NCBI GenBank assembly: GCA_023151185.1
Contig: JAKLJL010000001.1
Location: forward strand, 372,001 to 436,000
Source: Bacteroidota bacterium
GTDB taxonomy: Bacteria > Bacteroidota > JABWAT01
DNA length: 64,000 nucleotides
Direction: 5' to 3'
The notes beneath the pieces were generated by a model. The model made no database searches, was not told where the DNA came from, and saw only the letters and a program-made list of their open reading frames with translations. Numbering within the stretch: position 1 is the stretch's first letter; each line of letters opens with the position of its first letter. Shown in pieces: positions 1-64,000 of the stretch. Both the position numbers and the translations under genes were made by a program.

Positions 1-459
1 ATCGCTGAAACTTTCCGGAATTCAACCAATTTTCTGTATCTGGGCCGTGGGTACAACTTCCCGGTTGCACTTGAAGGGGCTCTGAAACTAAAGGAAATCA
101 GCTACATCCATGCAGAAGGATATCCGGCAGCCGAAATGAAGCATGGCCCGATTGCCCTGATTGATGAAAATATGCCGGTTGTCTTTGTAGCAATCCAGGA
201 CAGCACCTATCACAAGGTTATTTCAAACATCGAAGAAGTAAGAGCCAGAAAAGGCCGGGTAATTGCCATTGCAAATGAAGGAGATGAGAATATTGACCGT
301 CTTGCTGAATTTGTAATTAAAATTCCGGTGACAATTGAACCGCTTACTCCCTTGTTGACCTCCATCCCGCTTCAGTTGCTTTCTTACCATATTGCTGTCA
401 TGAGAGAGTGCAATGTGGACCAGCCACGAAACCTGGCTAAATCAGTTACAGTTGAATAA
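1..459 (+). CDS. glmS: GlmS, glutamine-fructose-6-phosphate aminotransferase (isomerising), C-terminal part
   Basis: The reading frame is open from base 1, so only about the last 152 residues of a roughly 610-residue enzyme are present. GlmS makes glucosamine-6-phosphate from fructose-6-phosphate and glutamine, the first step toward UDP-GlcNAc. The visible part is the second half of the SIS sugar-isomerase domain: the [17 protein letters not shown] stretch, then [11 protein letters not shown], then the invariant C-terminus [13 protein letters not shown]. The glutaminase domain lies upstream, outside the window. A strong hairpin terminator follows directly. An internal ATG at 136 is not the true start. 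Confidence 0.97.
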
Positions 460-460
460 T

Positions 461-487
461 AAAAAAGGGGCTGAGGCCCCTTTTTTA
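461..487. terminator. Bidirectional rho-independent terminator after glmS
   Basis: Six A residues, a GGGGC/GCCCC stem with a short loop and six T residues make a symmetrical hairpin between the convergent glmS and the small minus-strand gene. It can serve both strands. Confidence 0.9.
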
Positions 488-775
488 TTCCGGTAAATCA
501 TCCTGGGATTTCGACAGATTCTGCCTGGCCCGTTCATCCTCAATATACTCTCTGACAGCCGGTTTCATATAAACCTGGTCAAGATCCATACCGGCAAAAA
601 TCCGGGCGAGGGTGGCCATCCGGATTTCAGGAGTCAGGCGTTTATTGATCATGATCAGTTTCTCCTGGTTTAACAGGCAGGATCCGCCGGAAAAATCCCC
701 GATTTCATACCGGATTCTGAAGCCAAGGTCCCTGGCAAGCTGTTCAAGTTCGGTTAGTATCTCCTGCTTTTTCAT
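485..775 (-). CDS. Conserved small hypothetical protein (96 aa)
   Basis: Small soluble protein with no signal peptide or membrane segment. It has an N-terminal helix rich in Glu and Leu, a GDFSGGSCLLN motif, an INKRLTPE segment and a C-terminal YIEDE acidic stretch. I recall similar roughly 95-residue proteins of unknown role in Chlorobi-like and Ignavibacteria genomes, but cannot name a family. The start is the ATG at 775, which overlaps the upstream gene's stop as TAATG, so the two are translationally coupled. The in-frame start at 784 lies inside the upstream gene and is less likely. Confidence 0.7.
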   Translation of the reverse strand: MKKQEILTELEQLARDLGFRIRYEIGDFSGGSCLLNQEKLIMINKRLTPEIRMATLARIFAGMDLDQVYMKPAVREYIEDERARQNLSKSQDDLPE

Positions 776-1503
776 TACCAGCACACTCCTGCAGTCAGTT
801 CATGGTGAAGGAGGGAAATCCGGCCATCTTCCCGGTCCAGATTCCATCGCTGAACACCAGAGCAGGCGGTAACCGACAGTCCGGCCCAGCCAAAAACCTC
901 CGGGATTCTGAACCGGATTAATCCGGAAGCTCTGAACTGGCTTCCGAGTCCGTCGTTAAAGGAAGAAAGCCCAAATCCGGCACCGGCAAGAAGGCTGAAA
1001 TCAACCAGAATCAGTTTTCTCTGGAAAGAACAGGAATAACCGGTTTGCAACCCAGCAGAAGTTCCGTAGAAGGAGTTTTGTCCGGAACTGTCCGGTTTTT
1101 TCCAGCTTAGAATATCACTAAAAATCATCAACGGAATTTTATGGGCCGGGTGGGTTGTTGAAAGGGTGAATTCTGCAATTTTCTGGCTTAACTGGCCAAA
1201 CTGCCAGGATCCGGTAGCATCAGGATTTTTAAGTTTTCCGTACGAGTACCGAATGCCGAGATTTTCAGACTGGTAGACCACAACCGGACTCTGGATCCGG
1301 CCGGTGAGAGTTTTAACACCTGGAGTTTCTGAAAAGCCGCTGATCGATCCGGCAGTTACCCCTGCTTCGAAGGACGCGGTAACTTCCTGAGAGGAACGGG
1401 TCCCCGAAAAAATCTGGGCCGGAGAAGAAAATGGGGGAATCAGGGCGAAAAACACAGGCAGGAACAGAAAAAATGCCTTAACGATAAAGGTATTTGGGTT
1501 CAT
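775..1503 (-). CDS. Predicted outer-membrane or periplasmic protein, function unknown
   Basis: Protein of 242 residues starting with a signal peptide (residues 1 to about 29: short basic start, FFLFLPVFFALI core, SPAQ cleavage region). The rest alternates short hydrophobic and polar stretches rich in Gly, Ser and aromatic residues, as in outer-membrane beta-barrels, and ends in an aromatic residue (W), common for barrels. No enzymatic motif is seen. It is the first gene of a two-gene unit with the small downstream protein (TAATG overlap). The barrel call is inference from composition. Confidence 0.65.
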   Translation of the reverse strand: MNPNTFIVKAFFLFLPVFFALIPPFSSPAQIFSGTRSSQEVTASFEAGVTAGSISGFSETPGVKTLTGRIQSPVVVYQSENLGIRYSYGKLKNPDATGSWQFGQLSQKIAEFTLSTTHPAHKIPLMIFSDILSWKKPDSSGQNSFYGTSAGLQTGYSCSFQRKLILVDFSLLAGAGFGLSSFNDGLGSQFRASGLIRFRIPEVFGWAGLSVTACSGVQRWNLDREDGRISLLHHELTAGVCW

Positions 1504-1598
1504 TTAAATTAAATTGTAAATGGTTAATAAAATTTGTATCTTAAAATACCTATTTTCTTTTCTAATTTCTAATTGAAGGTCAAGGACAGGTAAACTGT

Positions 1599-2468
1599 AT
1601 GCCGTTAAAAATCTCTCAGGACTACCTGGAAAAACTTCGGGATCAAAGCTTCAGAAGAACGAAGGCTCTTTCCATTAAGACGGATCAGGATGCTGTGGAT
1701 TTCATTTCCAGTGTCGGATTCTGTTTCGCCTTCAAAGCCGAACTGTCTGAACTGCCTTCCATCTGGAATGCTGTTAAAGGAGAACGCCGTCCTGAAATCC
1801 CCACCAGTATCAATCAGGACCCTGATGTCACCTTTACCTGGGCACTGAAAGATAAATTACCCCAGAACCGGAAAGCCTTTTACGGTAAATTCCTGAAGAA
1901 ACAGCCAACTTTTATTTCGGTTGACTACATTCCTTATTTTTTTGTTCTGAATGCCAATGTTGGCTCTGCCGACAGTTCCTGGGAAAATTTCGTTCACAAA
2001 CATATTTCCGAAGCAGAAAAACGGGTTCTTGATACCATTCTTGAAGACCATCCGATTACGACAATTGAACTGAGACGGAAAATGGAAATGACCGGGAAAT
2101 ACATCCGTCCGGTTTTTGACAAATCGCTTCAGGAGCTGGAACGGAAGATGTACATCATGGAAGTTGGCCGGCAGGACCATCCTTTTACCCCCATCTGGGA
2201 TATGGTTGTTTCCCACTTCCCCGGGTTAAATGACAAAATCAATTCGCTGACTGAAGATGATGCCCGGGAACGGATTCTGGAGAAATATTTCCAGGTTCAG
2301 GTGATTTCCAATGAAAAAAGGATTCAGGCTCTGTTCAACTGGCAGCCAAAAGACATTGACAATGCCCTTGAAAACCTCAGAAAGCAGGGACAACTGGTTC
2401 CGATTTCTCTGGTTGCCTCACGTGGCCGGTGGCTGGCTCATCACACCGTACAGGATTTATTGAAGTGA
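1599..2468 (+). CDS. Winged-helix protein related to the AlkZ/YcaQ DNA glycosylase family
   Basis: Soluble protein of 289 residues. An N-terminal helical segment (RRTKALSIKTDQDAVDFISSVGFCF) is followed by a central part ending in KHISEAEKRVLDTILEDHPITT, a winged-helix-like stretch with basic residues, and a C-terminal basic segment (RGRWLAHHTV). The arrangement resembles the HTH_42 (AlkZ/YcaQ) superfamily, whose characterised members unhook DNA interstrand crosslinks or remove alkylated bases. It is shorter than typical AlkZ (about 390-410 residues) and I do not see the usual catalytic QxR/QxD motif, so glycosylase activity is doubtful. Its stop overlaps the GTG start of the next gene. Confidence 0.45.
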   Translation: MPLKISQDYLEKLRDQSFRRTKALSIKTDQDAVDFISSVGFCFAFKAELSELPSIWNAVKGERRPEIPTSINQDPDVTFTWALKDKLPQNRKAFYGKFLKKQPTFISVDYIPYFFVLNANVGSADSSWENFVHKHISEAEKRVLDTILEDHPITTIELRRKMEMTGKYIRPVFDKSLQELERKMYIMEVGRQDHPFTPIWDMVVSHFPGLNDKINSLTEDDARERILEKYFQVQVISNEKRIQALFNWQPKDIDNALENLRKQGQLVPISLVASRGRWLAHHTVQDLLK

Positions 2469-2917
2469 GTTCACAACCGTCAGCCCTGCTGCCGGAGATT
2501 GCTGACTACACCCACTCCCTGTCCCGGTCCTTCCCGATGACCGGGATTCCGGCGCAAACCTCTCCGGAAAATGACGGCCTTTTCAGACTGCTTCTGATCC
2601 TGAAACTGACCGGCCGGGTACATACAGTTGCGGTAATATCTGCCTCTGATTCGGCACTGCGGGAGTTTCTTCAGGCCCACTTTATTCAAACCGCCCTTTC
2701 TGACGGTCCTGATCTGGTATTGGATATTTCTGAAGACCGGTCCGAACCCAGCCCTGAAAGTTTTTTTTCAAGGCTCAACCGGGGAACACTTGTTGTTCAG
2801 GGGCCCCTTACCGGGCAATCAGGAACCGGGCAAAACCAACGGTCTGCTTCCCCAGACGGATTCACTGGGTCTTTCCTTCCTGCCGGCCGTGGATTTTGGT
2901 TTGCAATCAAAAATTAA
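2465..2917 (+). CDS. Hypothetical protein (about 150 aa), unknown
   Basis: I do not recognise it. The frame can start at ATG 2429, but a GTG at 2465 overlaps the upstream stop (GTGA) and is the more economical start. The product has a hydrophobic central stretch (LFRLLLILKL, then TVAVIS), a Ser/Pro/Gly-rich C-terminal third and no clear signal or motif. Codon and base use match the flanking native genes, and it fills the space between the winged-helix gene and the S9 peptidase, so it is probably translated. A coding assignment is not certain. Confidence 0.5.
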   Translation: MSSQPSALLPEIADYTHSLSRSFPMTGIPAQTSPENDGLFRLLLILKLTGRVHTVAVISASDSALREFLQAHFIQTALSDGPDLVLDISEDRSEPSPESFFSRLNRGTLVVQGPLTGQSGTGQNQRSASPDGFTGSFLPAGRGFWFAIKN

Positions 2918-2935
2918 ACATCAACAGGACCAACC

Positions 2936-4951
2936 ATGAAAAAAACTTCTGCAGTATTTCTGTTCCTTCTTTTACCCGCCCTGCTTTTTGCTCAGGGCAG
3001 ACCATTGACTATTGACGATATGATGAAAATGAAACGTCTTGGTGGTTTTTCGGTCTCACCAGATGGAAAATCAGTTGTCTTTGCTGCCGGAGAGGTTCAC
3101 TTTCAGGAAAACAAGGTGGTAAATGATTTATATCTGCTGACTATCGGAACCAAGGCTGTTCAACGCCTGACTGAAAATCAAAAAAGCAACTTCAGTCCCG
3201 TGTTCAGCCGGGACGGCAAATCCGTCTGGTTTGTTTCAACCCGGACAGGTGCTCCTCAGATTTTTAAACTGGAGACCGAAACCAGGCAGACTGAACAGGT
3301 TACTTCCTTTTTAATGGGGATTGGCGGATTTGTTCTTTCCGCTGATGAAAGCCGGATTGCTTTCGATTCTGAAGTCTATCCGGAAGAAACCACACCTGAA
3401 GGGAATCTGGCACGGTCAGAGGCTGCTGATGCTTCGAAAGTCAAGGCACAGGTCATTTCAAAACTTCCCTACCGGTTCTGGACATCCTGGAAAAATGGAA
3501 TGCGGAATCATGTCTGGATTTATGACCGGGAAAAGAAAACCTACACAGATGCGACGCCGGGTGATTTTGATACCCCGCCTTTTGACCTTGGCGGATCTCA
3601 GGATTACCAGTTTTCGCAGGACGGAAAAAGCCTTTGGTTTGTGAGAAACCCAGACCGTCAGGTTGCCTGGTCTACAAATAATGATGTTTTTCTGGCTGAT
3701 CTTGCTACCGGTGCTCTCCAGAATCTGACAGAAGCAAACAAGGCAAATGACATGAACCCGATGCCGTCACCTGATGGAAAATTCATCGCCTGGCTTTCGA
3801 TGAAGAGACCGGGCTTTGAAGCGGATAAAATTGATATTCTGGTTAAAAACAGAGAAACCGGGGAAGTAAAAAACCTAACCGCCGGCCTGGACCGTTCAGT
3901 GGGTGAGGCAAAATGGTCGCCTGAAGAAGACGCCTTCTTTTTTACAGCAGGAAATCTGGGCTATAACTCACTTTATCAGGTCGGTGTTTCTTCCGGTTCT
4001 CCCAGATTGATTCTGGATAAGGTTTCAACCGGTTCCTTTTCCTTTGCAGGACCCGGAAAAATAGTCTACTCTGCCAGCAGGAGCAATCTACCCTATGAAC
4101 TCTTTCTGCTGGACTCTGCAACAGGAAAGTCAGAGCAGCTTACCTTTCTGAATCGGGAGATTCTGGCCGGGCTGGACCTTCCGGCGCCAAAGGAAATCTG
4201 GTATGAAGGTGCAAACGGGATAAAAAACCACGCCTTTGTTTTTCTTCCGCCGGCTTTTGATCCGAATAAAAAATACCCGCTTGTTTATTATGTTCATGGT
4301 GGGCCTCAGGGTGCCTGGGGGGATAGCTGGAGTTACCGCTGGAATCCGCAGGTGTGGGCTGCCCAAGGATTTATTCTGGTGGCTCCAAATCCGACCGGCT
4401 CAACAGGTTACGGGCAAAAATTTACTGATGACATTTCAGGAGACTGGGGTGGGGCTGTTTATACTGATCTGATCAAGGGATTGGATTATTCAATCCAAAA
4501 CTTTCCGGTTGATACTACCCGTATGGCAGCAGCCGGGGCCAGTTATGGCGGCTACATGATGAACTGGTTTCAGGGCCATACCACCCGGTTTAAAACACTC
4601 ATCAGTCATGCCGGTGTGTACAATCTTTCAACCATGTTCGGCACAACTGAGGAAGTATGGTTTCCGCTTTGGGAGTTCAGAGGAACACCCTGGACCAACC
4701 CGGAGATGTACAAAAAATGGTCACCCTCCGAATATGTGAAGAATTTCAGGACCCCGACCCTCGTTATTCACGGTGCTCTCGATTTCAGGGTTCCCGAGTC
4801 GCAGGCTTTTGAATATTTCACTGCTCTTCAGTATCAGGGAGTGGAATCCAGGTTCCTGTACTTTCCGGATGAAGGGCACTGGATTTTAAAACCACAGAAT
4901 TCGAAATTCTGGCATGACACCATTTTTTCCTGGCTGAAGGAGAAACTTTGA
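2936..4951 (+). CDS. S9 family serine peptidase (prolyl oligopeptidase/acylaminoacyl-peptidase type), secreted
   Basis: A 671-residue protein with a signal peptide (residues 1-19, ending LLFAQ). Residues 20 to about 400 form a beta-propeller of WD40-like/PD40 repeats (SPDGKSVVFAA, SRDGKSVWFVS, SPDGKFIAW). Residues about 410-671 are the alpha/beta-hydrolase domain. The catalytic Ser is S536 in GASYGGYMM, with Asp D616 in HGALDFRVP and His H648 in DEGHW; order and spacing are canonical for S9. It probably trims peptides in the periplasm. The start is ATG 2936. The stop overlaps the TTG start of the radical SAM gene, so the two are likely co-transcribed, although no functional link is obvious. 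Confidence 0.93.
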   Translation: MKKTSAVFLFLLLPALLFAQGRPLTIDDMMKMKRLGGFSVSPDGKSVVFAAGEVHFQENKVVNDLYLLTIGTKAVQRLTENQKSNFSPVFSRDGKSVWFVSTRTGAPQIFKLETETRQTEQVTSFLMGIGGFVLSADESRIAFDSEVYPEETTPEGNLARSEAADASKVKAQVISKLPYRFWTSWKNGMRNHVWIYDREKKTYTDATPGDFDTPPFDLGGSQDYQFSQDGKSLWFVRNPDRQVAWSTNNDVFLADLATGALQNLTEANKANDMNPMPSPDGKFIAWLSMKRPGFEADKIDILVKNRETGEVKNLTAGLDRSVGEAKWSPEEDAFFFTAGNLGYNSLYQVGVSSGSPRLILDKVSTGSFSFAGPGKIVYSASRSNLPYELFLLDSATGKSEQLTFLNREILAGLDLPAPKEIWYEGANGIKNHAFVFLPPAFDPNKKYPLVYYVHGGPQGAWGDSWSYRWNPQVWAAQGFILVAPNPTGSTGYGQKFTDDISGDWGGAVYTDLIKGLDYSIQNFPVDTTRMAAAGASYGGYMMNWFQGHTTRFKTLISHAGVYNLSTMFGTTEEVWFPLWEFRGTPWTNPEMYKKWSPSEYVKNFRTPTLVIHGALDFRVPESQAFEYFTALQYQGVESRFLYFPDEGHWILKPQNSKFWHDTIFSWLKEKL

Positions 4952-5964
4952 TCAAGCGGTTTGAATGGGGCATTTTCAGGTATTTAACTTTTGGACGGAT
5001 CCTGAATGCTGCCCTTGTTTTAACCTCGTACCAGATTTCCAGACTGATCAGAAGGCCGGTCGTGTGGGGCGGGCCCTGGTCAGTCTCACTTGAACCAACC
5101 AATCACTGCAACCTGAAGTGCCCCGAGTGTCCTTCAGGGCTTGGTGAACTGACCCGGCCTTTGGGTCTTGTCCGGCCGGATGCATTCAAACTTTATGCCG
5201 GCTCCCTAAAAAAACATGCATTTTACGTTCAGTTGTTTTTCCAGGGGGAGCCGTTTGTTAATACCTACCTGCCTGAACTGATCCGGATTGCTCATCAAAG
5301 CCGTCTGTATGTGGCCATTTCAACCAATGGAATTTTACTGACGCCCGACCGGATTGAAGCTCTTTTAAAGGATCCACCCGATAAACTCATCTTCTCAATC
5401 GACGGTCTGGACGAGGAAACTTACCGGAATTATCGGATCGGGGGGACTTTTTCGGCCGCTTTTTCGGGACTATCCGAAATTATGAAACACAAAAAGGCGG
5501 GGAGGCTGCCCCATACTTTCGTGGAATTTCAGTTCATCGTTATGAAGCAGAATGAGCACCAGATTCCGGAGGTTCTTAAACTCGGGAAAAGGCTCGGGGT
5601 CAATAAAGTGACGTTGAAAACCATGCAGGTTTATTCAACTGCTTCTGCAGAGTATTTCCTTCCGCAAAATGAAAAATACCGCCGGTATAGCCTGGATGCT
5701 TCAGGTCTCAGAATCAAAGGTACGTTTAAAAATGACTGCTTTGCGCTTTGGCGGTCGGCGGTGATCACCTGGGATGGAAATGCCGTTCCGTGCTGTTTTG
5801 ATAAAGATGCCCGCTTTGTCTTTGGAAATGTATCTCAAACCCCATTTCTGACTCTCTGGAAAAATTCCGCCTGGCAAACCTTCCGTCAGGACCTCATGAT
5901 GGACAGAAGCCGGCTGGAAATGTGCCGAAACTGTACCGAAGGTGTCCGGATCAATATTGTCTGA
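4948..5964 (+). CDS. Radical SAM/SPASM domain protein
   Basis: A 338-residue cytosolic enzyme. C54, C58 and C61 in NHCNLKCPEC form the CxxxCxxC motif that binds the SAM-reducing 4Fe-4S cluster. The GEP/STNG motifs of the radical SAM barrel follow (FFQGEPFVN, AISTNGILL, FSIDGLDEETY). The C-terminus is a SPASM-type auxiliary cluster domain (CCFDKD near residue 285, then CRNC near the end). SPASM enzymes usually modify ribosomal peptides or enzyme side chains, but no precursor peptide is evident nearby, so the substrate is unknown. Translation starts at a TTG overlapping the preceding stop. Confidence 0.88.
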   Translation: MIKRFEWGIFRYLTFGRILNAALVLTSYQISRLIRRPVVWGGPWSVSLEPTNHCNLKCPECPSGLGELTRPLGLVRPDAFKLYAGSLKKHAFYVQLFFQGEPFVNTYLPELIRIAHQSRLYVAISTNGILLTPDRIEALLKDPPDKLIFSIDGLDEETYRNYRIGGTFSAAFSGLSEIMKHKKAGRLPHTFVEFQFIVMKQNEHQIPEVLKLGKRLGVNKVTLKTMQVYSTASAEYFLPQNEKYRRYSLDASGLRIKGTFKNDCFALWRSAVITWDGNAVPCCFDKDARFVFGNVSQTPFLTLWKNSAWQTFRQDLMMDRSRLEMCRNCTEGVRINIV

Positions 5965-5976
5965 TCTGTGAAGTTA

Positions 5977-5998
5977 AAAAGTCATCCTGACTTTTCCT
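5977..5998 (+). terminator. Hairpin terminator after the radical SAM gene
   Basis: An 8-bp perfect inverted repeat (AAAAGTCA / TGACTTTT) with a 3-nt loop lies 13 nt after the stop codon and ends in a short T run. It is weak but well placed between this operon and the mannan operon. Confidence 0.5.
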
Positions 5999-6127
5999 GC
6001 CTGAAATTCTTATCTGCCTGATAAATCATTATCGAAAAAATAAAACTGCCGGATCTTGGCCGCAACCAGAACCGGTCTGGGAATGCAGTAAAATACACTT
6101 TTAGAAAAAGCCCTGTGTGTCCTGAAT

Positions 6128-6143
6128 TGGCACGGTTCCTGCA
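6128..6143 (+). promoter_or_regulatory. Candidate sigma-54 (-24/-12) promoter of the mannan operon
   Basis: TGGCACGGTTCCTGCA matches the -24/-12 consensus TGGCAC-N5-TTGCA with one mismatch (CTGCA). The invariant GG and GC are separated by exactly 10 nt. A start of transcription near 6155 would give a leader of about 30 nt before the ATG at 6185. No sigma-54 activator gene is in the window. Confidence 0.45.
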
Positions 6144-6184
6144 AGGAGCAAACCGTCGCAGTCACTTTACAGAAAGGCATCACC

Positions 6185-7696
6185 ATGACATACCGGGCTT
6201 GTTTTCGGGTCATTCCTGCGGTTTTTCTTTTATTTTCCCCGGGCTTGTTTGCTCAAACTTCTCAGATTTCTCCAAAACTTAAAAATTTCATTACGGTTCA
6301 GGTTGACCGGTTGATGGACGGTGAAAAACCGTTCCGTTTTTTCGGTCTTGCTGCACCCAATATCCAGCAAAATGAATCCCAGATCAGAGCAGACCGGACG
6401 AACCGTTTTCCTGACGAGTTTGAAATCCGGGATATTTACAGCGGAATTCAGCGCACGGGCGGACTTGCTACCCGGACATTTTCTCTCTCTGTCTATTCTC
6501 CTGATGATAACGGAATGCCGGTTTATATCCCGGCACGGCGAACCTACAATGAAGTGGCTTTTCAGTGTCTCGACCGGGTCATTGCTTTCGCCCATGAATA
6601 TAACATCCGGGTGATTATTCCCCTCATAGCCTCTCAATCCTTTGGCGGCATCCGGGGGGTTGATGAATTCTCAACTTTATCCGGCAAACCCAAAGGATCC
6701 TTCTGGACGGATGAAGAAGTCAAAGCGGATTTCCGGCATTTTCTCGATTATCTGCTCAACCGGAAAAATACAGTAAACGGACTTCTCTACAAAGACGATC
6801 CGGCCATTTTGTGCTGGCAGCTTGGAAATGAATTTGGCAGTTATAGTGGTGACCGTGGACTGAACTGGGACGAATGGAGTCCGAAGATTCTGGCCTGGAG
6901 TCTTGAAATGGCAGCTTACATCAAAAAAGTGGATCCGAACCACCTGATTATGGAGGCAAATGGCGGTGACCGGAAAGCTTTGCTTGCAGATCCGAATATT
7001 GATCTGATCAGTGACCATCTGTATGAATACTGGAACCGGATGGGTGGAAGGCCATGGGAACTGGCCCCGATTGCCAAAGCATCCTGGGAAGAATGCAAAG
7101 GAAAGAAACCGCTTTTGATAGATGAGTTCGGACTTGCTTCCGTTGAAAATCAGCGTGAACTCATGAAAGTGATCAGAGAAACCGGAATTTCCGGCGGACT
7201 CATGTGGAGCATCAGAAGTCACCGCCGGGATGGCGGGTGGTATTACCACAACGAAGGCGGCACCCCCGTCAATTCGTTTCACGTTCCCGGATTTGCTGAC
7301 GGAACTTCCTTCGAAGCAACCCGGATTCTGGATATGCTCAGAAAAGAATCGTTCCTGATCAGAGGAATTGGACCTGAACCCATTTCAAAACCTGCACCGG
7401 CACCGGTTCTGTTTAAAAAGGACACTGGTTTTACGTGGAGAGGATCTGCCGGAGCCTCCTCCTACACCATTGAACGTGCAGAAAATCCCAAAGGACCCTG
7501 GAAAGTGCTTCGTTCCGGTTTGCATGATTCTGTGATCTGGGATGTGGCAAAATTTGAACCGTCACCCGAAGCTTCTGAACCTTTGATTCTGTACACTGAT
7601 GAATCTGCAGAAAAAGGAAAACCGTACTGGTACCGCATTAAAGCAGTGAATGAAGCCGGTGAAACCGATTATTCTCCCGTTCTGGAGGTTAAGTAA
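6185..7696 (+). CDS. GH5-like mannan endo-1,4-beta-mannosidase, secreted
   Basis: A 503-residue protein with a signal peptide (about residues 1-23, ending GLFAQ). Residues about 35-400 form a clan GH-A (beta/alpha)8 barrel. The acid/base is E216 in CWQLGNEFG and the nucleophile is E314 in LLIDEFG. The RFFGLAAPNI start of the barrel and the overall layout resemble GH5 mannanases. Residues about 405-503 form an FN3-like domain (SYTIERAENPKGPW, YWYRIKAVNEAGETDYSP). It begins an operon with an aldo/keto reductase, a CBM6-like protein and a GH26 enzyme, which supports attack on beta-mannan. It lacks a T9SS tail. The next gene starts right at the stop. Confidence 0.85.
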   Translation: MTYRACFRVIPAVFLLFSPGLFAQTSQISPKLKNFITVQVDRLMDGEKPFRFFGLAAPNIQQNESQIRADRTNRFPDEFEIRDIYSGIQRTGGLATRTFSLSVYSPDDNGMPVYIPARRTYNEVAFQCLDRVIAFAHEYNIRVIIPLIASQSFGGIRGVDEFSTLSGKPKGSFWTDEEVKADFRHFLDYLLNRKNTVNGLLYKDDPAILCWQLGNEFGSYSGDRGLNWDEWSPKILAWSLEMAAYIKKVDPNHLIMEANGGDRKALLADPNIDLISDHLYEYWNRMGGRPWELAPIAKASWEECKGKKPLLIDEFGLASVENQRELMKVIRETGISGGLMWSIRSHRRDGGWYYHNEGGTPVNSFHVPGFADGTSFEATRILDMLRKESFLIRGIGPEPISKPAPAPVLFKKDTGFTWRGSAGASSYTIERAENPKGPWKVLRSGLHDSVIWDVAKFEPSPEASEPLILYTDESAEKGKPYWYRIKAVNEAGETDYSPVLEVK

Positions 7697-8689
7697 GTGA
7701 TGGCTTATTTACCCGACGAAAACCGTTACGATAAAATCAGGTATAACCGGACCGGGAAATCCGGACTGAAACTTCCGGCACTTTCACTGGGACTCTGGCA
7801 TAATTTCGGTGGCGTTGATGTCTATGAAAATGCCAGAAAAATGGTTCACCGGTCGTTTGATCTGGGCATTACGCATTTTGATCTCGCCAATAATTACGGT
7901 CCGCCTCCCGGTTCTGCAGAGGAAACTTTCGGCCGGATTCTGAAGCAGGATTTGTTGCCTTACCGGGATGAACTCATCATTTCAACCAAGGCCGGTTACG
8001 ACATGTGGCCGGGTCCGTATGGTAACTTCGGATCCCGGAAGTATCTGCTGGCCAGCCTGGATCAGAGTTTGGTGAGAATGGGATTGGATTATGTAGATAT
8101 TTTTTATTCCCACCGGCCTGATCCTGAAACTCCGCTCGAAGAAACCATGGGTGCACTGGATACGGCGGTCCGGTCGGGGAAAGCACTTTATGCGGGAATT
8201 TCGAATTATCCGGCAGAGCAATCAAAAAAGGCAATTGCCATTCTGAAAGATCTGGGAACGCCCTGTCTGATCCATCAGGCCAAATATTCAATGTTTGAAA
8301 GATGGGTCGAAGGCGGACTTCTCGATGTTCTTGAAGAAACCGGCACCGGATGTATTGCCTTTTCCCCTCTTGCCCAGGGTCTTCTTACCACTAAATACCT
8401 GTCCGGCATTCCGGAAGATTCCCGTGCGGCCAAAAGTCACGGCGCACTTCAGGCAAGTCAGGTTTCTGCGGATAAAATCAGTAAAATCCACCGGCTCAAT
8501 GAACTGGCCCTTCAGCGGAATCAAACTCTTGCGCAAATGGCCATTGCCTGGCTCCTGAAAGATCACCGGATTACTTCCGTTTTAATCGGGGCCAGTAAGG
8601 TTTCCCAGATTGAGGATTGTTTTGAAGCCTTGAAAAATCTGCAGTTTTCTCCGGTAGAACTGAACGTGATTGAACAGATTCTGTTGTGA
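7697..8689 (+). CDS. Aldo/keto reductase (YghZ/Kv-beta-like clade)
   Basis: A 330-residue NADPH-dependent reductase of the AKR superfamily with the catalytic tetrad in order: Asp and Tyr in FDLANNYG, Lys in ISTKAGYD and His in YSHRPDP. The GISNYPAEQ and VLIGASKVSQIE motifs and the N-terminal YNRTGKSGLKLPALSLGLWHNFG resemble the YghZ/Gpr group that reduces small aldehydes such as L-glyceraldehyde-3-phosphate. It has no signal peptide, so it is cytosolic, between two secreted mannan enzymes. It may handle sugar or aldehyde products of mannan breakdown (inference). GGAGG at 7684 serves either the GTG at 7697 or the ATG at 7700. Confidence 0.9.
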   Translation: MMAYLPDENRYDKIRYNRTGKSGLKLPALSLGLWHNFGGVDVYENARKMVHRSFDLGITHFDLANNYGPPPGSAEETFGRILKQDLLPYRDELIISTKAGYDMWPGPYGNFGSRKYLLASLDQSLVRMGLDYVDIFYSHRPDPETPLEETMGALDTAVRSGKALYAGISNYPAEQSKKAIAILKDLGTPCLIHQAKYSMFERWVEGGLLDVLEETGTGCIAFSPLAQGLLTTKYLSGIPEDSRAAKSHGALQASQVSADKISKIHRLNELALQRNQTLAQMAIAWLLKDHRITSVLIGASKVSQIEDCFEALKNLQFSPVELNVIEQILL

Positions 8690-8700
8690 AAGGAAATTCA

Positions 8701-9375
8701 ATGAAACCACTTTTTCTGCTCAGTTTGATGACGACCGTTACTTCGGGTTTTGCCCAGCTTCCGCCGGATTACAAAGGGAAACCGTTTCAGGATTCTGTTT
8801 ATACCCGTGGTGCCCAGGTGATCCCGGGCCGGGTTGAACTGGCTTACTTCGATCTGGGCGGAGAAGGAATTGCCTATCACGACACCACTCCTGAAAATGA
8901 AGGTGCCAAACTGAATCACGAAGTTCATGACTACGGCAGTCACCATCGGCCTGGAATTCCCGCCTATCTGGCTTTTTTCCGTGAAAATGAAGGGGTTGAC
9001 ATTTCTTACACGAAGGACTGGGCCGACTTCAACCATCCGAATAAGGTCGATCCGGCTGTCAACCAGCTTTATATCGGCTGGGAATCTGACGGGGAATGGA
9101 CGAATTATACGGTGGATGTAAAAGTTCCGGGAAAATATAAACTCATCACCGTTTACGGAAACAGGGACAATCACTCCACGCTCTGGCTGAATAACCAAAA
9201 AGCGGTGGATCTGGTTTTACCCGAAGATACGGGAAACTGGCATTACTGGACTCAGGCAACTGTCGGGGAAATCACCTTTCCGAATACCGGACTCAATCTG
9301 CTGACATTAAAATACAATGCCGGATCCAACCTGGCCTACTTCGATTTTGTCCTGATTGAAGAACTGAAAAAGTAA
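8701..9375 (+). CDS. Secreted stand-alone CBM6-like carbohydrate-binding protein
   Basis: A 224-residue protein with a signal peptide (ending SGFAQ). The rest is one beta-sandwich module with CBM6/DUF5010-C features: YFDLGGEGIAYHDTTPENEG, NEGVDISYTKDWADF, GWESDGEWTNYTVDV, NWHYWTQA. The same module type is fused to the GH81 enzyme at 25.8 kb, but here it stands alone, with no catalytic domain. In this operon it may capture mannan or assist the GH5 and GH26 enzymes. A GTG at 8686 overlaps the reductase stop, but AAAGGA before the ATG at 8701 and the signal peptide make 8701 the better start. Confidence 0.8.
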   Translation: MKPLFLLSLMTTVTSGFAQLPPDYKGKPFQDSVYTRGAQVIPGRVELAYFDLGGEGIAYHDTTPENEGAKLNHEVHDYGSHHRPGIPAYLAFFRENEGVDISYTKDWADFNHPNKVDPAVNQLYIGWESDGEWTNYTVDVKVPGKYKLITVYGNRDNHSTLWLNNQKAVDLVLPEDTGNWHYWTQATVGEITFPNTGLNLLTLKYNAGSNLAYFDFVLIEELKK

Positions 9376-9395
9376 CATCAAAGAACGAGAAAACA

Positions 9396-11330
9396 ATGAA
9401 AGTCCAGGTCTTGTCTGGTATGCTCTTCCTGATTTCGTTTGCTGCACCGGCACAGCCCCCCGTCAACCCGAATGCAACCCCGGCTGCCATCAAACTGAAA
9501 TCAATGCTGGATTCCCTTTACGGTAAAAAGCTGATTTCGGGTCAGATGGATGAGGCTTACCTTCAGTATATTATTTCGGCTTCCGGTGGAAAATCTCCGG
9601 CCATTATGGGATATGATTTCAACGGCATTTGTCCGTCTCAGGGCGGAAATAATGATGCTCAGAAAGCCATCAAATGGGTGAAGGAAAAAGGCGGTATTGC
9701 CCAGTTTCAATGGCACTGGATCTCTCCGGATGCCAACGGTGATTTCTACACCAAAAACTTCAAACTGAATCTGGCTTTAGCCGACACGAACGGTGCTTCC
9801 TACAAACATATTATCCGGGATATTGATCTTGTTGCCGGTGAAATGAAAAAAATGCAGGATGCGGGAATTGCAGTGCTTTGGCGTCCGCTGCATGAGGCAG
9901 AAGGTGCCTGGTTCTGGTGGGGAATGGCAGGTGGCGAAGCCTGCAAAGAACTCTGGAACCTCATGTATAACCGGATTGTCAATCATCACAATATCAACAA
10001 CCTGATCTGGATCTGGAACAGTTACGGGACAACGAAGCAAAACTGGTATCCGGGAGACAGCACGGTCGACATTATCGCCTGGGATTATCCCGATTATTCA
10101 GCAACCGGATCCTGGTATCAGTATAACAAACTCTTTGGCGGAAAAGGAAAATTGTTCGGCATTGCTGAAGACGGGAAGTTAACCGATCCGGCCATTTTTG
10201 CCAGTCAGCCCTGGTTATTTTTCATGACCTGGGCCTACATGATACAGGATCCGAAAGATCACAAAGACGGAAAAAATCCGAAAGACTGGATTTATAAAGT
10301 TTACAATGACCCAAAAGTTCTGACCCTTGATGACCTGACACTGGGACCGAAAGCCTACGCCGGAACCAGTCAGCTTCTTTTTGATCTGGATGGAAACGGA
10401 ACCGAATCGGTTCAGCTTGACGGCAGCAACAGTTACACCGATACCGGTACCATCACCTCCTATGTCTGGACGGAAGGCGGAACCCGGATTGCAGAAGGAC
10501 CCAAACCCGTCGTTTCCTTTGGCATCGGAATCCACACCGTCACCTTAACCATAACCACCAGTACCGGTGCCACCAAAACTGCGGGTGTAATCTTCACCCT
10601 AAAATCACCAAGTCTTTCGTTTAAAAAACCGGTCAGAGTCTCTTCAACTGAAGCCGGACTGGGGAACCTTGCCCCAAATGCCGTTGACGGAAACAGTGCC
10701 ACCCGGTGGTCAAGTTTGTACGCCGATCCGCAATGGTTTTCAATCAATCTGAGAAAACGGTGTGATATCGAAAAAGTGGTCATCGCCTGGGAAGTGGCTT
10801 CCGCAAAATCGTACCGGATTGAGGAATCCAACGACAGTCTCACCTGGACGACTGTTAAATCCTTCACGAACCAGCCGGCAGGTGCCAGAACGGATGTTAT
10901 TGATCAGCTTAAAGGTGGCGCACAGTGGATCAGAATGTATGGACTTCAGCGAAATACCAGCTACGGATATTCCATCTGGGAATTTGAAGTCTGGGGGAAG
11001 GAAAATGCTCTGGCAGAGCCGGTTCCTGAAGGGCAGCAAACCGGACTGGGAAGTCTGGAAAAACCCAATGAATTCTCCCTTGGAAAAGCCTATCCGAATC
11101 CGTTCAATCCCGAAACGAGAATTCCGTTTTTTACACCTGAATCCGGGAAGGTGGATCTGAGAGTTTTCAATGTACTGGGTCAGGTGGTGTACACAGGGAG
11201 TCAATTCCAAAATACCCCCGGCACCGGGCTGTTTACCTTTTCCGGCGAAAATCTTGCAAGCGGATTGTACACCTTTTCGCTTCAGTTCGGGAATCAGATG
11301 AAATCGGGGACGGTGGTGTTGATCAGGTAG
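9396..11330 (+). CDS. GH26 beta-mannanase with PKD-like, F5/8-type and T9SS sorting domains
   Basis: A 644-residue secreted enzyme with a signal peptide (residues 1-20, APAQ). Residues about 25-310 are a GH26 domain: SGQMDEAY start, GYDFNGICP, catalytic acid/base E167 in WRPLHEAEGAW and probable nucleophile E258 in GIAEDGK. A PKD-like domain (about 315-400) and a discoidin/F5-8 type C domain (about 405-535, NAVDGNSATRWSS) follow. A type A T9SS sorting domain (about 560-644) contains YPNPFNPETRIPF, LRVFNVLGQVVY and LASGLYTFSL. It is the last gene of the mannan operon and probably remains attached to the cell surface. Confidence 0.92.
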   Translation: MKVQVLSGMLFLISFAAPAQPPVNPNATPAAIKLKSMLDSLYGKKLISGQMDEAYLQYIISASGGKSPAIMGYDFNGICPSQGGNNDAQKAIKWVKEKGGIAQFQWHWISPDANGDFYTKNFKLNLALADTNGASYKHIIRDIDLVAGEMKKMQDAGIAVLWRPLHEAEGAWFWWGMAGGEACKELWNLMYNRIVNHHNINNLIWIWNSYGTTKQNWYPGDSTVDIIAWDYPDYSATGSWYQYNKLFGGKGKLFGIAEDGKLTDPAIFASQPWLFFMTWAYMIQDPKDHKDGKNPKDWIYKVYNDPKVLTLDDLTLGPKAYAGTSQLLFDLDGNGTESVQLDGSNSYTDTGTITSYVWTEGGTRIAEGPKPVVSFGIGIHTVTLTITTSTGATKTAGVIFTLKSPSLSFKKPVRVSSTEAGLGNLAPNAVDGNSATRWSSLYADPQWFSINLRKRCDIEKVVIAWEVASAKSYRIEESNDSLTWTTVKSFTNQPAGARTDVIDQLKGGAQWIRMYGLQRNTSYGYSIWEFEVWGKENALAEPVPEGQQTGLGSLEKPNEFSLGKAYPNPFNPETRIPFFTPESGKVDLRVFNVLGQVVYTGSQFQNTPGTGLFTFSGENLASGLYTFSLQFGNQMKSGTVVLIR

Positions 11331-11371
11331 GCAGAAGGCAGAATACAGGAGACAGAAGACAGAAGGCAGAA
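11330..11371. repeat. Six tandem heptamers (GRCAGAA)
   Basis: Six adjoining 7-bp units read GGCAGAA, GGCAGAA, TACAGGA, GACAGAA, GACAGAA, GGCAGAA, starting within the last bases of the GH26 gene. The remaining bases up to 11578 hold G-rich and C-rich stretches but no gene or clear terminator. Confidence 0.85.
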
Positions 11372-11578
11372 GAAAATTCCCCTTTTTTTGTAAAGTTAGT
11401 AATCCGGCTGTGGGGTTAGGGGTGGGGTAAACACCCAATCCCAACCGGACGTCCACTTTATTTAAATCCCGGCCGTTTTAAGTCAGGATTTTGCCGGGTA
11501 AAAAGTATAAGTCCCCAGGAAAGACCCGGACCAGATGCTCCAGCCTCCTGGACAGGAACAGAAGGCGGTTTTTAGGTT

Positions 11579-12103
11579 TTACTTCTCTTTCAGCAACGGG
11601 AAATACCGGTCTTCGATGACCTTAAAATGCCACCGCTGATGCCCGGCAAGAATGAAACCGATGGCATGAACCGAGTAGTCCCCCTTAAACCCCTTTCCGG
11701 TTTTTGCCAGCATATCGTCGGTAAAGCTCCGGAAAAGTGCCAGTGATGCCCTCCTGACCAGAACTGCCTCTTCCAGGATATCCGCAAGTGACCGCCTGTC
11801 CGCCCGGGCGGAACCAGCGTACAGGTCTTCATCAAAAGGCTTCACCTCCCGCTCACCCCGGGCAAAAGACAAGGCCCGGTAGCAGAAAACCCGTTCAGTA
11901 TCGACAATATGCTGAAGGAGATCTTTTACGGTCCACTTTCCGGGCGCATAAACACGGTCCCCCAAAGCCGTCCAGTTGTCAACGGGAGCGGTTTCCAGTT
12001 CCTTCAGGCTGATTTTCAGGGAAGTTAAAACCGGGACATCATCTGCCAGGTTGATATACCGGTCGAAATAGTCGGGTAACGGATAAAGCTGGGATCGGGT
12101 CAT
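11579..12103 (-). CDS. DinB family protein (DinB_2)
   Basis: A 174-residue four-helix-bundle protein. The motif APGKWTVKDLLQHIVDTERVF contains the first metal-binding His. The C-terminal HAIGFILAGHQRWHF contains the other two positions expected to bind a divalent metal, as in the DinB/YfiT group of thiol-dependent hydrolases and transferases. There is no signal peptide. The substrate is unknown, though relatives act on small thiols such as bacillithiol or mycothiol. It lies in a minus-strand run with a thioesterase. Confidence 0.85.
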   Translation of the reverse strand: MTRSQLYPLPDYFDRYINLADDVPVLTSLKISLKELETAPVDNWTALGDRVYAPGKWTVKDLLQHIVDTERVFCYRALSFARGEREVKPFDEDLYAGSARADRRSLADILEEAVLVRRASLALFRSFTDDMLAKTGKGFKGDYSVHAIGFILAGHQRWHFKVIEDRYFPLLKEK

Positions 12104-12175
12104 TTGAAGGTCCTGTTTGGTGATTCGGGTTTTTAAGAAAACAGTTCGAGGAGCAAATTCCGGTTTGTGACAGGT

Positions 12176-12598
12176 TCAGGTTTTAAAAAAGAATCCGGAG
12201 GCCGTTTGTTTCGATTCCGAAGTAAGCGGAAGACTTTTTCCGGTTTGGCTGTTAACCTGAACGATGACCGTTTCAGCAGAGGCAACACAGATTCCGTTCT
12301 GAAACAGTTGCTGATAAAGCCGGAGTGAACTGTTCCCAACGGACCGGATTCCAGTTCCGGTTTGAACCGTTCCCGGCCACCTGAGTTCTGCCAGAAAGGA
12401 AACATGCAGAGAGGCAATGACGAAACTTCCGTTTTCGGAAAGCAGCGGATATTCAGGGTTGTAGAGGAATTCAACCCGCCCGGTTTCGAAAAAGGTTGAG
12501 AAAACCGCATTGTTCACATGTCCCTGCCGCTCTGTATCGGCATACCGGATTTTGTCCTCGGTTTTCAGAGGAAAATCGGCAAGTGAAAGTAAAGACAT
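12176..12598 (-). CDS. Acyl-CoA thioesterase, 4HBT hotdog family
   Basis: A 140-residue single-hotdog protein. The motif IRYADTERQGHVNNAVFSTFFETGR is the diagnostic 4HBT/YbgC-type active-site region, with the Asp, the GHVNN turn and the Glu of the long helix. Such enzymes hydrolyse acyl-CoA or acyl-ACP thioesters. It has no signal peptide. A gap of 72 bases separates it from the DinB gene start, so they may or may not be co-transcribed. The acyl chain preference cannot be read from sequence. Confidence 0.85.
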   Translation of the reverse strand: MSLLSLADFPLKTEDKIRYADTERQGHVNNAVFSTFFETGRVEFLYNPEYPLLSENGSFVIASLHVSFLAELRWPGTVQTGTGIRSVGNSSLRLYQQLFQNGICVASAETVIVQVNSQTGKSLPLTSESKQTASGFFFKT

Positions 12599-12721
12599 GG
12601 TTCCGCCCTGCGTTAATTCTGAAAAAAGATAAGCAAAATTCAGGAGTTTAGACAGGGGAAGACGGGTGGGGGAAATTCCCGTTGACCTGTTAACTCAGGG
12701 TACCGGTTAAAAAAGCTACAA

Positions 12722-13156
12722 TCAGTTGCCGGAAACCTTTAGTTTTGATGCTACTTTGATCTGCTGTTCAACATGGGAAGGCATTTCGGCAGCTATTTTT
12801 TTAACTACTAACTGCACCCATAAAAAACTGAGTAAGCCTTTCAGGGTGATGGTATTGGTGATTTTGATTCCGTCAGCGGTTTCCTCGATCCGGTGGTCAT
12901 AATACATTTTTGCCAACGGAAAATTTCCCGTCTCCAGACAATGCTCAAACTCGGTCACTTCCTGCAAAGTAACCGTTACAGTTCGTCCGTTTTTGGGTTT
13001 TATTTGATAGGAATTTCCCGCTTCAAATTTGCCTTCCAGCTTTGCGAATTCAATTTGATTATTCCAGACATGCCACTTGTTTACATCAGTAAAAAGGGCC
13101 CAGATTTGTTCTTTGGTAACTTCTTTTGTCGTTACCGAGTAGGATTTAGTCCACAT
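12722..13156 (-). CDS. SRPBCC (polyketide cyclase-like) family protein
   Basis: A 144-residue START/Bet v1-like fold protein. It opens with a beta strand and the typical helix-turn EQIWALFTDVNKWHVWNNQIE, followed by strands (TVTVTLQEVTEFEHCLETG, IKITNTITLKG) and a long C-terminal helix. Such proteins bind small hydrophobic ligands; the ligand is unknown. Its start overlaps the end of the DoxX-like gene by 11 bases, so the two are translationally coupled. Several other SRPBCC genes occur in this window (19.4, 57.5 and 58.1 kb). Confidence 0.8.
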   Translation of the reverse strand: MWTKSYSVTTKEVTKEQIWALFTDVNKWHVWNNQIEFAKLEGKFEAGNSYQIKPKNGRTVTVTLQEVTEFEHCLETGNFPLAKMYYDHRIEETADGIKITNTITLKGLLSFLWVQLVVKKIAAEMPSHVEQQIKVASKLKVSGN

Positions 13157-13520
13157 GAGGTGTGTTTAATTTGTGATAATAGTGGTAGGACAGGGCTAAA
13201 ATTGCAAATACAGCCAATGGAAAAAACGTCTGCCCGGTCAGGCCATCCACAGCGGCGTGACTGATTGCAGCAAACAGGAAACTAAAGGTAAAACCGGCAT
13301 AAGCCCATTCCTTCACCCGTCCGGGAATTTTCGGAATAACCAGTGCCAGGACTCCTGAAACCTTGAAAACGACCAGAACCGTGCCAAAATAGTCAGGATA
13401 GCCCAGGTGCCTGATTCCTTCTTTGGCCAATTCAGTATGAGAGGTTAATGCCGGCATGACACCTTCAAACAAGGCGATGAAGGATGTCGTAAGCCAATAA
13501 ATCAGTTTGTCTTTTTTCAT
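13146..13520 (-). CDS. DoxX-like family membrane protein
   Basis: A 124-residue protein with four membrane segments and the DoxX-like pattern: TELAKEGIRHLGYPDYFGTVLVVFKVSGVLALVIP, AYAGFTFSFLFAAISHAAVDG and FFPLAVFAILALSYHY. DoxX relatives are small membrane proteins of uncertain, often redox-related, function. It overlaps the SRPBCC gene downstream. Base composition is between native genes and the AT-rich cassettes that begin about 55 bases upstream of its start. Confidence 0.8.
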   Translation of the reverse strand: MKKDKLIYWLTTSFIALFEGVMPALTSHTELAKEGIRHLGYPDYFGTVLVVFKVSGVLALVIPKIPGRVKEWAYAGFTFSFLFAAISHAAVDGLTGQTFFPLAVFAILALSYHYYHKLNTPHVD

Positions 13521-13575
13521 GAATTTTAGTCCGTTTTTCTGTTTCTGTTGATAGTCCTGTTGTTTGAAAGCGTGA

Positions 13576-13710
13576 CAGCTAATGGGTTACGTATTGGCGA
13601 TGGTGGGGCATTTGAAAAACGTCTGACCCCCTCACTACAAAAGTCCAATAGAATTACAAATGTTGAGTTTACAACTGTCAGCCCCACTATTGCCAATACG
13701 ATGTTAGCGG
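13576..13710 (-). repeat. attC-like site A (end of array)
   Basis: This 135-nt imperfect palindrome is nearly identical to site B. On the minus strand it begins with CCGCTAAC (13710-13703). Two 19-nt arms, GTATTGGCGATGGTGGGGC and GCCCCACTATTGCCAATAC, pair with two mismatches; a second inner arm (AAACTCAACATTTG) remains on one side only. The outer core at 13576-13583 is CAGCTAAT rather than CCGCTAAC, so this end is degenerate or joined to a non-cassette sequence. Confidence 0.7.
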
Positions 13711-13773
13711 CTCGTTGTTCTTCTCTTCATTTATTTTAGAGACCTATGCAGTATAGTTGTTTGTCTTATTATT

Positions 13774-14211
13774 TCAATTTGTCCTTGCCCATAGTACATT
13801 AATTATTTTCCATTCATTTTCAATCTTTGATAAATGTAAATAGTCGATAAAATTCATTTTATTCTGTGTAACTTTTACAGTTGCGATATCATTTGAAATA
13901 TCAAATATAGTTATTGTGGCTTTGAATGGTTCATTTGATTGATCAGGTTTCCTTTTAAACATTTTTGTGTTATACAGCAATTCGCTAGCCCCCATATTTT
14001 TTATCATAGAAAAGCCTAACGAGTCTTTTACAACGATTCTTTTTGCCAGCTCTGGATGTACAGCTTTTACTACTCTCTGGAAATTATTTGTATAAAAGCC
14101 CTCAATGTAATTAAGTGAAGTCTCTTTAATCAAAAGAGAATCTTTAGCTGTTTGTCCAGCAGCAATATTACTTAAGAACAAAACACAAAGTGCATAAAGT
14201 ATTTTTTTCAT
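13774..14211 (-). CDS. NTF2-like / putative lumazine-binding-type secreted protein
   Basis: A 145-residue protein with a signal peptide (MKKILYALCVLFLSNIAAGQ). The mature part has the cone-shaped SnoaL/NTF2-like pattern of the Lumazine_bd_2 group: YIEGFYTNNFQRVVKAVHPELAKR, a central helix, and C-terminal strands ATVKVTQNKMNFIDYLHLSKIENEWKIINVLW. Ligand and activity are unknown. A start at 14256 would lie inside the upstream gene; the ATG at 14211, 5 nt after that gene's stop, gives a clean signal peptide. The gene is AT-rich and shares a cassette with the serine hydrolase upstream. Confidence 0.75.
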   Translation of the reverse strand: MKKILYALCVLFLSNIAAGQTAKDSLLIKETSLNYIEGFYTNNFQRVVKAVHPELAKRIVVKDSLGFSMIKNMGASELLYNTKMFKRKPDQSNEPFKATITIFDISNDIATVKVTQNKMNFIDYLHLSKIENEWKIINVLWARTN

Positions 14212-14216
14212 ATTTA

Positions 14217-15389
14217 TTATTTTAAATAAAACGGGGTATAGTTTTCCCATTGCCATGGGGTGAATTTATCGCCAATGGCAATCTCTAAAAGCTCTTTAAA
14301 TATACTATCTCCATTATCGCTATTTGTCATTATAATAATTGCTATTTTTTTATCAGTAAAACAAATTGAGTAATGTTGCCATCCTTCATCGTTACCTTCT
14401 TTGAAAAAAGCTTTACCATATGGCGAACTCAATACTCCTATTCCGAAACCGTAACCAAGCTGAATTGGATCATTATCTGTACCATCAACCATTGAAAGCG
14501 GACCAAATTGTCGTATAGATTTAATTCTTACCTGCAAATTGGTCATTTCTTTAAACAAACTTTTCTTTAAACCTTTTCCTTTTATTAAAGCGGCATAAAA
14601 TTTTGTAAAATCTGTTAGTGTGGTACTCATTGAACCCGCAGCATTTGGCTTGGTTCTTTTGTTTGGTTTGTATGGATCCCCTTTTGAATTATGACCAAAA
14701 GACAATAGTGAATCAAACTGTTCTTTCCAAATCTGACTGCTCTGATTCATTTGAAGTGGCTTAAATACTCTTTCCTGTGAAATTGTTTCATAATCCTTGC
14801 CCAATAGTTGCTCTATTACAAATTGCAACAGAAACAAGCCTTCGCCTGAATATCTGTATCGTGTTCCAGGCTCAAACAAAAATTTTAATTTATCATCTTC
14901 TTCAAACCAGCGCCAATTAGGAAATCCAGTAGTATGAGTTAGACACATTCTTGCAGTAATTATTTCGTATCGATTATCATTTTCTAAATCCTGATAGCCT
15001 CTGTTCTTTTCTGTAAATTGATATTCAGTTAATGGCTTTTTGAGATAACTAACTAATGGCTTGTCCAAATCTATTACTTTTTCAGCTACCAATTGTAGAA
15101 CAATATACGTGAACACCATTTTGGAAAAAGAAGCTGCAACGAGGACTGAATTATCATTAAGTGGTTTTTTAGTTAAGGTATTTGAATAACCAAATGATTT
15201 GCTGTAAACAGGGTTATTATTATTAAAAATGGAAATTGCTATACCTGAAACATTAGCCTGCTTCATCAAGTAGTTTATTTTGTTATCTAAACTGTCAACA
15301 GAAATTTTTGAACCATCTATTCTGTCAACTGATTGTCCAAAAGCTGTGAAAGAATAAATAACAATAAAAATAATGCAAATATTTTTCAT
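14217..15389 (-). CDS. Serine hydrolase, class C beta-lactamase/penicillin-binding-protein fold
   Basis: A 390-residue secreted protein with a signal peptide (about residues 1-19, TAFGQ). Active-site motifs are S87-F-S-K90 (SxxK) in AASFSKMVF and Y180-S-G in YRYSGEGL, followed by a C-terminal GNDEGWQHYS region in place of the usual KTG/HxG. The family (PF00144) includes AmpC, DD-peptidases and many esterases, so beta-lactam hydrolysis cannot be assumed. It is AT-rich with strong use of AAA, AAT and ATT codons, unlike native genes in the window. It is the first gene of a two-gene cassette. Confidence 0.88.
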   Translation of the reverse strand: MKNICIIFIVIYSFTAFGQSVDRIDGSKISVDSLDNKINYLMKQANVSGIAISIFNNNNPVYSKSFGYSNTLTKKPLNDNSVLVAASFSKMVFTYIVLQLVAEKVIDLDKPLVSYLKKPLTEYQFTEKNRGYQDLENDNRYEIITARMCLTHTTGFPNWRWFEEDDKLKFLFEPGTRYRYSGEGLFLLQFVIEQLLGKDYETISQERVFKPLQMNQSSQIWKEQFDSLLSFGHNSKGDPYKPNKRTKPNAAGSMSTTLTDFTKFYAALIKGKGLKKSLFKEMTNLQVRIKSIRQFGPLSMVDGTDNDPIQLGYGFGIGVLSSPYGKAFFKEGNDEGWQHYSICFTDKKIAIIIMTNSDNGDSIFKELLEIAIGDKFTPWQWENYTPFYLK

Positions 15390-15412
15390 TTGTCTGTGGC
15401 GATTTACAATGA

Positions 15413-15548
15413 CCGCTAACGGTTTACGTATTGGCGATGGTGGGGCATTTGAAAAACGTCAACTCAACATTTGCACAAATGCACAATAGAATTACAAATG
15501 TTGAGTTTACCACTGTCAGCCCCACTATTGCCAATACGATGTTAGCGG
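15413..15548 (-). repeat. attC-like site B
   Basis: This 136-nt hairpin is bounded by perfect 8-bp cores, CCGCTAAC and GTTAGCGG. It has a 19-bp outer stem (GTATTGGCGATGGTGGGGC with GCCCCACTATTGCCAATAC, two mismatches) and a perfect inner stem (AACTCAACATTTG with CAAATGTTGAGTT). Long, paired and centrally asymmetric, it resembles VCR-type attC sites. It separates the transglutaminase and serine hydrolase cassettes. Confidence 0.75.
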
Positions 15549-16465
15549 CTGGCACTCTTCGCTTTCTTTTGTGGTTTGTCAACAAGCCATTCTAAATGTC
15601 TGTGCATTGCATTGAAAACTCTTTCAGGAACTGCAATTTGTTCATAATACTTCTTAATTTCTTCTGCATTCTCGTCTGGTTGTGTCATTAATTCTGCAAG
15701 TTCATCAAAGAATTTCAAAGTCTTTTTGTTTGTCATAGAGTTGTTTGGTCTTGGCATTCCACTCCAAGCATCCCACTGTAAAAGTTCCTGCTTTTGCATA
15801 GAAGCAACGTCTTTTACAAGATTACCTGCGATAAACCAAAGCCCACGCATTTCAGGCTGAAATATTCCAAATTTTTGTGCGTCAAGTTTACCTTGCCTGC
15901 ATAAAAGCCAACTTTCAGCAGGTCTAAAAAACTTGTCGTTTGGAACGTCAAATACATTATGTTTAATTCCTAAATTTTTAATCCAAACGTTGTCAAACTG
16001 TGGGTCAACTATAATCCAACGCTTTTCTTTTTCGTTCCAATATTCACAAACGGAATGGTCTTCATAAAACCCTGCATTAAAATAGTTGCCAAATCCATAG
16101 CGCATTCTTGCAGGTATTTCCTTAGCCCGTAAAAAACCTGTCAAGAGTTTAGAAAAGTGATGGCAAACTCCAACTATTTTTTTGTCGGAAGGTCTTGGTT
16201 TTTCAAACACAGAATTGTCAAATTCTAAAATTTTGTCAAGTAACTTATCAAAGTGTCTTATGTGAGCTTCATTTTCAATTCGCACTTCGTCAAGTTCGAT
16301 GTTATAAAACTCTGTTGCAATAAACATATGAATTGAAAGTCCTTGAACAATTTCTGCTAATTTTATAATATCGTTTGGAAGTTGTTGGACTGCCTTTTTG
16401 TGCTGCCCACTTTCAGTAAATTGTCCTGCCGTAGCAAAAAATGTATGTAAAGGTTTTTCTGTCAT
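15542..16465 (-). CDS. Transglutaminase-like domain protein
   Basis: A 307-residue soluble protein with no signal peptide. The papain-like triad is visible: C101 in VGVCHHFSKLLTGFLRAKEIP, H137 in EDHSVCEYW and D154 in IIVDPQFDN. Members of this superfamily cleave or cross-link peptide bonds, and some are proteases or peptidoglycan-related. The N-terminal roughly 90 residues and C-terminal roughly 110 residues are unassigned. It is the only gene of its cassette. Its TAA stop lies inside the conserved core of attC-like site B, as seen in integron cassettes. It is AT-rich. Confidence 0.85.
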   Translation of the reverse strand: MTEKPLHTFFATAGQFTESGQHKKAVQQLPNDIIKLAEIVQGLSIHMFIATEFYNIELDEVRIENEAHIRHFDKLLDKILEFDNSVFEKPRPSDKKIVGVCHHFSKLLTGFLRAKEIPARMRYGFGNYFNAGFYEDHSVCEYWNEKEKRWIIVDPQFDNVWIKNLGIKHNVFDVPNDKFFRPAESWLLCRQGKLDAQKFGIFQPEMRGLWFIAGNLVKDVASMQKQELLQWDAWSGMPRPNNSMTNKKTLKFFDELAELMTQPDENAEEIKKYYEQIAVPERVFNAMHRHLEWLVDKPQKKAKSASR

Positions 16466-16507
16466 ATTTAATAACTCTCAGTTGTTGTATGCTGTCTCTT
16501 ATGCTTG

Positions 16508-16601
16508 CCGCTAACGGGCCGGCGATAAAACAAGTTGCCGAAGGCAATTTGCCCGAAGGGCGTAGTGACCGAAGGGAACGAAGTTTTATTGCCTGTTGGG
16601 C
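16508..16601 (-). repeat. attC-like site C
   Basis: This 94-nt palindromic site lies between the sul-like and transglutaminase genes. On the minus strand it starts with GCCCAAC, followed by AGGCAATAAAACTT, internal hairpins (CCCTTCGG/GCCCTTCGGGC, TTGCCTTCGGCAA), the return arm AACTTGTTTTATCGCC and the core GTTAGCGG. The two cores differ because the second belongs to the next cassette, as expected at a cassette junction. It is unrelated in sequence to sites A and B. Confidence 0.7.
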
Positions 16602-17814
16602 GCTGTTAAATGGCGCGTAACCACAGCGTTTCTTTTCCCGGCCGATTCTCTTCTCTATTTGCATTGAGCGGCACTCATTAAGGGGAGTTGGTTGATTCTC
16701 TTTATTTTCAATTACCCCAATCTATTCCATCAAAACCAAGAGACCTTATTTTTCGCCTTTAAGAACTTAGTATTCCCAAGTTATAGATCAGCATAATAAA
16801 ACCGTAATCCATCTTGAAATGGTTGTCAATTACAAATTAGCAATTTAACATCCCAAGCACTTTTAATGCGTCACTTAAAGCTCTTACATCATGCGTACGG
16901 ATGTAATCCACACCCATATAGCTTATATAAATTTCAGCAGCCAGGGTCGCTGGCGTTCGCTCGTTGACTCCTCGCCCAACAATAGTTCCTAAAAAAGATT
17001 TCCGAGAAACCGAAACAAGAATTGGTAATTTAAAGTATTCTTTTACTCGAAAAATATTTTTCAAAACATATATTGACGTTTCTGGGTTAGAGCCTAAGAA
17101 GAAACCCATCCCTGGGTCTAAAATAATTCTTTCGGATGAAACGCCTGAATTTTGAAGTGAATTTATTCGTTGCGAAAAGAAATCAATTATTCCATTAAAT
17201 ATATTTTCGGGAACAGTTTCGATTACTTGGGCTTTCCCAAGCCGCTGTATGGAATGCATAACAATGAGTTTGCAATTAGATTCTGCCAATTCAGGATATA
17301 ATTCTGCGTATGGAAACCCTTGAATGTCATTTAAATAGTGGACATTCTTTTTTAAAAAATATTTTTGAACTTCGGGTTTGAATGAATCAACAGAAACTGA
17401 AATATTTTGAGAATGCAATTTGTCGATGACATCATTTAAACGGATTATTTCCTCATGAGGCTTTACTTCTTTTGATTCAGGATTACTGGAAGCGGCTCCT
17501 ACATCAATTATGTCAGCGCCATCCTTAACAAGTAGAAGTGATTTCTCTATAGCTTTATCATAATTTAAATAAAGGCCGCCATCTGAAAAGCTGTCTTCAG
17601 TAATGTTTACTACACCTAGTATTGTAGGCTTTTTTAATTTCATATGTTTTTTCACTTTAATTGCCTTTTCTATTCTGCTCTGTCTGTGGTTTTATTTCAT
17701 ATCTTTTTAATTTAATTCGCGGATTATTGTTTCCCTAAACTGTGCCGCTCGTCTTTTGTTTTTATATTTCTCGGCCGGGCTATTTATTTAACGCGCCATT
17801 TAATTGCGCCCAAC
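16595..17814. repeat. Inverted repeats bounding the sul-like gene
   Basis: Bases 16595-16618 (GTTGGGCGCTGTTAAATGG and onward) and 17791-17814 are inverted copies of about 24 bp with only a few differences, and short CCCGGCCGA blocks follow at similar distances inside. Part of this is the expected complementarity between a cassette's 5' end and its attC core. The repeat extends beyond the 7-bp core, which could also mean a terminal-inverted-repeat element. Confidence 0.7.
16837..17643 (-). CDS. Sul-type dihydropteroate synthase (sulfonamide-resistance-like)
   Basis: A 268-residue TIM-barrel enzyme that condenses pABA with pterin pyrophosphate in folate synthesis. DHPS motifs are present: N13 in GVVNITEDSFSDGG, DVGAASSNP, NDIQGFPY, VMHS, DPGMGF, SRKSFLG (K215) and IRTHD. 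Several are Sul-like rather than FolP-like: AASSNP instead of GESTRP, NDIQGFP, MHSIQR, and DPGMGFFLGSNPETS (residues 176-190) with the FF pair at 181-182, in the loop where Sul1-Sul3 carry an added Phe that excludes sulfonamides. From memory it is closest to Sul3. The gene is AT-rich and sits alone in a cassette. A GTG at 17655 is an alternative start. Resistance itself is inference. Confidence 0.85.
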   Translation of the reverse strand: MKLKKPTILGVVNITEDSFSDGGLYLNYDKAIEKSLLLVKDGADIIDVGAASSNPESKEVKPHEEIIRLNDVIDKLHSQNISVSVDSFKPEVQKYFLKKNVHYLNDIQGFPYAELYPELAESNCKLIVMHSIQRLGKAQVIETVPENIFNGIIDFFSQRINSLQNSGVSSERIILDPGMGFFLGSNPETSIYVLKNIFRVKEYFKLPILVSVSRKSFLGTIVGRGVNERTPATLAAEIYISYMGVDYIRTHDVRALSDALKVLGMLNC

Positions 17815-18051
17815 TCGTTTATATAAGCCCCTTTTATATCCATATCCTGCTATATTAGGAGGATATGAGAGATTTTGTGCTCCTTATTTTGTACTAATAT
17901 CTGGCCTTTTACCATTAAGCGCAATACAGGAAACCCCTTAATTTTCGGGGAAAAAGGACCTTAGTTTTAGGTTGTTTTATACCTTAGAAGACCTAAGGTG
18001 CCAGCCCGGCAGGCACACTCGGCGTCGGTTCACTGAACAATCCCTATTCAA
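17815..18051. other. Intergenic stretch between cassette array and 42-bp repeats
   Basis: No gene is seen. It holds small hairpins: CCCC/GGGG around 17933-17953, a CCTTAG/CTAAGG pair around 17960-18000 and GTGCC/GGCAC at 17999-18017. No recombination core or integrase remnant was recognised. Confidence 0.5.
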
Positions 18052-18345
18052 CAGTCATCGTCGTATCAAATTGATAAGCTGGCCTCTGTTTATCAGTCAT
18101 CGTCGTATCAAATTGATAAGCTGGCCTGAGTTCAACAGTCATCATCGTATCAAAATGATAAGCTAGCCTCTGCTTATCAGTCATTGTCCTATCAAAATGA
18201 TAAGCTGGCCTCTGTTTGTCAGTCATCATCGAATCAAATTGATAAACTGGCCTCTGTTGAACAGTCATTGTCGTATCAAATTGATAAACTGGCCTGAGTT
18301 AAACAGCGATCACCGTATCAAATTGATAAGCCAGCCTTTGGTGGT
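18052..18345. repeat. Seven tandem 42-bp repeats with phased 13-bp palindrome
   Basis: Units start at 18052, 18094, 18136, 18178, 18220, 18262 and 18304, exactly 42 bp apart with no slippage. Each contains the palindrome TATCAAATTGATA (at 18064, 18106, 18148, 18190, 18232, 18274 and 18316, with one-base variants) and AAGCTGGCCT, followed by a more variable tail of either the CTCTGTTTAT or CTGAGTTCAA type. Forty-two bp equals four turns of B-DNA, so all palindromes lie on one helix face. Both strands contain short open frames only because 42 is divisible by three. Confidence 0.92.
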
Positions 18346-18420
18346 TTACTGTCACCGGTCAGGTGGGGCTGCAGCCCCAACCGGAATCTGACGGGTTAGA
18401 CCGGTACCTGGTGTGAGGCG

Positions 18421-18585
18421 GGTTTAAAAACCGGCGATGATAATTTGTTTCATAACCATCAGTTTCTTGTATGCACCGGGTTTTTGGTTGAGTTCCTCCC
18501 AGTTTTCAGGGCAGACTTGCTAGCTTAATCCGTACTTGTCTATTAACCAGCCACTGACACTTTCCTGAACGCCGTTTGCAGTGAT
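18421..18585 (-). pseudogene. Decayed copy of the 3' end of the neighbouring VOC gene
   Basis: These roughly 160 bases align with 18748-18910, the C-terminal coding end of the VOC gene, with scattered substitutions. Shared blocks include GGTTGAGTTC and CCCAGTTTTCAGGGCAGA. In the VOC reading frame the conserved Trp of LSWQICPENW is a TAG stop here. The rest of the gene is absent. Confidence 0.8.
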
Positions 18586-18748
18586 AGTATTTAAATTTTA
18601 ATATGATACGAAGTGATTCGTTTTTATTCGATAAATATCCGAAAGATTTGATACGATATGAGCTTATATGATACGATAGCAGTTCGGTAAAATGCCCTGT
18701 AACTCTCTTACTTAAGCCACTATTACACCCCTATCCTGGAAGATAGGG
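18586..18748. other. AT-rich spacer with three TGATACGA motifs
   Basis: No gene is seen. TGATACGA occurs at 18604-18611, 18649-18656 and 18669-18676. The longer TTTGATACGA is also found on the minus strand of the adjacent 42-bp repeats. A CCCCTATC/GATAGGGG hairpin near 18728-18748 may act as a terminator for the VOC gene. Confidence 0.5.
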
Positions 18749-18750
18749 GC

Positions 18751-19212
18751 TTAAAAATCGGCGATCCTGATTTTCTTCATTCCCATCAGTTTCCGGAAGG
18801 CACCGGGTCTTTGGTTGAGTTCTTCCCAGTTTTCAGGGCAGATCTGCCAGCTTAATCCGAATTGATCTTTTAACCAGCCGCAGACACTTTCCTGACCGCC
18901 ATTGGCGGTGAGGGCCGTCCAGTAACAATCAATTTCTGCCTGGTCTTTACAGGGTATCATGAACGAAACGGCTTCTGTAAATTTGAACTGGGGTCCGGCA
19001 TTGATGCCGATAAACCGCATCCCCAGAATCTCAAATTCAACGGTGAGTACTTTTCCTGCAAAGTCTTTCTGAAAAGGGGCAAGTCCGTCTGCTTCAGTTG
19101 CCGGGTAGTAGGTGATGCCGGTTACTTTTCCGTCTTTGAAAACCGAGAGATAAAAGTCGGCGGCTTCTTTGGCGTTGCCGTCGAACCACAGGTTGGGAAT
19201 GATCTTGTGCAT
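18751..19212 (-). CDS. VOC family protein (PhnB/3-dmu-9_3-mt type)
   Basis: A 153-residue protein of the PhnB-like vicinal-oxygen-chelate group. Typical features are NLWFDGNAKEAADFYLSVF, GKVTGITYYP, FEILGMRFIGINAGPQFKFTEAVSF, the CKDQAEIDCYWTAL helix and CGWLKDQFGLSWQICPENW. Family members bind metal or small substrates; the exact activity is unknown and many remain uncharacterised. The start is ATG 19212. A second, broken copy of its 3' end lies just downstream (18421-18585). Confidence 0.88.
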   Translation of the reverse strand: MHKIIPNLWFDGNAKEAADFYLSVFKDGKVTGITYYPATEADGLAPFQKDFAGKVLTVEFEILGMRFIGINAGPQFKFTEAVSFMIPCKDQAEIDCYWTALTANGGQESVCGWLKDQFGLSWQICPENWEELNQRPGAFRKLMGMKKIRIADF

Positions 19213-19463
19213 GGTGTTCCTTATTGGTTTCCGGGAGAGAGGCCATCCGGGTTATCCGCTGAAGGTAAGGGGTTTACCTTCCTGAAGCAATCCGGTCTGT
19301 TTTCTGGAGACCGGTCATCCGGCAGGTGAACCGGCTTTTCAGGTACAGGGTCCGGTCTGGCGAAGTGCTGCTTTTCCGGTGATTCCGGTGGTTTGGGGTC
19401 ACAGGCGGCAGATGGGCCGGGAGCGGGATTCCGGACCGGATCCGGGATCCGGGGATTTCGGTT

Positions 19464-19910
19464 TTACCGGCAGTACAGACTGACGATGGTTTGCAGCCGG
19501 TCGAGGACTTCGGTGTTGGCCGATTCGCTTAACGTCCGCATGGCGCGGGCAAATTCGGGCGATTCAAATTCCTGGTTCCACCCGACCAGCGTTCCGGTTT
19601 CCTTTTCAGTTAAGGTAACGGTAAGCAGAAACCAGGGCTTGACGGTGTGTTCAATGACAATGAGGGAATCGGGCTGGATTTCACGGAACAGGCTCGAATT
19701 GGGATAGGTCACCCCGTTCGGGGCATGCATATCAAATTCCCACTTTCCGCCGGGAACAAACTCAAAGGTATGAAAGGTGTTCGAGTACCCGTTCGGTCCC
19801 CACCAGTACGACAGAATTTTGGCATCCCGGAAGGCTTTGAACACTTTATCGGGTGAGGCAGGAATCAGCCGTTCAGAATAAAGGGAAGCCTCAGATTTTG
19901 CAGATGACAT
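19464..19910 (-). CDS. SRPBCC/AHSA1-like family protein
   Basis: A 148-residue protein of the AHSA1/CalC group of START-like folds, with ERLIPASPDKVFKAFRDAKILSYWWGPNGYSNTFHTFEFVPGGKWEFDMHAPNG, in which the WWGPNGY and PGGKWEFDMHAP motifs are diagnostic. The C-terminal helix is SPEFARAMRTLSES. It probably binds a small hydrophobic ligand. The frame extends to 19964, but MSSAKSEASLYSERL at 19910 is a more natural start. The G-rich DNA between this gene and the VOC gene (19213-19463) shows no gene. Confidence 0.82.
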   Translation of the reverse strand: MSSAKSEASLYSERLIPASPDKVFKAFRDAKILSYWWGPNGYSNTFHTFEFVPGGKWEFDMHAPNGVTYPNSSLFREIQPDSLIVIEHTVKPWFLLTVTLTEKETGTLVGWNQEFESPEFARAMRTLSESANTEVLDRLQTIVSLYCR

Positions 19911-20313
19911 CACGATCAGGTCACTTTCAGTTAACGGCCGGTGAACACCGGCAAATATAGGCAATTACGGGCAAAATGGAAATGAAAGGCCCCGTCCTGT
20001 CTGCCGGTTCTGAAAAGTCAGGTGAGGCCGGAAGCACCCGAAAAGGGGCCATTCTGACCAGTGACGGAAACCAGTTGCTGCGGGGGGTGGGTATCCGTCA
20101 GATTTTCTGAAACTCTTTGCGCCCGAAACGGTGTTCAGGTCCTGCAGCCGGCCAGACTTTGGTTAAACTTATCCTTGAATATTTAGGTAATTATCTCGAT
20201 ACTGTTAAAAAAGTAAAAAAAATTCTCGTTACTTGTTGTATTATGAACTTAACAGGATTAAATTCACCTTCTTTTTGTGACAAAAGTTGCGCAAAACAAC
20301 GGAACAGGAGACT
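19911..20313. other. Intergenic region upstream of the chemosensory operon
   Basis: The first half is GC-rich; the part from about 20160 to 20290 is AT-rich with several A and T tracts and probably holds the operon promoter. I cannot fix the -10/-35 boxes with confidence. AGGAG at 20305-20309 is the ribosome-binding site of the receiver gene. Confidence 0.5.
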
Positions 20314-20682
20314 ATGAAACTACTCATCGTTGACGACTCAAGCATCATGCGGCGGGCCATTCAGAAGTATCTGGATGAAAACCGGATTGAAGTCGTCGGG
20401 ACAGCAGGGAACGGGCTTGAAGCGATAGAAGTCTTTAAAAAAACTGACCCGGATCTGGTAACCATGGATATTACCATGCCCGAAATGGATGGGCTGACCT
20501 GCCTGCAGGAACTGTTGAAAATTAAACCCGGCACCAAAATCATGGTGATAACCGCCCTGACCGATAATGCAACCGGGCTTAGAGCACTGAAACTGGGAGC
20601 CAGGAATTTTCTTGGAAAACCCTTTACTCCCGAAAAACTGAACGAAGCATTCCTAAAACTGATCGAGGGGCCAAAGAGATGA
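20314..20682 (+). CDS. CheY-like single-domain response regulator
   Basis: A 122-residue stand-alone receiver domain. All key residues are present: D7 and D8 (acidic pocket, LLIVDDSS), phospho-acceptor D52 (LVTMDITMPEMDG), T80 (MVITA) and K102 (LGKPFT). It probably receives phosphate from the HPt/CheA-type kinase encoded two genes downstream. The true start is ATG 20314 behind AGGAG; an upstream in-frame start at 20287 would add a basic tail unlike CheY. The stop overlaps the CheX start (ATGA), so the two proteins should be made together. Confidence 0.95.
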   Translation: MKLLIVDDSSIMRRAIQKYLDENRIEVVGTAGNGLEAIEVFKKTDPDLVTMDITMPEMDGLTCLQELLKIKPGTKIMVITALTDNATGLRALKLGARNFLGKPFTPEKLNEAFLKLIEGPKR

Positions 20683-21125
20683 CGGATAAAGAACTGCAGG
20701 TATTTCTGGAAGGTACAGTCAATTATTTCCATGAAGTTTCGGGGACACCGGCTGCGATGGGAGTTCCCTATATTAAAGAGACTCAGGATGAAGTTTCTCT
20801 GGATCTGACCGGCGCCATCGGGATTTCAGGAAATAAAAAGGGCGTGATCTACATCACCTGTCCCTCTCTGATGGTAAAAGAACTGGTGGGTATCATTCTG
20901 GGTGATGGGAATCCGGATTCCGGTTCACTCTGCGATATGACCGGTGAAATCGCCAACACCATTGCCGGAAATGCCCGGCAGGTCTTCGGTGCCAATTTTA
21001 TGATTTCTGTTCCCATTATTATTGAAGGCAAGCCCATTCACCTGAAAGTTGCTGCCCCTACCTTTGTCATCCCGATTACCTGGAGATCTCATAAATCATT
21101 CCTTGTTGTCGGAATCGAATCCTGA
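20679..21125 (+). CDS. cheX: CheX-type chemotaxis phosphatase
   Basis: A 148-residue protein of the CheX family, which dephosphorylates CheY-P. The diagnostic helix DMTGEIANTIAGNARQVFG carries E90 and N93, the ExxN pair that positions the attacking water. The flanking GNKKGVIYITCPSLMVKELV and the final IVGIES-like strand also fit. It overlaps the CheY-like gene by 4 nt and precedes the Amt-kinase fusion by 21 nt, so it is most likely the phosphatase of this phosphorelay rather than part of a flagellar cluster. No flagellar or MCP genes are in the window. Confidence 0.88.
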   Translation: MTDKELQVFLEGTVNYFHEVSGTPAAMGVPYIKETQDEVSLDLTGAIGISGNKKGVIYITCPSLMVKELVGIILGDGNPDSGSLCDMTGEIANTIAGNARQVFGANFMISVPIIIEGKPIHLKVAAPTFVIPITWRSHKSFLVVGIES

Positions 21126-21146
21126 TTTTCCCCCGGAGAAACTGAA

Positions 21147-24100
21147 ATGGAAAAATCGCTGATTGATGTTATGTGGGTCCTTGTTACCGCGGGACTCGTT
21201 TTTGTAATGCAACCCGGATTTGCCTGTCTGGAATCGGGGCTGACCCGGTCGAAGAACAGTATTAATGTGGCGGTGAAGAATGTAACGGATGCCATGATTG
21301 CCCTGATCCTGTTCTGGTTTGTTGGGTTTGGGGTTATGTTCGGTGTGACCGAGGCGGGTTGGATCGGTACTACTGAGTTTATGATTCCGTTCACTGAAAG
21401 CTCCTGGCATGTTGCCTTTTTCCTGTTCCAGGCCATGTTTGTTGCTACTGCAGCCACCATTGTTTCGGGTGCAGTTGCCGAACGGATGAAATTTGAAGCC
21501 TATCTGATTATGACCGCCCTGATTTCGGCGGTGATTTATCCGCTTTTCGGGCATTGGGCCTGGAACGGATCCATGTCGGATACCTACTCCGGCTGGCTGG
21601 GGGCCATGGGGTTCAGAGACTTTGCCGGGTCAACCGTCGTTCACAGTATCGGCGGCTGGGCTTCACTTGCTGCACTGGTTCTGATCGGACCCCGTACGGG
21701 CCGGTTTAATGAGCAGGGAGTTCCCCGCCAAATACCCGGCAGTAACATTCCGCTGGCTGCATTGGGTGTTCTGCTGCTGTGGTTCGGATGGTTCGGGTTT
21801 AACGGCGGGTCGACACTCGGCCTGACTGAACGGGTACCCATGATTATCGTGAATACATTTCTGGCAGGTGCTGCCGGCGGGCTATCCGGTATTGCAATGG
21901 GTTACATTGCCAACCGGAAAGTGATTTCGGTGGATCTGATTTTTAACGGATCGCTGGCCGGGCTTGTTTCGGTAACCGCAAGTGCAAACGTCATTTCTCC
22001 GCTTTCAGCACTGCTTATCGGTATCATTGCCGGGCCTGTTTTCTATTCTGTCCACCGGCTTCTGCTGAAATTTAAAATTGATGATGCCGTAGATGCCGTC
22101 CCCGTTCACCTGGGTGGTGGAATCTGGGGAACACTGGCCGTTGCCATTTTTGCCGATCCGGCTGTGCTCGGGACCGGACTGGGTTTTGCAGACCAGCTTG
22201 GGGTTCAGGTGCTGGGTATTGCTGTGGCTGGTGTCTGGACTTTTGCACTTGTTTTCATCATTCTCTGGATTGTTAATAAACTGATCAAACTCAGAGTTTC
22301 AGAGGAAGATGAACACATTGGACTGAATGTTTCTGAACACGGAGCAACCACCGAAATTCTCGATTTATTCATCGCTATGGATCAGCAGGCGAAAACCGGA
22401 GATATGAGTTTACGGGTCCCGGTCGAGCCGTTTACTGAAGTTGGTCAGATTGCCAACCGGTATAACCGGGTGATGGAGGCTCTGGAACGGGCCATCCGGA
22501 AAACGGAAGCCATTGTTACAACCGCACTTGATGGTATTATCACCTTCACGCCGGACCAGTATCAAATCCTGACGGTAAATCCCGGCGGACAGGCCATGTT
22601 TAAACTTGCCGAAAAAGATCTGACAGGAACTTCTCTTATCCGGTTGTTTGATCACGAAAATGCCGGATATAAGGAATTCAATGAATTCCGTGCCGCCGAA
22701 CTGTTCAGACAGGTCGAGCAAACCGGCACTCCGGTTGAACTTGTCGGCAAACGGGCTGACGGAACTGTGTTCCCGATGGAAGTGATTGTAACGAAGGCCG
22801 ATCTGGGATTTGAGTCGTTTTACACCGGTATGTTCCGGGATATAACCGAACGGAAAGAGGCCGAAGCAGCCATTCTTGCCGCCAAAAAAGAAACCGACGA
22901 TATTCTCTACAATATCAATGAAGGAATTTTTCTTCTGAATGAGAAGTTTGAAATCGGTTCGCAGCATTCACTTGCACTCAGAAAAATTTTCCGCCGTCAG
23001 GAAATGTCGCAACTGAACCTGCTGAGGCTGTTTTCCAAACTGGTTCCTTCCAAAACCTACCAGTCCATTCAGGATTACCTTGAACTGATGTTCCAGCTTG
23101 ATATTGATGAAGATATCGTGAATAATCTGAATCCGCTGAAGCAGATCGAGGTGAATTTTGAAGAAGAAAACGGACAGTTCAGCACCCAGTATCTCCAGTT
23201 CAAATTCAGCCGGATTTACCATGGGGCCAGAGTCAGCCACCTGATGACAACCGTTTCGGACGTTTCTGAACAGGTTCTGCTGGCCCGTGAACTGAAGGCC
23301 AGTGAAGAACGGACCAAAAACCAGATGTCCCTGCTGTTCAATATTCTTCATATCGATCCGCTGCAGCTAAAACCGTTTGTGGAAGAGTCGGATGAGGCCG
23401 TCCATAAAATCAAATCAACCCTGAAGGCAGCCGCAGACAAGGCCATTGCCGATGATTATTATCTTCTGCTGACCGATATTTACCGGATTGTCCATAATAT
23501 CAAGGGAAATGCCAGTATTCTGGACCTGAAGTTCTTTGCAGAATCTGCACATGAACTGGAAGATATGATCCGTGATGTTCAGTCAAAGCCATCCATCAAG
23601 GGAGAGGATTTTATCACCCTGCTCTTTAAAATTTCGGATCTTGAAGCAAATATAGAGGATATTAAATCACTCGTTTCCCGGCTGATGACCTTCCAGAACG
23701 CTGCACGGAGCCAGCAAGCCGAAAGTGAAGCACCGGCTGCATCACCCAAAACACCCGACCGCCCGGCAGATCTGGTGATCAGCCAGCTTACAGATGCCAT
23801 CCGGAAGCTAAGCAGCGGTCTGAATAAACAGGTCGACTTCAATACTGCCCGGTTTGATGCCTCGGCAGTACATGAAAGTCAGGTGTCCCTGGTCCGGGAT
23901 GTTCTCATCCAACTGATGCGGAACTCACTGGTACACGGAATTGAATCACCCGAAGACCGGTCCAGATCTGGGAAACCGGCAACCGGTTATATTGAGGTTA
24001 CAACTTCGGTTACCGAGGAACCGGGTTTTCTTTCCATTAAACTCAGAGATGACGGCCGTGGGCTTCAGATTGAAAAAATCAGGCAAAAAGCCATCTCGAT

Positions 24101-24329
24101 GGGAAAATGGAATGAAGAACAACTTAAAGCCATGCCGGCAGGTCAGGTTGTAAAACTGATTTTTGAACCTGGGTTTTCTACCGCAGATGAAGTTACGATG
24201 GATGCAGGAAGAGGCGTTGGGATGGATCTCATCCGGAAGAATGTGACCCAGGCCGGAGGTAAAATATCTCTGGCTTCCGGCGCCGGGAAATTCTGCGAAT
24301 TCACAGTAAAACTTCCATTGAAATCCTGA
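21147..24329 (+). CDS. Ammonium transporter-sensor kinase fusion: Amt, HAMP, PAS, HPt, CheA-type ATPase
   Basis: A 1060-residue membrane sensor. Residues 1-380 form a full Amt channel of 11 predicted membrane segments, with pore histidines H166 (GSTVVHSIGG) and H321 (VHLGGGIWG) and D158 preserved. A HAMP-like linker (about 400-448) follows, then a PAS domain (about 450-570, ending DITERK), a second PAS-like region (about 580-715) and an HPt domain with phosphorylatable H783 in IVHNIKGNAS. Residues about 880-1060 form a CheA-type ATPase: N box RNSLVHGIESPEDR, DDGRGL, FEPGFSTADEV and GRGVGMDLI. There is no CheW-like P5 domain and no HisKA dimerisation domain. It lies between CheX and a receiver-pseudocyclase, so it probably signals ammonium availability to the CheY-like protein (inference). 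Confidence 0.93.
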   Translation: MEKSLIDVMWVLVTAGLVFVMQPGFACLESGLTRSKNSINVAVKNVTDAMIALILFWFVGFGVMFGVTEAGWIGTTEFMIPFTESSWHVAFFLFQAMFVATAATIVSGAVAERMKFEAYLIMTALISAVIYPLFGHWAWNGSMSDTYSGWLGAMGFRDFAGSTVVHSIGGWASLAALVLIGPRTGRFNEQGVPRQIPGSNIPLAALGVLLLWFGWFGFNGGSTLGLTERVPMIIVNTFLAGAAGGLSGIAMGYIANRKVISVDLIFNGSLAGLVSVTASANVISPLSALLIGIIAGPVFYSVHRLLLKFKIDDAVDAVPVHLGGGIWGTLAVAIFADPAVLGTGLGFADQLGVQVLGIAVAGVWTFALVFIILWIVNKLIKLRVSEEDEHIGLNVSEHGATTEILDLFIAMDQQAKTGDMSLRVPVEPFTEVGQIANRYNRVMEALERAIRKTEAIVTTALDGIITFTPDQYQILTVNPGGQAMFKLAEKDLTGTSLIRLFDHENAGYKEFNEFRAAELFRQVEQTGTPVELVGKRADGTVFPMEVIVTKADLGFESFYTGMFRDITERKEAEAAILAAKKETDDILYNINEGIFLLNEKFEIGSQHSLALRKIFRRQEMSQLNLLRLFSKLVPSKTYQSIQDYLELMFQLDIDEDIVNNLNPLKQIEVNFEEENGQFSTQYLQFKFSRIYHGARVSHLMTTVSDVSEQVLLARELKASEERTKNQMSLLFNILHIDPLQLKPFVEESDEAVHKIKSTLKAAADKAIADDYYLLLTDIYRIVHNIKGNASILDLKFFAESAHELEDMIRDVQSKPSIKGEDFITLLFKISDLEANIEDIKSLVSRLMTFQNAARSQQAESEAPAASPKTPDRPADLVISQLTDAIRKLSSGLNKQVDFNTARFDASAVHESQVSLVRDVLIQLMRNSLVHGIESPEDRSRSGKPATGYIEVTTSVTEEPGFLSIKLRDDGRGLQIEKIRQKAISMGKWNEEQLKAMPAGQVVKLIFEPGFSTADEVTMDAGRGVGMDLIRKNVTQAGGKISLASGAGKFCEFTVKLPLKS

Positions 24330-24336
24330 AGGAAAA

Positions 24337-25401
24337 ATGACACGGATAAAAATTCTTGCCTTTGACGGAAACAAATACAACCTTTTGGCACTTCAGGGCA
24401 TTTTTGCCAGAGAGGAGTTTGAGTTCCGTTCAACCAGTTCAAGTTTTGAAATCCCCAAAATTCTGGAAACCTGGGTGCCTGATTATTTGATCATGGATGA
24501 TGGCCTTCACGATGGGAAAGTCCTGGATCTGATTGAAGAAGTCAGTTCCCTTCAGGCAATGAAATCTGCTTCCATTATCCTCCAGGTTGATAAACTGAAC
24601 GATAAACTGTTCTATGATTATCTGCGGGCAGGGGTAACGGAATTCATCAGAAAACCGGTTGTTGGCACTTACCTTGTCCACAAGATCAACCTGCATTATT
24701 CCGGGCAGCACAGCCAGTCGAAGGCCAGAGACCTTACAGGCAAAGTGGAACGGATGTCTGAGTTTGTGAAGAAGTACTTTTCTGATGAACTGGTCGATCA
24801 GCTAACCAGCCAGTCGGGAACAGTTGAACTGAAAGGAAGCCAGCAGGTCGCCACGATTATGAATCTGCATATTATCGGGCTGGACGTGGTTGCAGAAAAT
24901 CAGGACCCGAGAACCCTGGCTGACTTCCTGAATGAGGTTTTTACCGACCTGATGGATCTGATCTACGGAAACGGCGGTTCGGTGAACAAACTTCTTGCTG
25001 ATGGACTGATTGCCACATTCGGAGTCCCGGTTGCCGCTGAAAAGGATGCCTTTAAAGCTGCCAAATGTGCCCTTGAAATTGTTGATTACCTTCAGACCAT
25101 CAATGATGTCCGGCCAAAATTCATCAAACAGCCGTTATCTCTTGCCATCGGGCTTTCGACCGGAAAAGTTTTTGCCGGACTGATCGGCTCGGTAAGGAGG
25201 CTTGAGTTTTCTGTGCTGGGAGAGGCGGTTACTCTGGCTGATCAGATGAAAAGTTACGGTGAACTGAGAGGAATCCCGGTTCTGATTGATGATAAAACCA
25301 TGAATGCGATCGGCGTTCCGCAAAAAACACTCGAAGTTTCCATGCCGGCCGGTGCCCGTCCGTTTAACGTGGGTGTCTTTCAGCTCACACAGTTGCTGTA
25401 A
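24337..25401 (+). CDS. Receiver domain fused to a degenerate class III nucleotidyl cyclase domain
   Basis: A 354-residue protein. Residues 1-120 are a receiver with D10 (ILAFDGN), phospho-site D54 (YLIMDDGL) and K106 (IRKPV). Residues about 165-354 have the class III cyclase fold (VATIMNLHIIGLD, GGSVNKLLADGLIATFG, LAIGLSTGKVFAGLIGS, RLEFSVLGEAVTLADQM). Catalytic positions are eroded: the first metal Asp is H178, and the Asn and Arg of the VNxAxR motif are T299 and Q303; only the second metal Asp, D222, remains. It is therefore probably not an active cyclase, perhaps a nucleotide-binding or protein-binding output domain. It starts 7 nt after the Amt kinase and ends the operon. Confidence 0.85.
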   Translation: MTRIKILAFDGNKYNLLALQGIFAREEFEFRSTSSSFEIPKILETWVPDYLIMDDGLHDGKVLDLIEEVSSLQAMKSASIILQVDKLNDKLFYDYLRAGVTEFIRKPVVGTYLVHKINLHYSGQHSQSKARDLTGKVERMSEFVKKYFSDELVDQLTSQSGTVELKGSQQVATIMNLHIIGLDVVAENQDPRTLADFLNEVFTDLMDLIYGNGGSVNKLLADGLIATFGVPVAAEKDAFKAAKCALEIVDYLQTINDVRPKFIKQPLSLAIGLSTGKVFAGLIGSVRRLEFSVLGEAVTLADQMKSYGELRGIPVLIDDKTMNAIGVPQKTLEVSMPAGARPFNVGVFQLTQLL

Positions 25402-25420
25402 CCCGGATGGGGTACAATTA

Positions 25421-25448
25421 AAAAGCCGGATTTTCCGGCTTTTTTTTC
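25421..25448 (+). terminator. Rho-independent terminator of the Amt-kinase operon
   Basis: AAAAGCCGGA-TTT-TCCGGCTTTTTTTT: an AGCCGGA/TCCGGCT stem followed by eight T residues, 20 nt after the last stop codon. Confidence 0.95.
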
Positions 25449-25468
25449 TCTAAGCAGGGAATGGGTGG

Positions 25469-25753
25469 TCAGGATCCGGCCAGCGGCGATCCGAAAAGTC
25501 CGACAGCAAGTTCTGCCCAGATTATCAAAAGCAGAAGAAGCACGGAAACGGTAAGCAGAATACGGTAGGCCGGCCGTGTCACTTTGGTCAGAACAATGGA
25601 AATGGCCTGTCCGGTGCCTATCAATAAAACTGCAGCGACTGCAAAATCAAGCCAGGACCAGTTTACTTCTGCAGTGAACTGCATGGCGGTGTAGGGAATC
25701 AGAAGTATCAGTGCTGATCCGCCCAGAATAAGTCCCCAATGCCGGGTGTTCAT
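25469..25753 (-). CDS. Small membrane protein (94 aa), unknown
   Basis: Three hydrophobic segments can be seen: GLILGGSALILLIPYTAMQF, WLDFAVAAVLLIGTGQAISIV and ILLTVSVLLLLLIIWAELAVGLF. The sequence is too simple to assign a family with confidence. It resembles small inner-membrane proteins annotated as hypothetical in many FCB genomes. It lies 19 nt downstream of the GH81 gene on the same strand, behind a GGAGG-like site, so it may be co-transcribed with it. Confidence 0.65.
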   Translation of the reverse strand: MNTRHWGLILGGSALILLIPYTAMQFTAEVNWSWLDFAVAAVLLIGTGQAISIVLTKVTRPAYRILLTVSVLLLLLIIWAELAVGLFGSPLAGS

Positions 25754-25772
25754 AATCCCTCCCTGAATTTGT

Positions 25773-28700
25773 TTACTTCACTAAGATCAATTTCCGCGTC
25801 TGTGAAAGCGTTCCGGCTTCGAACCGGCAGAAATAAACGCCGGACGGGAATTCGGCGGCATCCCACTGTATCAGATGAATTCCCGCAGGAAGAGTTCCGC
25901 TGACGAGTGTTTTCACTTCCTCTCCCAGCACATTATAGAGAGTCAGGCGAATAAAGGCTGCGGTGGGAAGCGAGACGGGGATCCGGGTTACCGGATTGAA
26001 CGGATTGGGATAATTCTGCTCCATCGTGAAGCCGGCAGGTGGTGCTGACCCGTCCTGGATACCGACGGAAGTGCTTTTTTTAACGGTAATTGAGTTGATA
26101 GTAAACTCGGGGGATTCAATCGCCAGCCTGAGAATCTGCTTTCCTTTTGACAGGGGCACTTTTGCTGATGTAACGTCTTTCCAGAACTGCCAGCCACCGG
26201 TTGCCGGAACCAGTTTTTTTCCTGTGACATTCTGGCCGTTGAATTCAAGGTGATACGCCCCGATTCCGGGAACTGAAGCCGTCCGGACAGTAAGATCATA
26301 ATCGCCGGCATCGGCAACTTCTACAGTATATTCCAGCCACTCGCCTGCTGCAGTCCAGCCAACGTCATATCCGCCGCCGGTATCACTGCAGTTTTCAATA
26401 TCCACCCCTTCAGAAGAACGGAAGGGCACACCCTGGTTTTTCGGATCGGCATCATGGTAGGCTGTCCCTTCGCCGCCGAGATCATAATTTTCTGCCTGAA
26501 TGGTTCCCGGCAGCAGAACGGGCGTTCCTTTGTAAGGTGTGCCGTTTCCGATAACGGTGATCCGGAGTTCACCTTTACCTGATTTATTCAGGCTGTTGGT
26601 GACGGTCAGTTCAGCGGTGTAAATTCCCGGGGCCGGATAGTCATGGACGGTATCAGCCTGGGAAGATGAGGTTCCGTCGCCAAACTCCCAGTGGTAACTG
26701 AGAGGCAAACCGGACCGGTCAAAACTGGAACTGCCGGAAAAGGAAATCTTCAGCGGGGCCTTGCCGCTTGATACCGACGCCAGCGGAACCGAGACCGGTG
26801 CATCTTTTCCGGCCGGATCGGTATTGTACGAAACCTGCTTCCGGGCAGGAACCATCAGTGAAAATCCGTCCGAAAAATGAACCCGGACCGAATCGGAGCC
26901 CGGGTTCCAGGCCACGTAAGTTTTGATTCCTTTTTCAGTTTCAAAAACGGCAAAGGTTGGGATGTCTGCGAAAATGGTTGTGCTGACTTTTCCGGTTTTA
27001 ATCAGATTTCCGAGCCAGTGGTAAGTGTGAGCCCGGGATTCACCATCAAACGGTTCATAGCCGGGATCAGCATAATACTGGTTCAGAGCTGTTTGCGGAT
27101 CGGCGAAGGCGAGATATTGCCAGAATATATCTTTCCATTTCCTGGGAAGGCTTCCTATTTCCTTCGTCATTTCATTGTAATTCTTCATCACATACTCCGG
27201 ATGGCGTCCCAGATAAAGAGAACCTCCGGTAAGCGGAAGCAGATTAATTCCATGAATGAATTCCGGGTCAGCACCAAACCAGGTTGAATGCACGCCCTTT
27301 CCGCCCCAGACCATACCCAGAGCTTCATATCCGTAGGCAGCAGGGAACACTGCGTTATCCACATCAAACCAATAGTGTTCAATGGCCGTTCGTTCAGTTG
27401 TATACAGAAAGATACCCAGATCCCGGATTTCTTTGTTTCCGGTTGCAGATCCCCATAAAATCAGCGAGGTAGCAAAATTCATGGATTCAGAGCTGGATTC
27501 TTCATTGTTTCCGTCGCCGAAATCACCATGCCCGGCTTCCCAGGAATGTCCGGCATACGGGTCGAAGGCTCTCAGGAAAGGAAAGCGGCCGTCACTGCGG
27601 TCCCAGTTGGCGCAATCCCGGATCAGCAGATCCACCATTCCTCCCCAGTTTCCAGGAGCAGCCCAGGCCGAATCATATTGGGCAACAGTTGAGGCTGCCA
27701 TAATCAGATAGCCATAGTGGAAATTGTGGTCGTTCAGTTGATTGTCAGCGCCGTATCCTGAAGGGTAGGCGATCAGGGTATTCCATTTTGAAACGTAGGA
27801 AAGTTCTTCTGCACCGCCGGCAGTCAGCCAGGCTTCGAGCCGTTTCTTTAATTGGGAAAGAAAATAATCACGGGCACCACTGTTTCCCGCCTGGTCGGCA
27901 ACCGGCACCAGATTGGCAAACCGGGCCATCAGCTTTCCGTTTTCATAAACCGGGCCGGCCGGAAGGGTTTCTTTTTTCACCTGGTCAAGGTACGAGTTGA
28001 GCTGAGCCGGATTGTAAATCCCTTCATTTGGAAGAGCTGGCAGCACTCCGTTAAATTCAACGGTTGTGGAAAACTCATTGCCGTCGAACACCTTCATCGT
28101 GCCATGCACCGAGGTATAGGTAAAGGCCGTCAGCGGGTGGGAAGTATTTAGCCACTGGTGGCGGTAAAGCGCTGTTAGTGTAGCCGGGAGGTTTCCGTTT
28201 CCGGTTTCCATAAGGGTTGTGGTCAGGCTGAAGGTTGAATTCAGTTTTGCAGATGCTTCATCATATTGCCAGGACACCTGGCTACCGGTTACAAAGGCAT
28301 AAGCTCTTTTCCGGTAAAACTCCAGAGTAGCCGGCGTGTTATCCGGCAGAATTGCAACAGAGAAAAAATTCTTGCCATTCAGGCTGGATTTCAACACGGA
28401 GGTTCCGGTCCAGGCCGAGCCTGCAGGTCCGAAAATACCATAATGCCGCCCGCCGGCAGTCAGCCCGACCACGCCGTTCTGGTTCGACCAGATGACCGGC
28501 GTTTCTTTGACGGTAATTGAGGCGTTTCCGCCGGCAATGGTGAAAAAGACAAAGGGGATTCCATGACCGAAGGTGGCTTTCATTGCCCGGGTTCCTTCCG
28601 ACCAGGAGGCCGTAACCGTCCAGTCCCCATAACTGTCCACAAGCGTCTGGGTAGCTTTCAGTCCGTCAACACCGGCGAGAAGCTGCTGCTGATACGGGAA

Positions 28701-29057
28701 CAGATAATCGGCTGCAGCATACACAGGATCTTTGGTGTAGCCGATTCCCAATCCGGCAGATTCGGCCTTGACTACCAGCGGATGAACATAGAGAGTATTA
28801 GAAAACTGGCTTCCGTAAAACGGAAAGATGAGACTGCTCCAAAAATCATTGGTCTGAACAGGCTGCGAAAAGTCTGGAGATACCTTGGGGGATACCGATG
28901 CCCCCTGAAAGGTTGACGGGCCGACTGCTTTTGGCGGAAGTACAGTCGAATAACTTCCGCTGCCAACCTGGATTTGGGCCTGGATGGTCTTTACAGGGAA
29001 TGAAATCAGACAGGAAAAAAGAATGGCAGAAACGAAGGGATGGGAAGAACTTTTCAT
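25773..29057 (-). CDS. GH81 endo-beta-1,3-glucanase with PKD, CBM6-like and T9SS sorting domains
   Basis: A secreted laminarinase of about 1094 residues. After a signal peptide (MKSSSHPFVSAILFSC, cleavage near TIQAQ) comes a GH81 domain of about 700 residues: QTNDFWSSLIFPFYG start, catalytic Asp in LNDHNFHYGY and the Glu-rich DGNNEESSSESMNF motif. A PKD domain (SYHWEFGDGTSSSQADTVH), a CBM6-like module (YDLGGEGTAYHDADPKNQG, SEGVDIENC) and a T9SS sorting domain (NYPNPFNPVTRIPV, YNVLGEEVKTL, SGVYFCRF) follow. The upstream in-frame start at 29141 would bury the signal peptide, so ATG 29057 is preferred. It cleaves beta-1,3-glucans such as laminarin or callose. Confidence 0.92.
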   Translation of the reverse strand: MKSSSHPFVSAILFSCLISFPVKTIQAQIQVGSGSYSTVLPPKAVGPSTFQGASVSPKVSPDFSQPVQTNDFWSSLIFPFYGSQFSNTLYVHPLVVKAESAGLGIGYTKDPVYAAADYLFPYQQQLLAGVDGLKATQTLVDSYGDWTVTASWSEGTRAMKATFGHGIPFVFFTIAGGNASITVKETPVIWSNQNGVVGLTAGGRHYGIFGPAGSAWTGTSVLKSSLNGKNFFSVAILPDNTPATLEFYRKRAYAFVTGSQVSWQYDEASAKLNSTFSLTTTLMETGNGNLPATLTALYRHQWLNTSHPLTAFTYTSVHGTMKVFDGNEFSTTVEFNGVLPALPNEGIYNPAQLNSYLDQVKKETLPAGPVYENGKLMARFANLVPVADQAGNSGARDYFLSQLKKRLEAWLTAGGAEELSYVSKWNTLIAYPSGYGADNQLNDHNFHYGYLIMAASTVAQYDSAWAAPGNWGGMVDLLIRDCANWDRSDGRFPFLRAFDPYAGHSWEAGHGDFGDGNNEESSSESMNFATSLILWGSATGNKEIRDLGIFLYTTERTAIEHYWFDVDNAVFPAAYGYEALGMVWGGKGVHSTWFGADPEFIHGINLLPLTGGSLYLGRHPEYVMKNYNEMTKEIGSLPRKWKDIFWQYLAFADPQTALNQYYADPGYEPFDGESRAHTYHWLGNLIKTGKVSTTIFADIPTFAVFETEKGIKTYVAWNPGSDSVRVHFSDGFSLMVPARKQVSYNTDPAGKDAPVSVPLASVSSGKAPLKISFSGSSSFDRSGLPLSYHWEFGDGTSSSQADTVHDYPAPGIYTAELTVTNSLNKSGKGELRITVIGNGTPYKGTPVLLPGTIQAENYDLGGEGTAYHDADPKNQGVPFRSSEGVDIENCSDTGGGYDVGWTAAGEWLEYTVEVADAGDYDLTVRTASVPGIGAYHLEFNGQNVTGKKLVPATGGWQFWKDVTSAKVPLSKGKQILRLAIESPEFTINSITVKKSTSVGIQDGSAPPAGFTMEQNYPNPFNPVTRIPVSLPTAAFIRLTLYNVLGEEVKTLVSGTLPAGIHLIQWDAAEFPSGVYFCRFEAGTLSQTRKLILVK

Positions 29058-29194
29058 GGGGGATGGCTCCGGATTTACAGGTAGAAAAGGACACAGGAAA
29101 AAGGTAAAGAGAAAGGTAGAGGATAGGCGGGGAATACCCAAATAAAATTCCGGTGAAAGTGCGGGTTGATGGCAGGTTGGGGCTGAAACGGGAA

Positions 29195-29226
29195 ACCCCG
29201 GCCGGAAAGACTTTCAGACCGGGGAA
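29195..29226 (-). terminator. Hairpin after the superoxide dismutase gene
   Basis: CCCCGG..CGGAAAG / CTTTC...CCGGGG forms a stable stem 9 nt downstream of the stop on the minus strand. The following T run is short, so termination strength is uncertain. Confidence 0.5.
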
Positions 29227-29234
29227 TCTGCTGC

Positions 29235-29897
29235 TTACTTTTTCAGGGCTTCGGCATACCGCCGGCTGACTTCCTTCCAGTTAATCACATTCCAGATGGC
29301 TGCAAGGTAGTCACCCCGTTTGTTCTGATACCTGAGGTAGTAGGCATGCTCCCAGACATCAATTCCCAGAACCGGAATCCCTTTAACTTCAGCTACTGAC
29401 ATCAGCGGATTGTCCTGATTCGGTGTGGAAGAAACAACAAGTTTCCCGTTAGGATCAACCGATAGCCAGGCCCAGCCCGATCCAAACCGTTTTGCACCTG
29501 CTTCGTTCATCCGTTTCTTCAGGGAATCCAGGTTCCCGAAGGCCGATGAAACTGCCGAGAGCAATTCAGGAGAGGGATCACTTTTTTCCGGGCTCAGCAC
29601 GGACCAGAATAAGTCGTGGTTGTAATGGCCGCCGGCGTTATTCCGGATGACATCCGGAAACTCACCCATCCGGGAAAAGAGTGCAGTCAGTGAAAGTCCC
29701 TCGGCCGGAGTTCCTTTTACCGCTTTATTTAGATTGGAAATATACCCGGCATGGTGTTTTGTGTAATGGATTTCCATGGTCTGGGAATCAATATAGGGTT
29801 CGAGGGCAGAATAGGAATAAGGCAGGGGAGCCTGAGTAAACTGAGCAGTGGCCGTCATAGCCGTTACCAGAGCAGAAAATAAAATCCAAAAGCGCAT
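29235..29897 (-). CDS. Fe/Mn superoxide dismutase, secreted
   Basis: A 220-residue protein with a signal peptide (MRFWILFSALVTAMTATAQ), unusual because most Fe/Mn SODs are cytosolic. The four metal ligands are visible: His in EIHYTKHHAGY, His in GGHYNHDLFW, then Asp and His in GIDVWEHAYYLRYQNKR. Other family marks are LPYSYSALEPYID at the mature N-terminus and GSGWAWLSVDPNGKL. It dismutates superoxide, here presumably in the periplasm. Metal preference cannot be read with certainty. It is transcribed alone and ends at a hairpin. Confidence 0.93.
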   Translation of the reverse strand: MRFWILFSALVTAMTATAQFTQAPLPYSYSALEPYIDSQTMEIHYTKHHAGYISNLNKAVKGTPAEGLSLTALFSRMGEFPDVIRNNAGGHYNHDLFWSVLSPEKSDPSPELLSAVSSAFGNLDSLKKRMNEAGAKRFGSGWAWLSVDPNGKLVVSSTPNQDNPLMSVAEVKGIPVLGIDVWEHAYYLRYQNKRGDYLAAIWNVINWKEVSRRYAEALKK

Positions 29898-30047
29898 ATA
29901 TACTCCTTTTTGTTTTCCGGGATAACAGAAACCGGTCGCAGGAAATTCCTGCCGGTATTCCGGATATTTTCTGCAGGCTGGCAGTCATTTTTTTAATCGG
30001 GAGTTATTTTTGTTCCTTCTTTAAAACGTCATATCAGGGATGGCAAA

Positions 30048-30710
30048 ATGAGCAGGTGGTACCAGAGCAGCACCGGAATCCGGATCAAACAGGCGGCAGA
30101 GCTTTTGTTCTGGAAGTATAAAAAGGCACTGGCCGGAAAACTGGAAAACTCACACTATTCCTGGTTTTACACCACCTATTTTTCTCTGAGTACAAATGAT
30201 TACCAGAATAAGTCAGTGCTGGATATTGGCTGCGGACCCCGTGGAAGTCTGGAATGGGCTGAAATGACGGCGCTTCGGGTTGGCCTGGATCCTCTTGCCG
30301 GTCACTACCTGAAAATGGGAGCTTCTGAACACAAAATGACCTATGTCTGTGCCGGGTCAGAACAGATTCCTTTCCCCGATGGCACGTTTGATTTTGTCTG
30401 TTCCTTCAATTCCATTGATCATGTAGCCAGTCTGGATGAAACTTCCCGGGAGATCAGGCGGGTGTTAAAACCAGGCGGACTCTTCCTGCTCATTGTGGAT
30501 GTTCATGACTATCCGACCCTGACGGAACCTCAGGCGATCGGGTGGGAATTTATCCAGACTTACTTTCCTGATTTTAAAATTCTGGAAAAAAGCCATCTTG
30601 AGGCCTTGCATCGGGGTCATATTTACCGGAATCTGAAGGCAGGGAAAAAGCTGCCGGAAGACAGCAGGAAAACCGGTATTTTAACTGCCAAACTCCGGAA
30701 ACCGGCCTGA
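30048..30710 (+). CDS. Class I SAM-dependent methyltransferase (Methyltransf_11 type)
   Basis: A 220-residue cytosolic enzyme. Motif I is VLDIGCGPRGSLEWAE, and the acidic residue ending beta 2 lies in GLDPLAGHY. The FPDGTFDFVCSFNSIDHV motif and RVLKPGGLFLLIVDVHDYP are typical of the Methyltransf_11 clade. The C-terminus is basic and may contact an anionic substrate. The substrate is unknown. The gene stands alone between the SOD gene and the hairpin-rich region, with its own start at ATG 30048. Confidence 0.85.
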   Translation: MSRWYQSSTGIRIKQAAELLFWKYKKALAGKLENSHYSWFYTTYFSLSTNDYQNKSVLDIGCGPRGSLEWAEMTALRVGLDPLAGHYLKMGASEHKMTYVCAGSEQIPFPDGTFDFVCSFNSIDHVASLDETSREIRRVLKPGGLFLLIVDVHDYPTLTEPQAIGWEFIQTYFPDFKILEKSHLEALHRGHIYRNLKAGKKLPEDSRKTGILTAKLRKPA

Positions 30711-30763
30711 GAGCCTGCTATTAAGAAAAAACTTCAACCGGAAATCCGGACACTGAGGTGGTT

Positions 30764-30945
30764 GCTGAGCCTGTCGAAGCACTCTCGAAGGGTCCGGTCA
30801 TTTCGAGCGGTTCCTGAGCTTGCCGAAGGGCAATGACCGGGAATCAGGCCCCTGAGACACTGGTGTCTGAGGTTCTCGAAGACACCTGCTGAAGTGTCGA
30901 ACGATGACTTCGAGCAGTCATTGAGCGAAGTCGAAATGCAGTCAC
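30764..30945. repeat. Cluster of hairpins with TGAGnnTnTCGAA loops (left of GIY-YIG gene)
   Basis: At least four short palindromes share a loop like TGAGCCTGTCGAA but differ in stem. Examples are GCT/AGC at 30764-30780, CCGGTCATT/AATGACCGG at 30794-30840 and GGTGTCT/AGACACC at about 30861-30887. TCATTGAGCGAAGTCGAAATG occurs near 30917. They are non-coding, and this is the only content of the gap 30711-30955. Confidence 0.85.
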
Positions 30946-30955
30946 CACTTCCATA

Positions 30956-31252
30956 TCAACCACCGGTTTTATCACGATACGCCATTGCCAGTTCCGGTAA
31001 CCGATTCCCCTCAGACAGAATCAGAGCTTCCTTCTTCTTCCGGGACCATCCCTGAACCTGCTTTTCCCTGTAAAAAGCTTCATCAATCCGGGAAAATTCC
31101 TCAAGATAAACCAACTCAACTGGTAGTCGCTTTTTAGTATAATTGGCACCTTCTCCGTTCTGATGCTGCCACAACCGTAGAGTCAGATTGGTGGTACTGC
31201 CAGTGTAATATGTTCCGTCGGAACACAGCAGGATGTACATGAATCCATTCAT
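30956..31252 (-). CDS. GIY-YIG nuclease family protein (UPF0213/YhbQ type)
   Basis: A 98-residue single-domain protein. GIY-YIG features are MYILLCSDGTYYTGSTTNLTLRLWQHQ (YIL...YYTG, catalytic Arg in LRLWQH) and the metal-binding Glu in DEAFYREKQVQGWSRKKKEALI. The family nicks DNA; YhbQ-type members are linked to DNA repair, while others are mobile. It is bracketed on both sides by clusters of the same loop-conserved hairpins, a setting I recall from other genomes, so it may belong to a mobile or repeat-associated unit (inference). Confidence 0.88.
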   Translation of the reverse strand: MNGFMYILLCSDGTYYTGSTTNLTLRLWQHQNGEGANYTKKRLPVELVYLEEFSRIDEAFYREKQVQGWSRKKKEALILSEGNRLPELAMAYRDKTGG

Positions 31253-31309
31253 TGTTTGCTAATTTTTATTTCGGGATCAGAATCTCATGCAAAAATAAGG
31301 AAATTTTTC

Positions 31310-31671
31310 TAACGGTGCCTTTTTTTGTACCGGTCATTTCGAGAGCCTGCACTTCGACTCCGGTGCCATCGAGAACCTCAGGCACCGGGAGGTCGAAGAC
31401 AATATCCGGACCCTGAGGTTCTGGTCACTGAGCCTGTCGAAGTGTCGAAGGGGCCTGGTGGCTTCAAGCGGTCATTTCGAGAGCCTCAATGACCGGTCGA
31501 AATGTAATCACCTGCCTTTCTGGTGCCTGAGGCTCTCGAAGGCACCATTCGAATCCGCGGCGGAACCGGTGGCTTCAAGCGGTCATTGAGCAAAGTCGAA
31601 ATGCAGCCACCGGTTACAATGAAATGACAGGGAAATCCGGACCCTTCGAGAACCTCAGGGTCCGGATTTCC
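31310..31671. repeat. Cluster of loop-conserved, stem-variable hairpins (right of GIY-YIG gene)
   Basis: Successive palindromes carry the motif TGAG..TCTCGAA or its complement in the loop. Examples are CGGTGCC/GGCACCG at about 31361-31387, CACT/AGTG at 31427-31445, GTCATT/AATGAC at about 31470-31494, GGTGCCT/AGGCACC at about 31522-31546, and a perfect 15-bp stem at 31631-31645/31657-31671. The last one directly abuts the dnaE-like promoter and could terminate or insulate transcription. Confidence 0.85.
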
Positions 31672-31672
31672 C

Positions 31673-31710
31673 TTGCACTCATTCAAGAAAAACTGTATAT
31701 TTGTGCAGTT
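31673..31710 (+). promoter_or_regulatory. Candidate SOS promoter of the dnaE2/imuC-like gene
   Basis: TTGCAC at 31673-31678, a 17-nt spacer and TATATT at 31696-31701 form a promoter; TATATTTG also fits the Bacteroidetes -7 consensus TAnnTTTG. Overlapping it, AACTG...CAGTT at 31691-31710 contains CTGT-N8-GCAG, one base from a LexA box (CTGT-N8-ACAG). The expected transcript start is about 3 nt before the ATG at 31711, so the mRNA would be nearly leaderless. Confidence 0.6.
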
Positions 31711-34700
31711 ATGTTTCCACTATTAAATTTACATTCCAATTTTTCCTTCGGATGGGGCGCTTCTGATATTGAAGGACTCTGCCGACGGGCCCGGGATCTG
31801 GGTTTTGACACCGTTGCCCTCACGGATATCAATAATCTGTATATCCTGTTTCTCTATTATGAGACGGCCAGAACGTTCGGACTCAGGGCCATTACCGGCG
31901 CCCATCTGAAAGATTCCGTTCAGGAAATTTCGGCTTACGTGAAAAATGCAGAGGGATTTGCAAATCTCACCCAGCTTGTTTCCCGGCTTCAGGAAGATAA
32001 AAAAGCCAATCTCCGGCTGCTCCTTCCTCTTCATGCGGGAGGACTTATTTTCATGACGCCGTCGGTGGAACTGGCCGAATTTCTGAAAGTGGAAGGCGGA
32101 ATCCATGACGTCTACCTGCAGATTGATTCGTTCCACATTCCCCTGATCAAACTCCGCCGTGCAAAAAAAAGCGGGATCAGACCTATTGCGGCCCATCCGG
32201 TTTACATGGTTAAAAAGGAGGATTACCTCAGACATCAGGTGCTGAAAGCCATCAGGGAAAACAAAACCCTGTCGCAGTTGAGTCCCCCCGACCTCATCAG
32301 CGAAGAAACGTATTTGCTTCCCCCTGACGAACTGATCCGGCGGTTCGGGATTCTCCCCGAAGCGGTTGAAAACCTTACCGCAGTTTCCCGTGACTTAACC
32401 TGGTCGTATCCCCCGAACCAGTTGTTCAAGCCCCGGTATCTCGGACCTGCCGGCAGTTCACCCTTCAGCTATTTGCGGAAACTGACCTATGACGGGGCTT
32501 TTAGGCGATACGGCACCCTGACAGAAGCCGTCACAGCCCGGATCGAAAAGGAACTGATGATCATTGAAGCCAAGGGATTTTCGGAGTATTTTCTTACGGT
32601 CAGTTTTATCATCCGGCAATCGGCGTCTCATTGCGGCAGAGGATCGGCAGCCGCCAGCATCATTGCCTATTGTCTCGGGATTACCGATGTAGAACCCATC
32701 CGCCATAACCTGTTTTTTGAACGGTTTCTGAACCTTCGCCGTGACGATCCGCCCGATATTGACGTGGATTTCTGCTGGGATGAACGGGATGATATCCTTG
32801 ATACGCTGTTCCAGACTTATGGGCGGGAGTACTGCGCCATGGTCTGTAATCATGTCCTTTACAAAGACCGGATGGCCATCCGGGAAGTGGCAAAAGTCTT
32901 CGGTATTCCTGAAATGGAGATCCAGACCTTCTTTCATAAAATTCCCATGTTTTCGCAGTATTACGGATCTCACGGCGTCGAGACGTTTCTGGCTTCACCT
33001 CAGGCCAGAACCCTGAATGCCCAGTGGCAGAAAGTCATTGCGCTTTCAGCGGAAATTCTGGGATTTCCCCGGTACATTTCAGTTCATGCGGGCGGATTTG
33101 TGATTACAGAAGCTCCGATCCGGGTCCATGCGCCTCTTGAACCGGCCCCGAAAGGCATTCCCGTTGTTCAGTGGGAAAAAGATCAGACTGAGGATTCCGG
33201 ACTTATTAAGATTGATATTCTCGGAAACCGGTCTCTGGCCGTCATCCGGGACTGCAAGCGAACCGTGTATCAGCACTACGGGCATCTGGTTGATTTTGAT
33301 CAGTTCGATGTGTTTACCGATCAGAAAACCCTTGATTTACTGGCTAACGGAAAGTCGATGGGAGTCTTTTACGTCGAATCGCCGGCCATGCGGCAACTTC
33401 AGGAAAAGACACGGCTGGGTGATTTTGATCATCTCACGATTCACAGTTCCATCATCCGGCCTGCTGCCAACAAATTCATCACGGAATATGTGCGGCGGGT
33501 GAAAGGCGGAGCCTGGGAACCGATTCATCCGCTTCTGGCCGGGCAGCTCAGCGAAACCTATGGCATCATGTGTTATCAGGAAGATGTGATCAAGGCAGGA
33601 ATGACGCTGGCGGATATGGACGAGTACGATGCCACTAAACTGCTGAAATCGCTTAGCCGGAAGAACGACAATGAAATGAAAATCCGGTATAAACAGCTTT
33701 TTATGGATGGATGCCGGAGCAAAGGACTATCACAGGCAAAAACCGACGAAATCTGGGACATGATCCACAGTTTTGCCGGATATTCGTTCAATAAACCGCA
33801 CAGTGCCTCATACGTGGTTGTGTCTTTTCATTCGGCCTACATGAAAGCCCACTTCCCGGCAGAGTTTATTGCTGCTGTCATATCGAATCAGGGCGGATTT
33901 TATTCGGCCTTTGGCTATGTCTCTGAAGCACGGCGCATGGGGATTACCCTGCTGCTTCCGGATATCAATGACAGTTTGTTCGAGTACTCCGGCTACACCT
34001 GGCCGCCGGGAACCTTCCGTCCGGATACTGGCAGTACCGGTCTGGATGTGCTGCTTCAGGAAAACCGGATCAGTTATGACCCCGGGCAAATGGAACGGCC
34101 GAAGCAGCCATCCCCCCAGAAAGTGACCCGGGCTTTCCCTTACCTCCGGGTTGGGTTTATGCAGATTAAAAATCTGACTAAAGAGTATATCGTCAGGGTG
34201 TTGGGCGACCGCCAGAAACGGGGGTATTTTAAAAACCTTCAGGATCTGATTCTCCGAACGGAACCGCAGCTCAGCGATCTGCAGATTCTGATCAAAGCCG
34301 GTTGTCTGGATTCTGTGAGTCAGGGAAAAACCAGACCGGAACTCATGTGGGAGGCTGAACTCCATTATTCCAGAACGTCGGTTCAGATTGGGGACTGTTT
34401 CGATCTTTTCGAAGCCCCGCCGTTACCGCCGCCGCCGGTCCCCGACTATCCGTACGAAAAAGTGATCGAGGATGAAATGATGACGCTTGATTTTGTTCTG
34501 TCGGTTCATCCGCTGTTTCTCTACAGGCAGATTACTGACCGCCTGAATCATGTTCCCGGCTCAAAACTCCATCTGTTTGCAGGGAAAAAAGTTAAAACCA
34601 TCGGGTGGATGATTACCCGGAAGGTGGTCTATACGAAAAACGATGAACCCATGCAGTTCGTCAGTTTTGAAGATACAACCGCAATTTATGAAACCGTTTT

Positions 34701-34833
34701 TTTCCCGGAAGCTTATGCCCGATTCTGTACCATGCTCAGTACCATCAAACCCTATAAACTATCCGGACTCGTAATGGAAGATAATTCGGCGATAACCCTC
34801 CAGGTTGATAAAGTCGAATTTCTGGATGGGTAA
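31711..34833 (+). CDS. DnaE2/ImuC-like error-prone DNA polymerase III alpha subunit
   Basis: A 1040-residue C-family polymerase. The N-terminal PHP domain is eroded: LNLHSNFSFGWG has N6 where most have His, and ALTDINNLY lacks the DH pair, so PHP nuclease activity is unlikely. The polymerase core is intact: GRGSAAAS, catalytic D349 and D351 in PDIDVDF, and D502 in LIKIDILG. The fingers, HhH region and a C-terminal OB fold (KVKTIGWMITRKVVYTKNDEPM) follow. At this length, without a tau-binding tail, it fits DnaE2/ImuC. The start is ATG 31711, not the in-frame 31624, because the SOS promoter lies between. Its likely partner is the ImuB-like protein at 59.3 kb. Confidence 0.88.
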   Translation: MFPLLNLHSNFSFGWGASDIEGLCRRARDLGFDTVALTDINNLYILFLYYETARTFGLRAITGAHLKDSVQEISAYVKNAEGFANLTQLVSRLQEDKKANLRLLLPLHAGGLIFMTPSVELAEFLKVEGGIHDVYLQIDSFHIPLIKLRRAKKSGIRPIAAHPVYMVKKEDYLRHQVLKAIRENKTLSQLSPPDLISEETYLLPPDELIRRFGILPEAVENLTAVSRDLTWSYPPNQLFKPRYLGPAGSSPFSYLRKLTYDGAFRRYGTLTEAVTARIEKELMIIEAKGFSEYFLTVSFIIRQSASHCGRGSAAASIIAYCLGITDVEPIRHNLFFERFLNLRRDDPPDIDVDFCWDERDDILDTLFQTYGREYCAMVCNHVLYKDRMAIREVAKVFGIPEMEIQTFFHKIPMFSQYYGSHGVETFLASPQARTLNAQWQKVIALSAEILGFPRYISVHAGGFVITEAPIRVHAPLEPAPKGIPVVQWEKDQTEDSGLIKIDILGNRSLAVIRDCKRTVYQHYGHLVDFDQFDVFTDQKTLDLLANGKSMGVFYVESPAMRQLQEKTRLGDFDHLTIHSSIIRPAANKFITEYVRRVKGGAWEPIHPLLAGQLSETYGIMCYQEDVIKAGMTLADMDEYDATKLLKSLSRKNDNEMKIRYKQLFMDGCRSKGLSQAKTDEIWDMIHSFAGYSFNKPHSASYVVVSFHSAYMKAHFPAEFIAAVISNQGGFYSAFGYVSEARRMGITLLLPDINDSLFEYSGYTWPPGTFRPDTGSTGLDVLLQENRISYDPGQMERPKQPSPQKVTRAFPYLRVGFMQIKNLTKEYIVRVLGDRQKRGYFKNLQDLILRTEPQLSDLQILIKAGCLDSVSQGKTRPELMWEAELHYSRTSVQIGDCFDLFEAPPLPPPPVPDYPYEKVIEDEMMTLDFVLSVHPLFLYRQITDRLNHVPGSKLHLFAGKKVKTIGWMITRKVVYTKNDEPMQFVSFEDTTAIYETVFFPEAYARFCTMLSTIKPYKLSGLVMEDNSAITLQVDKVEFLDG

Positions 34834-34934
34834 GCCGGCCTTTGGCCGGAAGAATGAAGGTTGAATTTAGAATGATAAATTGTAATCCCGGTGGCAGAGA
34901 GATCCAATCTGGGTGTCTCTACTGGACATTTAAC

Positions 34935-35471
34935 ATGGGAAAATTCCAAAATAAATATAGAATACCCTCTGCACGGGCGAATTGGTGGGATTATTCCGCC
35001 GGCGGTGTTTATTTTATAACCATTTGTACCGCTCAACGATTGCATTATTTTGGTGAGGTTCATGATGGTAAAATGATTTTATCTGAAATCGGTGAAATTG
35101 CGGAATCCTGCTGGAAACAAATTCCCGATCATTTCCCGTTCGTGAAATTGGATGCGTTCGTGGTTATGCCAAACCATTTTCATGGCATTTTGATAATTGA
35201 TCCCGTGGCAGAGACGTTGCGTGCAACGTCTCTGCAAAATCGGGAAAATGAAACAATGGCCCGAATTTCACCAAAACGGGGTTCTTTGGGTTCGGTAATC
35301 CGGTCTTATAAATCCGCCGTCACCCTTTCCGCCCGGATAATCCGTGCAGATTTTTCATGGCAATCACGGTTTCACGATAAAATAATCTTGCATGAAAATG
35401 AATTTTACCAAATCCGGTTTTACATTGAAACCAATCCGGAAAATTGGAAACCGGATGGATTTCTGACCTGA
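34935..35471 (+). CDS. REP-associated tyrosine transposase (RAYT, Y1_Tnp/IS200-like)
   Basis: A 178-residue protein of the TnpA_REP group. The HUH motif is in DAFVVMPNHFHGILII, and the catalytic Tyr lies in the C-terminal HENEFYQIRFYIETNPENW. The N-terminal NKYRIPSARANWWDYSAGGVYFITICTAQR fits the family. Residues about 92-100 (VAETLRATSLQ) are encoded by a 28-bp REP-like palindrome inside the gene. The best start is ATG 34935 (MGKFQNKYRIPSAR); upstream in-frame starts would translate a partial palindrome. RAYTs are domesticated single-strand transposases that mobilise REP elements. Confidence 0.9.
   Translation: MGKFQNKYRIPSARANWWDYSAGGVYFITICTAQRLHYFGEVHDGKMILSEIGEIAESCWKQIPDHFPFVKLDAFVVMPNHFHGILIIDPVAETLRATSLQNRENETMARISPKRGSLGSVIRSYKSAVTLSARIIRADFSWQSRFHDKIILHENEFYQIRFYIETNPENWKPDGFLT
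35208..35235. repeat. REP-like palindrome inside the RAYT gene
   Basis: GCAGAGACGTTGC-GT-GCAACGTCTCTGC: two perfect 13-nt arms around a GT centre, in frame within the transposase gene. A partial relative (GGCAGAGAGATC ... GTGTCTCTAC) lies at about 34891-34921, just before the gene's start. Confidence 0.9.
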
Positions 35472-35599
35472 TATTTCCACACATTAATCTTTTAAACAAA
35501 TTTCAAACTGAACAGCTTCGCCAAAAGTTGGATGCCACCTGAATCTGAAGGAAAAACAAAAATTAAATCCCAACCCAAACAAATCAGTCAGGAGTAGTT

Positions 35600-35989
35600 A
35601 TATATCCCGTTGTCCATTTTGAACTGCCGTATACAAACGGAAAAAGAATAGCCGCATTTTATCGAAATGTGTTCGGATGGAAAACACAGGACCTTGGCGA
35701 AGAAGGCGGACATTACATTCTCGTCACCACAACAGAAACCGATGCCAAACCCGGGCTTCCGGCAGGTGCCATTAATGGCGGACTTTATCCAGTAAAACCG
35801 GACTGGCCGGCCCAGTTTCCATCAGTTGTAATCGGGGTCGATGATATCAAAAAGGTTATGGAAAAGGTGAATTCCAACGGCGGAAATGTTCTGGGGGAAC
35901 CCATGGATATTCCCGGTTTCGGACTCTATGTCTCTTTCCTGGATACAGAAGGAAACCGGAACAGCATTATCCAGCCTGCCGGAATGTAA
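35600..35989 (+). CDS. VOC/glyoxalase family protein with non-standard or lost start codon
   Basis: A roughly 129-residue protein: PVVHFELPYTNGKRIAAFYRNVFGW, then GGHYILVTTTE, GAINGGLYP, VVIGVDDIKKVMEKVNSNGGNVLGEPMDIPGFGLYVSFLDTEGNRNSIIQP, a typical single glyoxalase-like domain. The frame is open back to 35567, but no ATG, GTG or TTG precedes the conserved PVVHFE start. AGGAG at 35590-35594 is spaced 5 nt from an ATA at 35600, where homologues would have ATG. The first usable GTG, at 35669, would delete the first strand and helix. It is either AUA-initiated or recently disabled. Confidence 0.6.
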   Translation: MYPVVHFELPYTNGKRIAAFYRNVFGWKTQDLGEEGGHYILVTTTETDAKPGLPAGAINGGLYPVKPDWPAQFPSVVIGVDDIKKVMEKVNSNGGNVLGEPMDIPGFGLYVSFLDTEGNRNSIIQPAGM

Positions 35990-36257
35990 TATCCAACTTT
36001 TGTTGAGATTGTTAACAGGTAGCAGTTGGTTCCCGAAGAACAGGATGAGATAAAAATCCGGGTAAACAGTTAGGTCAAAATTGTACTTTAATCCGAATTC
36101 AATTTTAAAAATCAGACTGAAAGCTCTTTGTAAGGGTAAATAATTAACCATTTCCGGGTGATGCTGCCCCGGTATTCCGTGCAATCTGAATTTGATTTTT
36201 TCTGAATTAGTATGCAGTATTTCATTTCCCAACCGTAATCACAAAAAGGAGACCCCC

Positions 36258-36632
36258 ATGCCTGCAATTTTCTCAGCCCGGCTTTTCCTGTTTGGCTTCT
36301 ATCTCTGGATCATTCCGTTTGTTGCGGCAATCCCGCTATTTCAGTTGCTTTCAGATCACCGGATTGTTTTTAAAGGAATCATGGGTGTAGTCATGACCCT
36401 GACAACTGCTGTTCTCTGGACCCGGTTTTTAAAAAAGATACCGGCGGTTTCTGTAAAGGAAGCTGTTCAGGTCAGTCTGTTATGGATGACAATGAGCATT
36501 GTTCCAGATTTGTTTGCCTTTATTCTGGGATTCAATATGGAAGTCAGTGTTTACTTTTCTGAAATCGCAGTCAGCTATCTGGTTATCCCGATTCTGCTGA
36601 TCACAAGCGCCCTGCAGGTCAAGAATACCTGA
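36258..36632 (+). CDS. Small four-helix membrane protein (DUF6326-like)
   Basis: A 124-residue protein with four membrane segments (LFLFGFYLWIIPFVAAIPLF, IVFKGIMGVVMTLTTAVLW, VQVSLLWMTMSIVPDLFAFILGF, IAVSYLVIPILLITSAL). The pattern resembles the DUF6326 group of uncharacterised inner-membrane proteins. The start is ATG 36258 behind AAAGGAGA; the in-frame start at 36192 is not needed. The gap upstream (35990-36257) shows no gene. No function can be stated. Confidence 0.7.
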   Translation: MPAIFSARLFLFGFYLWIIPFVAAIPLFQLLSDHRIVFKGIMGVVMTLTTAVLWTRFLKKIPAVSVKEAVQVSLLWMTMSIVPDLFAFILGFNMEVSVYFSEIAVSYLVIPILLITSALQVKNT

Positions 36633-36757
36633 CCCAAAAGTAAGAAGTGAACCCGATTTCTGGTGGGTTGTGTCTATATACAGACTATAGTATCCGAAAC
36701 TCCTGCTATCCGTTCTCCGTAAAAGGGCTTTTCTGTTTAAATCTGAAAGGAAGCTCA

Positions 36758-37594
36758 ATGCGTGTTACTCAGTACAACCGGCCGGTTCTATTTTATACCC
36801 TGTCGTTAATCATACCCTGGGCAATCTGGAGTTATGTGGCCTGGCTGAGTCATTTGCCGGAACAATCCCAAATGAGCCGGTTTATTCAATCCACTTTGGG
36901 TCTCACCGGCTTGATAGCCCCGTTTGGTGTTGCTCTTGCACTTGGATTCAGGAACAGGGAGTTAATAACTGACTATAAATCCCGAATGCTGAGTTTATCC
37001 GGTTTTCCGGTTAAATATCTGATCATCACGTTAACGCTGATTTTCACTTCGATTGTGCTGGGTCAGCTCATTTCAGTTTTGTTCGGGCATAGTCTGAATC
37101 AGTTTGTTATGACGGGGCAACCTTCCTTTACTTCCATGCAGTTTTCTCCCTGGTTCATTTTGCTGTTTGCCCCGGTCGTTGAAGAACTGGCCTGGCATTC
37201 GTATGGGACAGATACCCTGCGGCGGTCATTTTCTTTGTTTTCAACCTCCCTGATTTTTGCAGGCTATTGGGTGTTCTGGCACCTGCCCCTGTCGATGATT
37301 AATGGATATTACCACAGTAATATGGTTGCAGAAGGCTGGATTTATGCAGTAAACTTTATTTTCAGTCTGTTTGTATTCGTGATTCTGATGAACTGGCTGT
37401 ATTATAAAACCAACCGGAATATTCTGATTACGATTCTTTTTCATCTCACAGCAAATGTGTCGAATGAGATATTTGCAACCCATCCGGATAGCAAAGTAAT
37501 CCAGACTGGACTGTTGCTTCTGGTTGCCGGATACGTGCTGATTACAGAAAGAAAACTGTTTTTTACCCGGGAACTACCGCCTGACCTGAAGTAA
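36758..37594 (+). CDS. CPBP family intramembrane glutamic endopeptidase
   Basis: A 278-residue integral membrane protein with about eight hydrophobic segments. The Abi/CPBP motifs are present: the EE pair in PVVEELAWHSYGTDTLRRSF and the His in FAGYWVFWHLPLSMI, with a further His in ILFHLTANVSNEIF. Relatives cleave prenylated proteins (Rce1) or act in bacteriocin immunity. Substrate unknown. The start is ATG 36758 behind GAAAGGAAG; the in-frame start at 36647 lacks a ribosome-binding site. Confidence 0.85.
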   Translation: MRVTQYNRPVLFYTLSLIIPWAIWSYVAWLSHLPEQSQMSRFIQSTLGLTGLIAPFGVALALGFRNRELITDYKSRMLSLSGFPVKYLIITLTLIFTSIVLGQLISVLFGHSLNQFVMTGQPSFTSMQFSPWFILLFAPVVEELAWHSYGTDTLRRSFSLFSTSLIFAGYWVFWHLPLSMINGYYHSNMVAEGWIYAVNFIFSLFVFVILMNWLYYKTNRNILITILFHLTANVSNEIFATHPDSKVIQTGLLLLVAGYVLITERKLFFTRELPPDLK

Positions 37595-37632
37595 AACTTC
37601 GGCAGACCCTGGTTTCCGGTTTAGTTTATCTG

Positions 37633-37643
37633 GAAGGAGGTGA
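37633..37643 (+). promoter_or_regulatory. Near-complete anti-SD match upstream of HEAT-like gene
   Basis: AAGGAGGTGAT is complementary over 11 nt to the usual 16S rRNA 3' end. It lies about 8 nt before the ATG at 37652 and also includes an in-frame GTG at 37640. It is one of the strongest ribosome-binding sites in the window. Confidence 0.7.
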
Positions 37644-37651
37644 TTCCCCCG

Positions 37652-38197
37652 ATGTCAGAGTCTTTTGATCTGGTTCTGATGACTTTTAAAAAGGACGCAA
37701 TGCTCCGGTTCCTGAGAGAACATCCCGAAGAACTCAATTATGCAGCGGACCTTGCTCTTGACAACCGCCAGCCTCTTTCCTGGCGGTCGGCCTGGGTGTT
37801 GTGGAGTTTATTTCAGGAAGGTGTGCCGTTCCCTCAGGGATTCTCAGAAAAAATACTGCCGGTTATTCAGGAGAAAAGGGATGGTCATCAGCGGGAACTT
37901 CTCAAACTTCTCTGGATATCAGGGATTGATGAAGAGGAAGAAGGCCGTATTTTTGATCTGTGTGCAACGTTGTGGGAAGATATCAGAAAAGATCCGTCCA
38001 TCCGGATAATGGCGATGAAATGGATGTTCCGGATTTCCGGGGAACACCCTGAGCTGCTGATTGAATTACCGTACTATCTGCAGGAGAAATTTACTGAGCC
38101 CCTGTCACCAGGGGTAAAACGGTCTCTTGAAAAACTAAGGGCAGTTTATTTACCTGCCGGAAAGAATAAACCAAACGGGATGAAACCCCGAACCTGA
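37652..38197 (+). CDS. HEAT-repeat-like hypothetical protein
   Basis: A 181-residue helical soluble protein. Paired helices such as MLRFLREHPEELNYAADLALDN, WRSAWVLWSLFQEGVP and SIRIMAMKWMFRISGEHPELLIEL resemble an ARM/HEAT scaffold used for protein interaction. There is no catalytic motif. The ATG at 37652 follows a very strong Shine-Dalgarno; a GTG at 37640 overlaps that site and is less likely. It is followed after 14 nt by another uncharacterised gene on the same strand. Confidence 0.65.
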   Translation: MSESFDLVLMTFKKDAMLRFLREHPEELNYAADLALDNRQPLSWRSAWVLWSLFQEGVPFPQGFSEKILPVIQEKRDGHQRELLKLLWISGIDEEEEGRIFDLCATLWEDIRKDPSIRIMAMKWMFRISGEHPELLIELPYYLQEKFTEPLSPGVKRSLEKLRAVYLPAGKNKPNGMKPRT

Positions 38198-38211
38198 AAG
38201 CAGGCTGAAAG

Positions 38212-38925
38212 ATGGTCTTTACAGAAACCGCCGAAAAAGCTGTTACAGCCTATGGCGGTGCGGATGTTTGGATGAAAGCCCGGAAAATTGAAGCTGTTGT
38301 TTCCGCCAGCGGGCTTGCTTTTTTCCTGAAACGGCGCCCGCCATTCAAAACGGCCAGCCTGATGCTTGAAGTCAACCGCCCGGCTGTTTCTCTGACTCCC
38401 ATCGGAAACCAGAAGCACCCGGTTACCGGTATCCTGAACGGTCAGGATGTTACACTTACTGATGGGCAGGGCCGGATTTTAGATTCCCGTACCAATGCCC
38501 GGTCAGCTTTCCCGTTCGGAAGACGGCTGTTTTTCTGGGATGACCTCGACATGACCTATTTTGCCTGTTATGCTTTCTGGAATTATCTCACCCTTCCCCG
38601 CCTCCTTCTCAGGGAGGATATTTTATGGGAGGAGAAAGCGCCCGGCCACCTGACAGCCGGATTTCCAGATCACCTCCCGACCCACTCCAAAAAACAGGAA
38701 TTCCGGTTTGACCCGGTCACCGGGTTATTGCTGCAGCACACTTATACTGCAGAAGTGATCAGCAACCTGGCTGCTGCGGCAAATTGTGTTGTTTCACATT
38801 CAGAGGAAAAAGGAATCCGGTTTCCCTCCCGGCGGATCGTAAGTCCGATGAAGCCGAACCGGGAGGCACTGGGGTATCCTGTCCTGATTGATATGACCAT
38901 CCGCCAGTTCCGGTTGATTTTATGA
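38212..38925 (+). CDS. Conserved hypothetical protein (237 aa)
   Basis: A soluble protein without a signal peptide. It starts with VTAYGGADVWMKARKIEAVVSASGLAFFLK, which recalls the LolA/LppX-like lipoprotein-carrier fold, and continues with beta-rich segments (LMLEVNRPAVSLTPIG, QEFRFDPVTGLLLQHTYTAEV, IRFPSRRIVSP). I have seen comparable uncharacterised proteins in actinobacteria and FCB genomes but cannot name a family. It probably binds a lipid or other hydrophobic molecule, if the fold guess is right. It follows the HEAT-like gene closely. Confidence 0.6.
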   Translation: MVFTETAEKAVTAYGGADVWMKARKIEAVVSASGLAFFLKRRPPFKTASLMLEVNRPAVSLTPIGNQKHPVTGILNGQDVTLTDGQGRILDSRTNARSAFPFGRRLFFWDDLDMTYFACYAFWNYLTLPRLLLREDILWEEKAPGHLTAGFPDHLPTHSKKQEFRFDPVTGLLLQHTYTAEVISNLAAAANCVVSHSEEKGIRFPSRRIVSPMKPNREALGYPVLIDMTIRQFRLIL

Positions 38926-39023
38926 GTTAATCCGGATTTCTATAGAAATCATGTTTCAACATGAAACAAAAATGAATATCTTCGGTAAAAATTTCGTCAT
39001 CCCAAACCTAAAGAAAGAATTCA

Positions 39024-39680
39024 ATGAAAAAACTGATCAATTTCGGTGAAACCGTAGATGGGTATTCAATCCCGGTATTAAATGAAAGAGAAATCAGGGC
39101 TGCAGCCGGTTTATTGTTTCTGATGATGTTTATCACCATCATGATTGTCATTTTCAAGGGGAACTTTACGCCTCTGAAATATGCGACAATTTTGTTTTTG
39201 ACGGATATTCTGATCCGGGTTCTGGTGAATCCGAAATATGCACCTACTTTAATTCTCGGCCGGTGGATTGTCAGAAATCAAACTCCTGAGTACGTCGGAG
39301 CCAAACAAAAAAAAGTGGCCTGGTGGATCGGGGTTCTTCTTGCCCTGACGATGTTTATCCTTCTGGTAGTTGTTAATTCATACAGCGTTATAACGGGACT
39401 GATCTGTCTGATCTGTCTGATATTTCTGTTTTTTGAATCTGCTTTCGGGATTTGTCTGGGGTGCAAGGCCTATGCTCTGATTTATAAAGATCAGGCACAA
39501 TATTGCCCGGGCGAGGTTTGCGATATCAAGTCACGCCATGAAATCCAAAAGTCATCCTGGCCCCAGTTTTTTATTGTTCTTGCCTGGTTTGCCTTTCTGG
39601 TTCTCCTGGTTTACCTGGCAAATGATGCCCTCAGCCAGCCGCCCTTTGACCTGTTCGGACTTGAGCCAGCAGCAAACTGA
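39024..39680 (+). CDS. DUF4395 family membrane protein
   Basis: A 218-residue integral membrane protein with about six hydrophobic segments. DUF4395 marks are PVLNEREIRAAAGLLFLMMF, ILIRVLVNPKYAPTLILGRWIV and the cysteine-rich ESAFGICLGCKAYALIYK with a second pair in QYCPGEVCD. The family is often near thiol-redox and sulfur-handling genes, so the cysteines may be redox active. It ends 3 nt before the methyltransferase start, suggesting co-transcription. Confidence 0.8.
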   Translation: MKKLINFGETVDGYSIPVLNEREIRAAAGLLFLMMFITIMIVIFKGNFTPLKYATILFLTDILIRVLVNPKYAPTLILGRWIVRNQTPEYVGAKQKKVAWWIGVLLALTMFILLVVVNSYSVITGLICLICLIFLFFESAFGICLGCKAYALIYKDQAQYCPGEVCDIKSRHEIQKSSWPQFFIVLAWFAFLVLLVYLANDALSQPPFDLFGLEPAAN

Positions 39681-39683
39681 AGC

Positions 39684-40352
39684 ATGAACGGATTTTCGGA
39701 CCTGCCGGATTTGAGTCCAACGATAAAAAGCTGGAATGCACTTTCTGAGGTGTACGCCGACCGGTTTGATGACCTGCCAGCCTATTTTGACTCGTATCAG
39801 TATTTTCTTGACAGGATTCCAGAAGGATCAGACCTGTTCGAAATCGGCTGTGGGCCGGGTACAATTACGCGGTTTATCTCCCGTTCCCGGCCTGACCTTA
39901 CCCTGATTGCAACAGACGCTGCTCCTGCAATGGTTGATCTTGCCCGGAACCGGCTTCCCGGTGCAGAATTCAGGGTTTTGGATGCCCGAAACCTTGATAC
40001 GGTTACCGGTTCATTTTCTGGAATTGTCTGCGGATTCTGTCTTCCGTACCTTAGCCGGGAGGAATCTGCGGCCGCTCTTAAAGAGGCTGCCCGGCTGCTG
40101 AACCCCAACGGGCATCTGTATGTAAGCGTAATGGAAGAAGAGTATTCGAATTCTGCCGTGATTCCGGGAAAGGAGCCCGGTCAGGAAATGGCCGTCTTTT
40201 ATTACACAAAAGCTGAACTTACAGCAATGCTTACTGAGGCAGGTTTCACCATTCTAAAAGATTTTCGCCTGAATATGGAGGTCAGCCTGCCGCAACCGCC
40301 TTCTCAACTCATCCTCATTGCACAAAAAACAGATAACTTAACCCCTGGCTGA
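39684..40352 (+). CDS. Class I SAM-dependent methyltransferase
   Basis: A 222-residue cytosolic enzyme. Motif I is LFEIGCGPGTITRFISR, then the acidic ATDAAPAMVDLAR, the motif RVLDARNLDTVTGSFSGIVCGFCLPYLSREE and the post-motif LLNPNGHLYVSVMEEE. The YYTKAELTAMLTEAGF region is typical of the Methyltransf_25/11 group. The substrate is unknown. It is the second of a run of four tightly spaced genes ending with a Crp/Fnr regulator. Confidence 0.85.
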   Translation: MNGFSDLPDLSPTIKSWNALSEVYADRFDDLPAYFDSYQYFLDRIPEGSDLFEIGCGPGTITRFISRSRPDLTLIATDAAPAMVDLARNRLPGAEFRVLDARNLDTVTGSFSGIVCGFCLPYLSREESAAALKEAARLLNPNGHLYVSVMEEEYSNSAVIPGKEPGQEMAVFYYTKAELTAMLTEAGFTILKDFRLNMEVSLPQPPSQLILIAQKTDNLTPG

Positions 40353-40365
40353 AAAGGAGAACCTG

Positions 40366-40749
40366 ATGTCTTCACTTAAAAAATCCGTCCTTCCTGTGCT
40401 TCTTGCCACAGTCTGGATCAGTGTTTCAGAGTTTTTCAGGAATGAATTCCTGCTGAAATCCTATTGGGTAGAGCATTATCAGGCGATGGGACTTACCTTC
40501 CCGGGAGATCCGGTCAATGGTGCCGTTTGGGGACTCTGGTCATTCGTTTTCGCCTGTCTGATTTTTGTTCTGGCAAAAAAATTCACAGTCTTTGAAACAG
40601 TTTCTCTGGGCTGGGTTCTTGGTTTTGTGATGATGTGGCTGGTTATCGGGAATTTGCAGGTGCTGCCCTATGGAATTCTGCCGGTTGCGGTTCCGCTGAG
40701 CCTTCTTGAGGTTCTTCTGGCTGTCTGGATTGTTAAGAAACTCTCCTGA
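40366..40749 (+). CDS. Small membrane protein (127 aa), unknown
   Basis: There are about four membrane segments (SVLPVLLATVWISVSEFF, GAVWGLWSFVFACLIFVLAK, FETVSLGWVLGFVMMWLVIGN, LPVAVPLSLLEVLLAVWIV). It is spaced 13 nt after the methyltransferase and 2 nt before the Crp/Fnr gene, and has a GGAG ribosome-binding site. I recall similar uncharacterised membrane proteins beside Crp-like regulators in Bacteroidota, but give no function. Confidence 0.7.
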   Translation: MSSLKKSVLPVLLATVWISVSEFFRNEFLLKSYWVEHYQAMGLTFPGDPVNGAVWGLWSFVFACLIFVLAKKFTVFETVSLGWVLGFVMMWLVIGNLQVLPYGILPVAVPLSLLEVLLAVWIVKKLS

Positions 40750-40751
40750 AA

Positions 40752-41342
40752 ATGCCGCATCCGCTTATTGAAGAATTTTTGGCCATTGAACCGCTCAGCG
40801 CAGAAGAAATCGGTGCTATTGAGAGGAGCATGGTGATCCATCGGTACCCGGCAGGCCATTTACTTCTCAGGCAGGGAGAAATTGCAGACCTGTGCTTTTT
40901 TGTTGTTTCAGGATGCATCCGCCAATTTACTGCACAGAACGGGGAGGAAAGAACGACAGCCTTTTTCACAGAGGGAAACTGGGTTGTTTCTCTCGACAGC
41001 TTTACCCGGAAGGTCCCGGCTACCCATTCCTGGCATTGTATTGAAACTACCGAAGTTGTGGTGGGGAATGAGCAACGGGAATCCGATCTGCTGAATCAGC
41101 ATCCAGGATTAGGAGAAATTGCCCGGAAAGTGGTAGAAAGACTGCTTGCCGCCAACCAGCAGGAGACTGAGCGGTATCTCGTTTCGACACCGGAACAGCG
41201 ATACACTTTTCTTTTAACTGAACGCCCTGACCTGATCAGCCGGGTTCCCCAGTATTTTCTGGCCAGCTACATCGGGGTTCAACCTGAATCACTCAGCAGG
41301 ATTCGCCGCCGGATTTCTTCTGTCAAAACGGAGAAAAGTTAG
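40752..41342 (+). CDS. Crp/Fnr family transcriptional regulator
   Basis: A 196-residue protein. The N-terminal cyclic-nucleotide-binding-type beta roll (YPAGHLLLRQGEIADLCFFVVSGCIRQFTAQNGEERTTAFF) lacks the canonical cAMP-binding RxS motif, so the effector is unlikely to be cAMP. The C-terminal part (TPEQRYTFLLTERPDLISRVPQYFLASYIGVQPESLSRIRRRI) is the helix-turn-helix, typical of the Bacteroidota Crp-like group. It probably controls the preceding membrane gene and others. Its last bases overlap the convergent membrane gene by 4 nt. Confidence 0.88.
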   Translation: MPHPLIEEFLAIEPLSAEEIGAIERSMVIHRYPAGHLLLRQGEIADLCFFVVSGCIRQFTAQNGEERTTAFFTEGNWVVSLDSFTRKVPATHSWHCIETTEVVVGNEQRESDLLNQHPGLGEIARKVVERLLAANQQETERYLVSTPEQRYTFLLTERPDLISRVPQYFLASYIGVQPESLSRIRRRISSVKTEKS

Positions 41343-41923
41343 GAGACTGGGTGCTCTGATGCCCGGGCTGAGTTAAGGCCCCGGAACATCAGGAAAATTC
41401 CAAAAGACAGCTCAAATAACCCGCCTGGAATAGCAGGCCATAACCCGGTCTGAATTCCTGCCAGCTCAACCAAGCAACTGGTGCCGAGAACACCATATCC
41501 GGCAAGCCCCCAAAAGCCCAGCCATTTCGGGATTTCCTTCAGTCGGGTAAGGAACACCAGCAGGGGGAGGCTGCTGCCAGATAATGCCAGCATTGCAGAG
41601 AAATAAAAAAACCGGCTTGTGTCCGGTAAGGACCCGGAGGGTTCAGGATTCCCGGTAAAAAGCAGCCCTGCTGCAAGCAGGAGTCCCTCTGCAACTCGTC
41701 CGGAAAGGTAACTCCAACAAATACGTTTATTTTTATTTTGGTAAAGTTTAAAAAATAGCCAACCGATTCCTATCACGGTCAGACTGTTCAGACTCACCAA
41801 AACCTGACCCAGGAACCTGAATTCAGGCGTAGTTTTAAGGAAATAATCGCCGGCACCATATAAAAAAAACGGCAGAATGAAAAATAATCCAATCCAAAAT
41901 GAAACTTTTCTTATATTGAGCAT
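41339..41923 (-). CDS. Integral membrane protein, unknown
   Basis: A 194-residue protein with six hydrophobic segments (FWIGLFFILPFFLYGAGDYF, VLVSLNSLTVIGIGWLFF, VAEGLLLAAGLLFTG, FYFSAMLALSGSSLPLLVFLT, WLGFWGLAGYGVLGTSCLVEL, LFELSFGIFLMFRGL). The topology resembles the DUF4386 group, a weak guess. The start is ATG 41923 behind AGAGG; the in-frame start at 41980 would add a non-membrane leader. It converges with the Crp/Fnr gene. Confidence 0.7.
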   Translation of the reverse strand: MLNIRKVSFWIGLFFILPFFLYGAGDYFLKTTPEFRFLGQVLVSLNSLTVIGIGWLFFKLYQNKNKRICWSYLSGRVAEGLLLAAGLLFTGNPEPSGSLPDTSRFFYFSAMLALSGSSLPLLVFLTRLKEIPKWLGFWGLAGYGVLGTSCLVELAGIQTGLWPAIPGGLFELSFGIFLMFRGLNSARASEHPVS

Positions 41924-42014
41924 TCCAAACCTCTGTGATTGATGAATTGCAAAGTTGGCTAACGGAAAGAGACTGATCATTGATCCGGGTTAAGAAATAA
42001 TGAAAGGCGAAAAA

Positions 42015-42566
42015 ATGATTCTGAACTATGCGATTGGAATTTTACTGGTCACCGGTTCCTGCCAGCAAATGAGCCAGGTAAAGGTGGATCCGAATGCAGG
42101 CTGGAATGGCGGATTTGAAACGGTAAAAGATGGACTGCCGGTTAACTGGCTGGTCTATACTGCTAAAACTGCCGGATCCGGAGAGTTCGATATAATACCC
42201 GAAACCGGCGGTTCCCCTGAAGGAACCCATCACCTGCGGTTCTCTGTAAAATCCTGCTCAGCAGCAGGCGGCAGACTAAGTCCGGGAATTGCACAGGAAC
42301 GGCCGGCCAGGCCGGGTGCCATGTACCGGGTAACCTGTAAAGTGAAAAATTCAGGAACTGCCTTCAGAATTCTTGCCGGAGGAGTTGGTGCGAAAACCGG
42401 AGAAGTTAAAATCGTTGATGAAAGCAGATTGAGTGACTCTGAGTGGCGTGCAGTCAGTTTCAACGTTCCGGTTGGAGCCGAATTTGAACGCCTCAGGCTT
42501 GAGGTTTCTGTTCTTTCACCCGGGACTTTTCTCATAGACGACATTCTGGTTCAGGAATTGAACTGA
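42015..42566 (+). CDS. Predicted lipoprotein with carbohydrate-binding-like beta-sandwich
   Basis: A 183-residue protein. The N-terminus MILNYAIGILLVTGSCQQ looks like a lipoprotein signal with lipidated Cys. The mature part resembles the CBM4/9 type jelly roll found in many surface enzymes: GWNGGFETVKDGLPVNWLVY at the start, GTHHLRFSVKS, ARPGAMYRVTCKVKNSG and the closing LSPGTFLIDDILVQEL. No catalytic part is fused to it. A start at 42000 is possible, but AAAGG precedes the ATG at 42015. Confidence 0.65.
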   Translation: MILNYAIGILLVTGSCQQMSQVKVDPNAGWNGGFETVKDGLPVNWLVYTAKTAGSGEFDIIPETGGSPEGTHHLRFSVKSCSAAGGRLSPGIAQERPARPGAMYRVTCKVKNSGTAFRILAGGVGAKTGEVKIVDESRLSDSEWRAVSFNVPVGAEFERLRLEVSVLSPGTFLIDDILVQELN

Positions 42567-42580
42567 TTTTTTCAGGAAAG

Positions 42581-42612
42581 GTGCCGGAGGTTCAGATTCC
42601 GGCCCCTTTTCA
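42581..42612 (+). terminator. Hairpin terminator after the lipoprotein gene
   Basis: A GGTGCCGGA / TCCGGCCCC stem with one mismatch and a loop of about 9 nt is followed by TTTT. Confidence 0.55.
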
Positions 42613-42726
42613 CTTACCCTGTCTGTGTTCCTGCCTTTAAATTCCCCTAAAAAAAACCGTCCGCTTGAATCCGGTTTCCCTTTCTCCTACCTTGATTTCA
42701 GATCAACCCTTGACTATCAGGATTTT

Positions 42727-43170
42727 ATGGACGAATTCATGCGTGAGGCCATTAACCAGGCCCGGAAAAGCTTGTCGGAAGGGGGAATCCCCATCGGTTC
42801 TGTTTTGGTTCGCAATGGAAAACAGATTGCAGCCGGGCATAACAAGCGGGTACAGGAAAACAATCCCATTCTGCACGGTGAAATGGATTGTCTGAATACT
42901 GCCGGCCGACAGGGATCCTTTAAAAACACAGTTATCTATTCGACTCTGATGCCCTGTTATATGTGTGCCGGAACCATTGTCCAGTTTAAAATACCAAGGG
43001 TCATTGTTGGGGAATCCAAAACATTCAGCGGTGCCCGTGAGTTTATGGAACAGCACGGAGTAGAGGTCATTGACCTTGACCTTCAGGAATGTACCTCGAT
43101 GATGACTGAATTTATTCAGGAAAATCCGGATCTTTGGAATGAAGATATCGGGGAAACCGAAGAACCGTAA
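42727..43170 (+). CDS. Cytosine deaminase, yeast FCY1-like
   Basis: A 147-residue zinc deaminase. H and the catalytic Glu are in NPILHGEMDCLNTAGR and the zinc cysteines in STLMPCYMCAGTIVQF. The ending QENPDLWNEDIGE matches the characteristic C-terminus of the small yeast-type cytosine deaminase rather than the large bacterial CodA. It should convert cytosine to uracil and may also act on methylated pyrimidines of thiamine salvage. The ATG at 42727 is preferred over the in-frame 42625. It is followed after 56 nt by an NMT1/THI5-type sensor kinase, a suggestive pairing. Confidence 0.87.
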   Translation: MDEFMREAINQARKSLSEGGIPIGSVLVRNGKQIAAGHNKRVQENNPILHGEMDCLNTAGRQGSFKNTVIYSTLMPCYMCAGTIVQFKIPRVIVGESKTFSGAREFMEQHGVEVIDLDLQECTSMMTEFIQENPDLWNEDIGETEEP

Positions 43171-43226
43171 CCTACACCTGCCGGATTCACCTGCAGATGA
43201 GCCGGAAGCATCCTTCAAAAATCCAA

Positions 43227-45452
43227 ATGAAAAAATACCAGTTTTTTTTCCTGACCTGTTTTTCACTGATAGTAAGTTTATCCGGAATTCTGAATCCTGC
43301 CACCGGGTTTGCCCAGAACCTTACTGAGGTCCGTCTTCAACTGAAATGGAAGCATCAGTTCCAGTTTGCCGGCTATTATGCCGCAATTGAGCAGGGATAT
43401 TACCGTGATGCGGGTCTTCATGTTTTATTACAAGAAGCCAAAGAAGGTGAAAACCCGTCTGATGCTGTTTTTTCGGGACTGGCTGATTTTGGCGTGTGCA
43501 CTTCGGAAATTCTGCTCAAAAAGGCAGAAGGAAAATCACCGGTTCTTCTTGCTACCATTTTTCAGCATTCCCCTCTGGTTCTTGTCGCATCAGCTAAGGC
43601 AGAAATCAATCATGTTCAGGATCTCGCCGGTAAAAAACTGGCTCTTGAGCCCAATTCGGCTGACATTATAGCCTATTTGAATGATGAGGGAGTATCCTTA
43701 ACCCAATGTAAGTTATTTGAACATGAGTTTAATGTAAACAATCTACTTTCCGGTGAAGTTGACGCAATTTCGGCCTATCTGACTGATGAACCTTTTTTGC
43801 TGAAAGAAGCGGGTTTTGACTTTTACCTGATTAAGCCGGTTATGGGCGGAATTGATTTTTATGGGGACGGATTGTTTACCACCCGGGAGTTTCTGGAAAA
43901 AAATCAGGACCTGGTTCGCAGATTCAGAGAAGCATCCCTGAAGGGCTGGGCTTATGCGATGGCGAATCCCGAAGAAATTGCCAAATTGATTTACACCACC
44001 TACAGCCAGCGGCACAGTCTGGATCATTTGGTTTATGAAGCAGACCGGATGAAGAAACTGATCATGAACGATGTGGTCGAGATCGGGTATACCAATCCGG
44101 GCCGGATGGAATCCATAGTGGGTACCTATCAGAAAGTCGGGATGCTGAATCCGGATTTTTCGCTGGAAGGAGTCCTGTATTCAGATTATCTCGAAACAGA
44201 CACTCCGGTTAACTGGCGGGTACTCGGTCCGCTGATTCTGATTTTAATTGCGGTCGTATTGACTGCAGCATTTTTTTACCGGCTGTCGAGAAATTTAAAA
44301 AAGGAAATCTCCAGCCGAATTGCAGCCGAGTCGGAACTCAGAAAAAGTGAATCCAGGCTCAGAACCCTTTCACTTGCAATAAATCAAAGTCCGGTGACGA
44401 TTCTGATTACCGACATGGCGGGCAATATTGAATTTGTAAATCCCTGGTTTACTGAAACCACCGGTTACCGGTATGAGGAAGTTGCCGGAAAAAACCCCAG
44501 GTTTCTGAAACCGGGAACCGAATACGGACTGAATTTCAAGGAGATGTGGGATACCATTCTTTCCGGCAAAAGCTGGACGGGAGTTTACCAGAACAGAAAG
44601 AAAAACGGGGACTTATTCTGGGAATCTGCCATCATTTCACCGGTAAAGGACAAGTCAGGTGAAATCACCCATTTTCTTGCGGTCAAAGAGGACATCACCC
44701 AGAAAAAGGAAAGGGAAGAGGAAATCAGGAGAAAGAACGAAGAGCTTTCAAGGCTGAATGCTGAAAAAGATAAGTTTTTTTCGATTATTTCTCATGACCT
44801 CAGAAACCCGTTCAACGGATTTCTGGGGTTGACCAACCTGCTTCTGGATGAATTTTCTGCACTGAGTGAATCAGAAATCAAACAGTATATTACCGATTTG
44901 AATCAGTCGGCAGGGACGTTATATCTGTTGCTTGAAGATTTATTGGCGTGGGCCCGGATACAGCAGGGCCTGATGCCGTTTTCGCCTGTTCCACTTGAGC
45001 TTAAACCGGTTGCGGGGAAAAGCCTTGCGATCCTCAGCGAAACGGCCCGTCTGAAAAAGGTCACGGTTGAAAACTCTATTCCTGACGGATTAATTGCTTC
45101 TGCCGATCAGAATATGCTTCAGGCCGTCTTTTCGAACCTGATCACGAATGCTGTTAAATTCACTCCCCAGGGCGGGAAAGTCACCCTGAGTGCTGAGACC
45201 TGGGAGAATGAAGTTACCGTTTCGGTGAAAGATACCGGAATCGGAATGTCTGAAAAAGTTTCTTCCGGACTGTTTTCTCTCTCAGGCACGGCTGGACGTA
45301 CTGGTACAGACGGCGAACCCGGAACGGGCCTCGGGCTGATCCTTTGCCGGGAATTTATTGAAAAACACAACGGGAAAATCTGGGTTGAATCACGTGAGGG
45401 GCACGGATCCAATTTCAAATTCACTTTGCCGGTCCGGCCTGTCTCTTCATGA
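43227..45452 (+). CDS. Hybrid NMT1/THI5-like periplasmic-binding sensor histidine kinase with PAS
   Basis: A membrane kinase of about 741 residues. A signal peptide (MKKYQFFFLTCFSLIV, cleavage near TGFAQ) is followed by a full NMT1/THI5 solute-binding domain (VRLQLKWKHQFQFAGYYAAIEQGYY through TYQKVGMLN; about residues 25-305). Next come one membrane segment (LGPLILILIAVVLTAAFFY), a PAS domain (LAINQSPVTILITDMAGN to VKEDITQKK) and a HisKA domain with H523 in IISHDLRNPF. The ATPase has N box LITNAVKFTPQGG, DTGIGM and GTGLGL. THI5-like proteins bind pyrimidine precursors of thiamine, so it probably senses a periplasmic pyrimidine. There is no receiver; a Crp/Fnr gene overlaps its stop. Confidence 0.92.
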   Translation: MKKYQFFFLTCFSLIVSLSGILNPATGFAQNLTEVRLQLKWKHQFQFAGYYAAIEQGYYRDAGLHVLLQEAKEGENPSDAVFSGLADFGVCTSEILLKKAEGKSPVLLATIFQHSPLVLVASAKAEINHVQDLAGKKLALEPNSADIIAYLNDEGVSLTQCKLFEHEFNVNNLLSGEVDAISAYLTDEPFLLKEAGFDFYLIKPVMGGIDFYGDGLFTTREFLEKNQDLVRRFREASLKGWAYAMANPEEIAKLIYTTYSQRHSLDHLVYEADRMKKLIMNDVVEIGYTNPGRMESIVGTYQKVGMLNPDFSLEGVLYSDYLETDTPVNWRVLGPLILILIAVVLTAAFFYRLSRNLKKEISSRIAAESELRKSESRLRTLSLAINQSPVTILITDMAGNIEFVNPWFTETTGYRYEEVAGKNPRFLKPGTEYGLNFKEMWDTILSGKSWTGVYQNRKKNGDLFWESAIISPVKDKSGEITHFLAVKEDITQKKEREEEIRRKNEELSRLNAEKDKFFSIISHDLRNPFNGFLGLTNLLLDEFSALSESEIKQYITDLNQSAGTLYLLLEDLLAWARIQQGLMPFSPVPLELKPVAGKSLAILSETARLKKVTVENSIPDGLIASADQNMLQAVFSNLITNAVKFTPQGGKVTLSAETWENEVTVSVKDTGIGMSEKVSSGLFSLSGTAGRTGTDGEPGTGLGLILCREFIEKHNGKIWVESREGHGSNFKFTLPVRPVSS

Positions 45453-46051
45453 CCCTGAAAGATCATTTGCTTTACAAAAACCTGGAACGGGTTCTCGGTG
45501 ATTCCCTCAGCGAGCCGGAATTCAGCCGGTTTCTCTCGGTTTTTGTCCCGAAAAGTTTTGACAGGAAATGCCTTTTAACCGAGGAGGGAAGTACCTGCAG
45601 GTACGTTTATTTTATCCTGAGTGGTTCTGCCTGCAGTTATTATGTGAATGAGGAAGGTGAGAAGCATGCTATACAGTTTGCTCTTGAAGGATACTGGATA
45701 ACCGATCATTACTCATTTTTTTCGGGCCGTCCCGGTCTTTATACCATCGAAACCCTTGAACCTGTTGACCTGCTGATGATTAACCGGGACAATTTCGAGT
45801 CGTTATGCCAAAGCAGTCATCAGTTTGAGCATTTTTTCAGGATTCTGATACAAAATGCCTTCACGGCGCTTCAGTACCGGTTGGCCAAAACCAATGCTGA
45901 AGAGGCAGAAAGCCGCTATGTTGAGTTTGCAAAATCGTATCCGGCCTTTGTTCAGAGAATTCCGCAGTATTTAATTGCCTCTTATCTTGGAATCAAGCCC
46001 CAGTCGCTCAGCCGCATCAGGAAAGACCTTTCCGGTAAAAACCATCCCTGA
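45449..46051 (+). CDS. Crp/Fnr family transcriptional regulator
   Basis: A 200-residue protein. The N-terminal beta-roll (FLSVFVPKSFDRKCLLTEEGSTCRYVYFILSGSACSYYVNEEGEKHAIQF) lacks the cAMP-contacting residues. The C-terminal helix-turn-helix QRIPQYLIASYLGIKPQSLSRIRKDL closely resembles that of the regulator at 40752-41342. It overlaps the histidine kinase stop by 4 nt (ATGA), so it is co-translated with the kinase. It lacks a receiver domain, so the link to the kinase must be indirect. It may also control the following YceI and pirin genes. Confidence 0.88.
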   Translation: MTLKDHLLYKNLERVLGDSLSEPEFSRFLSVFVPKSFDRKCLLTEEGSTCRYVYFILSGSACSYYVNEEGEKHAIQFALEGYWITDHYSFFSGRPGLYTIETLEPVDLLMINRDNFESLCQSSHQFEHFFRILIQNAFTALQYRLAKTNAEEAESRYVEFAKSYPAFVQRIPQYLIASYLGIKPQSLSRIRKDLSGKNHP

Positions 46052-46135
46052 TTCCGATCTTCACCTATGTGAATGAACCCGTTTTTCCTTTGCCGGATCT
46101 TTGTTCTATCAAAACAAATCAAAAAGGAAACAAAC

Positions 46136-46669
46136 ATGTCAGCATTACAAACCTGGAACCTGGATCCGGCACACAGCGAAATCATTTTTAAAGTCAAGCA
46201 CCTGATGATTACGAATGTCAAAGGAGAATTCAGAACCTTTTCCTCTCAGATCATTTCAGAAGGGTCCGATTTCAGCAAGGCAAAAATTTCTTTAAAAATT
46301 GACACTTCTTCGATTTTCACCAATCAGGAAGACCGGGATAATCACCTTCGCAGTGCCGATTTCTTCGAAACTGAAAAATATCCGGAACTGGTTTTTGAGG
46401 GGACTTCCTTTTCCAGACTGGATGATGAAAATTACAAACTGAAGGGAAATCTGACCATGAAAGGGGTGACCCGTGAGGTAACTCTGGACGTGGAATTCGG
46501 CGGGTTGATGAAGGATCCCTGGGGAAATGAAAAAGCAGGATTTTCTGTCACAGGAAAACTGAACCGGAAGGACTGGGGCTTAAACTGGAATGCAGCTCTT
46601 GAAGCCGGAGGCGTTATGGTGAGTGAGGAAGTGAAAATCCAGGCAGAAGTGCAGTACATTAAAGCCTGA
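46136..46669 (+). CDS. YceI family protein
   Basis: A 177-residue lipocalin-like protein without a signal peptide. YceI features are WNLDPAHSEIIFKVKHLMITNVKGEFRTF, DRDNHLRSADFFETEKYPELVFEGTSF, LTMKGVTREVTLDVEFGG and KAGFSVTGKLNRKDWGLNWNAALEAGGVMVSEEVKI. The family binds isoprenoid-type lipids and is often induced by stress. The start is ATG 46136 behind AAAAAGGAAA; the in-frame 46073 lacks a ribosome-binding site. It is upstream of pirin, a common pairing. Confidence 0.92.
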   Translation: MSALQTWNLDPAHSEIIFKVKHLMITNVKGEFRTFSSQIISEGSDFSKAKISLKIDTSSIFTNQEDRDNHLRSADFFETEKYPELVFEGTSFSRLDDENYKLKGNLTMKGVTREVTLDVEFGGLMKDPWGNEKAGFSVTGKLNRKDWGLNWNAALEAGGVMVSEEVKIQAEVQYIKA

Positions 46670-46720
46670 ATAATTTCCGGGAAGGGCAAGTTGCCTTTCC
46701 CGGAGAGTTGAGGAGAAGAA

Positions 46721-47431
46721 ATGAAAACAGTTTTTCATTCGGCAGAATCCCGTGGTTTTGCAGATCATGGTTGGTTGAAAAGTCACCATACCTTCAGCTT
46801 TGCAGGGTATTACCATCCCGGGCGGATGAATTTTGGGGCACTCAGGGTACTGAATGATGACATTGTGGCTGCCGGAATGGGGTTTGGAACCCATCCGCAT
46901 GATAATATGGAAATCATTTCCATTCCGCTGGAAGGGGATCTGGAGCACCGTGACAGCATGGGGAACCTGGCGGTAATCCGGAACGGTGACATTCAGGTTA
47001 TGAGTGCTGGAACCGGGATCCGTCACAGCGAATACAATAAAAACACAGATCAGCCGGTAAAATTTCTTCAGATCTGGGTCATTCCTGATCAAAGAAATGT
47101 CAATCCGCGGTATGACCAGGTGAGCCTTGACCCAAAAGACCGGCATAACCGGCTTCAGCAGATTGCTTCACCTGATCCAACCGGTGACGGCGTTTGGTTT
47201 CATCAGCAGGCCTGGTTTTTTCTCGGGCAGCTTGACCGGGGTTTTCAGGAAACCTACACCCTGAAAAAACCGGGTAACGGTATTTACTTTTTCGTTCTTT
47301 CAGGAAAAATAACCCTTGCAGGTCAGGAACTTTCTTCCCGGGATGGACTTGGCGTTTGGGAAACGTCTGAAGTTCACCTGACTGCAGAATCTGAGTCATC
47401 ACTTCTGATCATGGAAGTCCCGATGCTGTGA
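46721..47431 (+). CDS. Pirin family protein
   Basis: A 236-residue bicupin. The N-terminal cupin carries the metal-binding histidines in GFGTHPHDNMEIISIPLEGDLEHRDSMGN, with the GAGTGIRHSEYN-type turn (MSAGTGIRHSEYN). Many bacterial pirins have quercetin 2,3-dioxygenase activity or act as redox-sensitive regulators; which applies here is unknown. The C-terminal cupin is degenerate in metal ligands, as usual. The start is ATG 46721 behind GAGGAGAAG. A terminator overlaps its last codons. Confidence 0.93.
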   Translation: MKTVFHSAESRGFADHGWLKSHHTFSFAGYYHPGRMNFGALRVLNDDIVAAGMGFGTHPHDNMEIISIPLEGDLEHRDSMGNLAVIRNGDIQVMSAGTGIRHSEYNKNTDQPVKFLQIWVIPDQRNVNPRYDQVSLDPKDRHNRLQQIASPDPTGDGVWFHQQAWFFLGQLDRGFQETYTLKKPGNGIYFFVLSGKITLAGQELSSRDGLGVWETSEVHLTAESESSLLIMEVPML

Positions 47432-47449
47432 GCGGGCCGGGACTTTTTT
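47415..47449 (+). terminator. Terminator at the end of the pirin gene
   Basis: The stem AAGTCCCG / CGGGACTT begins inside the last codons and ends in a run of six T residues just after the stop. Confidence 0.8.
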
Positions 47450-47575
47450 CCTCCGGCACTGACCGGCAACGTATTTTCATCCTTTCTGACTCCAATAAAA
47501 CGAATTTGCCCGGAAATTTGTTATAACTTAAACCGGCATTTAGTCGTAAAAGTATGATTTTACAGGAGATATCAG

Positions 47576-48118
47576 GTGGAATCCCGAAAACTGACTTTGT
47601 TTATCGCCATGAGCCTGGATGGGTTTATTGCTACCAAAGAAGATGATCTTTCGTTTTTATCAGCAGTTGAACAAGCTGGAATTGATTACGGATATTCAGC
47701 ATTCACATCCGGAACTGACACGGTAATCATGGGCCGGCGGACTTATGATAAAGTCATGACATTGGTTGATCAGTTTCCGCATTCTGATAAGGAAACCTAC
47801 ATTATTACACGGTCAGCCCGGCCGCCGGAGGGAAACATCACCTTTTACACAGGAAATCTGAAAGACCTGATCACGACCCTAAAATCCAGACCGGGGAAAA
47901 CCATTTATTGTGATGGTGGTGCAGGCCTTGCTGCTGAACTTCTCCGGCAGGATCTTCTGGATGACCTGATCATTTCCCTCATTCCGGTTCTGCTGGGTGA
48001 TGGGATCCGGTTATTTCCCGGCGGGCTTCCTGAACAGTCGCTTGAATTTATCTCCAGCCAGACCTGGCCCAAGGGTCTTGTTCAACTGCATTATACCAGA
48101 AACCGGAGCAGGAAATGA
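47576..48118 (+). CDS. Dihydrofolate reductase-like (RibD C-terminal domain) protein
   Basis: A 180-residue protein of the RibD_C/DHFR-like superfamily, with LTLFIAMSLDGFIATKEDDLSFL, TVIMGRRTYDKVM, YIITRSARPPEGNITFYTG, IYCDGGAGLAAELLRQDLLDDLIISLIPVLLGDGIRLF. It is probably an NADPH-dependent reductase of unknown substrate (YyaP/YwjB type), not the folate enzyme. Translation starts at a GTG behind AGGAGATATCAG. Its stop overlaps the start of the NDH-2 gene (ATGA). Confidence 0.88.
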   Translation: MESRKLTLFIAMSLDGFIATKEDDLSFLSAVEQAGIDYGYSAFTSGTDTVIMGRRTYDKVMTLVDQFPHSDKETYIITRSARPPEGNITFYTGNLKDLITTLKSRPGKTIYCDGGAGLAAELLRQDLLDDLIISLIPVLLGDGIRLFPGGLPEQSLEFISSQTWPKGLVQLHYTRNRSRK

Positions 48119-49383
48119 AGAAAAAAGTCGTGGTTCTCGGCGGCGGATTTGCCGGACTGCAGTTCTGCCGGAGCCTGAACAAAAAGATATTCGACATCAC
48201 CCTGATTGACCGGCAGAATCATCATCAGTTTCAACCTCTGTTTTACCAGGTGGCAGCTTCCCAAATCGAGCCGGCGAATATTTCTTTCCCGCTAAGATCC
48301 GTTTTCAGAAATCAGCCCCAGGTTCAGATCCGGATGGCAGAAGTTAAAACAGTGGATACCACTTCCAGAACGGTAAAGACTACCGCCGGTGATTTTTCCT
48401 TTGATATTCTGGTTCTGGCCACCGGATGCCGAACGAATTTTTTTGGCAATGAAGCACTGGCCCGCCATGCCCTGACACTTAAAACAACGGCTGATGCAAT
48501 CCGGATCCGGAATCACATTCTGTCTTTGTTTGAACGGATGGTGGTTGCCCCGCCAGACGAGCAGGAACATCTGTGTAATATTGTTATCGCCGGGGCAGGG
48601 CCAACCGGGGTGGAACTGGCAGGTGCATTTGCCGAGATCAGGAGAGATGTACTTCCAAGGGATTTTCCCGGAGTTGATTTCAGCAAACTGACCGTCTACC
48701 TGGTTGAAGGAAGCCCAGATACACTTGCCGCCATGAGTGAGGCATCCCGGACAGAATCCCGCAGGTATCTTGAAGGGCTTGGGGTTACGGTTAAAACCGG
48801 AACAATGGTGAAGACTTTTGATGGCCGGACTGTATTTTTTCAGGACGGATCGTCTATCCGTACAGAGACACTGATCTGGGCAGCCGGAGTCATTGCAAAC
48901 CGGCCAGAAGGATTACCGGAGGCAAACAAGGCTCCCGGAAACCGGGTCCGGGTTAACCGCCTGAATCAGGTTGAAGGAACAAATCAGATCTTTGCTCTGG
49001 GTGATCTGGCCTACATGGAAACCCCGAAATATCCCAAAGGGCACCCCCAGGTTGCCAATGTTGCCCTCAGTCAGGCCCGGTTTCTGGCGAAAAACCTTGA
49101 GAAACTGGAAAAAGGTCACCGTGCAGGCGAGTTTGAATACCGGGATCTTGGATCCATGGCAACAATTGGAAAGCATAAAGCGGTGGTTGATTTTCCGTTT
49201 CTTCATGTCAAGGGGTATCCGGCCTGGCTCATCTGGATGTTTCTTCATCTGATGCTGATCCTGTCAGTTAAAAATAAACTGCTGATTTTTATTAACTGGG
49301 CATGGAATTACGTCAGTTATGATTCTTCACTCAGGTTGATTTTTACCGCACCTGAAACCAAAAAGGCGAATGATTCTCCCTGA
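48115..49383 (+). CDS. Type II NADH dehydrogenase (NDH-2) family FAD oxidoreductase
   Basis: A 422-residue flavoprotein. FAD-binding VVVLGGGFAGLQFCRSL, NAD-binding IVIAGAGPTGVELAGAFAEI and the FAD motif TNQIFALGDLAYM are in canonical order. The quinone-site region HPQVANVALSQARFLAKNL and a hydrophobic, membrane-attaching C-terminus (LIWMFLHLMLILSVKNKLLIFINW) complete the NDH-2 pattern. It passes electrons from NADH to quinone without pumping protons. It is translationally coupled to the RibD-like gene upstream. Confidence 0.92.
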   Translation: MKKKVVVLGGGFAGLQFCRSLNKKIFDITLIDRQNHHQFQPLFYQVAASQIEPANISFPLRSVFRNQPQVQIRMAEVKTVDTTSRTVKTTAGDFSFDILVLATGCRTNFFGNEALARHALTLKTTADAIRIRNHILSLFERMVVAPPDEQEHLCNIVIAGAGPTGVELAGAFAEIRRDVLPRDFPGVDFSKLTVYLVEGSPDTLAAMSEASRTESRRYLEGLGVTVKTGTMVKTFDGRTVFFQDGSSIRTETLIWAAGVIANRPEGLPEANKAPGNRVRVNRLNQVEGTNQIFALGDLAYMETPKYPKGHPQVANVALSQARFLAKNLEKLEKGHRAGEFEYRDLGSMATIGKHKAVVDFPFLHVKGYPAWLIWMFLHLMLILSVKNKLLIFINWAWNYVSYDSSLRLIFTAPETKKANDSP

Positions 49384-49452
49384 TTTCACCGGTAAGTTTT
49401 TCAGGAATGTAGTATATTGGGCAGAAAGAAAGACTTAAAAAAGGATTTTCCT

Positions 49453-49992
49453 ATGTTCGGCAACCGTCTGTGGGTACTTTACCTGATTTCCGGTTTTTTG
49501 CTTGGCTGTCAGCCCGAAAAATTTAGGGAAGCAGGTTCAGAAAATACCGGATCCACTTTTCAGCCTTCAGATTATGGTCTGCAGGATAATCCGGTAAAAC
49601 TTGTCAGAGGTCAGGTCTTGTACCTGCCGGTTTATTCCAACATTCCCTATTCACTTGATTCAGTCAAGTTTGATATGAGTGCTTTTCTGGCAGTTCACAA
49701 CACTGACTTCAGGCAACCGGTCCGGATAAAAAGAATTCAGTTTTTCAATTCGAAAGGGCGGATGGTAAAAGAGTATACTGAAACTCCCGCCAGACAACTG
49801 GGACCACTCGAAACCGCCGATTTTTATGTACCATACAGTGACAAAAGCGGAACGGGGGCCAATTTCCTGATTGAATGGGAATCTGATTCTCTTGTCACTG
49901 AACCTCTGATTGAATCCGTAACAATCAACCTGAATTCCCCAAACAGTCTGGCGGTTCTCAGTACCGGGAAAGTTCTTCGTGAAAGGCGGTAA
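49453..49992 (+). CDS. DUF3124 family lipoprotein
   Basis: A 179-residue protein with a lipoprotein signal (LWVLYLISGFLLGC). The mature part carries DUF3124 motifs: GQVLYLPVYSNIPYS, FLAVHNTDFRQPVRIKRIQFFNSKGRMVKEYTETPARQLGPLETADFYVP and GANFLIEWESD. The function is unknown. The start is ATG 49453 behind AAAAGGA; the in-frame start at 49417 would put charged residues ahead of the signal. It converges with the next gene after 3 nt. Confidence 0.85.
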   Translation: MFGNRLWVLYLISGFLLGCQPEKFREAGSENTGSTFQPSDYGLQDNPVKLVRGQVLYLPVYSNIPYSLDSVKFDMSAFLAVHNTDFRQPVRIKRIQFFNSKGRMVKEYTETPARQLGPLETADFYVPYSDKSGTGANFLIEWESDSLVTEPLIESVTINLNSPNSLAVLSTGKVLRERR

Positions 49993-49995
49993 CCC

Positions 49996-50400
49996 TCACT
50001 TCTGATGTGGCTCTCTTTCAGCACTATAATACCCAGATGCAAACAGGATCAGTCCAATACTGCCGAAGATAGCCTGAAATGGATGGAAAACCTGAATCAG
50101 GAGAATCTGAACCAAAATCCAACCTGAAAGAAGGATTCCCTGAAGCATGATCAGCCAGGGTGCTTTCGGGTGGCCGAGTACCACAAACAAAAAAGCAGTC
50201 AGCCCCAGAAATCCGTTTACCGCAAGAAGAATTATCCCGGGAATCAGATAGTCTGAAAAGGGAGTTCCTGCCAGATAAGAAATTGGAAGACCAAGCGAAG
50301 ATCCGTCCGGATTGGTAACCAGATGGTAGCCGCCGAAAAAGGCTCCGGTCCAGTTCAGAAAAAGAAGGGCAGCGGTCAGAAAGGTGAGCAGTTTTTTCAT
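49996..50400 (-). CDS. Small membrane protein (134 aa), unknown
   Basis: There are about four membrane segments (LLTFLTAALLFLNWTGAFFGG, DYLIPGIILLAVNGFLGLTAFLFVVL, LIMLQGILLSGWILVQILLIQVF, AIFGSIGLILFASGYY). I do not recognise a named family; similar uncharacterised proteins occur in FCB and actinobacterial genomes. It is followed on the opposite strand by DUF3124 and preceded, on its own strand, by the GH66 gene 15 nt upstream, so it may be the last gene of that transcript. Confidence 0.7.
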   Translation of the reverse strand: MKKLLTFLTAALLFLNWTGAFFGGYHLVTNPDGSSLGLPISYLAGTPFSDYLIPGIILLAVNGFLGLTAFLFVVLGHPKAPWLIMLQGILLSGWILVQILLIQVFHPFQAIFGSIGLILFASGYYSAEREPHQK

Positions 50401-50415
50401 CGTTTTCCCGGGATT

Positions 50416-52149
50416 TTAATTTTCAAGTGTAATCAGAGTCCAGATGCCAAGTTGAGGGAGCGTGAAGTGAGATTCCTTGCTTTCAACGGTTATTTCCGGG
50501 AAAACAGGCGCCCCAGACCGGTAATCCGGCGACGCAATCCAGATTTTAGAATAAGTCCCGGGTACAGCAACCTGTACTGACTGGAAGGTGGTTGGCCAGG
50601 CTTTGGTTCCGTTTGTATCCCGCCAGTCAAGGGATGAAACCCCAGAGAGATTAATCAGGCTGATCACCGTTTTGTTGCCGGTTTGCTTTGATAAAGCCAC
50701 CACCCTGTTGCTTTGATACGGCCAGTTCTGAACCGGAATTGCGCCCTGGTTTAAACTGATCGGAACGGCGCTGAAACCAGATGACGTTACGAGCAATTCC
50801 TGATAGGCTACCTGAAAATCGTACCAGGCGATCAGTTTTTTCTCCAGATCCTGAGGCATTGCCAGATTAGAGTTCGGAAAGTATTCCTTTCCGAGCATGT
50901 GTTCACCCAATTCAAGATGAAAACCCCCGGCTGCGAAAATAAACGAATCGGTCAGCAGTACCGACGGTACATTGAAAGTCCCGGGTGAATCGGCCTTTTT
51001 ATAGTTCATATAGGCTGCCAGAACAGTTTTCCTGCCATAAGTTGTTTGGTTACCGGCCAGAATCGAAAGCAGACTGGAATACGTATCGTTGGGTGACCAG
51101 ACTTCAGTATATAAAAAAGGAGTTGGTGCAGAACCAGCCGTCTTCAGGCCATATTGATTCACCAGATTAAAACTGTTTTTCTTTTCAGGAAACCGGCTGG
51201 CAAACCGGTTGATCAGCGTCCCGAAAAAATCTTCCGGGTTAACCCGGTTTCCGTCAGAATCATAGACCACACCCCGGTCGCCAAGCTGATCCATGTGGAA
51301 CCCGTCAAAATCGAGAACCTCGTAAACTTCGGCCGTTTTTTCAAGCAGATAATCCTGCCAGCCAGTTAACCCGGGATTGACTACCCAGATATCCGAGGTG
51401 AAGGGCGGTTCGGGCAGATCATGACAATCAGGGGTCAATGCTGTCTGATCGCGGTATAAAAACCACTCCGGTGAGACCCCGTCAGCTTCTGCCGTTGAAG
51501 TTGCTCCATACATCAGGTTATAGAAATAGGCCTTCATTCCCCGTTCATGTGCCCGGGTGATGTAATTCTGAACGGTAGAAAGTGAATTCGTCCGTCCACT
51601 GATATCCTGCCACTCCCGGGCAGGTGCTCCGGTAGTACCGGCAAGCGGATCGTGGTGTTTAAAGTGCCAGTCATAAAACTGAATTCCCTTAATGTGGTAC
51701 CGGGTTAATTTTTCAATGACTGCCGGTGAATAGTCCTGAGCGGAAAATTTGGAAAGAAAACCAAACCGGGGATAGTCCATTGATTCTCCGGTTGCATCAA
51801 TTCCGACTGTTCCGAGAGTTTTGTCGATACCGTTTTCGGTCACAGACAGTTCACACAGAAAGCTGCTGTATCCCTCTGGAATTTGCCAGTCCCATGAAGA
51901 CCCGGATGCTGCGTGTGAGTCGACAAGAGTACCCCCAGACCAGTATTTTATTTGGGTCCCGGCTGGCAGGGAGGCCTCAATTGAAAAGTGAACAGTTTCA
52001 AACGGTGAATATGCTGCCTTATCTGTAGAGGGTAATTCCGGGAAATAGGAGTTGGGCGGAGTTGATATGGAACCGGGACCGGTGCTGTCTGAACAGGAGA
52101 GCAAAACCGGAATCCAAAGAATATAAAGAAGAGAAAAAAACCTGGACAT
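50416..52149 (-). CDS. GH66 family glycoside hydrolase (dextranase-like) lipoprotein
   Basis: A 577-residue surface lipoprotein (signal LLYILWIPVLLSC, lipidated C19). An N-terminal beta-sandwich (about 35-130) precedes a GH66-type barrel: MDYPRFGFLSKFSAQD, IKGIQFYDWHFKHH, MKAYFYNLMYGA, the likely nucleophile Asp in FDGFHMDQLGD and the likely acid/base Glu in FLYTEVWSPND. A C-terminal beta domain follows. GH66 enzymes cut alpha-1,6-glucan (dextran) or make cyclic isomaltooligosaccharides. No transporter or transferase gene is adjacent, so the product cannot be told. Confidence 0.85.
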   Translation of the reverse strand: MSRFFSLLYILWIPVLLSCSDSTGPGSISTPPNSYFPELPSTDKAAYSPFETVHFSIEASLPAGTQIKYWSGGTLVDSHAASGSSWDWQIPEGYSSFLCELSVTENGIDKTLGTVGIDATGESMDYPRFGFLSKFSAQDYSPAVIEKLTRYHIKGIQFYDWHFKHHDPLAGTTGAPAREWQDISGRTNSLSTVQNYITRAHERGMKAYFYNLMYGATSTAEADGVSPEWFLYRDQTALTPDCHDLPEPPFTSDIWVVNPGLTGWQDYLLEKTAEVYEVLDFDGFHMDQLGDRGVVYDSDGNRVNPEDFFGTLINRFASRFPEKKNSFNLVNQYGLKTAGSAPTPFLYTEVWSPNDTYSSLLSILAGNQTTYGRKTVLAAYMNYKKADSPGTFNVPSVLLTDSFIFAAGGFHLELGEHMLGKEYFPNSNLAMPQDLEKKLIAWYDFQVAYQELLVTSSGFSAVPISLNQGAIPVQNWPYQSNRVVALSKQTGNKTVISLINLSGVSSLDWRDTNGTKAWPTTFQSVQVAVPGTYSKIWIASPDYRSGAPVFPEITVESKESHFTLPQLGIWTLITLEN

Positions 52150-52311
52150 ACCTTCCGTCCTCAGTCATTGAAGTTCTGTAAAAGATGAAAATAGAACAAG
52201 GCTAATAGAATGGGAACCCGGCCGGAGATAAAATGACCTCTGAGTTTTATTTTTTACACCTGAGCTGGAGGTGGGGCAGTGTTTTTAGGGAGGGCGGAGT
52301 GAACTTTCTGG

Positions 52312-52884
52312 TCAGGAAATCATAATTCCATGGTGAGAGACAAGTCCAGGAAGGCCGGAAAGGCTGAATCTGGCCTTTTTTATCCGGTTCCTGGACGGAT
52401 CTATGGCAAATCCGGTTGCTGTTCTGAAATCGGCTTGCTCCAGAATAGAATGATTGAACTGAGCACCGGTCAGCCGGCAGTTGTCAAAGTCTGCTTCGGT
52501 GAGGTCTGTTTCGGTAAAATCTGCTTCTTTCATTGAGCAGGAGTGAAACCGGGTTTTCCGCATGTCCTTCCTGTAAAAACAGGTAAGATCCATCAGGCAA
52601 TCTGAAAAAGAGACTGAAAAGAGAAAATCCGCACAGGATTCGAAATGTACACCCAGCAGCTTGCACCGGTTAAACCTGACATCCTTTAATGCCGTTTTTT
52701 CCAGTTTGACCAGGCTTAAATCGCAATCATAAAAGCTGCAGTCAGTGAATGTGTATCCCGAAAGGGTAGCCCCTGAAAATTTGCAAACCCGGAATTCACA
52801 CCCCGAATAGTCACCAAATGGCAACGGGTTGAGGTGAAATTCTTTCCCCTCAAAAATCTGGTCTTCGAACCGGTTTTCTTTCAT
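52312..52884 (-). CDS. Pentapeptide repeat protein
   Basis: A 190-residue protein made largely of A(D/N)LXX-type repeats that form a right-handed quadrilateral beta-helix: FSGATLSGYTFTDCSFYDCDLSLV, LKDVRFNRCKLLGVHF, MKEADFTETDLTEADFDNCRLTGAQFNHSILEQADFR. It is a Qnr/McbG-like fold, which can mimic DNA and protect gyrase, but most members are uncharacterised and no resistance role should be assumed. Its ATG overlaps the stop of the dehydrogenase gene by one base (TAATG), so the two are translationally coupled. Confidence 0.88.
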   Translation of the reverse strand: MKENRFEDQIFEGKEFHLNPLPFGDYSGCEFRVCKFSGATLSGYTFTDCSFYDCDLSLVKLEKTALKDVRFNRCKLLGVHFESCADFLFSVSFSDCLMDLTCFYRKDMRKTRFHSCSMKEADFTETDLTEADFDNCRLTGAQFNHSILEQADFRTATGFAIDPSRNRIKKARFSLSGLPGLVSHHGIMIS

Positions 52885-54026
52885 TAACTTAAAACCCTGA
52901 CTGATTTCCTGTAGATCACCTGTCTTTCCTTCAGATAGTGAAGAATATAGGCAAAAGCCGTTTCCTGCTTTCCGATGAGTTCGGGCGGGAACACGCCTTT
53001 TTCAGTAAACAGTCCGTCCAGAAAAAGATTGGCCGCTGCAGTGGCGGTGTATCCGGTGGTTCTGGCCATTGAAGAGGTTTGGGTTGCCGGGTCGTACTCA
53101 TCATACAGATCGTAAACAATTTCTTCGGTTTGGCCCAGAGAATTTTGCCCGGTCAGGGTAACCCGCATGACCGTAAGTTCGGGTTCTGTTTCACCCAATT
53201 TCCATTCTTTGAACAGGATCCGGCTGGTGACATCCAGCGGTGAGAAGGGCCCTGAGGCGCCGGTCAGCGGTGTTTCACTAAAGAAACCGGACTCCTTAAG
53301 TCCTCTGACAACCTCGACGTGGCCCGGGTAGCGCAACGTTTTTTCTTTCATATTGGGGATGTTAGGCAAAGTAAACAGGATGGTTCTGAGTCCGTCAGTA
53401 TTAAACGCCTCCAGGGTTCCGACCTCATCAAATTGCCGGTATTCGCAATCGGACAGGGCTTCCCGGGTCACGATGACCCCATTTTCAACAAATCTGGCCG
53501 GGCGGGTATATTCTTCAATCACGTCGCCCGGAGAGAAGGGGGCTTTATAAAAAAACGGCCATTTCTTCACTTTGGGGAGTCCGCCGACCAGTGTTTCAAA
53601 ATGAGTCAGTTTCAGAACTTCGTTATACCTGCCCAATATCAGGTTATGCATCCCGGGAGCCACACCGCAGTCCACAATTGCGGTAACCCCCTTTTCTTTG
53701 GCAAGTGCATCCAGATCCAGTGAATTTTCTGGAAAGAAGGAAATATCAACCAGGTTTTTCCCTGCAGAGAGGACTGTTTTTACCGTTTCATACCCCAGAA
53801 ATCCGGGTACGGCGCAAACCACCAGATCAAACGGGGCAACAGCCGATTTCACTGCCGCTGTATCCTGTACATTCAGTTGAAGGGTCTGGAGGGCTGGACA
53901 CTTTTTCCGGATATGTGCCAAACGATCGGGATTTACATCTGCCAGTGTTACTGAATGTTTTCCGGTCAGGTCAATGGCCATTGCACTGCCAACCATTCCC
54001 GCACCAATTACAAGGAGTTTTTTCAT
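52884..54026 (-). CDS. Saccharopine dehydrogenase-like (lysine 6-dehydrogenase type) NAD(P) oxidoreductase
   Basis: A 380-residue cytosolic enzyme. The N-terminal Rossmann motif MKKLLVIGAGMVGSAMAIDL, then LVVCAVPGFLGYETVKTVLSAGKNLVDISFF and VDCGVAPGMHNLILGRY are typical of the saccharopine dehydrogenase/LOR group. VGGLPKVKKWPFFYKAPFSPGDVIEEYTRPARF and the MARTTGYTATAAANLFLDG C-terminal region fit the catalytic domain. Possible roles are lysine degradation or a related amino acid oxidation. It is upstream of, and coupled to, the pentapeptide repeat gene. Confidence 0.88.
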   Translation of the reverse strand: MKKLLVIGAGMVGSAMAIDLTGKHSVTLADVNPDRLAHIRKKCPALQTLQLNVQDTAAVKSAVAPFDLVVCAVPGFLGYETVKTVLSAGKNLVDISFFPENSLDLDALAKEKGVTAIVDCGVAPGMHNLILGRYNEVLKLTHFETLVGGLPKVKKWPFFYKAPFSPGDVIEEYTRPARFVENGVIVTREALSDCEYRQFDEVGTLEAFNTDGLRTILFTLPNIPNMKEKTLRYPGHVEVVRGLKESGFFSETPLTGASGPFSPLDVTSRILFKEWKLGETEPELTVMRVTLTGQNSLGQTEEIVYDLYDEYDPATQTSSMARTTGYTATAAANLFLDGLFTEKGVFPPELIGKQETAFAYILHYLKERQVIYRKSVRVLS

Positions 54027-54220
54027 GTCCTGATTCCTTTAGGTATCCTGCAAAGGTACTAAAATAATTGGGGACTTTGAGTTGTTCTGCAGGCTGGGAT
54101 TCAGGTAAACTGCGGTTAAAATGAGCAAACTAAAAGAAGGAACCTATCTCCGGCTGGCTTCATCGTATTTTGAACCGGCCTGTTGACCACCGGAAGTTCA
54201 TCTTGAAGGTCAGGTCCGGA

Positions 54221-55948
54221 TCAGGGCTTTCCGCCAGAGCCAATTGATGTGACGGTTGAAGAAACGGTAAACGTGGTATAAAGGGTTCCGCCCGAGTAGG
54301 TTCCGCCTGTTAAAAATCCGCCATAATCAGAACCGGTAGAGATTCCTCCGGTGAAAACCCTGTAGGTTGAGCCTTTCTGGAGCTGGGGTGACGAATACAC
54401 AATTGAGTAATAGCTTCTTAAGGGTTTAAACGTAACCACTGAATTGCCATCCGTGTCTTCAATATGAAACAGGGTCCCTGCCGTTTTCGCCGAAGTCAGA
54501 ATCAATTTCAGGGAATATTGGGTTGAAGCAGAGCCTGGCGCCTGTGTCATGTTGGAATTGGTTCCCGATATGATGACGGTACCGCCGGTAATGACACAGG
54601 TTCCGTTATAATCCAGGCCAACTTCCGGGTTACTCTGGGGACCATGGACAATGACCAGTCCGCCCGAAATATGGACATCTCCATTACTGTCGAGGCCGTC
54701 TCCGGTTGTCGAACTGATCAATAACGAACCGCCAGTCATTGAAAACAGACTTCCATCGGCAGATTCGCCTCCTGTACCATAGGTAGCATTTATTCCATCA
54801 TCCGAAGAATATACAGTTATAGTTCCATCGTCAATGGTAATCTTACCAGCTTCAATTCCTTCAACTGACTTTGAAACAGTCAGAGTTCCGCCAGAAATCA
54901 GGATATTTTTTTCTGCATGAATTCCATCATCACCGGAAGAAACAGAAACAGTTCCGTTTTTAAGTGTTAAATCCTGGTTGGAATGAAGACCATCATCTGC
55001 CGAATTAACCTGAACCGATCCGCCTTCCAGAATCAGGTGATAGCCTGCTTTTATCCCTTTTGCAGATAGGGAGGAAGCAACGGTTTTCGAACTTCCTCCA
55101 CCTGTTGTAATTGAAAGTGTCCCTGAGAGGATCCTGATGTCGCTTTGTGAAACCACTCCATCTCCACCTGCTGTCACCGTCACCGATGCCGATTCTGATT
55201 TAATAAAGCCAGAGCTTAAGTCGTCTTCGTTTTGTCCTTTAATTCCGTCGCCGCCTGCAGATACAGAAATGGTTCCACCCGAAAGTGATACATAGTCTTT
55301 TCCCTGAATTCCGTCGTTTTTAGCCTGTACGGTAATTGAGCCTGAGTGGATATTAAGTCCGTCTTTACTGACAATTCCATCGTTGAACCGGCCGGTAACC
55401 GACAGCAGTCCTTTTCCGAAAAGAATCAGGTCTGATTTTGAGAAAAGAGTGGCATTGGGTTCCTGGGAAGCCACATTGTCATAAATGTAAGTTGAGGCAT
55501 CTACCAGAGAATTGGTTGTTCTTTCCGGGAGGAAGATCACCAGCTTTTCTGCCTTCCTGCAATAAACCGGTGAATTGGCTGAACTGGCGAGGGAGACCTG
55601 ATCAAAAATCAGAACGACCTTTCCGGAGTCGTCACAGTTAATCTGAATCTGTCCATCAGTTAAGGTACCGGTAAACCGATAGGCACCTGCCTTTGTCAGG
55701 AGAATGGTACCGCCCTGAATCTGCACAAGTCCGGAAGCAGAAATGGCTCCTGATCCGTTCAATGTGACGGTTATTTCACTTGCAGGATCCCAGATAAAAT
55801 CATCCGGCTCTGTTCGGGTTGTCGTATCCACTTCACTGATTGCTGTGTCTTCATCCCCGGATGAGGATGCCGGATTTTCACTGCATGAAACCAGTGTCAT
55901 CAAAAGTGCCAGAGAGCAGCACATAAAAAGTGAAATAAAGCGGATCAT
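54221..55948 (-). CDS. Cthe_2159-like carbohydrate-binding beta-helix lipoprotein
   Basis: A 575-residue lipoprotein (LALLMTLVSC signal). Most of the chain is a right-handed beta-helix built of repeated short units with DG or DD turns: DGIVSKDGLNIHSGSITV, DGIQGKDYVSLSGGTISV, DGIKGQNEDDLSSG, DGLHSNQDLTLKNGTVSV, DGIHAEKNILISGGTLTV, DGINATYGTGG. This is the pattern of the DUF4353/carbohydrate-binding family whose studied member binds acidic polysaccharide with calcium. It likely binds polymers at the cell surface and has no recognised catalytic site. An ADP-ribosylglycohydrolase gene lies upstream on the same strand. Confidence 0.87.
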   Translation of the reverse strand: MIRFISLFMCCSLALLMTLVSCSENPASSSGDEDTAISEVDTTTRTEPDDFIWDPASEITVTLNGSGAISASGLVQIQGGTILLTKAGAYRFTGTLTDGQIQINCDDSGKVVLIFDQVSLASSANSPVYCRKAEKLVIFLPERTTNSLVDASTYIYDNVASQEPNATLFSKSDLILFGKGLLSVTGRFNDGIVSKDGLNIHSGSITVQAKNDGIQGKDYVSLSGGTISVSAGGDGIKGQNEDDLSSGFIKSESASVTVTAGGDGVVSQSDIRILSGTLSITTGGGSSKTVASSLSAKGIKAGYHLILEGGSVQVNSADDGLHSNQDLTLKNGTVSVSSGDDGIHAEKNILISGGTLTVSKSVEGIEAGKITIDDGTITVYSSDDGINATYGTGGESADGSLFSMTGGSLLISSTTGDGLDSNGDVHISGGLVIVHGPQSNPEVGLDYNGTCVITGGTVIISGTNSNMTQAPGSASTQYSLKLILTSAKTAGTLFHIEDTDGNSVVTFKPLRSYYSIVYSSPQLQKGSTYRVFTGGISTGSDYGGFLTGGTYSGGTLYTTFTVSSTVTSIGSGGKP

Positions 55949-56024
55949 TAGTCATCCCCAATGTAGTACCGGGTACGACAATCTGGTGAATCAAAACTTG
56001 CAGGGGGGGCAGAAAGAGTTTAAT

Positions 56025-57368
56025 TCACTTACCGGAAGAATTCAGGGTTTCAACCGGAATCACCCAGTTACCGGTTCCCGGGTCCTTGCTGCCGTTCATC
56101 AGGGTAAGCACCGTTCTTTCCGTTATATCTGCTCCGGTTTTTGCCATGGCGCTGAATGAATCAATTCCACCGTTGCTGAAGTTAATCCGGGTCCGGTGAA
56201 TATTGTAGGTTCCGGAAAAAGTCCGGCCGAAGATCTTTTCAATACCGGTTCTGCCATTCATAAAGCCCAGAAGTCCGCCCCAGGTTGCGGTTGGATTATC
56301 TGAATCCCATCCTGTCAGAACTCCGATTTTAATGGTTTCCCGGATATCCCCCTCGCCATAAAAGTAACTGATCAGGCTGGCGGCAAAGTTAATTCCGGCA
56401 GCAAAGCATCCGTTACAGTACAAATTCCGGGAAGTGACGGTGTATCCGTCTTCCTGACGGACCTGATACCGGTCGTAAACTTCATCACGGGTTTGCTCCC
56501 AGGGAATTCCGCTTTGGTAACGCGACTTGACAAAGTCGAACATTTTTGCCGGGTAGGTTGAATCTGGAAGGTGTTTTCTGGCTTGATTGGCCATGGACAT
56601 CAGTTTGGTTTTAACTGGGAAGGTATCAGGTTGGGCAGATGCCAGGGAATACAGGATCACATAAAATTCTGAAATCTGAACAGCCTCCCTGCTTGCGGTT
56701 GTGCGGATGGGGAGCCGTGCCATTTCAAGGGCAACATCAGGTCTTGCCGGGGCAAAAAGTCCAAAAATCTCGGTTGTTAGCTGAGCATCGATCATGTCGG
56801 ATTCCGGATTATTGTCAGGGTCTGAGGTTGCAGGAGGTAACATTCCTTTCTGCATAAGATCAAAAGCCTTTTGGTTTGAAACCCACAGATAATTTTCTTC
56901 CTCCTTCCGGATATGACGAAGCCATCCATCCCGGATCATGTCAGGTGTGAGCAAGCTGGTTTTATGCTCATCCAGAAGGCTTTGGTAGAGATACTCAATA
57001 TCCGTATCATCATCCGAGCCCCAGGGTTCAGAATCATCTGCATACACAAAGGTAATTACCGGCGACAGATCAGACGGTTTTCCCGGATTCCAGATGTTGG
57101 GCTGATCCGGTTTCCCCCAATCGTCCCGGGTATAAAATTTCCCGGTTTTGATTTCACCGATGTTTCCGATTTTATCCATTTCTGTGACCAGTCCGGTCCA
57201 GTTGGCGATGGATTCACCCAGCCAGAAACCGTAAAGGCGGTTCTGATACTCCTCAGGTGAGATCACGACTTGATGGCTGAAGTTTGGTTCTGTACCAGCA
57301 GAGGAATGTGAGGTGGCGGCCGGGATCCGGCTCTGAAGAAGAAGGAGGAAAAGCAATAAGGGTGTCAT
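56025..57368 (-). CDS. Secreted ADP-ribosylglycohydrolase family protein
   Basis: A 447-residue protein with a signal peptide (MTPLLLFLLLLQSRIPAATS). ADP-ribosylglycohydrolase marks are YGFWLGESIANWTGLVTEMDK, the metal-binding acidic cluster YADDSEPWGSDDDTDIEYLYQ and the C-terminal second metal motif IGVLTGWDSDNPTATWGGLLGFMNG. Most relatives are cytosolic and remove ADP-ribose from proteins; export is unusual and the substrate may differ, perhaps a glycan or nucleoside. A conserved CNGCFAAGINFAASLISYFYGEGD helix precedes the second motif. It shares a minus-strand run with the beta-helix lipoprotein. Confidence 0.85.
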   Translation of the reverse strand: MTPLLLFLLLLQSRIPAATSHSSAGTEPNFSHQVVISPEEYQNRLYGFWLGESIANWTGLVTEMDKIGNIGEIKTGKFYTRDDWGKPDQPNIWNPGKPSDLSPVITFVYADDSEPWGSDDDTDIEYLYQSLLDEHKTSLLTPDMIRDGWLRHIRKEEENYLWVSNQKAFDLMQKGMLPPATSDPDNNPESDMIDAQLTTEIFGLFAPARPDVALEMARLPIRTTASREAVQISEFYVILYSLASAQPDTFPVKTKLMSMANQARKHLPDSTYPAKMFDFVKSRYQSGIPWEQTRDEVYDRYQVRQEDGYTVTSRNLYCNGCFAAGINFAASLISYFYGEGDIRETIKIGVLTGWDSDNPTATWGGLLGFMNGRTGIEKIFGRTFSGTYNIHRTRINFSNGGIDSFSAMAKTGADITERTVLTLMNGSKDPGTGNWVIPVETLNSSGK

Positions 57369-57533
57369 GGTTTCGGAGTCCCAAAACTGGAATGGTCGGG
57401 AAAAAAGCGGCAGAAGTCAATTTCAATTATCGGGAATCAAACAGGTCCGGGACCCGGTTGTTGAAACCTGATCCCGGGTTCAGTTTAGCCTGGAGCAGAA
57501 AAATCAGTCAGCCAATTCCGGTTATCTGACCTC

Positions 57534-58055
57534 TTACCCCAGAATTTTCTTCAGATTCTCAAGTCCTTTTTCGAGATCTTTCCCGAGCATTTTAGTAAAA
57601 ACCGGCTTCATCAGTGTCATGGGAGGTTTCATCCGGCCATAAAATCCCCATTGGATCCGGGTCATACCCTGACCGGCATCGGTGACTTCAAACCGGGCTT
57701 TGGCGACATCCTGCATGGGTCTGGAAAACCTCAGCTCACAGGTAATGCTTTTCCCGGGGATAATTTCCTTAATTTCCTGTTCACCGGCTCCCACGTTTTT
57801 ATTTGTGGCGCTGTCCCAGCGGTAAATAAACCCGACTTCACCATCGGTTCCTTCTGTTTCCTTTTTCATGCCGGGGTCGGCCATATTCCAGACACTGAAG
57901 TGATCCTGATTCCGGACCAGTTTCAGATACCCGAAAACTTCGTCTGCCGGCCGTGACACGGTCAGTTGTTTTTCAATCCGCATTTCCTTCGGAATGATCA
58001 AAGAAACAAGGAACAGAACCAGAATCAGTGCGGCAATAACGTAAAAGACGAACAT
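57534..58055 (-). CDS. SRPBCC (polyketide cyclase-like) protein with membrane anchor
   Basis: A 173-residue protein. A single N-terminal membrane segment (MFVFYVIAALILVLFLVSLII) anchors a START-like domain: KQLTVSRPADEVFGYLKLVRNQDHFSVWNMADPGMKKE, GFIYRWDSATNKNVGAGEQEIKEIIPGKSITCELRF and the C-terminal helix MTLMKPVFTKMLGKDLEKGLENLKKIL. The ligand is unknown. It is followed upstream, 15 nt away, by a second SRPBCC gene, so the two form a pair. Confidence 0.85.
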   Translation of the reverse strand: MFVFYVIAALILVLFLVSLIIPKEMRIEKQLTVSRPADEVFGYLKLVRNQDHFSVWNMADPGMKKETEGTDGEVGFIYRWDSATNKNVGAGEQEIKEIIPGKSITCELRFSRPMQDVAKARFEVTDAGQGMTRIQWGFYGRMKPPMTLMKPVFTKMLGKDLEKGLENLKKILG

Positions 58056-58070
58056 GAGATTTTCCTTTCT

Positions 58071-58499
58071 TCAGGTTAACGATTCAGTATATTTTTTGAA
58101 CTGGTTCAGAATAGCCTGCCAGCCTTGCTTCTGAAGGTCAGCAGAATTGATGTTTTCAGCTTCGAACTGTTCAGTCACCACTGTGCCGTCTGGTCCATCA
58201 GAAAACCGGATGACCACTTTTCTTCCGTCATCCAGTACGTAGCTCAGTTCCCGGCAGGGACTCACTGTTTCATAAACTCCGCCAAAATCAAACCCGAAAC
58301 TTCCGTCTCTGGCTTCCATCCGGGCACTGAAAGCCCCGCCTGGCCTTAAGTCAACCGAGGCTGACGGGCAACACCAGTCCCCTGAAGCAAAATTCCAGTT
58401 GATGATATGTGCGGGATCCGTCCAGGACTGCCAGACGGTTTCCGGCGATGCGGAAACGACAGTTTCGACGGTGATGGTTACTGATTTTTCTTCACTCAT
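58071..58499 (-). CDS. SRPBCC/AHSA1-like family protein
   Basis: A 142-residue cytosolic START-like protein. ITVETVVSASPETVWQSWTDPAHIINWNFASGDWCCPSASVDLRPGGAFSARMEARDGSFGFDFGGVYETV is a typical AHSA1/YndB pattern, and EQFEAENINSADLQKQGWQAILNQFKKYTES is the usual C-terminal helix. The ATG at 58499 follows AAAAGGAGGCAG and is preferred over the in-frame 58646, whose extra residues are basic and unlike the family. It is co-directional with the membrane-anchored relative downstream. Confidence 0.87.
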   Translation of the reverse strand: MSEEKSVTITVETVVSASPETVWQSWTDPAHIINWNFASGDWCCPSASVDLRPGGAFSARMEARDGSFGFDFGGVYETVSPCRELSYVLDDGRKVVIRFSDGPDGTVVTEQFEAENINSADLQKQGWQAILNQFKKYTESLT

Positions 58500-58530
58500 T
58501 CTGCCTCCTTTTAAGTCAGTTGCGGTTTTT

Positions 58531-59253
58531 CTATTCATCTTCCGTATTGTCCCGGGCGGCAGTTGGCCGGGTGCCCGATCCAAAATCGACGAAAAGGCCC
58601 AGAACAAGAAAGTCCTTTCCGGTTTCGTCTTTGACTTTATAATCAAACTGGTGGATGTAGCCTGTCTGAATTCCGGTACCGGGTGTCACCTGCCAGTTGA
58701 TTGCCGCCAGAAACCGGTTCCGCTGAAAATACGGCTCTTTATCTGTGAAAAAAATTTCGGTGGATACAGTGAACCGGGCATCCGGAAGCGCCGGGAACAG
58801 ATCGTTCAAACCGACCGAAAGCCCGGGCCTGTATCTGAACCGGTAAGCTGTACCGGAGTCCGAAAACCTGAATTCAGCCCGGTAGCGGTTTTCAATGGTA
58901 ACCACTCCGGCGGACTGCTGCAGGGAAATCTGAGGCCACAGTCTGATTTCGTCACTGGCTGCTGAACCGGCGAAATTACCGCCTGGCGGGTACGTCGTGT
59001 ACTTTCCTGCCCCAAGTGCCGCCTTTATCCCCGGGGTCAGGCTGACTGTTCCGCCTGCTTTAATTTCATAATAATGGAAGTCCCGGTACGTGCCGAGGGA
59101 CCTTAACTGGGCTTCCCCGAAGAAACTCCACCCTTCCGAAACCTGCCATTTCCCATATAAAATGGTCCAGGATCCGGTGGTCTGGGTCACTCCGGAAAGG
59201 GGCAGGCAGCAGGTTAGCAGCAAAAAGAAAAAGACGGTAAAATATAACTTCAT
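58531..59253 (-). CDS. DUF2490 family outer-membrane protein
   Basis: A 240-residue protein with a signal peptide (MKLYFTVFFFLLLTCCLPLSGVTQ). DUF2490 marks are GSWTILYGKWQVSEGWSFFGEAQLRS, aromatic-rich alternating strands, ENRYRAEFRF..YRFRYRPGLSVGLND and the final FLVLGLFVDFGS. It is predicted to be a small beta-barrel in the outer membrane. The role is unknown. It lies between the SRPBCC pair and the ImuB-like gene, with only 47 nt to the latter's end. Confidence 0.85.
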   Translation of the reverse strand: MKLYFTVFFFLLLTCCLPLSGVTQTTGSWTILYGKWQVSEGWSFFGEAQLRSLGTYRDFHYYEIKAGGTVSLTPGIKAALGAGKYTTYPPGGNFAGSAASDEIRLWPQISLQQSAGVVTIENRYRAEFRFSDSGTAYRFRYRPGLSVGLNDLFPALPDARFTVSTEIFFTDKEPYFQRNRFLAAINWQVTPGTGIQTGYIHQFDYKVKDETGKDFLVLGLFVDFGSGTRPTAARDNTEDE

Positions 59254-59300
59254 AGGTTTTTGCTCTACAACGCATGCCAGAGCACCAAAGTTCAGTCTAT

Positions 59301-60458
59301 TCAGGCAACACCGGCGAACCGGACCAGTTGACGGCCGTATTTGCCCTCCAGCCGGTCGATTGCTTTAAAAATCTGATCCTCCCGGGTTTCTTCTGCCGGA
59401 TCCCAGAGCAGCATCTGCTCAGCCGTCCGGAACAGGCGGTCCGCTGTGAGAGTCATCAGACCAATCTGAATCCGCCGGATGAGCATACCGGTCAGGAGCC
59501 GTTCCATCTGCTGGAAGACGATCCGTTCTGCCTGACTGCCGCCGGGAAAGTTTAGTTGCCGGTGATCTGTTTTATGGTCGGCAAACTGAAGGGAGAGAGT
59601 AAATTTTCCGGCCAGCAGGTTCCGTTTCCGGAGTGTCTGGCATAACCGGTGGAGTCCGTCAAACAAATACCACCGCACCTGTTCACCGTCATTGGTGGGT
59701 TCCTGAAAGACTATTTTTTCGGTCAGGATCCGGGCATCTGATTCGGGGGTGACGAGCCGGTCATCGATGCCTGATGCATACCGGTGGACGGTCTGGCCGG
59801 TTACGCCAAAAATCTGTTTCAGATACAGCACATCGACTTTCTGAATATCGCCGATGATCAGCAGATTCAGATCCCGCAACCGGATCAGCATATCCTGCTG
59901 AATGCCGGGCAGAATATCCGTTGGATTCGGAGCCAGAAATGATCTTTCGCTGCCTTCGGGAACGGCAATCAGTTTTTCATTGGCCGACAGGGCCTGGTCG
60001 GCTGCTGTTTTGCTGACCAGTTTGTTAACTGCCAGCCCTGAAAAGGCCGGGGTTCCCAGATCGGACTCCAGTTCCTTTTCAATGCGGTACAGGACATTCT
60101 GTTCTTCACCCCACAACCGCCGGGTACCCGTCAGATCAATGTAGCTGGTGGCATACGAGGGCTGCTCGACCAGCGGTGAGTAGTAAGACAGCCGCTTCCG
60201 GATCTGCTGAAGGGCCTGACTGTACAGGTCACGGTCAGCCAGTGCCACCCGGACATCCGGCATCCGGCTCAGGACCTTCTGAAGCGGTAAACCCCGTACC
60301 AGACCAGCCCGCCGGGCCTCGTCGGATAACGCCAGAACCGGTGCCCGCTGCTGGTAAGAACCTACAATGATAATCGGGCGGCCACGCCACTCCGGATGGC
60401 GCTGTTCAATAAGCCGGGTGTACAGAGATTTGATTTTGAGATGACCGATCTGTTTCAT
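59301..60458 (-). CDS. ImuB-like, catalytically inactive Y-family DNA polymerase homologue
   Basis: A 385-residue Y-family protein with palm, fingers, thumb and little-finger regions but without the catalytic carboxylates. The IDMD-type Asp is K8 (HLKIKSLY), and the Asp-Glu of SIDEAFLD are A103 and T104 (SYATSYIDLTG). RGRPIIIVGSYQQRAPVLALSDEARRAGLVRGLPL and LPGIQQDMLIRLRDLNLLIIGDIQKV (HhH region) are otherwise normal. This fits ImuB, a scaffold that brings ImuC/DnaE2 to damaged DNA. The ATG at 60458 is preferred, since the longer frame from 60497 runs through the LexA box and promoter. Confidence 0.85.
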   Translation of the reverse strand: MKQIGHLKIKSLYTRLIEQRHPEWRGRPIIIVGSYQQRAPVLALSDEARRAGLVRGLPLQKVLSRMPDVRVALADRDLYSQALQQIRKRLSYYSPLVEQPSYATSYIDLTGTRRLWGEEQNVLYRIEKELESDLGTPAFSGLAVNKLVSKTAADQALSANEKLIAVPEGSERSFLAPNPTDILPGIQQDMLIRLRDLNLLIIGDIQKVDVLYLKQIFGVTGQTVHRYASGIDDRLVTPESDARILTEKIVFQEPTNDGEQVRWYLFDGLHRLCQTLRKRNLLAGKFTLSLQFADHKTDHRQLNFPGGSQAERIVFQQMERLLTGMLIRRIQIGLMTLTADRLFRTAEQMLLWDPAEETREDQIFKAIDRLEGKYGRQLVRFAGVA

Positions 60459-60465
60459 ACGGTAA

Positions 60466-60494
60466 AAATACTGTACGAAAAGACAGTAGTCAAG
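60466..60494 (-). promoter_or_regulatory. SOS (LexA) box and promoter of the ImuB-like gene
   Basis: On the minus strand TTGACT (60494-60489), a 17-nt spacer and TATTTT (60471-60466) form a promoter. Embedded in it is TACTGT-N8-ACAGTA (60488-60469), a perfect match to the proteobacterial LexA consensus. The predicted transcript start falls within about one base of the ATG at 60458, implying a leaderless mRNA. Confidence 0.75.
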
Positions 60495-60562
60495 CAAAAT
60501 CCGGCAGACAGAATCAGTCGGGAAAGCCGGATTTTACTGAAGAGGAACGTGATCTGCCAGGT

Positions 60563-61324
60563 TTACTTTTTGCTCCTGACAGCAGTGACGGTGCCCGAGT
60601 AGTTCAGGTCATACTCCCAGTAAGGCCGGCTGCCGCCGTCAGACAGCGGATAAAAACTAAACCTGAGTTCAGTATTCTGAATTGAAGATCGAATATCCGG
60701 CGGAGTCAACATTCCGATACTGGTTACATAATTGGGTGTGCAGTAAGAAACGCCCGGCTGTTTTTTGAATTCCCGGATAAGGGCATGCAGATTAGCCCTG
60801 GGGGTTCCGGTTCGGAGGGCAGCCAATTTATACCGGTAAGATTTCAGGCTGATCTGATACCCGGTAATCAGGGAATCAATGGCCGGATTCCCGGTCGGGA
60901 ACTCTCCATGGATGAGATGGAGAACCCAGGCTACCGTTGTATCACCGGCGAAAAGCAGTTCATCGGGAAGGTATTCCTGAAAGGTATGCACCTGTTCCAG
61001 TACAAAAACAGAATCCCGCTGCGGAAACCGGGATGCCTGGTAACAGTGAACCAGGCTGTGATAAAACAGGTTGTACAGTTTCTCAGGAATCCTGAAATTC
61101 CCCGGTTCGGTGCTGTCCGTTTCGAGTTCTCTCAGTGCAAGACAGGTCGCATCAGTGGCAAAGCTGATTCTGAGCGGTTCCGGTACACCGGAATCGTTGG
61201 CAGGTGCCATGCTTACTTCCCGCCAACCGGCAGGCTTTGTCTGAATAGGGTCAGTCTCCGGATCGGCTTCACATCCGGCAAAAATAAGAAAACCGGCAAT
61301 CAGTACAGTCAGCAGACGGTTCAT
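60563..61324 (-). CDS. Predicted lipoprotein, unknown
   Basis: A 253-residue protein with a lipoprotein signal (LLTVLIAGFLIFAGC, lipidated C18). The mature part is rich in Pro, Thr and Tyr, with a helical middle (LYNLFYHSLVHCYQASRFPQRDSVFVLEQVHTF) and a C-terminal beta part (YWEYDLNYSGTVTAVRSKK). Cys residues near 60, 94 and 202 could pair. I do not recognise a family. It is transcribed alone, toward the divergent-looking SOS promoter region. Confidence 0.7.
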   Translation of the reverse strand: MNRLLTVLIAGFLIFAGCEADPETDPIQTKPAGWREVSMAPANDSGVPEPLRISFATDATCLALRELETDSTEPGNFRIPEKLYNLFYHSLVHCYQASRFPQRDSVFVLEQVHTFQEYLPDELLFAGDTTVAWVLHLIHGEFPTGNPAIDSLITGYQISLKSYRYKLAALRTGTPRANLHALIREFKKQPGVSYCTPNYVTSIGMLTPPDIRSSIQNTELRFSFYPLSDGGSRPYWEYDLNYSGTVTAVRSKK

Positions 61325-61517
61325 TTGGCCTCCGGGAGAAATTTATTGAAGATCTGTAAGTCTGATTTTAGGGAAAAATGACAGTAAAAGCAACAGGAGG
61401 TTAGTTGAAATTAATAATCCCGGAAAGTGAAGGGTAACCCTGGCAGATGGGAATGGGGCTATGTGGCTGGTCCGGCGGGAAAGCAACAGGGACCTGATCG
61501 GGTTTTCTTGTGGAAGA

Positions 61518-61549
61518 GGGAATCCGGGGTCCGTTAACCCCGGATTCCC
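61518..61549 (-). terminator. Strong hairpin after the TPR-like lipoprotein gene
   Basis: GGGAATCCGGGGT / ACCCCGGATTCCC: a 13-bp perfect stem with a 6-nt loop, 6 nt downstream of the stop. There is no long T run, so termination is probable but not certain. The rest of the gap 61325-61555 shows nothing. Confidence 0.6.
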
Positions 61550-61555
61550 GTGCAG

Positions 61556-62329
61556 TCAGTTGTCTTTTCCGTCCAGCCCCAGGGTTTCAATTTTATCCTG
61601 AACCCGCTGCATGTACAGGGTGGTGTCCTTATAGGAAGAGTCTTCGATGGAATTGAAAAATTCGTAAGCTTTCAGAAAGTCCTTCTTTTCATAGGCATCC
61701 AGACCTTTTTTATAGGCTGTTTCTTTGTCTTCCGGTTTCGAGGCTGCCTTCTCAGCTTTTTTAACGGCTTTCAGGCCTTCTGCCGCTTCCGGGTTAGCCG
61801 GGTCGTACGACAGGACCCGGTTGTAACACCGCCTGGCAGTTGCAAAATCTTTACCTTTAAGGGCTGCCTGTCCGTCGGAAAGATTCTTCAGCAGCCGTTT
61901 CTGAATTTCGGCTTCATTCTGAGTCATGAATGCCTTTGCTTCGGCATGATCCGGAATCAGAGCAAGGAGAGCTTTAAAATGGGTGGCAGCGGTAAAGAGA
62001 TTTTTCTTTTCGGCAGCAGCCCGGGCCAGTTTTTCTTTTTGTCCGGCAAATTCCTTCAGGTAGAGTTCCAGTTCAGCGAGCTTGTCTTTGGCTGGCTGAT
62101 ACTGGAAGGTTTCAGCCAGAAAGGTTAGTTCCCGGCGGGCCTGACTGAGCAGTTCAGGATCCGGGATTTTTTTTCCGTCCTGAATCCATTTATCTGCCCG
62201 GGTCATGGAAACCTGCATTTTCTGGTCCTTGGTAAACCGCCCGGCCCAGAGTTCATCGGCTGTCGGGGCACATCCGGTCAGAAGCCAGATCAAAAGAAGT
62301 CCGGCAGATGCCGGGATAAGTTTAGTCAT
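61556..62329 (-). CDS. Helical TPR-like lipoprotein
   Basis: A 257-residue lipoprotein (ASAGLLLIWLLTGC signal). The mature chain is nearly all helix with TPR-like pairs: RRELTFLAETFQYQPAKDKLAELELYLKEF, LFTAATHFKALLALIPDHAEAKAF, KDFATARRCYNRVLSYDPANPEAAEGL, KKDFLKAYEFFNSIEDSSYKDTTLYM. It is likely a protein-interaction scaffold in the envelope. It overlaps the end of the adenylate cyclase gene by 8 nt, so it is translationally coupled to the cyclase and may modulate it. Confidence 0.8.
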   Translation of the reverse strand: MTKLIPASAGLLLIWLLTGCAPTADELWAGRFTKDQKMQVSMTRADKWIQDGKKIPDPELLSQARRELTFLAETFQYQPAKDKLAELELYLKEFAGQKEKLARAAAEKKNLFTAATHFKALLALIPDHAEAKAFMTQNEAEIQKRLLKNLSDGQAALKGKDFATARRCYNRVLSYDPANPEAAEGLKAVKKAEKAASKPEDKETAYKKGLDAYEKKDFLKAYEFFNSIEDSSYKDTTLYMQRVQDKIETLGLDGKDN

Positions 62330-63725
62330 AAATCACCCTGAAAATCTGCAACTGAACCTGTTTGTTTTTCATGGGAACGGTAAACGGATCACTGAGTTTG
62401 AATTCCCCCTGGGGGAGTGAAGAAGAGACGGCTTCGGTGATCAGGACTTCTTCGCCTGCCGCAGCAGAACATAATCTGGCCGAAGTATTGACCACATCAC
62501 CAATCGAGGTATAATCCATCCGGTCATGACTCCCGATATTTCCTGAGACAACTTCACCGGAGTGCAGACCGATTCCCAGTCTGAGCCGGTTAAACTCCGC
62601 ATCTGTTCTGGCGAGTGTTTTAAAATGCTCCTGGATTTCGACGGCTGCCCTAACCGCCCTAACTTCCTTGCCGTCTCCCTGGAAAACCGCCATGATCTCG
62701 TCGCCGACGAATTTGTCAACATCCCCGCCGTTTTTCCGGATAAAACCGACCTGCATGTCGAGAAGCTGGTTCAGAAACTCAACTACCCGGGCCGGACTGT
62801 TTCCCTCAGAAAAGGCAGTAAAGCCCCGGATATCCGAAAAGAAAAAGCAAAGTTCATTCCGTGATCCGCCAAGCTGATGTTCTTCGGGATTTCCGGTTTT
62901 GATTGCTTCAATGGTCGAATCCGATACATATTTCCCCATCAGAATCCGTTCTTTTACAGACTGGGTCATCTGATTAAAGGCCTCGGTCAGGTCGCCGAGT
63001 TCATCATTTCCCGAGACAGGGACAACCGGAAAGCGGCCTTCGGTAACTTCCTTTGCAGCAAGGTGCAGCCGTTTGATCCGGCGGATAATGATGGCAGTAA
63101 CCGTAACGATAATGAGAAGGGCAAGAAAAAAGCCGGTCAGACCGGTCAGAAAGACCTTTTCCTGTTTGGCCGAAATCAGTTCTCTGATCGGGGCAAGAGA
63201 ATAGGTCAGACGGGTATATCCAAGAAAAATCTTCTTTCCGGCAGCTTCGTAAGTGATCTTTTTAACCAGGGTAACCCGTTCAGATTCAATCCGGCGTAAG
63301 CCTGACTGGGCTTCAAGCTGAACGAAAGCCGGTTCTGCCAGCACCGAGTCCGCCGGGTGGATCCGGCCGGGAATTGCATGGACGAAAAGAATCCGGTTCC
63401 GGTCAACAACAGACACCGACTCAAGCCCGGTAATTTTCTGAGAGACCAGGTCTGCAACAACCGACCTCAGCGCAACTTTATCAGTTTCACCGACCGAAAG
63501 AGCTTCGGTTGCAGAGGTTGATAGGGTTTGGAAAAGGGCATTGAACTGCTGATGTGACAGTTCTTCAAGATCTTCCTTTTCAGATTCGAACATGCTGGTT
63601 ACAATAAACAGAAGGACTGAGAGAAAGACCAGTCCGAATACCAGGGTATATTTAATCTGGAGAGTTAACCGGAACCGGAATTCCGGGGTTGGACGGGTTA
63701 CTTCTGCCGGCTGCTCTGTTGACAT
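62322..63725 (-). CDS. Membrane class III adenylate/guanylate cyclase with sensor and HAMP domains
   Basis: A 467-residue protein. It has a first membrane segment (YTLVFGLVFLSVLLFIV), a periplasmic sensor region (about 45-190), a second membrane segment (VFLTGLTGFFLALLIIVTVTAII), a HAMP domain (about 215-265) and a C-terminal cyclase domain. All catalytic residues are present: metal Asps D298 (FFSDIRGFT) and D342 (KFVGDEIMAVF), K338, and N413 and R417 (IGDVVNTSARL). It likely makes cAMP. This contrasts with the eroded cyclase domain at 24.3 kb. The start is ATG 63725 behind AAAGGA. Confidence 0.92.
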   Translation of the reverse strand: MSTEQPAEVTRPTPEFRFRLTLQIKYTLVFGLVFLSVLLFIVTSMFESEKEDLEELSHQQFNALFQTLSTSATEALSVGETDKVALRSVVADLVSQKITGLESVSVVDRNRILFVHAIPGRIHPADSVLAEPAFVQLEAQSGLRRIESERVTLVKKITYEAAGKKIFLGYTRLTYSLAPIRELISAKQEKVFLTGLTGFFLALLIIVTVTAIIIRRIKRLHLAAKEVTEGRFPVVPVSGNDELGDLTEAFNQMTQSVKERILMGKYVSDSTIEAIKTGNPEEHQLGGSRNELCFFFSDIRGFTAFSEGNSPARVVEFLNQLLDMQVGFIRKNGGDVDKFVGDEIMAVFQGDGKEVRAVRAAVEIQEHFKTLARTDAEFNRLRLGIGLHSGEVVSGNIGSHDRMDYTSIGDVVNTSARLCSAAAGEEVLITEAVSSSLPQGEFKLSDPFTVPMKNKQVQLQIFRVIYD

Positions 63726-63733
63726 AAAATCCT

Positions 63734-63997
63734 TTAGTTTGGATCCGGTAAAAATAGAAGAAAAGAACACCCGGAACAAGACAGATGAATGCGCCAGTCA
63801 GGATTACTCAAATCCGGAACCACCTTTCGGGAGGCGAAGGAATCAACAAAAAGAATTTCCCCGGTTCTTTTTAGTGAAAACTCCGGTTTCTTACCTCCGG
63901 ATGTGTTAATTTTGAATTTCCAAGCCGGAACATTTTCCCGAACCGGGCTGTTTCCCGGCAAAGAAACGGACTGTAAATGCCAAACCCACTCTTTCAT
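63734..63997 (-). CDS. Possible small protein (87 aa), doubtful
   Basis: An open frame near the window end, spaced 8 nt from the cyclase start. The product (MKEWVWHLQSVSLPGNSP..., ending SFLLFLPDPN) shows no domain, signal or conserved motif and may simply be the leader region of the cyclase gene. No other gene is evident in 63726-64000. Confidence 0.25.
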   Translation of the reverse strand: MKEWVWHLQSVSLPGNSPVRENVPAWKFKINTSGGKKPEFSLKRTGEILFVDSFASRKVVPDLSNPDWRIHLSCSGCSFLLFLPDPN

Positions 63998-64000
63998 GAA

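Follow-up and report, generated by a model that had tools for sequence, protein, structure and literature searches.

Genes of the sul type are standard markers of resistance pollution. One such gene lies in a 64,000-nucleotide stretch of DNA from a Bacteroidota bacterium, the whole of which is called the window here. Its presence raises the question of whether it is a resident chromosomal gene of this lineage or a mobile one and, if mobile, what moves it. The sequence-only reading that first drew attention to the gene had described it as a Sul-type dihydropteroate synthase (DHPS) gene, closest to sul3, in an AT-rich cassette array of a bacterium of the FCB group. It had further proposed that this divergent member could be a reservoir or distant ancestor of sul3.

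The gene itself is located as follows.

16837..17655, minus strand: Sul-type dihydropteroate synthase gene, GTG start, 272 aa (or 268 aa from the ATG at 17643)

The start of the gene had earlier been placed at 17643. That position does hold an in-frame ATG (codon 5), but the open reading frame extends to the GTG at 17655. The motifs quoted earlier, AASSNP, NDIQGFP, MHSIQR and DPGMGFFLGSNPETS, were all found in the frame, and the catalytic DHPS motifs of the encoded protein (the query) are intact by sequence check. The protein passes the dihydropteroate synthase model TIGR01496 with 258 bits against a cut-off of 163. Among relatives of solved structure, Sul3 ranks best (E 4e-98), followed by Sul2 and Sul1 (down to 1e-73), while the top FolP reaches only 7e-42. 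Aligned identities follow the same order, being 59.7% to Sul3, 49.6% to Sul2, 47.0% to Sul1 and 31.8% to E. coli FolP. The pABA loop, assessed by alignment to Sul3, contains a Phe-Gly insertion (GMGFFLG) that aligns with the insertion of Sul1-3 and is lacking in E. coli FolP.

A maximum likelihood tree was built from the query, Sul1-3, 15 FolP of the Bacteroidota group and E. coli FolP, with the FolP of Leptospira and Rhodobiaceae left out. In this tree, the query and Sul1-3 form one group with support of 100/100, outside the Bacteroidota FolP, and the FolP of the window's own host is placed among the ordinary ones. Within the Sul group, the query pairs with Sul3 at moderate support (89/80). 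Placement within ordinary FolP clades, which would have spoken against a Sul-type enzyme, was thus not observed. The motifs, the ranking of structural relatives, the insertion and the tree all bear out the Sul-type identity, and the E value, the identity and the tree pairing agree that Sul3 is the closest relative. Nevertheless, the query scores below the NCBIfam cut-offs for Sul3 (NF000296, 351.9 of 475 bits), Sul2 (272 of 575), Sul1 (262 of 600) and Sul4 (NF033502, 103.3 of 600), and it is therefore none of the four named types. On the evidence of sequence, the enzyme is a fifth lineage of mobile Sul, distinct from Sul1-Sul4. No earlier description of sul5 or of a fifth mobile sul was found in the open-licence literature.

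The mobility of the gene becomes apparent from the structure of the array in which it lies. In the following, a caret marks the crossover point.

16515..17813, minus strand: sul gene cassette, 1,299 bp, from TTGGGC (17813) to CCCG (16515); 99.3-99.9% identical in L011-L016, with unrelated flanks
16509..16601, minus strand: attC-like site of the sul cassette, with R'' GCCCAAC (16601-16595) and R' GTTAGCG (16515-16509); imperfect hairpin, z -2.3
15420..16514, minus strand: second cassette, with a transglutaminase-core protein gene (15542-16465) and an attC (15414-15547, hairpin z -7.0)
13583..15419, minus strand: third cassette, with genes for a beta-lactamase-family serine hydrolase (14217-15389) and a lumazine-binding-like protein (13774-14256) and a degenerate attC (13577-13709)

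The description of an AT-rich cassette holds, since the GC content of the sul cassette is 37% and that of the remaining window is 48%. The placement in a cassette array of an FCB host is likewise correct, as sul is followed by two further cassettes with attC sites. When seven copies were aligned base by base, each began at G^TTGGGC and ended at CCCG^TTA on the gene strand, with differing sequence beyond. These shared crossover bounds define the cassette as 16515-17813. With G^TT bounds and an attC at the 3' end in the seven aligned copies, the sul unit is an integron gene cassette. On this reading, the gene travels as a 1.3-kb unit, with site-specific recombination at its attC making the cuts and joins at G^TT.

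A scan of genome collections found the protein at 99-100% identity in six other contexts. These are two Flavobacteriales metagenome-assembled genomes (MAGs; L011 and L016), a Chitinophagales MAG (L012), the isolate Paenimyroides aquimaris CGMCC 1.10825 (L013), Chlorobi OLB5 (L014) and Ignavibacteria UBA2373 (L015, whose assembly is G022 by coordinates). A further carrier, G058, is a single 2.84-Mb contig that was compared at the protein level only (N154D). Including the window's genome (G000), there are at least eight carriers among unrelated Bacteroidota and Ignavibacteria genomes. Because the Ignavibacteria form a separate phylum, Ignavibacteriota, according to NCBI, the hosts span two NCBI phyla. 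The carriers are mostly MAGs, and L012 and L014 are short contigs, so the weight of the comparison rests on the isolate, the G058 contig, the 1.2-Mb contig of L016 and the window's 992-kb contig. In the six other contexts, the cassette DNA is 99.3-99.9% identical to the window over about 1,300 bp, and identity ends on both sides, where the flanks range from 29 to 62% GC. A one-base gap interrupts the reading frame in the L016 copy and may stem from faulty assembly.

This distribution bears directly on the proposal that the gene is a resident chromosomal folP-type gene of the lineage and a natural reservoir or ancestor of sul3. Sul3 is indeed its closest known relative, and the gene does lie on a 992-kb contig. 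However, it is absent from genomes of the same genus and family as the host, and in a phylum-wide sample of 395 genomes only G000, G022 and G058 contained it at E <= 1e-50, with no intermediates. A resident gene would also be difficult to reconcile with more than 99% identity in distant hosts of several orders and two NCBI phyla, with bounds that are exact to the cassette, or with 40% divergence from Sul3. Because of the cassette boundaries the proposal is refuted for this lineage, and it retains only a very slight probability. At 60% identity, the enzyme is a sister and not the direct source of Sul3; the FolP of Leptospira and Rhodobiaceae have been proposed as the sources of sul3 and sul1-2, respectively (PMC6335563). 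As judged from these comparisons, the sul cassette is instead a recently spread mobile unit that has crossed orders and phyla. No clean empty site was found in same-genus genomes, where the locus has undergone rearrangement or falls on more than one contig. A near-mode search of plasmid and E. coli collections returned no match to the cassette DNA, and the best hits of a distant-mode plasmid search were to sul3, which aligned with 47% of the cassette at about 66% identity. Relatives were not encoded in viral contigs.

The genes that accompany sul in other hosts are informative about its possible function. In P. aquimaris, the order is recombinase, Tet(X), AadS, an AAC(3)-I-like GNAT, Erm(F) on the opposite strand, sul and an ArsR-type regulator. 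Tet(X), which inactivates tetracyclines, scores 871 bits against a cut-off of 750, AadS 518 against 450 and Erm(F) 588 against 575, so that all three are above their cut-offs, while the GNAT, at 92 of 200, is under its own. The resistance genes of this array, which concern tetracyclines, aminoglycosides and macrolides, are each followed by an attC-like element whose junction is G^TT. In UBA2373, the neighbours of sul are Qac-like SMR and Tet-like MFS genes, both under the resistance cut-offs. Genes resembling phage defence, namely an MkoA-like kinase-helicase, type I, II and III restriction-modification systems and DUF262-like genes, also occur near several attI-like sites or sul arrays (L106 5702-9046, L107 4797-6095, L014 14-4700, L029 7856-9598 and L046 3117-9142).

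The window's genome contains two other genes with pterin-binding matches. One is an ordinary folP on contig C27, whose product is 33% identical to the query, and the other lies within a C20 frame of 1229 aa that is probably metH. Given these, the Sul-type gene is an extra DHPS. In Sul1-3, the Phe-Gly insertion supplies a Phe that clashes with sulfonamides but leaves room for pABA to bind, and sensitivity returns when this Phe is replaced (PMC10328974). Since the query possesses the Sul1-3 loop together with the adjoining Met and Leu, exclusion of sulfonamides is predicted. A pABA pocket with this insertion would allow dihydropteroate to be made and keep sulfonamides out, and the enzyme could then serve as a back-up for the host's drug-sensitive FolP. 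From homology with Sul1-3, we infer sulfonamide resistance. Alternatively, the DHPS may be retained for a reason other than sulfonamides, such as metabolic back-up or an unknown natural analogue of pABA, with drug resistance a side effect or absent. FolP with Sul motifs is older than drug use in Leptospiraceae and Rhodobiaceae (PMC6335563), and the adjoining cassettes of the window are not known resistance genes, both of which fit such a role. Against this stand the tet(X), aadS and erm(F) genes beside sul in P. aquimaris, the Qac-like and Tet-like genes in UBA2373, the recent spread of the cassette across hosts and the folP that the host already has. A non-sulfonamide role is therefore considered decidedly unlikely, and a role in resistance is preferred.

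In canonical IntI, an extra, IntI-specific domain is held necessary for integron recombination (PMC9668308). The window's genome encodes one canonical IntI (430 bits against a cut-off of 265; L031 16106-17131) at the end of contig C5 only, and none was found beside the window array. This gene lies near the contig end, and any array headed by it falls outside the assembly. In the seven other carrier genomes, no canonical IntI scored above the cut-off. Instead, the arrays of L011, L013, L015 and G058 are headed by a tyrosine recombinase that is IntI/Xer-like, does not possess the IntI-specific domain and is encoded in the direction of the cassettes. An attI-like site, TATAAAC-GAG^TT, lies 3' of the recombinase stop (in L011, ...CGACTAG^TT), and the first cassette starts there. 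In L011, this first cassette, directly after the recombinase, is sul.

The same arrangement recurs well beyond the carriers. In 28 of 30 homologues of the L013-type recombinase from the phylum-wide sample, the attI-like motif occurs 60-117 bp past the stop, against 5.4 expected by shuffling, a count to be read with the knowledge that the motif was written from loci later counted. A promoter-like box, TAnnTTTG, is present in the first 90 bp at 11 of the 30 loci, where 1.4 would be expected. The R'' test alone uses a prediction made per locus: the R'' box of a cassette should be the reverse complement of the cassette's own start, with at most one mismatch, and starts swapped between loci provide the control. 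The predicted cassette-specific R'' is present downstream at 18 of 29 loci, against 2.6 expected. Moreover, with the window's genome and G058 excluded, 21 of 28 genomes with such loci do not have a canonical IntI. Combinations of Xer/IntI-like recombinase, attI-like site and cassettes are seen in many Bacteroidota families (L046 1885-2946, which is G000 C1, and loci L057-L086). Integrons without the IntI domain have no description in Bacteroidota that could be found in the open-licence literature.

From these observations, the mover of the cassette is probably an Xer/IntI-like recombinase without the IntI-specific domain and not a canonical integron integrase, the identity of the acting enzyme being one that we infer from sequence. 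In Bacteroidota, such a recombinase, encoded in the cassette direction, most likely inserts cassettes at the attI-like site immediately 3' of the gene that encodes it or, as would be the case in the window, at distant copies of that site. It could also be argued that canonical integron integrases move the cassette and that the Xer-like recombinases, although found beside several arrays, have no part in it, because both the cassettes and their attC sites resemble those of ordinary integrons and the IntI on C5 could have inserted the cassette in the window's genome. This explanation leaves unaccounted for the seven other carriers with no IntI above the cut-off, the recurrence of attI-like sites beside the Xer-like gene with the next cassette showing its own R'', and the 21 of 28 other genomes without canonical IntI, and it appears rather unlikely. 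In conclusion, the whole account, in which a fifth mobile Sul lineage travels as a G^TT integron cassette that is most likely moved in Bacteroidota by an Xer/IntI-like recombinase, is regarded as quite probable.

The window itself has no recombinase gene next to sul, and the cassette begins at a platform of a different kind.

17814..18005, minus strand: attI-like platform that precedes the sul cassette and ends in TATATAAACGAG^TT; one of five genome copies, 76-82% identical, with no integrase adjoining
18050..18331, no strand assigned: tandem array of a 42-bp unit (6.7 copies) next to the attI-like platform; the C21 platform copies are preceded by similar repeats

The sul cassette starts at TATATAAACGAG^TT, which is identical to the site behind the host's Xer-like recombinase on C1. 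The genome contains four exact matches to this 14-mer and no copy with one mismatch. The 190 bp that precede it are present in five copies (C11, at 17814-18010 of the window, C21:97284, C21:285508, C25:162281 and C4:61271), in which similarity stops at GAG^TT and different sequence follows each. Among the 13 genomes searched, the platform is confined to the window's genome, with none in the 12 relatives. In L016, the array starts with a second copy of the 3' end of the host recombinase and its attI-like site, at 84%, with homology ending at the crossover. We read the five copies and the L016 arrangement as putative remote attI platforms, and the platform carrying sul looks like a new variant of integron. 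Such platforms may be loaded by either the C1 recombinase or the C5 IntI. Farther along the window, a 165-bp stretch is duplicated at 82% identity (18420-18584 and 18747-18911); an intact 3-dmu-9_3-mt domain gene (18751-19212) has this stretch at its end, and the second copy next to it is degenerate.

Traces of the same recombinase family are also present in clinical plasmids. In Acinetobacter plasmids, tet(X3) is directly preceded by a truncated homologue (53% over 220 aa; L053 4001-6022). In a Klebsiella plasmid, blaVEB-3 is directly preceded by a homologous frame (51% over 249 aa; L056 4001-5763), and the site sequence there is GATATTAGGGAG^TTAGCGG. The tet(X) cassette start, TTATGTGCCATTTTTG, is common to the Acinetobacter and Paenimyroides contexts, and the preceding sequence differs. 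It is reasonably likely that Bacteroidota and their relatives harbour a widespread class of integron with an Xer-like recombinase without the IntI-specific domain, an attI downstream of the integrase gene, which runs in the same direction, and extra attI copies dispersed over the chromosome. This class would already have gathered tet(X), aadS, erm(F) and the fifth sul, and left remnants upstream of tet(X3) and blaVEB-3.

The sul cassette has already moved between orders and phyla, and one array combines it with tet(X). Because this Sul type scores under the curated Sul1-Sul4 cut-offs and was not in the plasmid and E. coli collections searched, surveillance by those models would miss it. Additionally, the arrays of the carriers point to a machinery for shuffling cassettes that has been overlooked in Bacteroidota and that would explain the presence of 'xerD' beside tet(X). 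If a class of integron without the IntI domain is real, detection tools that require this domain would miss the class.

The system resembles several known ones without matching any of them. Sul3, the plasmid-borne sulfonamide-resistant DHPS (PDB 7s2m), shares with the query the Phe-Gly insertion, the GMGFFLG loop and the catalytic motifs and is its sister in the tree, but the query is only 60% identical and falls under the NCBIfam Sul3 cut-off (352 of 475 bits). To our knowledge, Sul3 is not known as an attC cassette. Sul1 and Sul2 have in common with the query the Sul clade and the insertion, but at 47-50% identity it lies under both cut-offs. Sul4 is likewise a mobile DHPS found in an integron context; it does not possess the two-residue insertion (PMC6335563) and belongs to a different clade (PMC5732528). 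As in integrons and CALINs (attC clusters without IntI), the cassettes are small, with attC hairpins, G^TT crossover and arrays in the same direction. In contrast to these, the adjacent recombinase of the other hosts does not have the IntI-defining domain (PMC9668308) and is encoded in the cassette direction, and the attI-like site lies downstream of the recombinase and also exists as remote copies. Finally, 'xerD' genes beside tet(X) have been noted without a role, and no integron role was proposed for them (PMC7473080). The homologues directly upstream of tet(X3) in Acinetobacter and blaVEB-3 in Klebsiella correspond to these in position, whereas the arrays and attI-like sites described here suggest that such genes may have an integron role.
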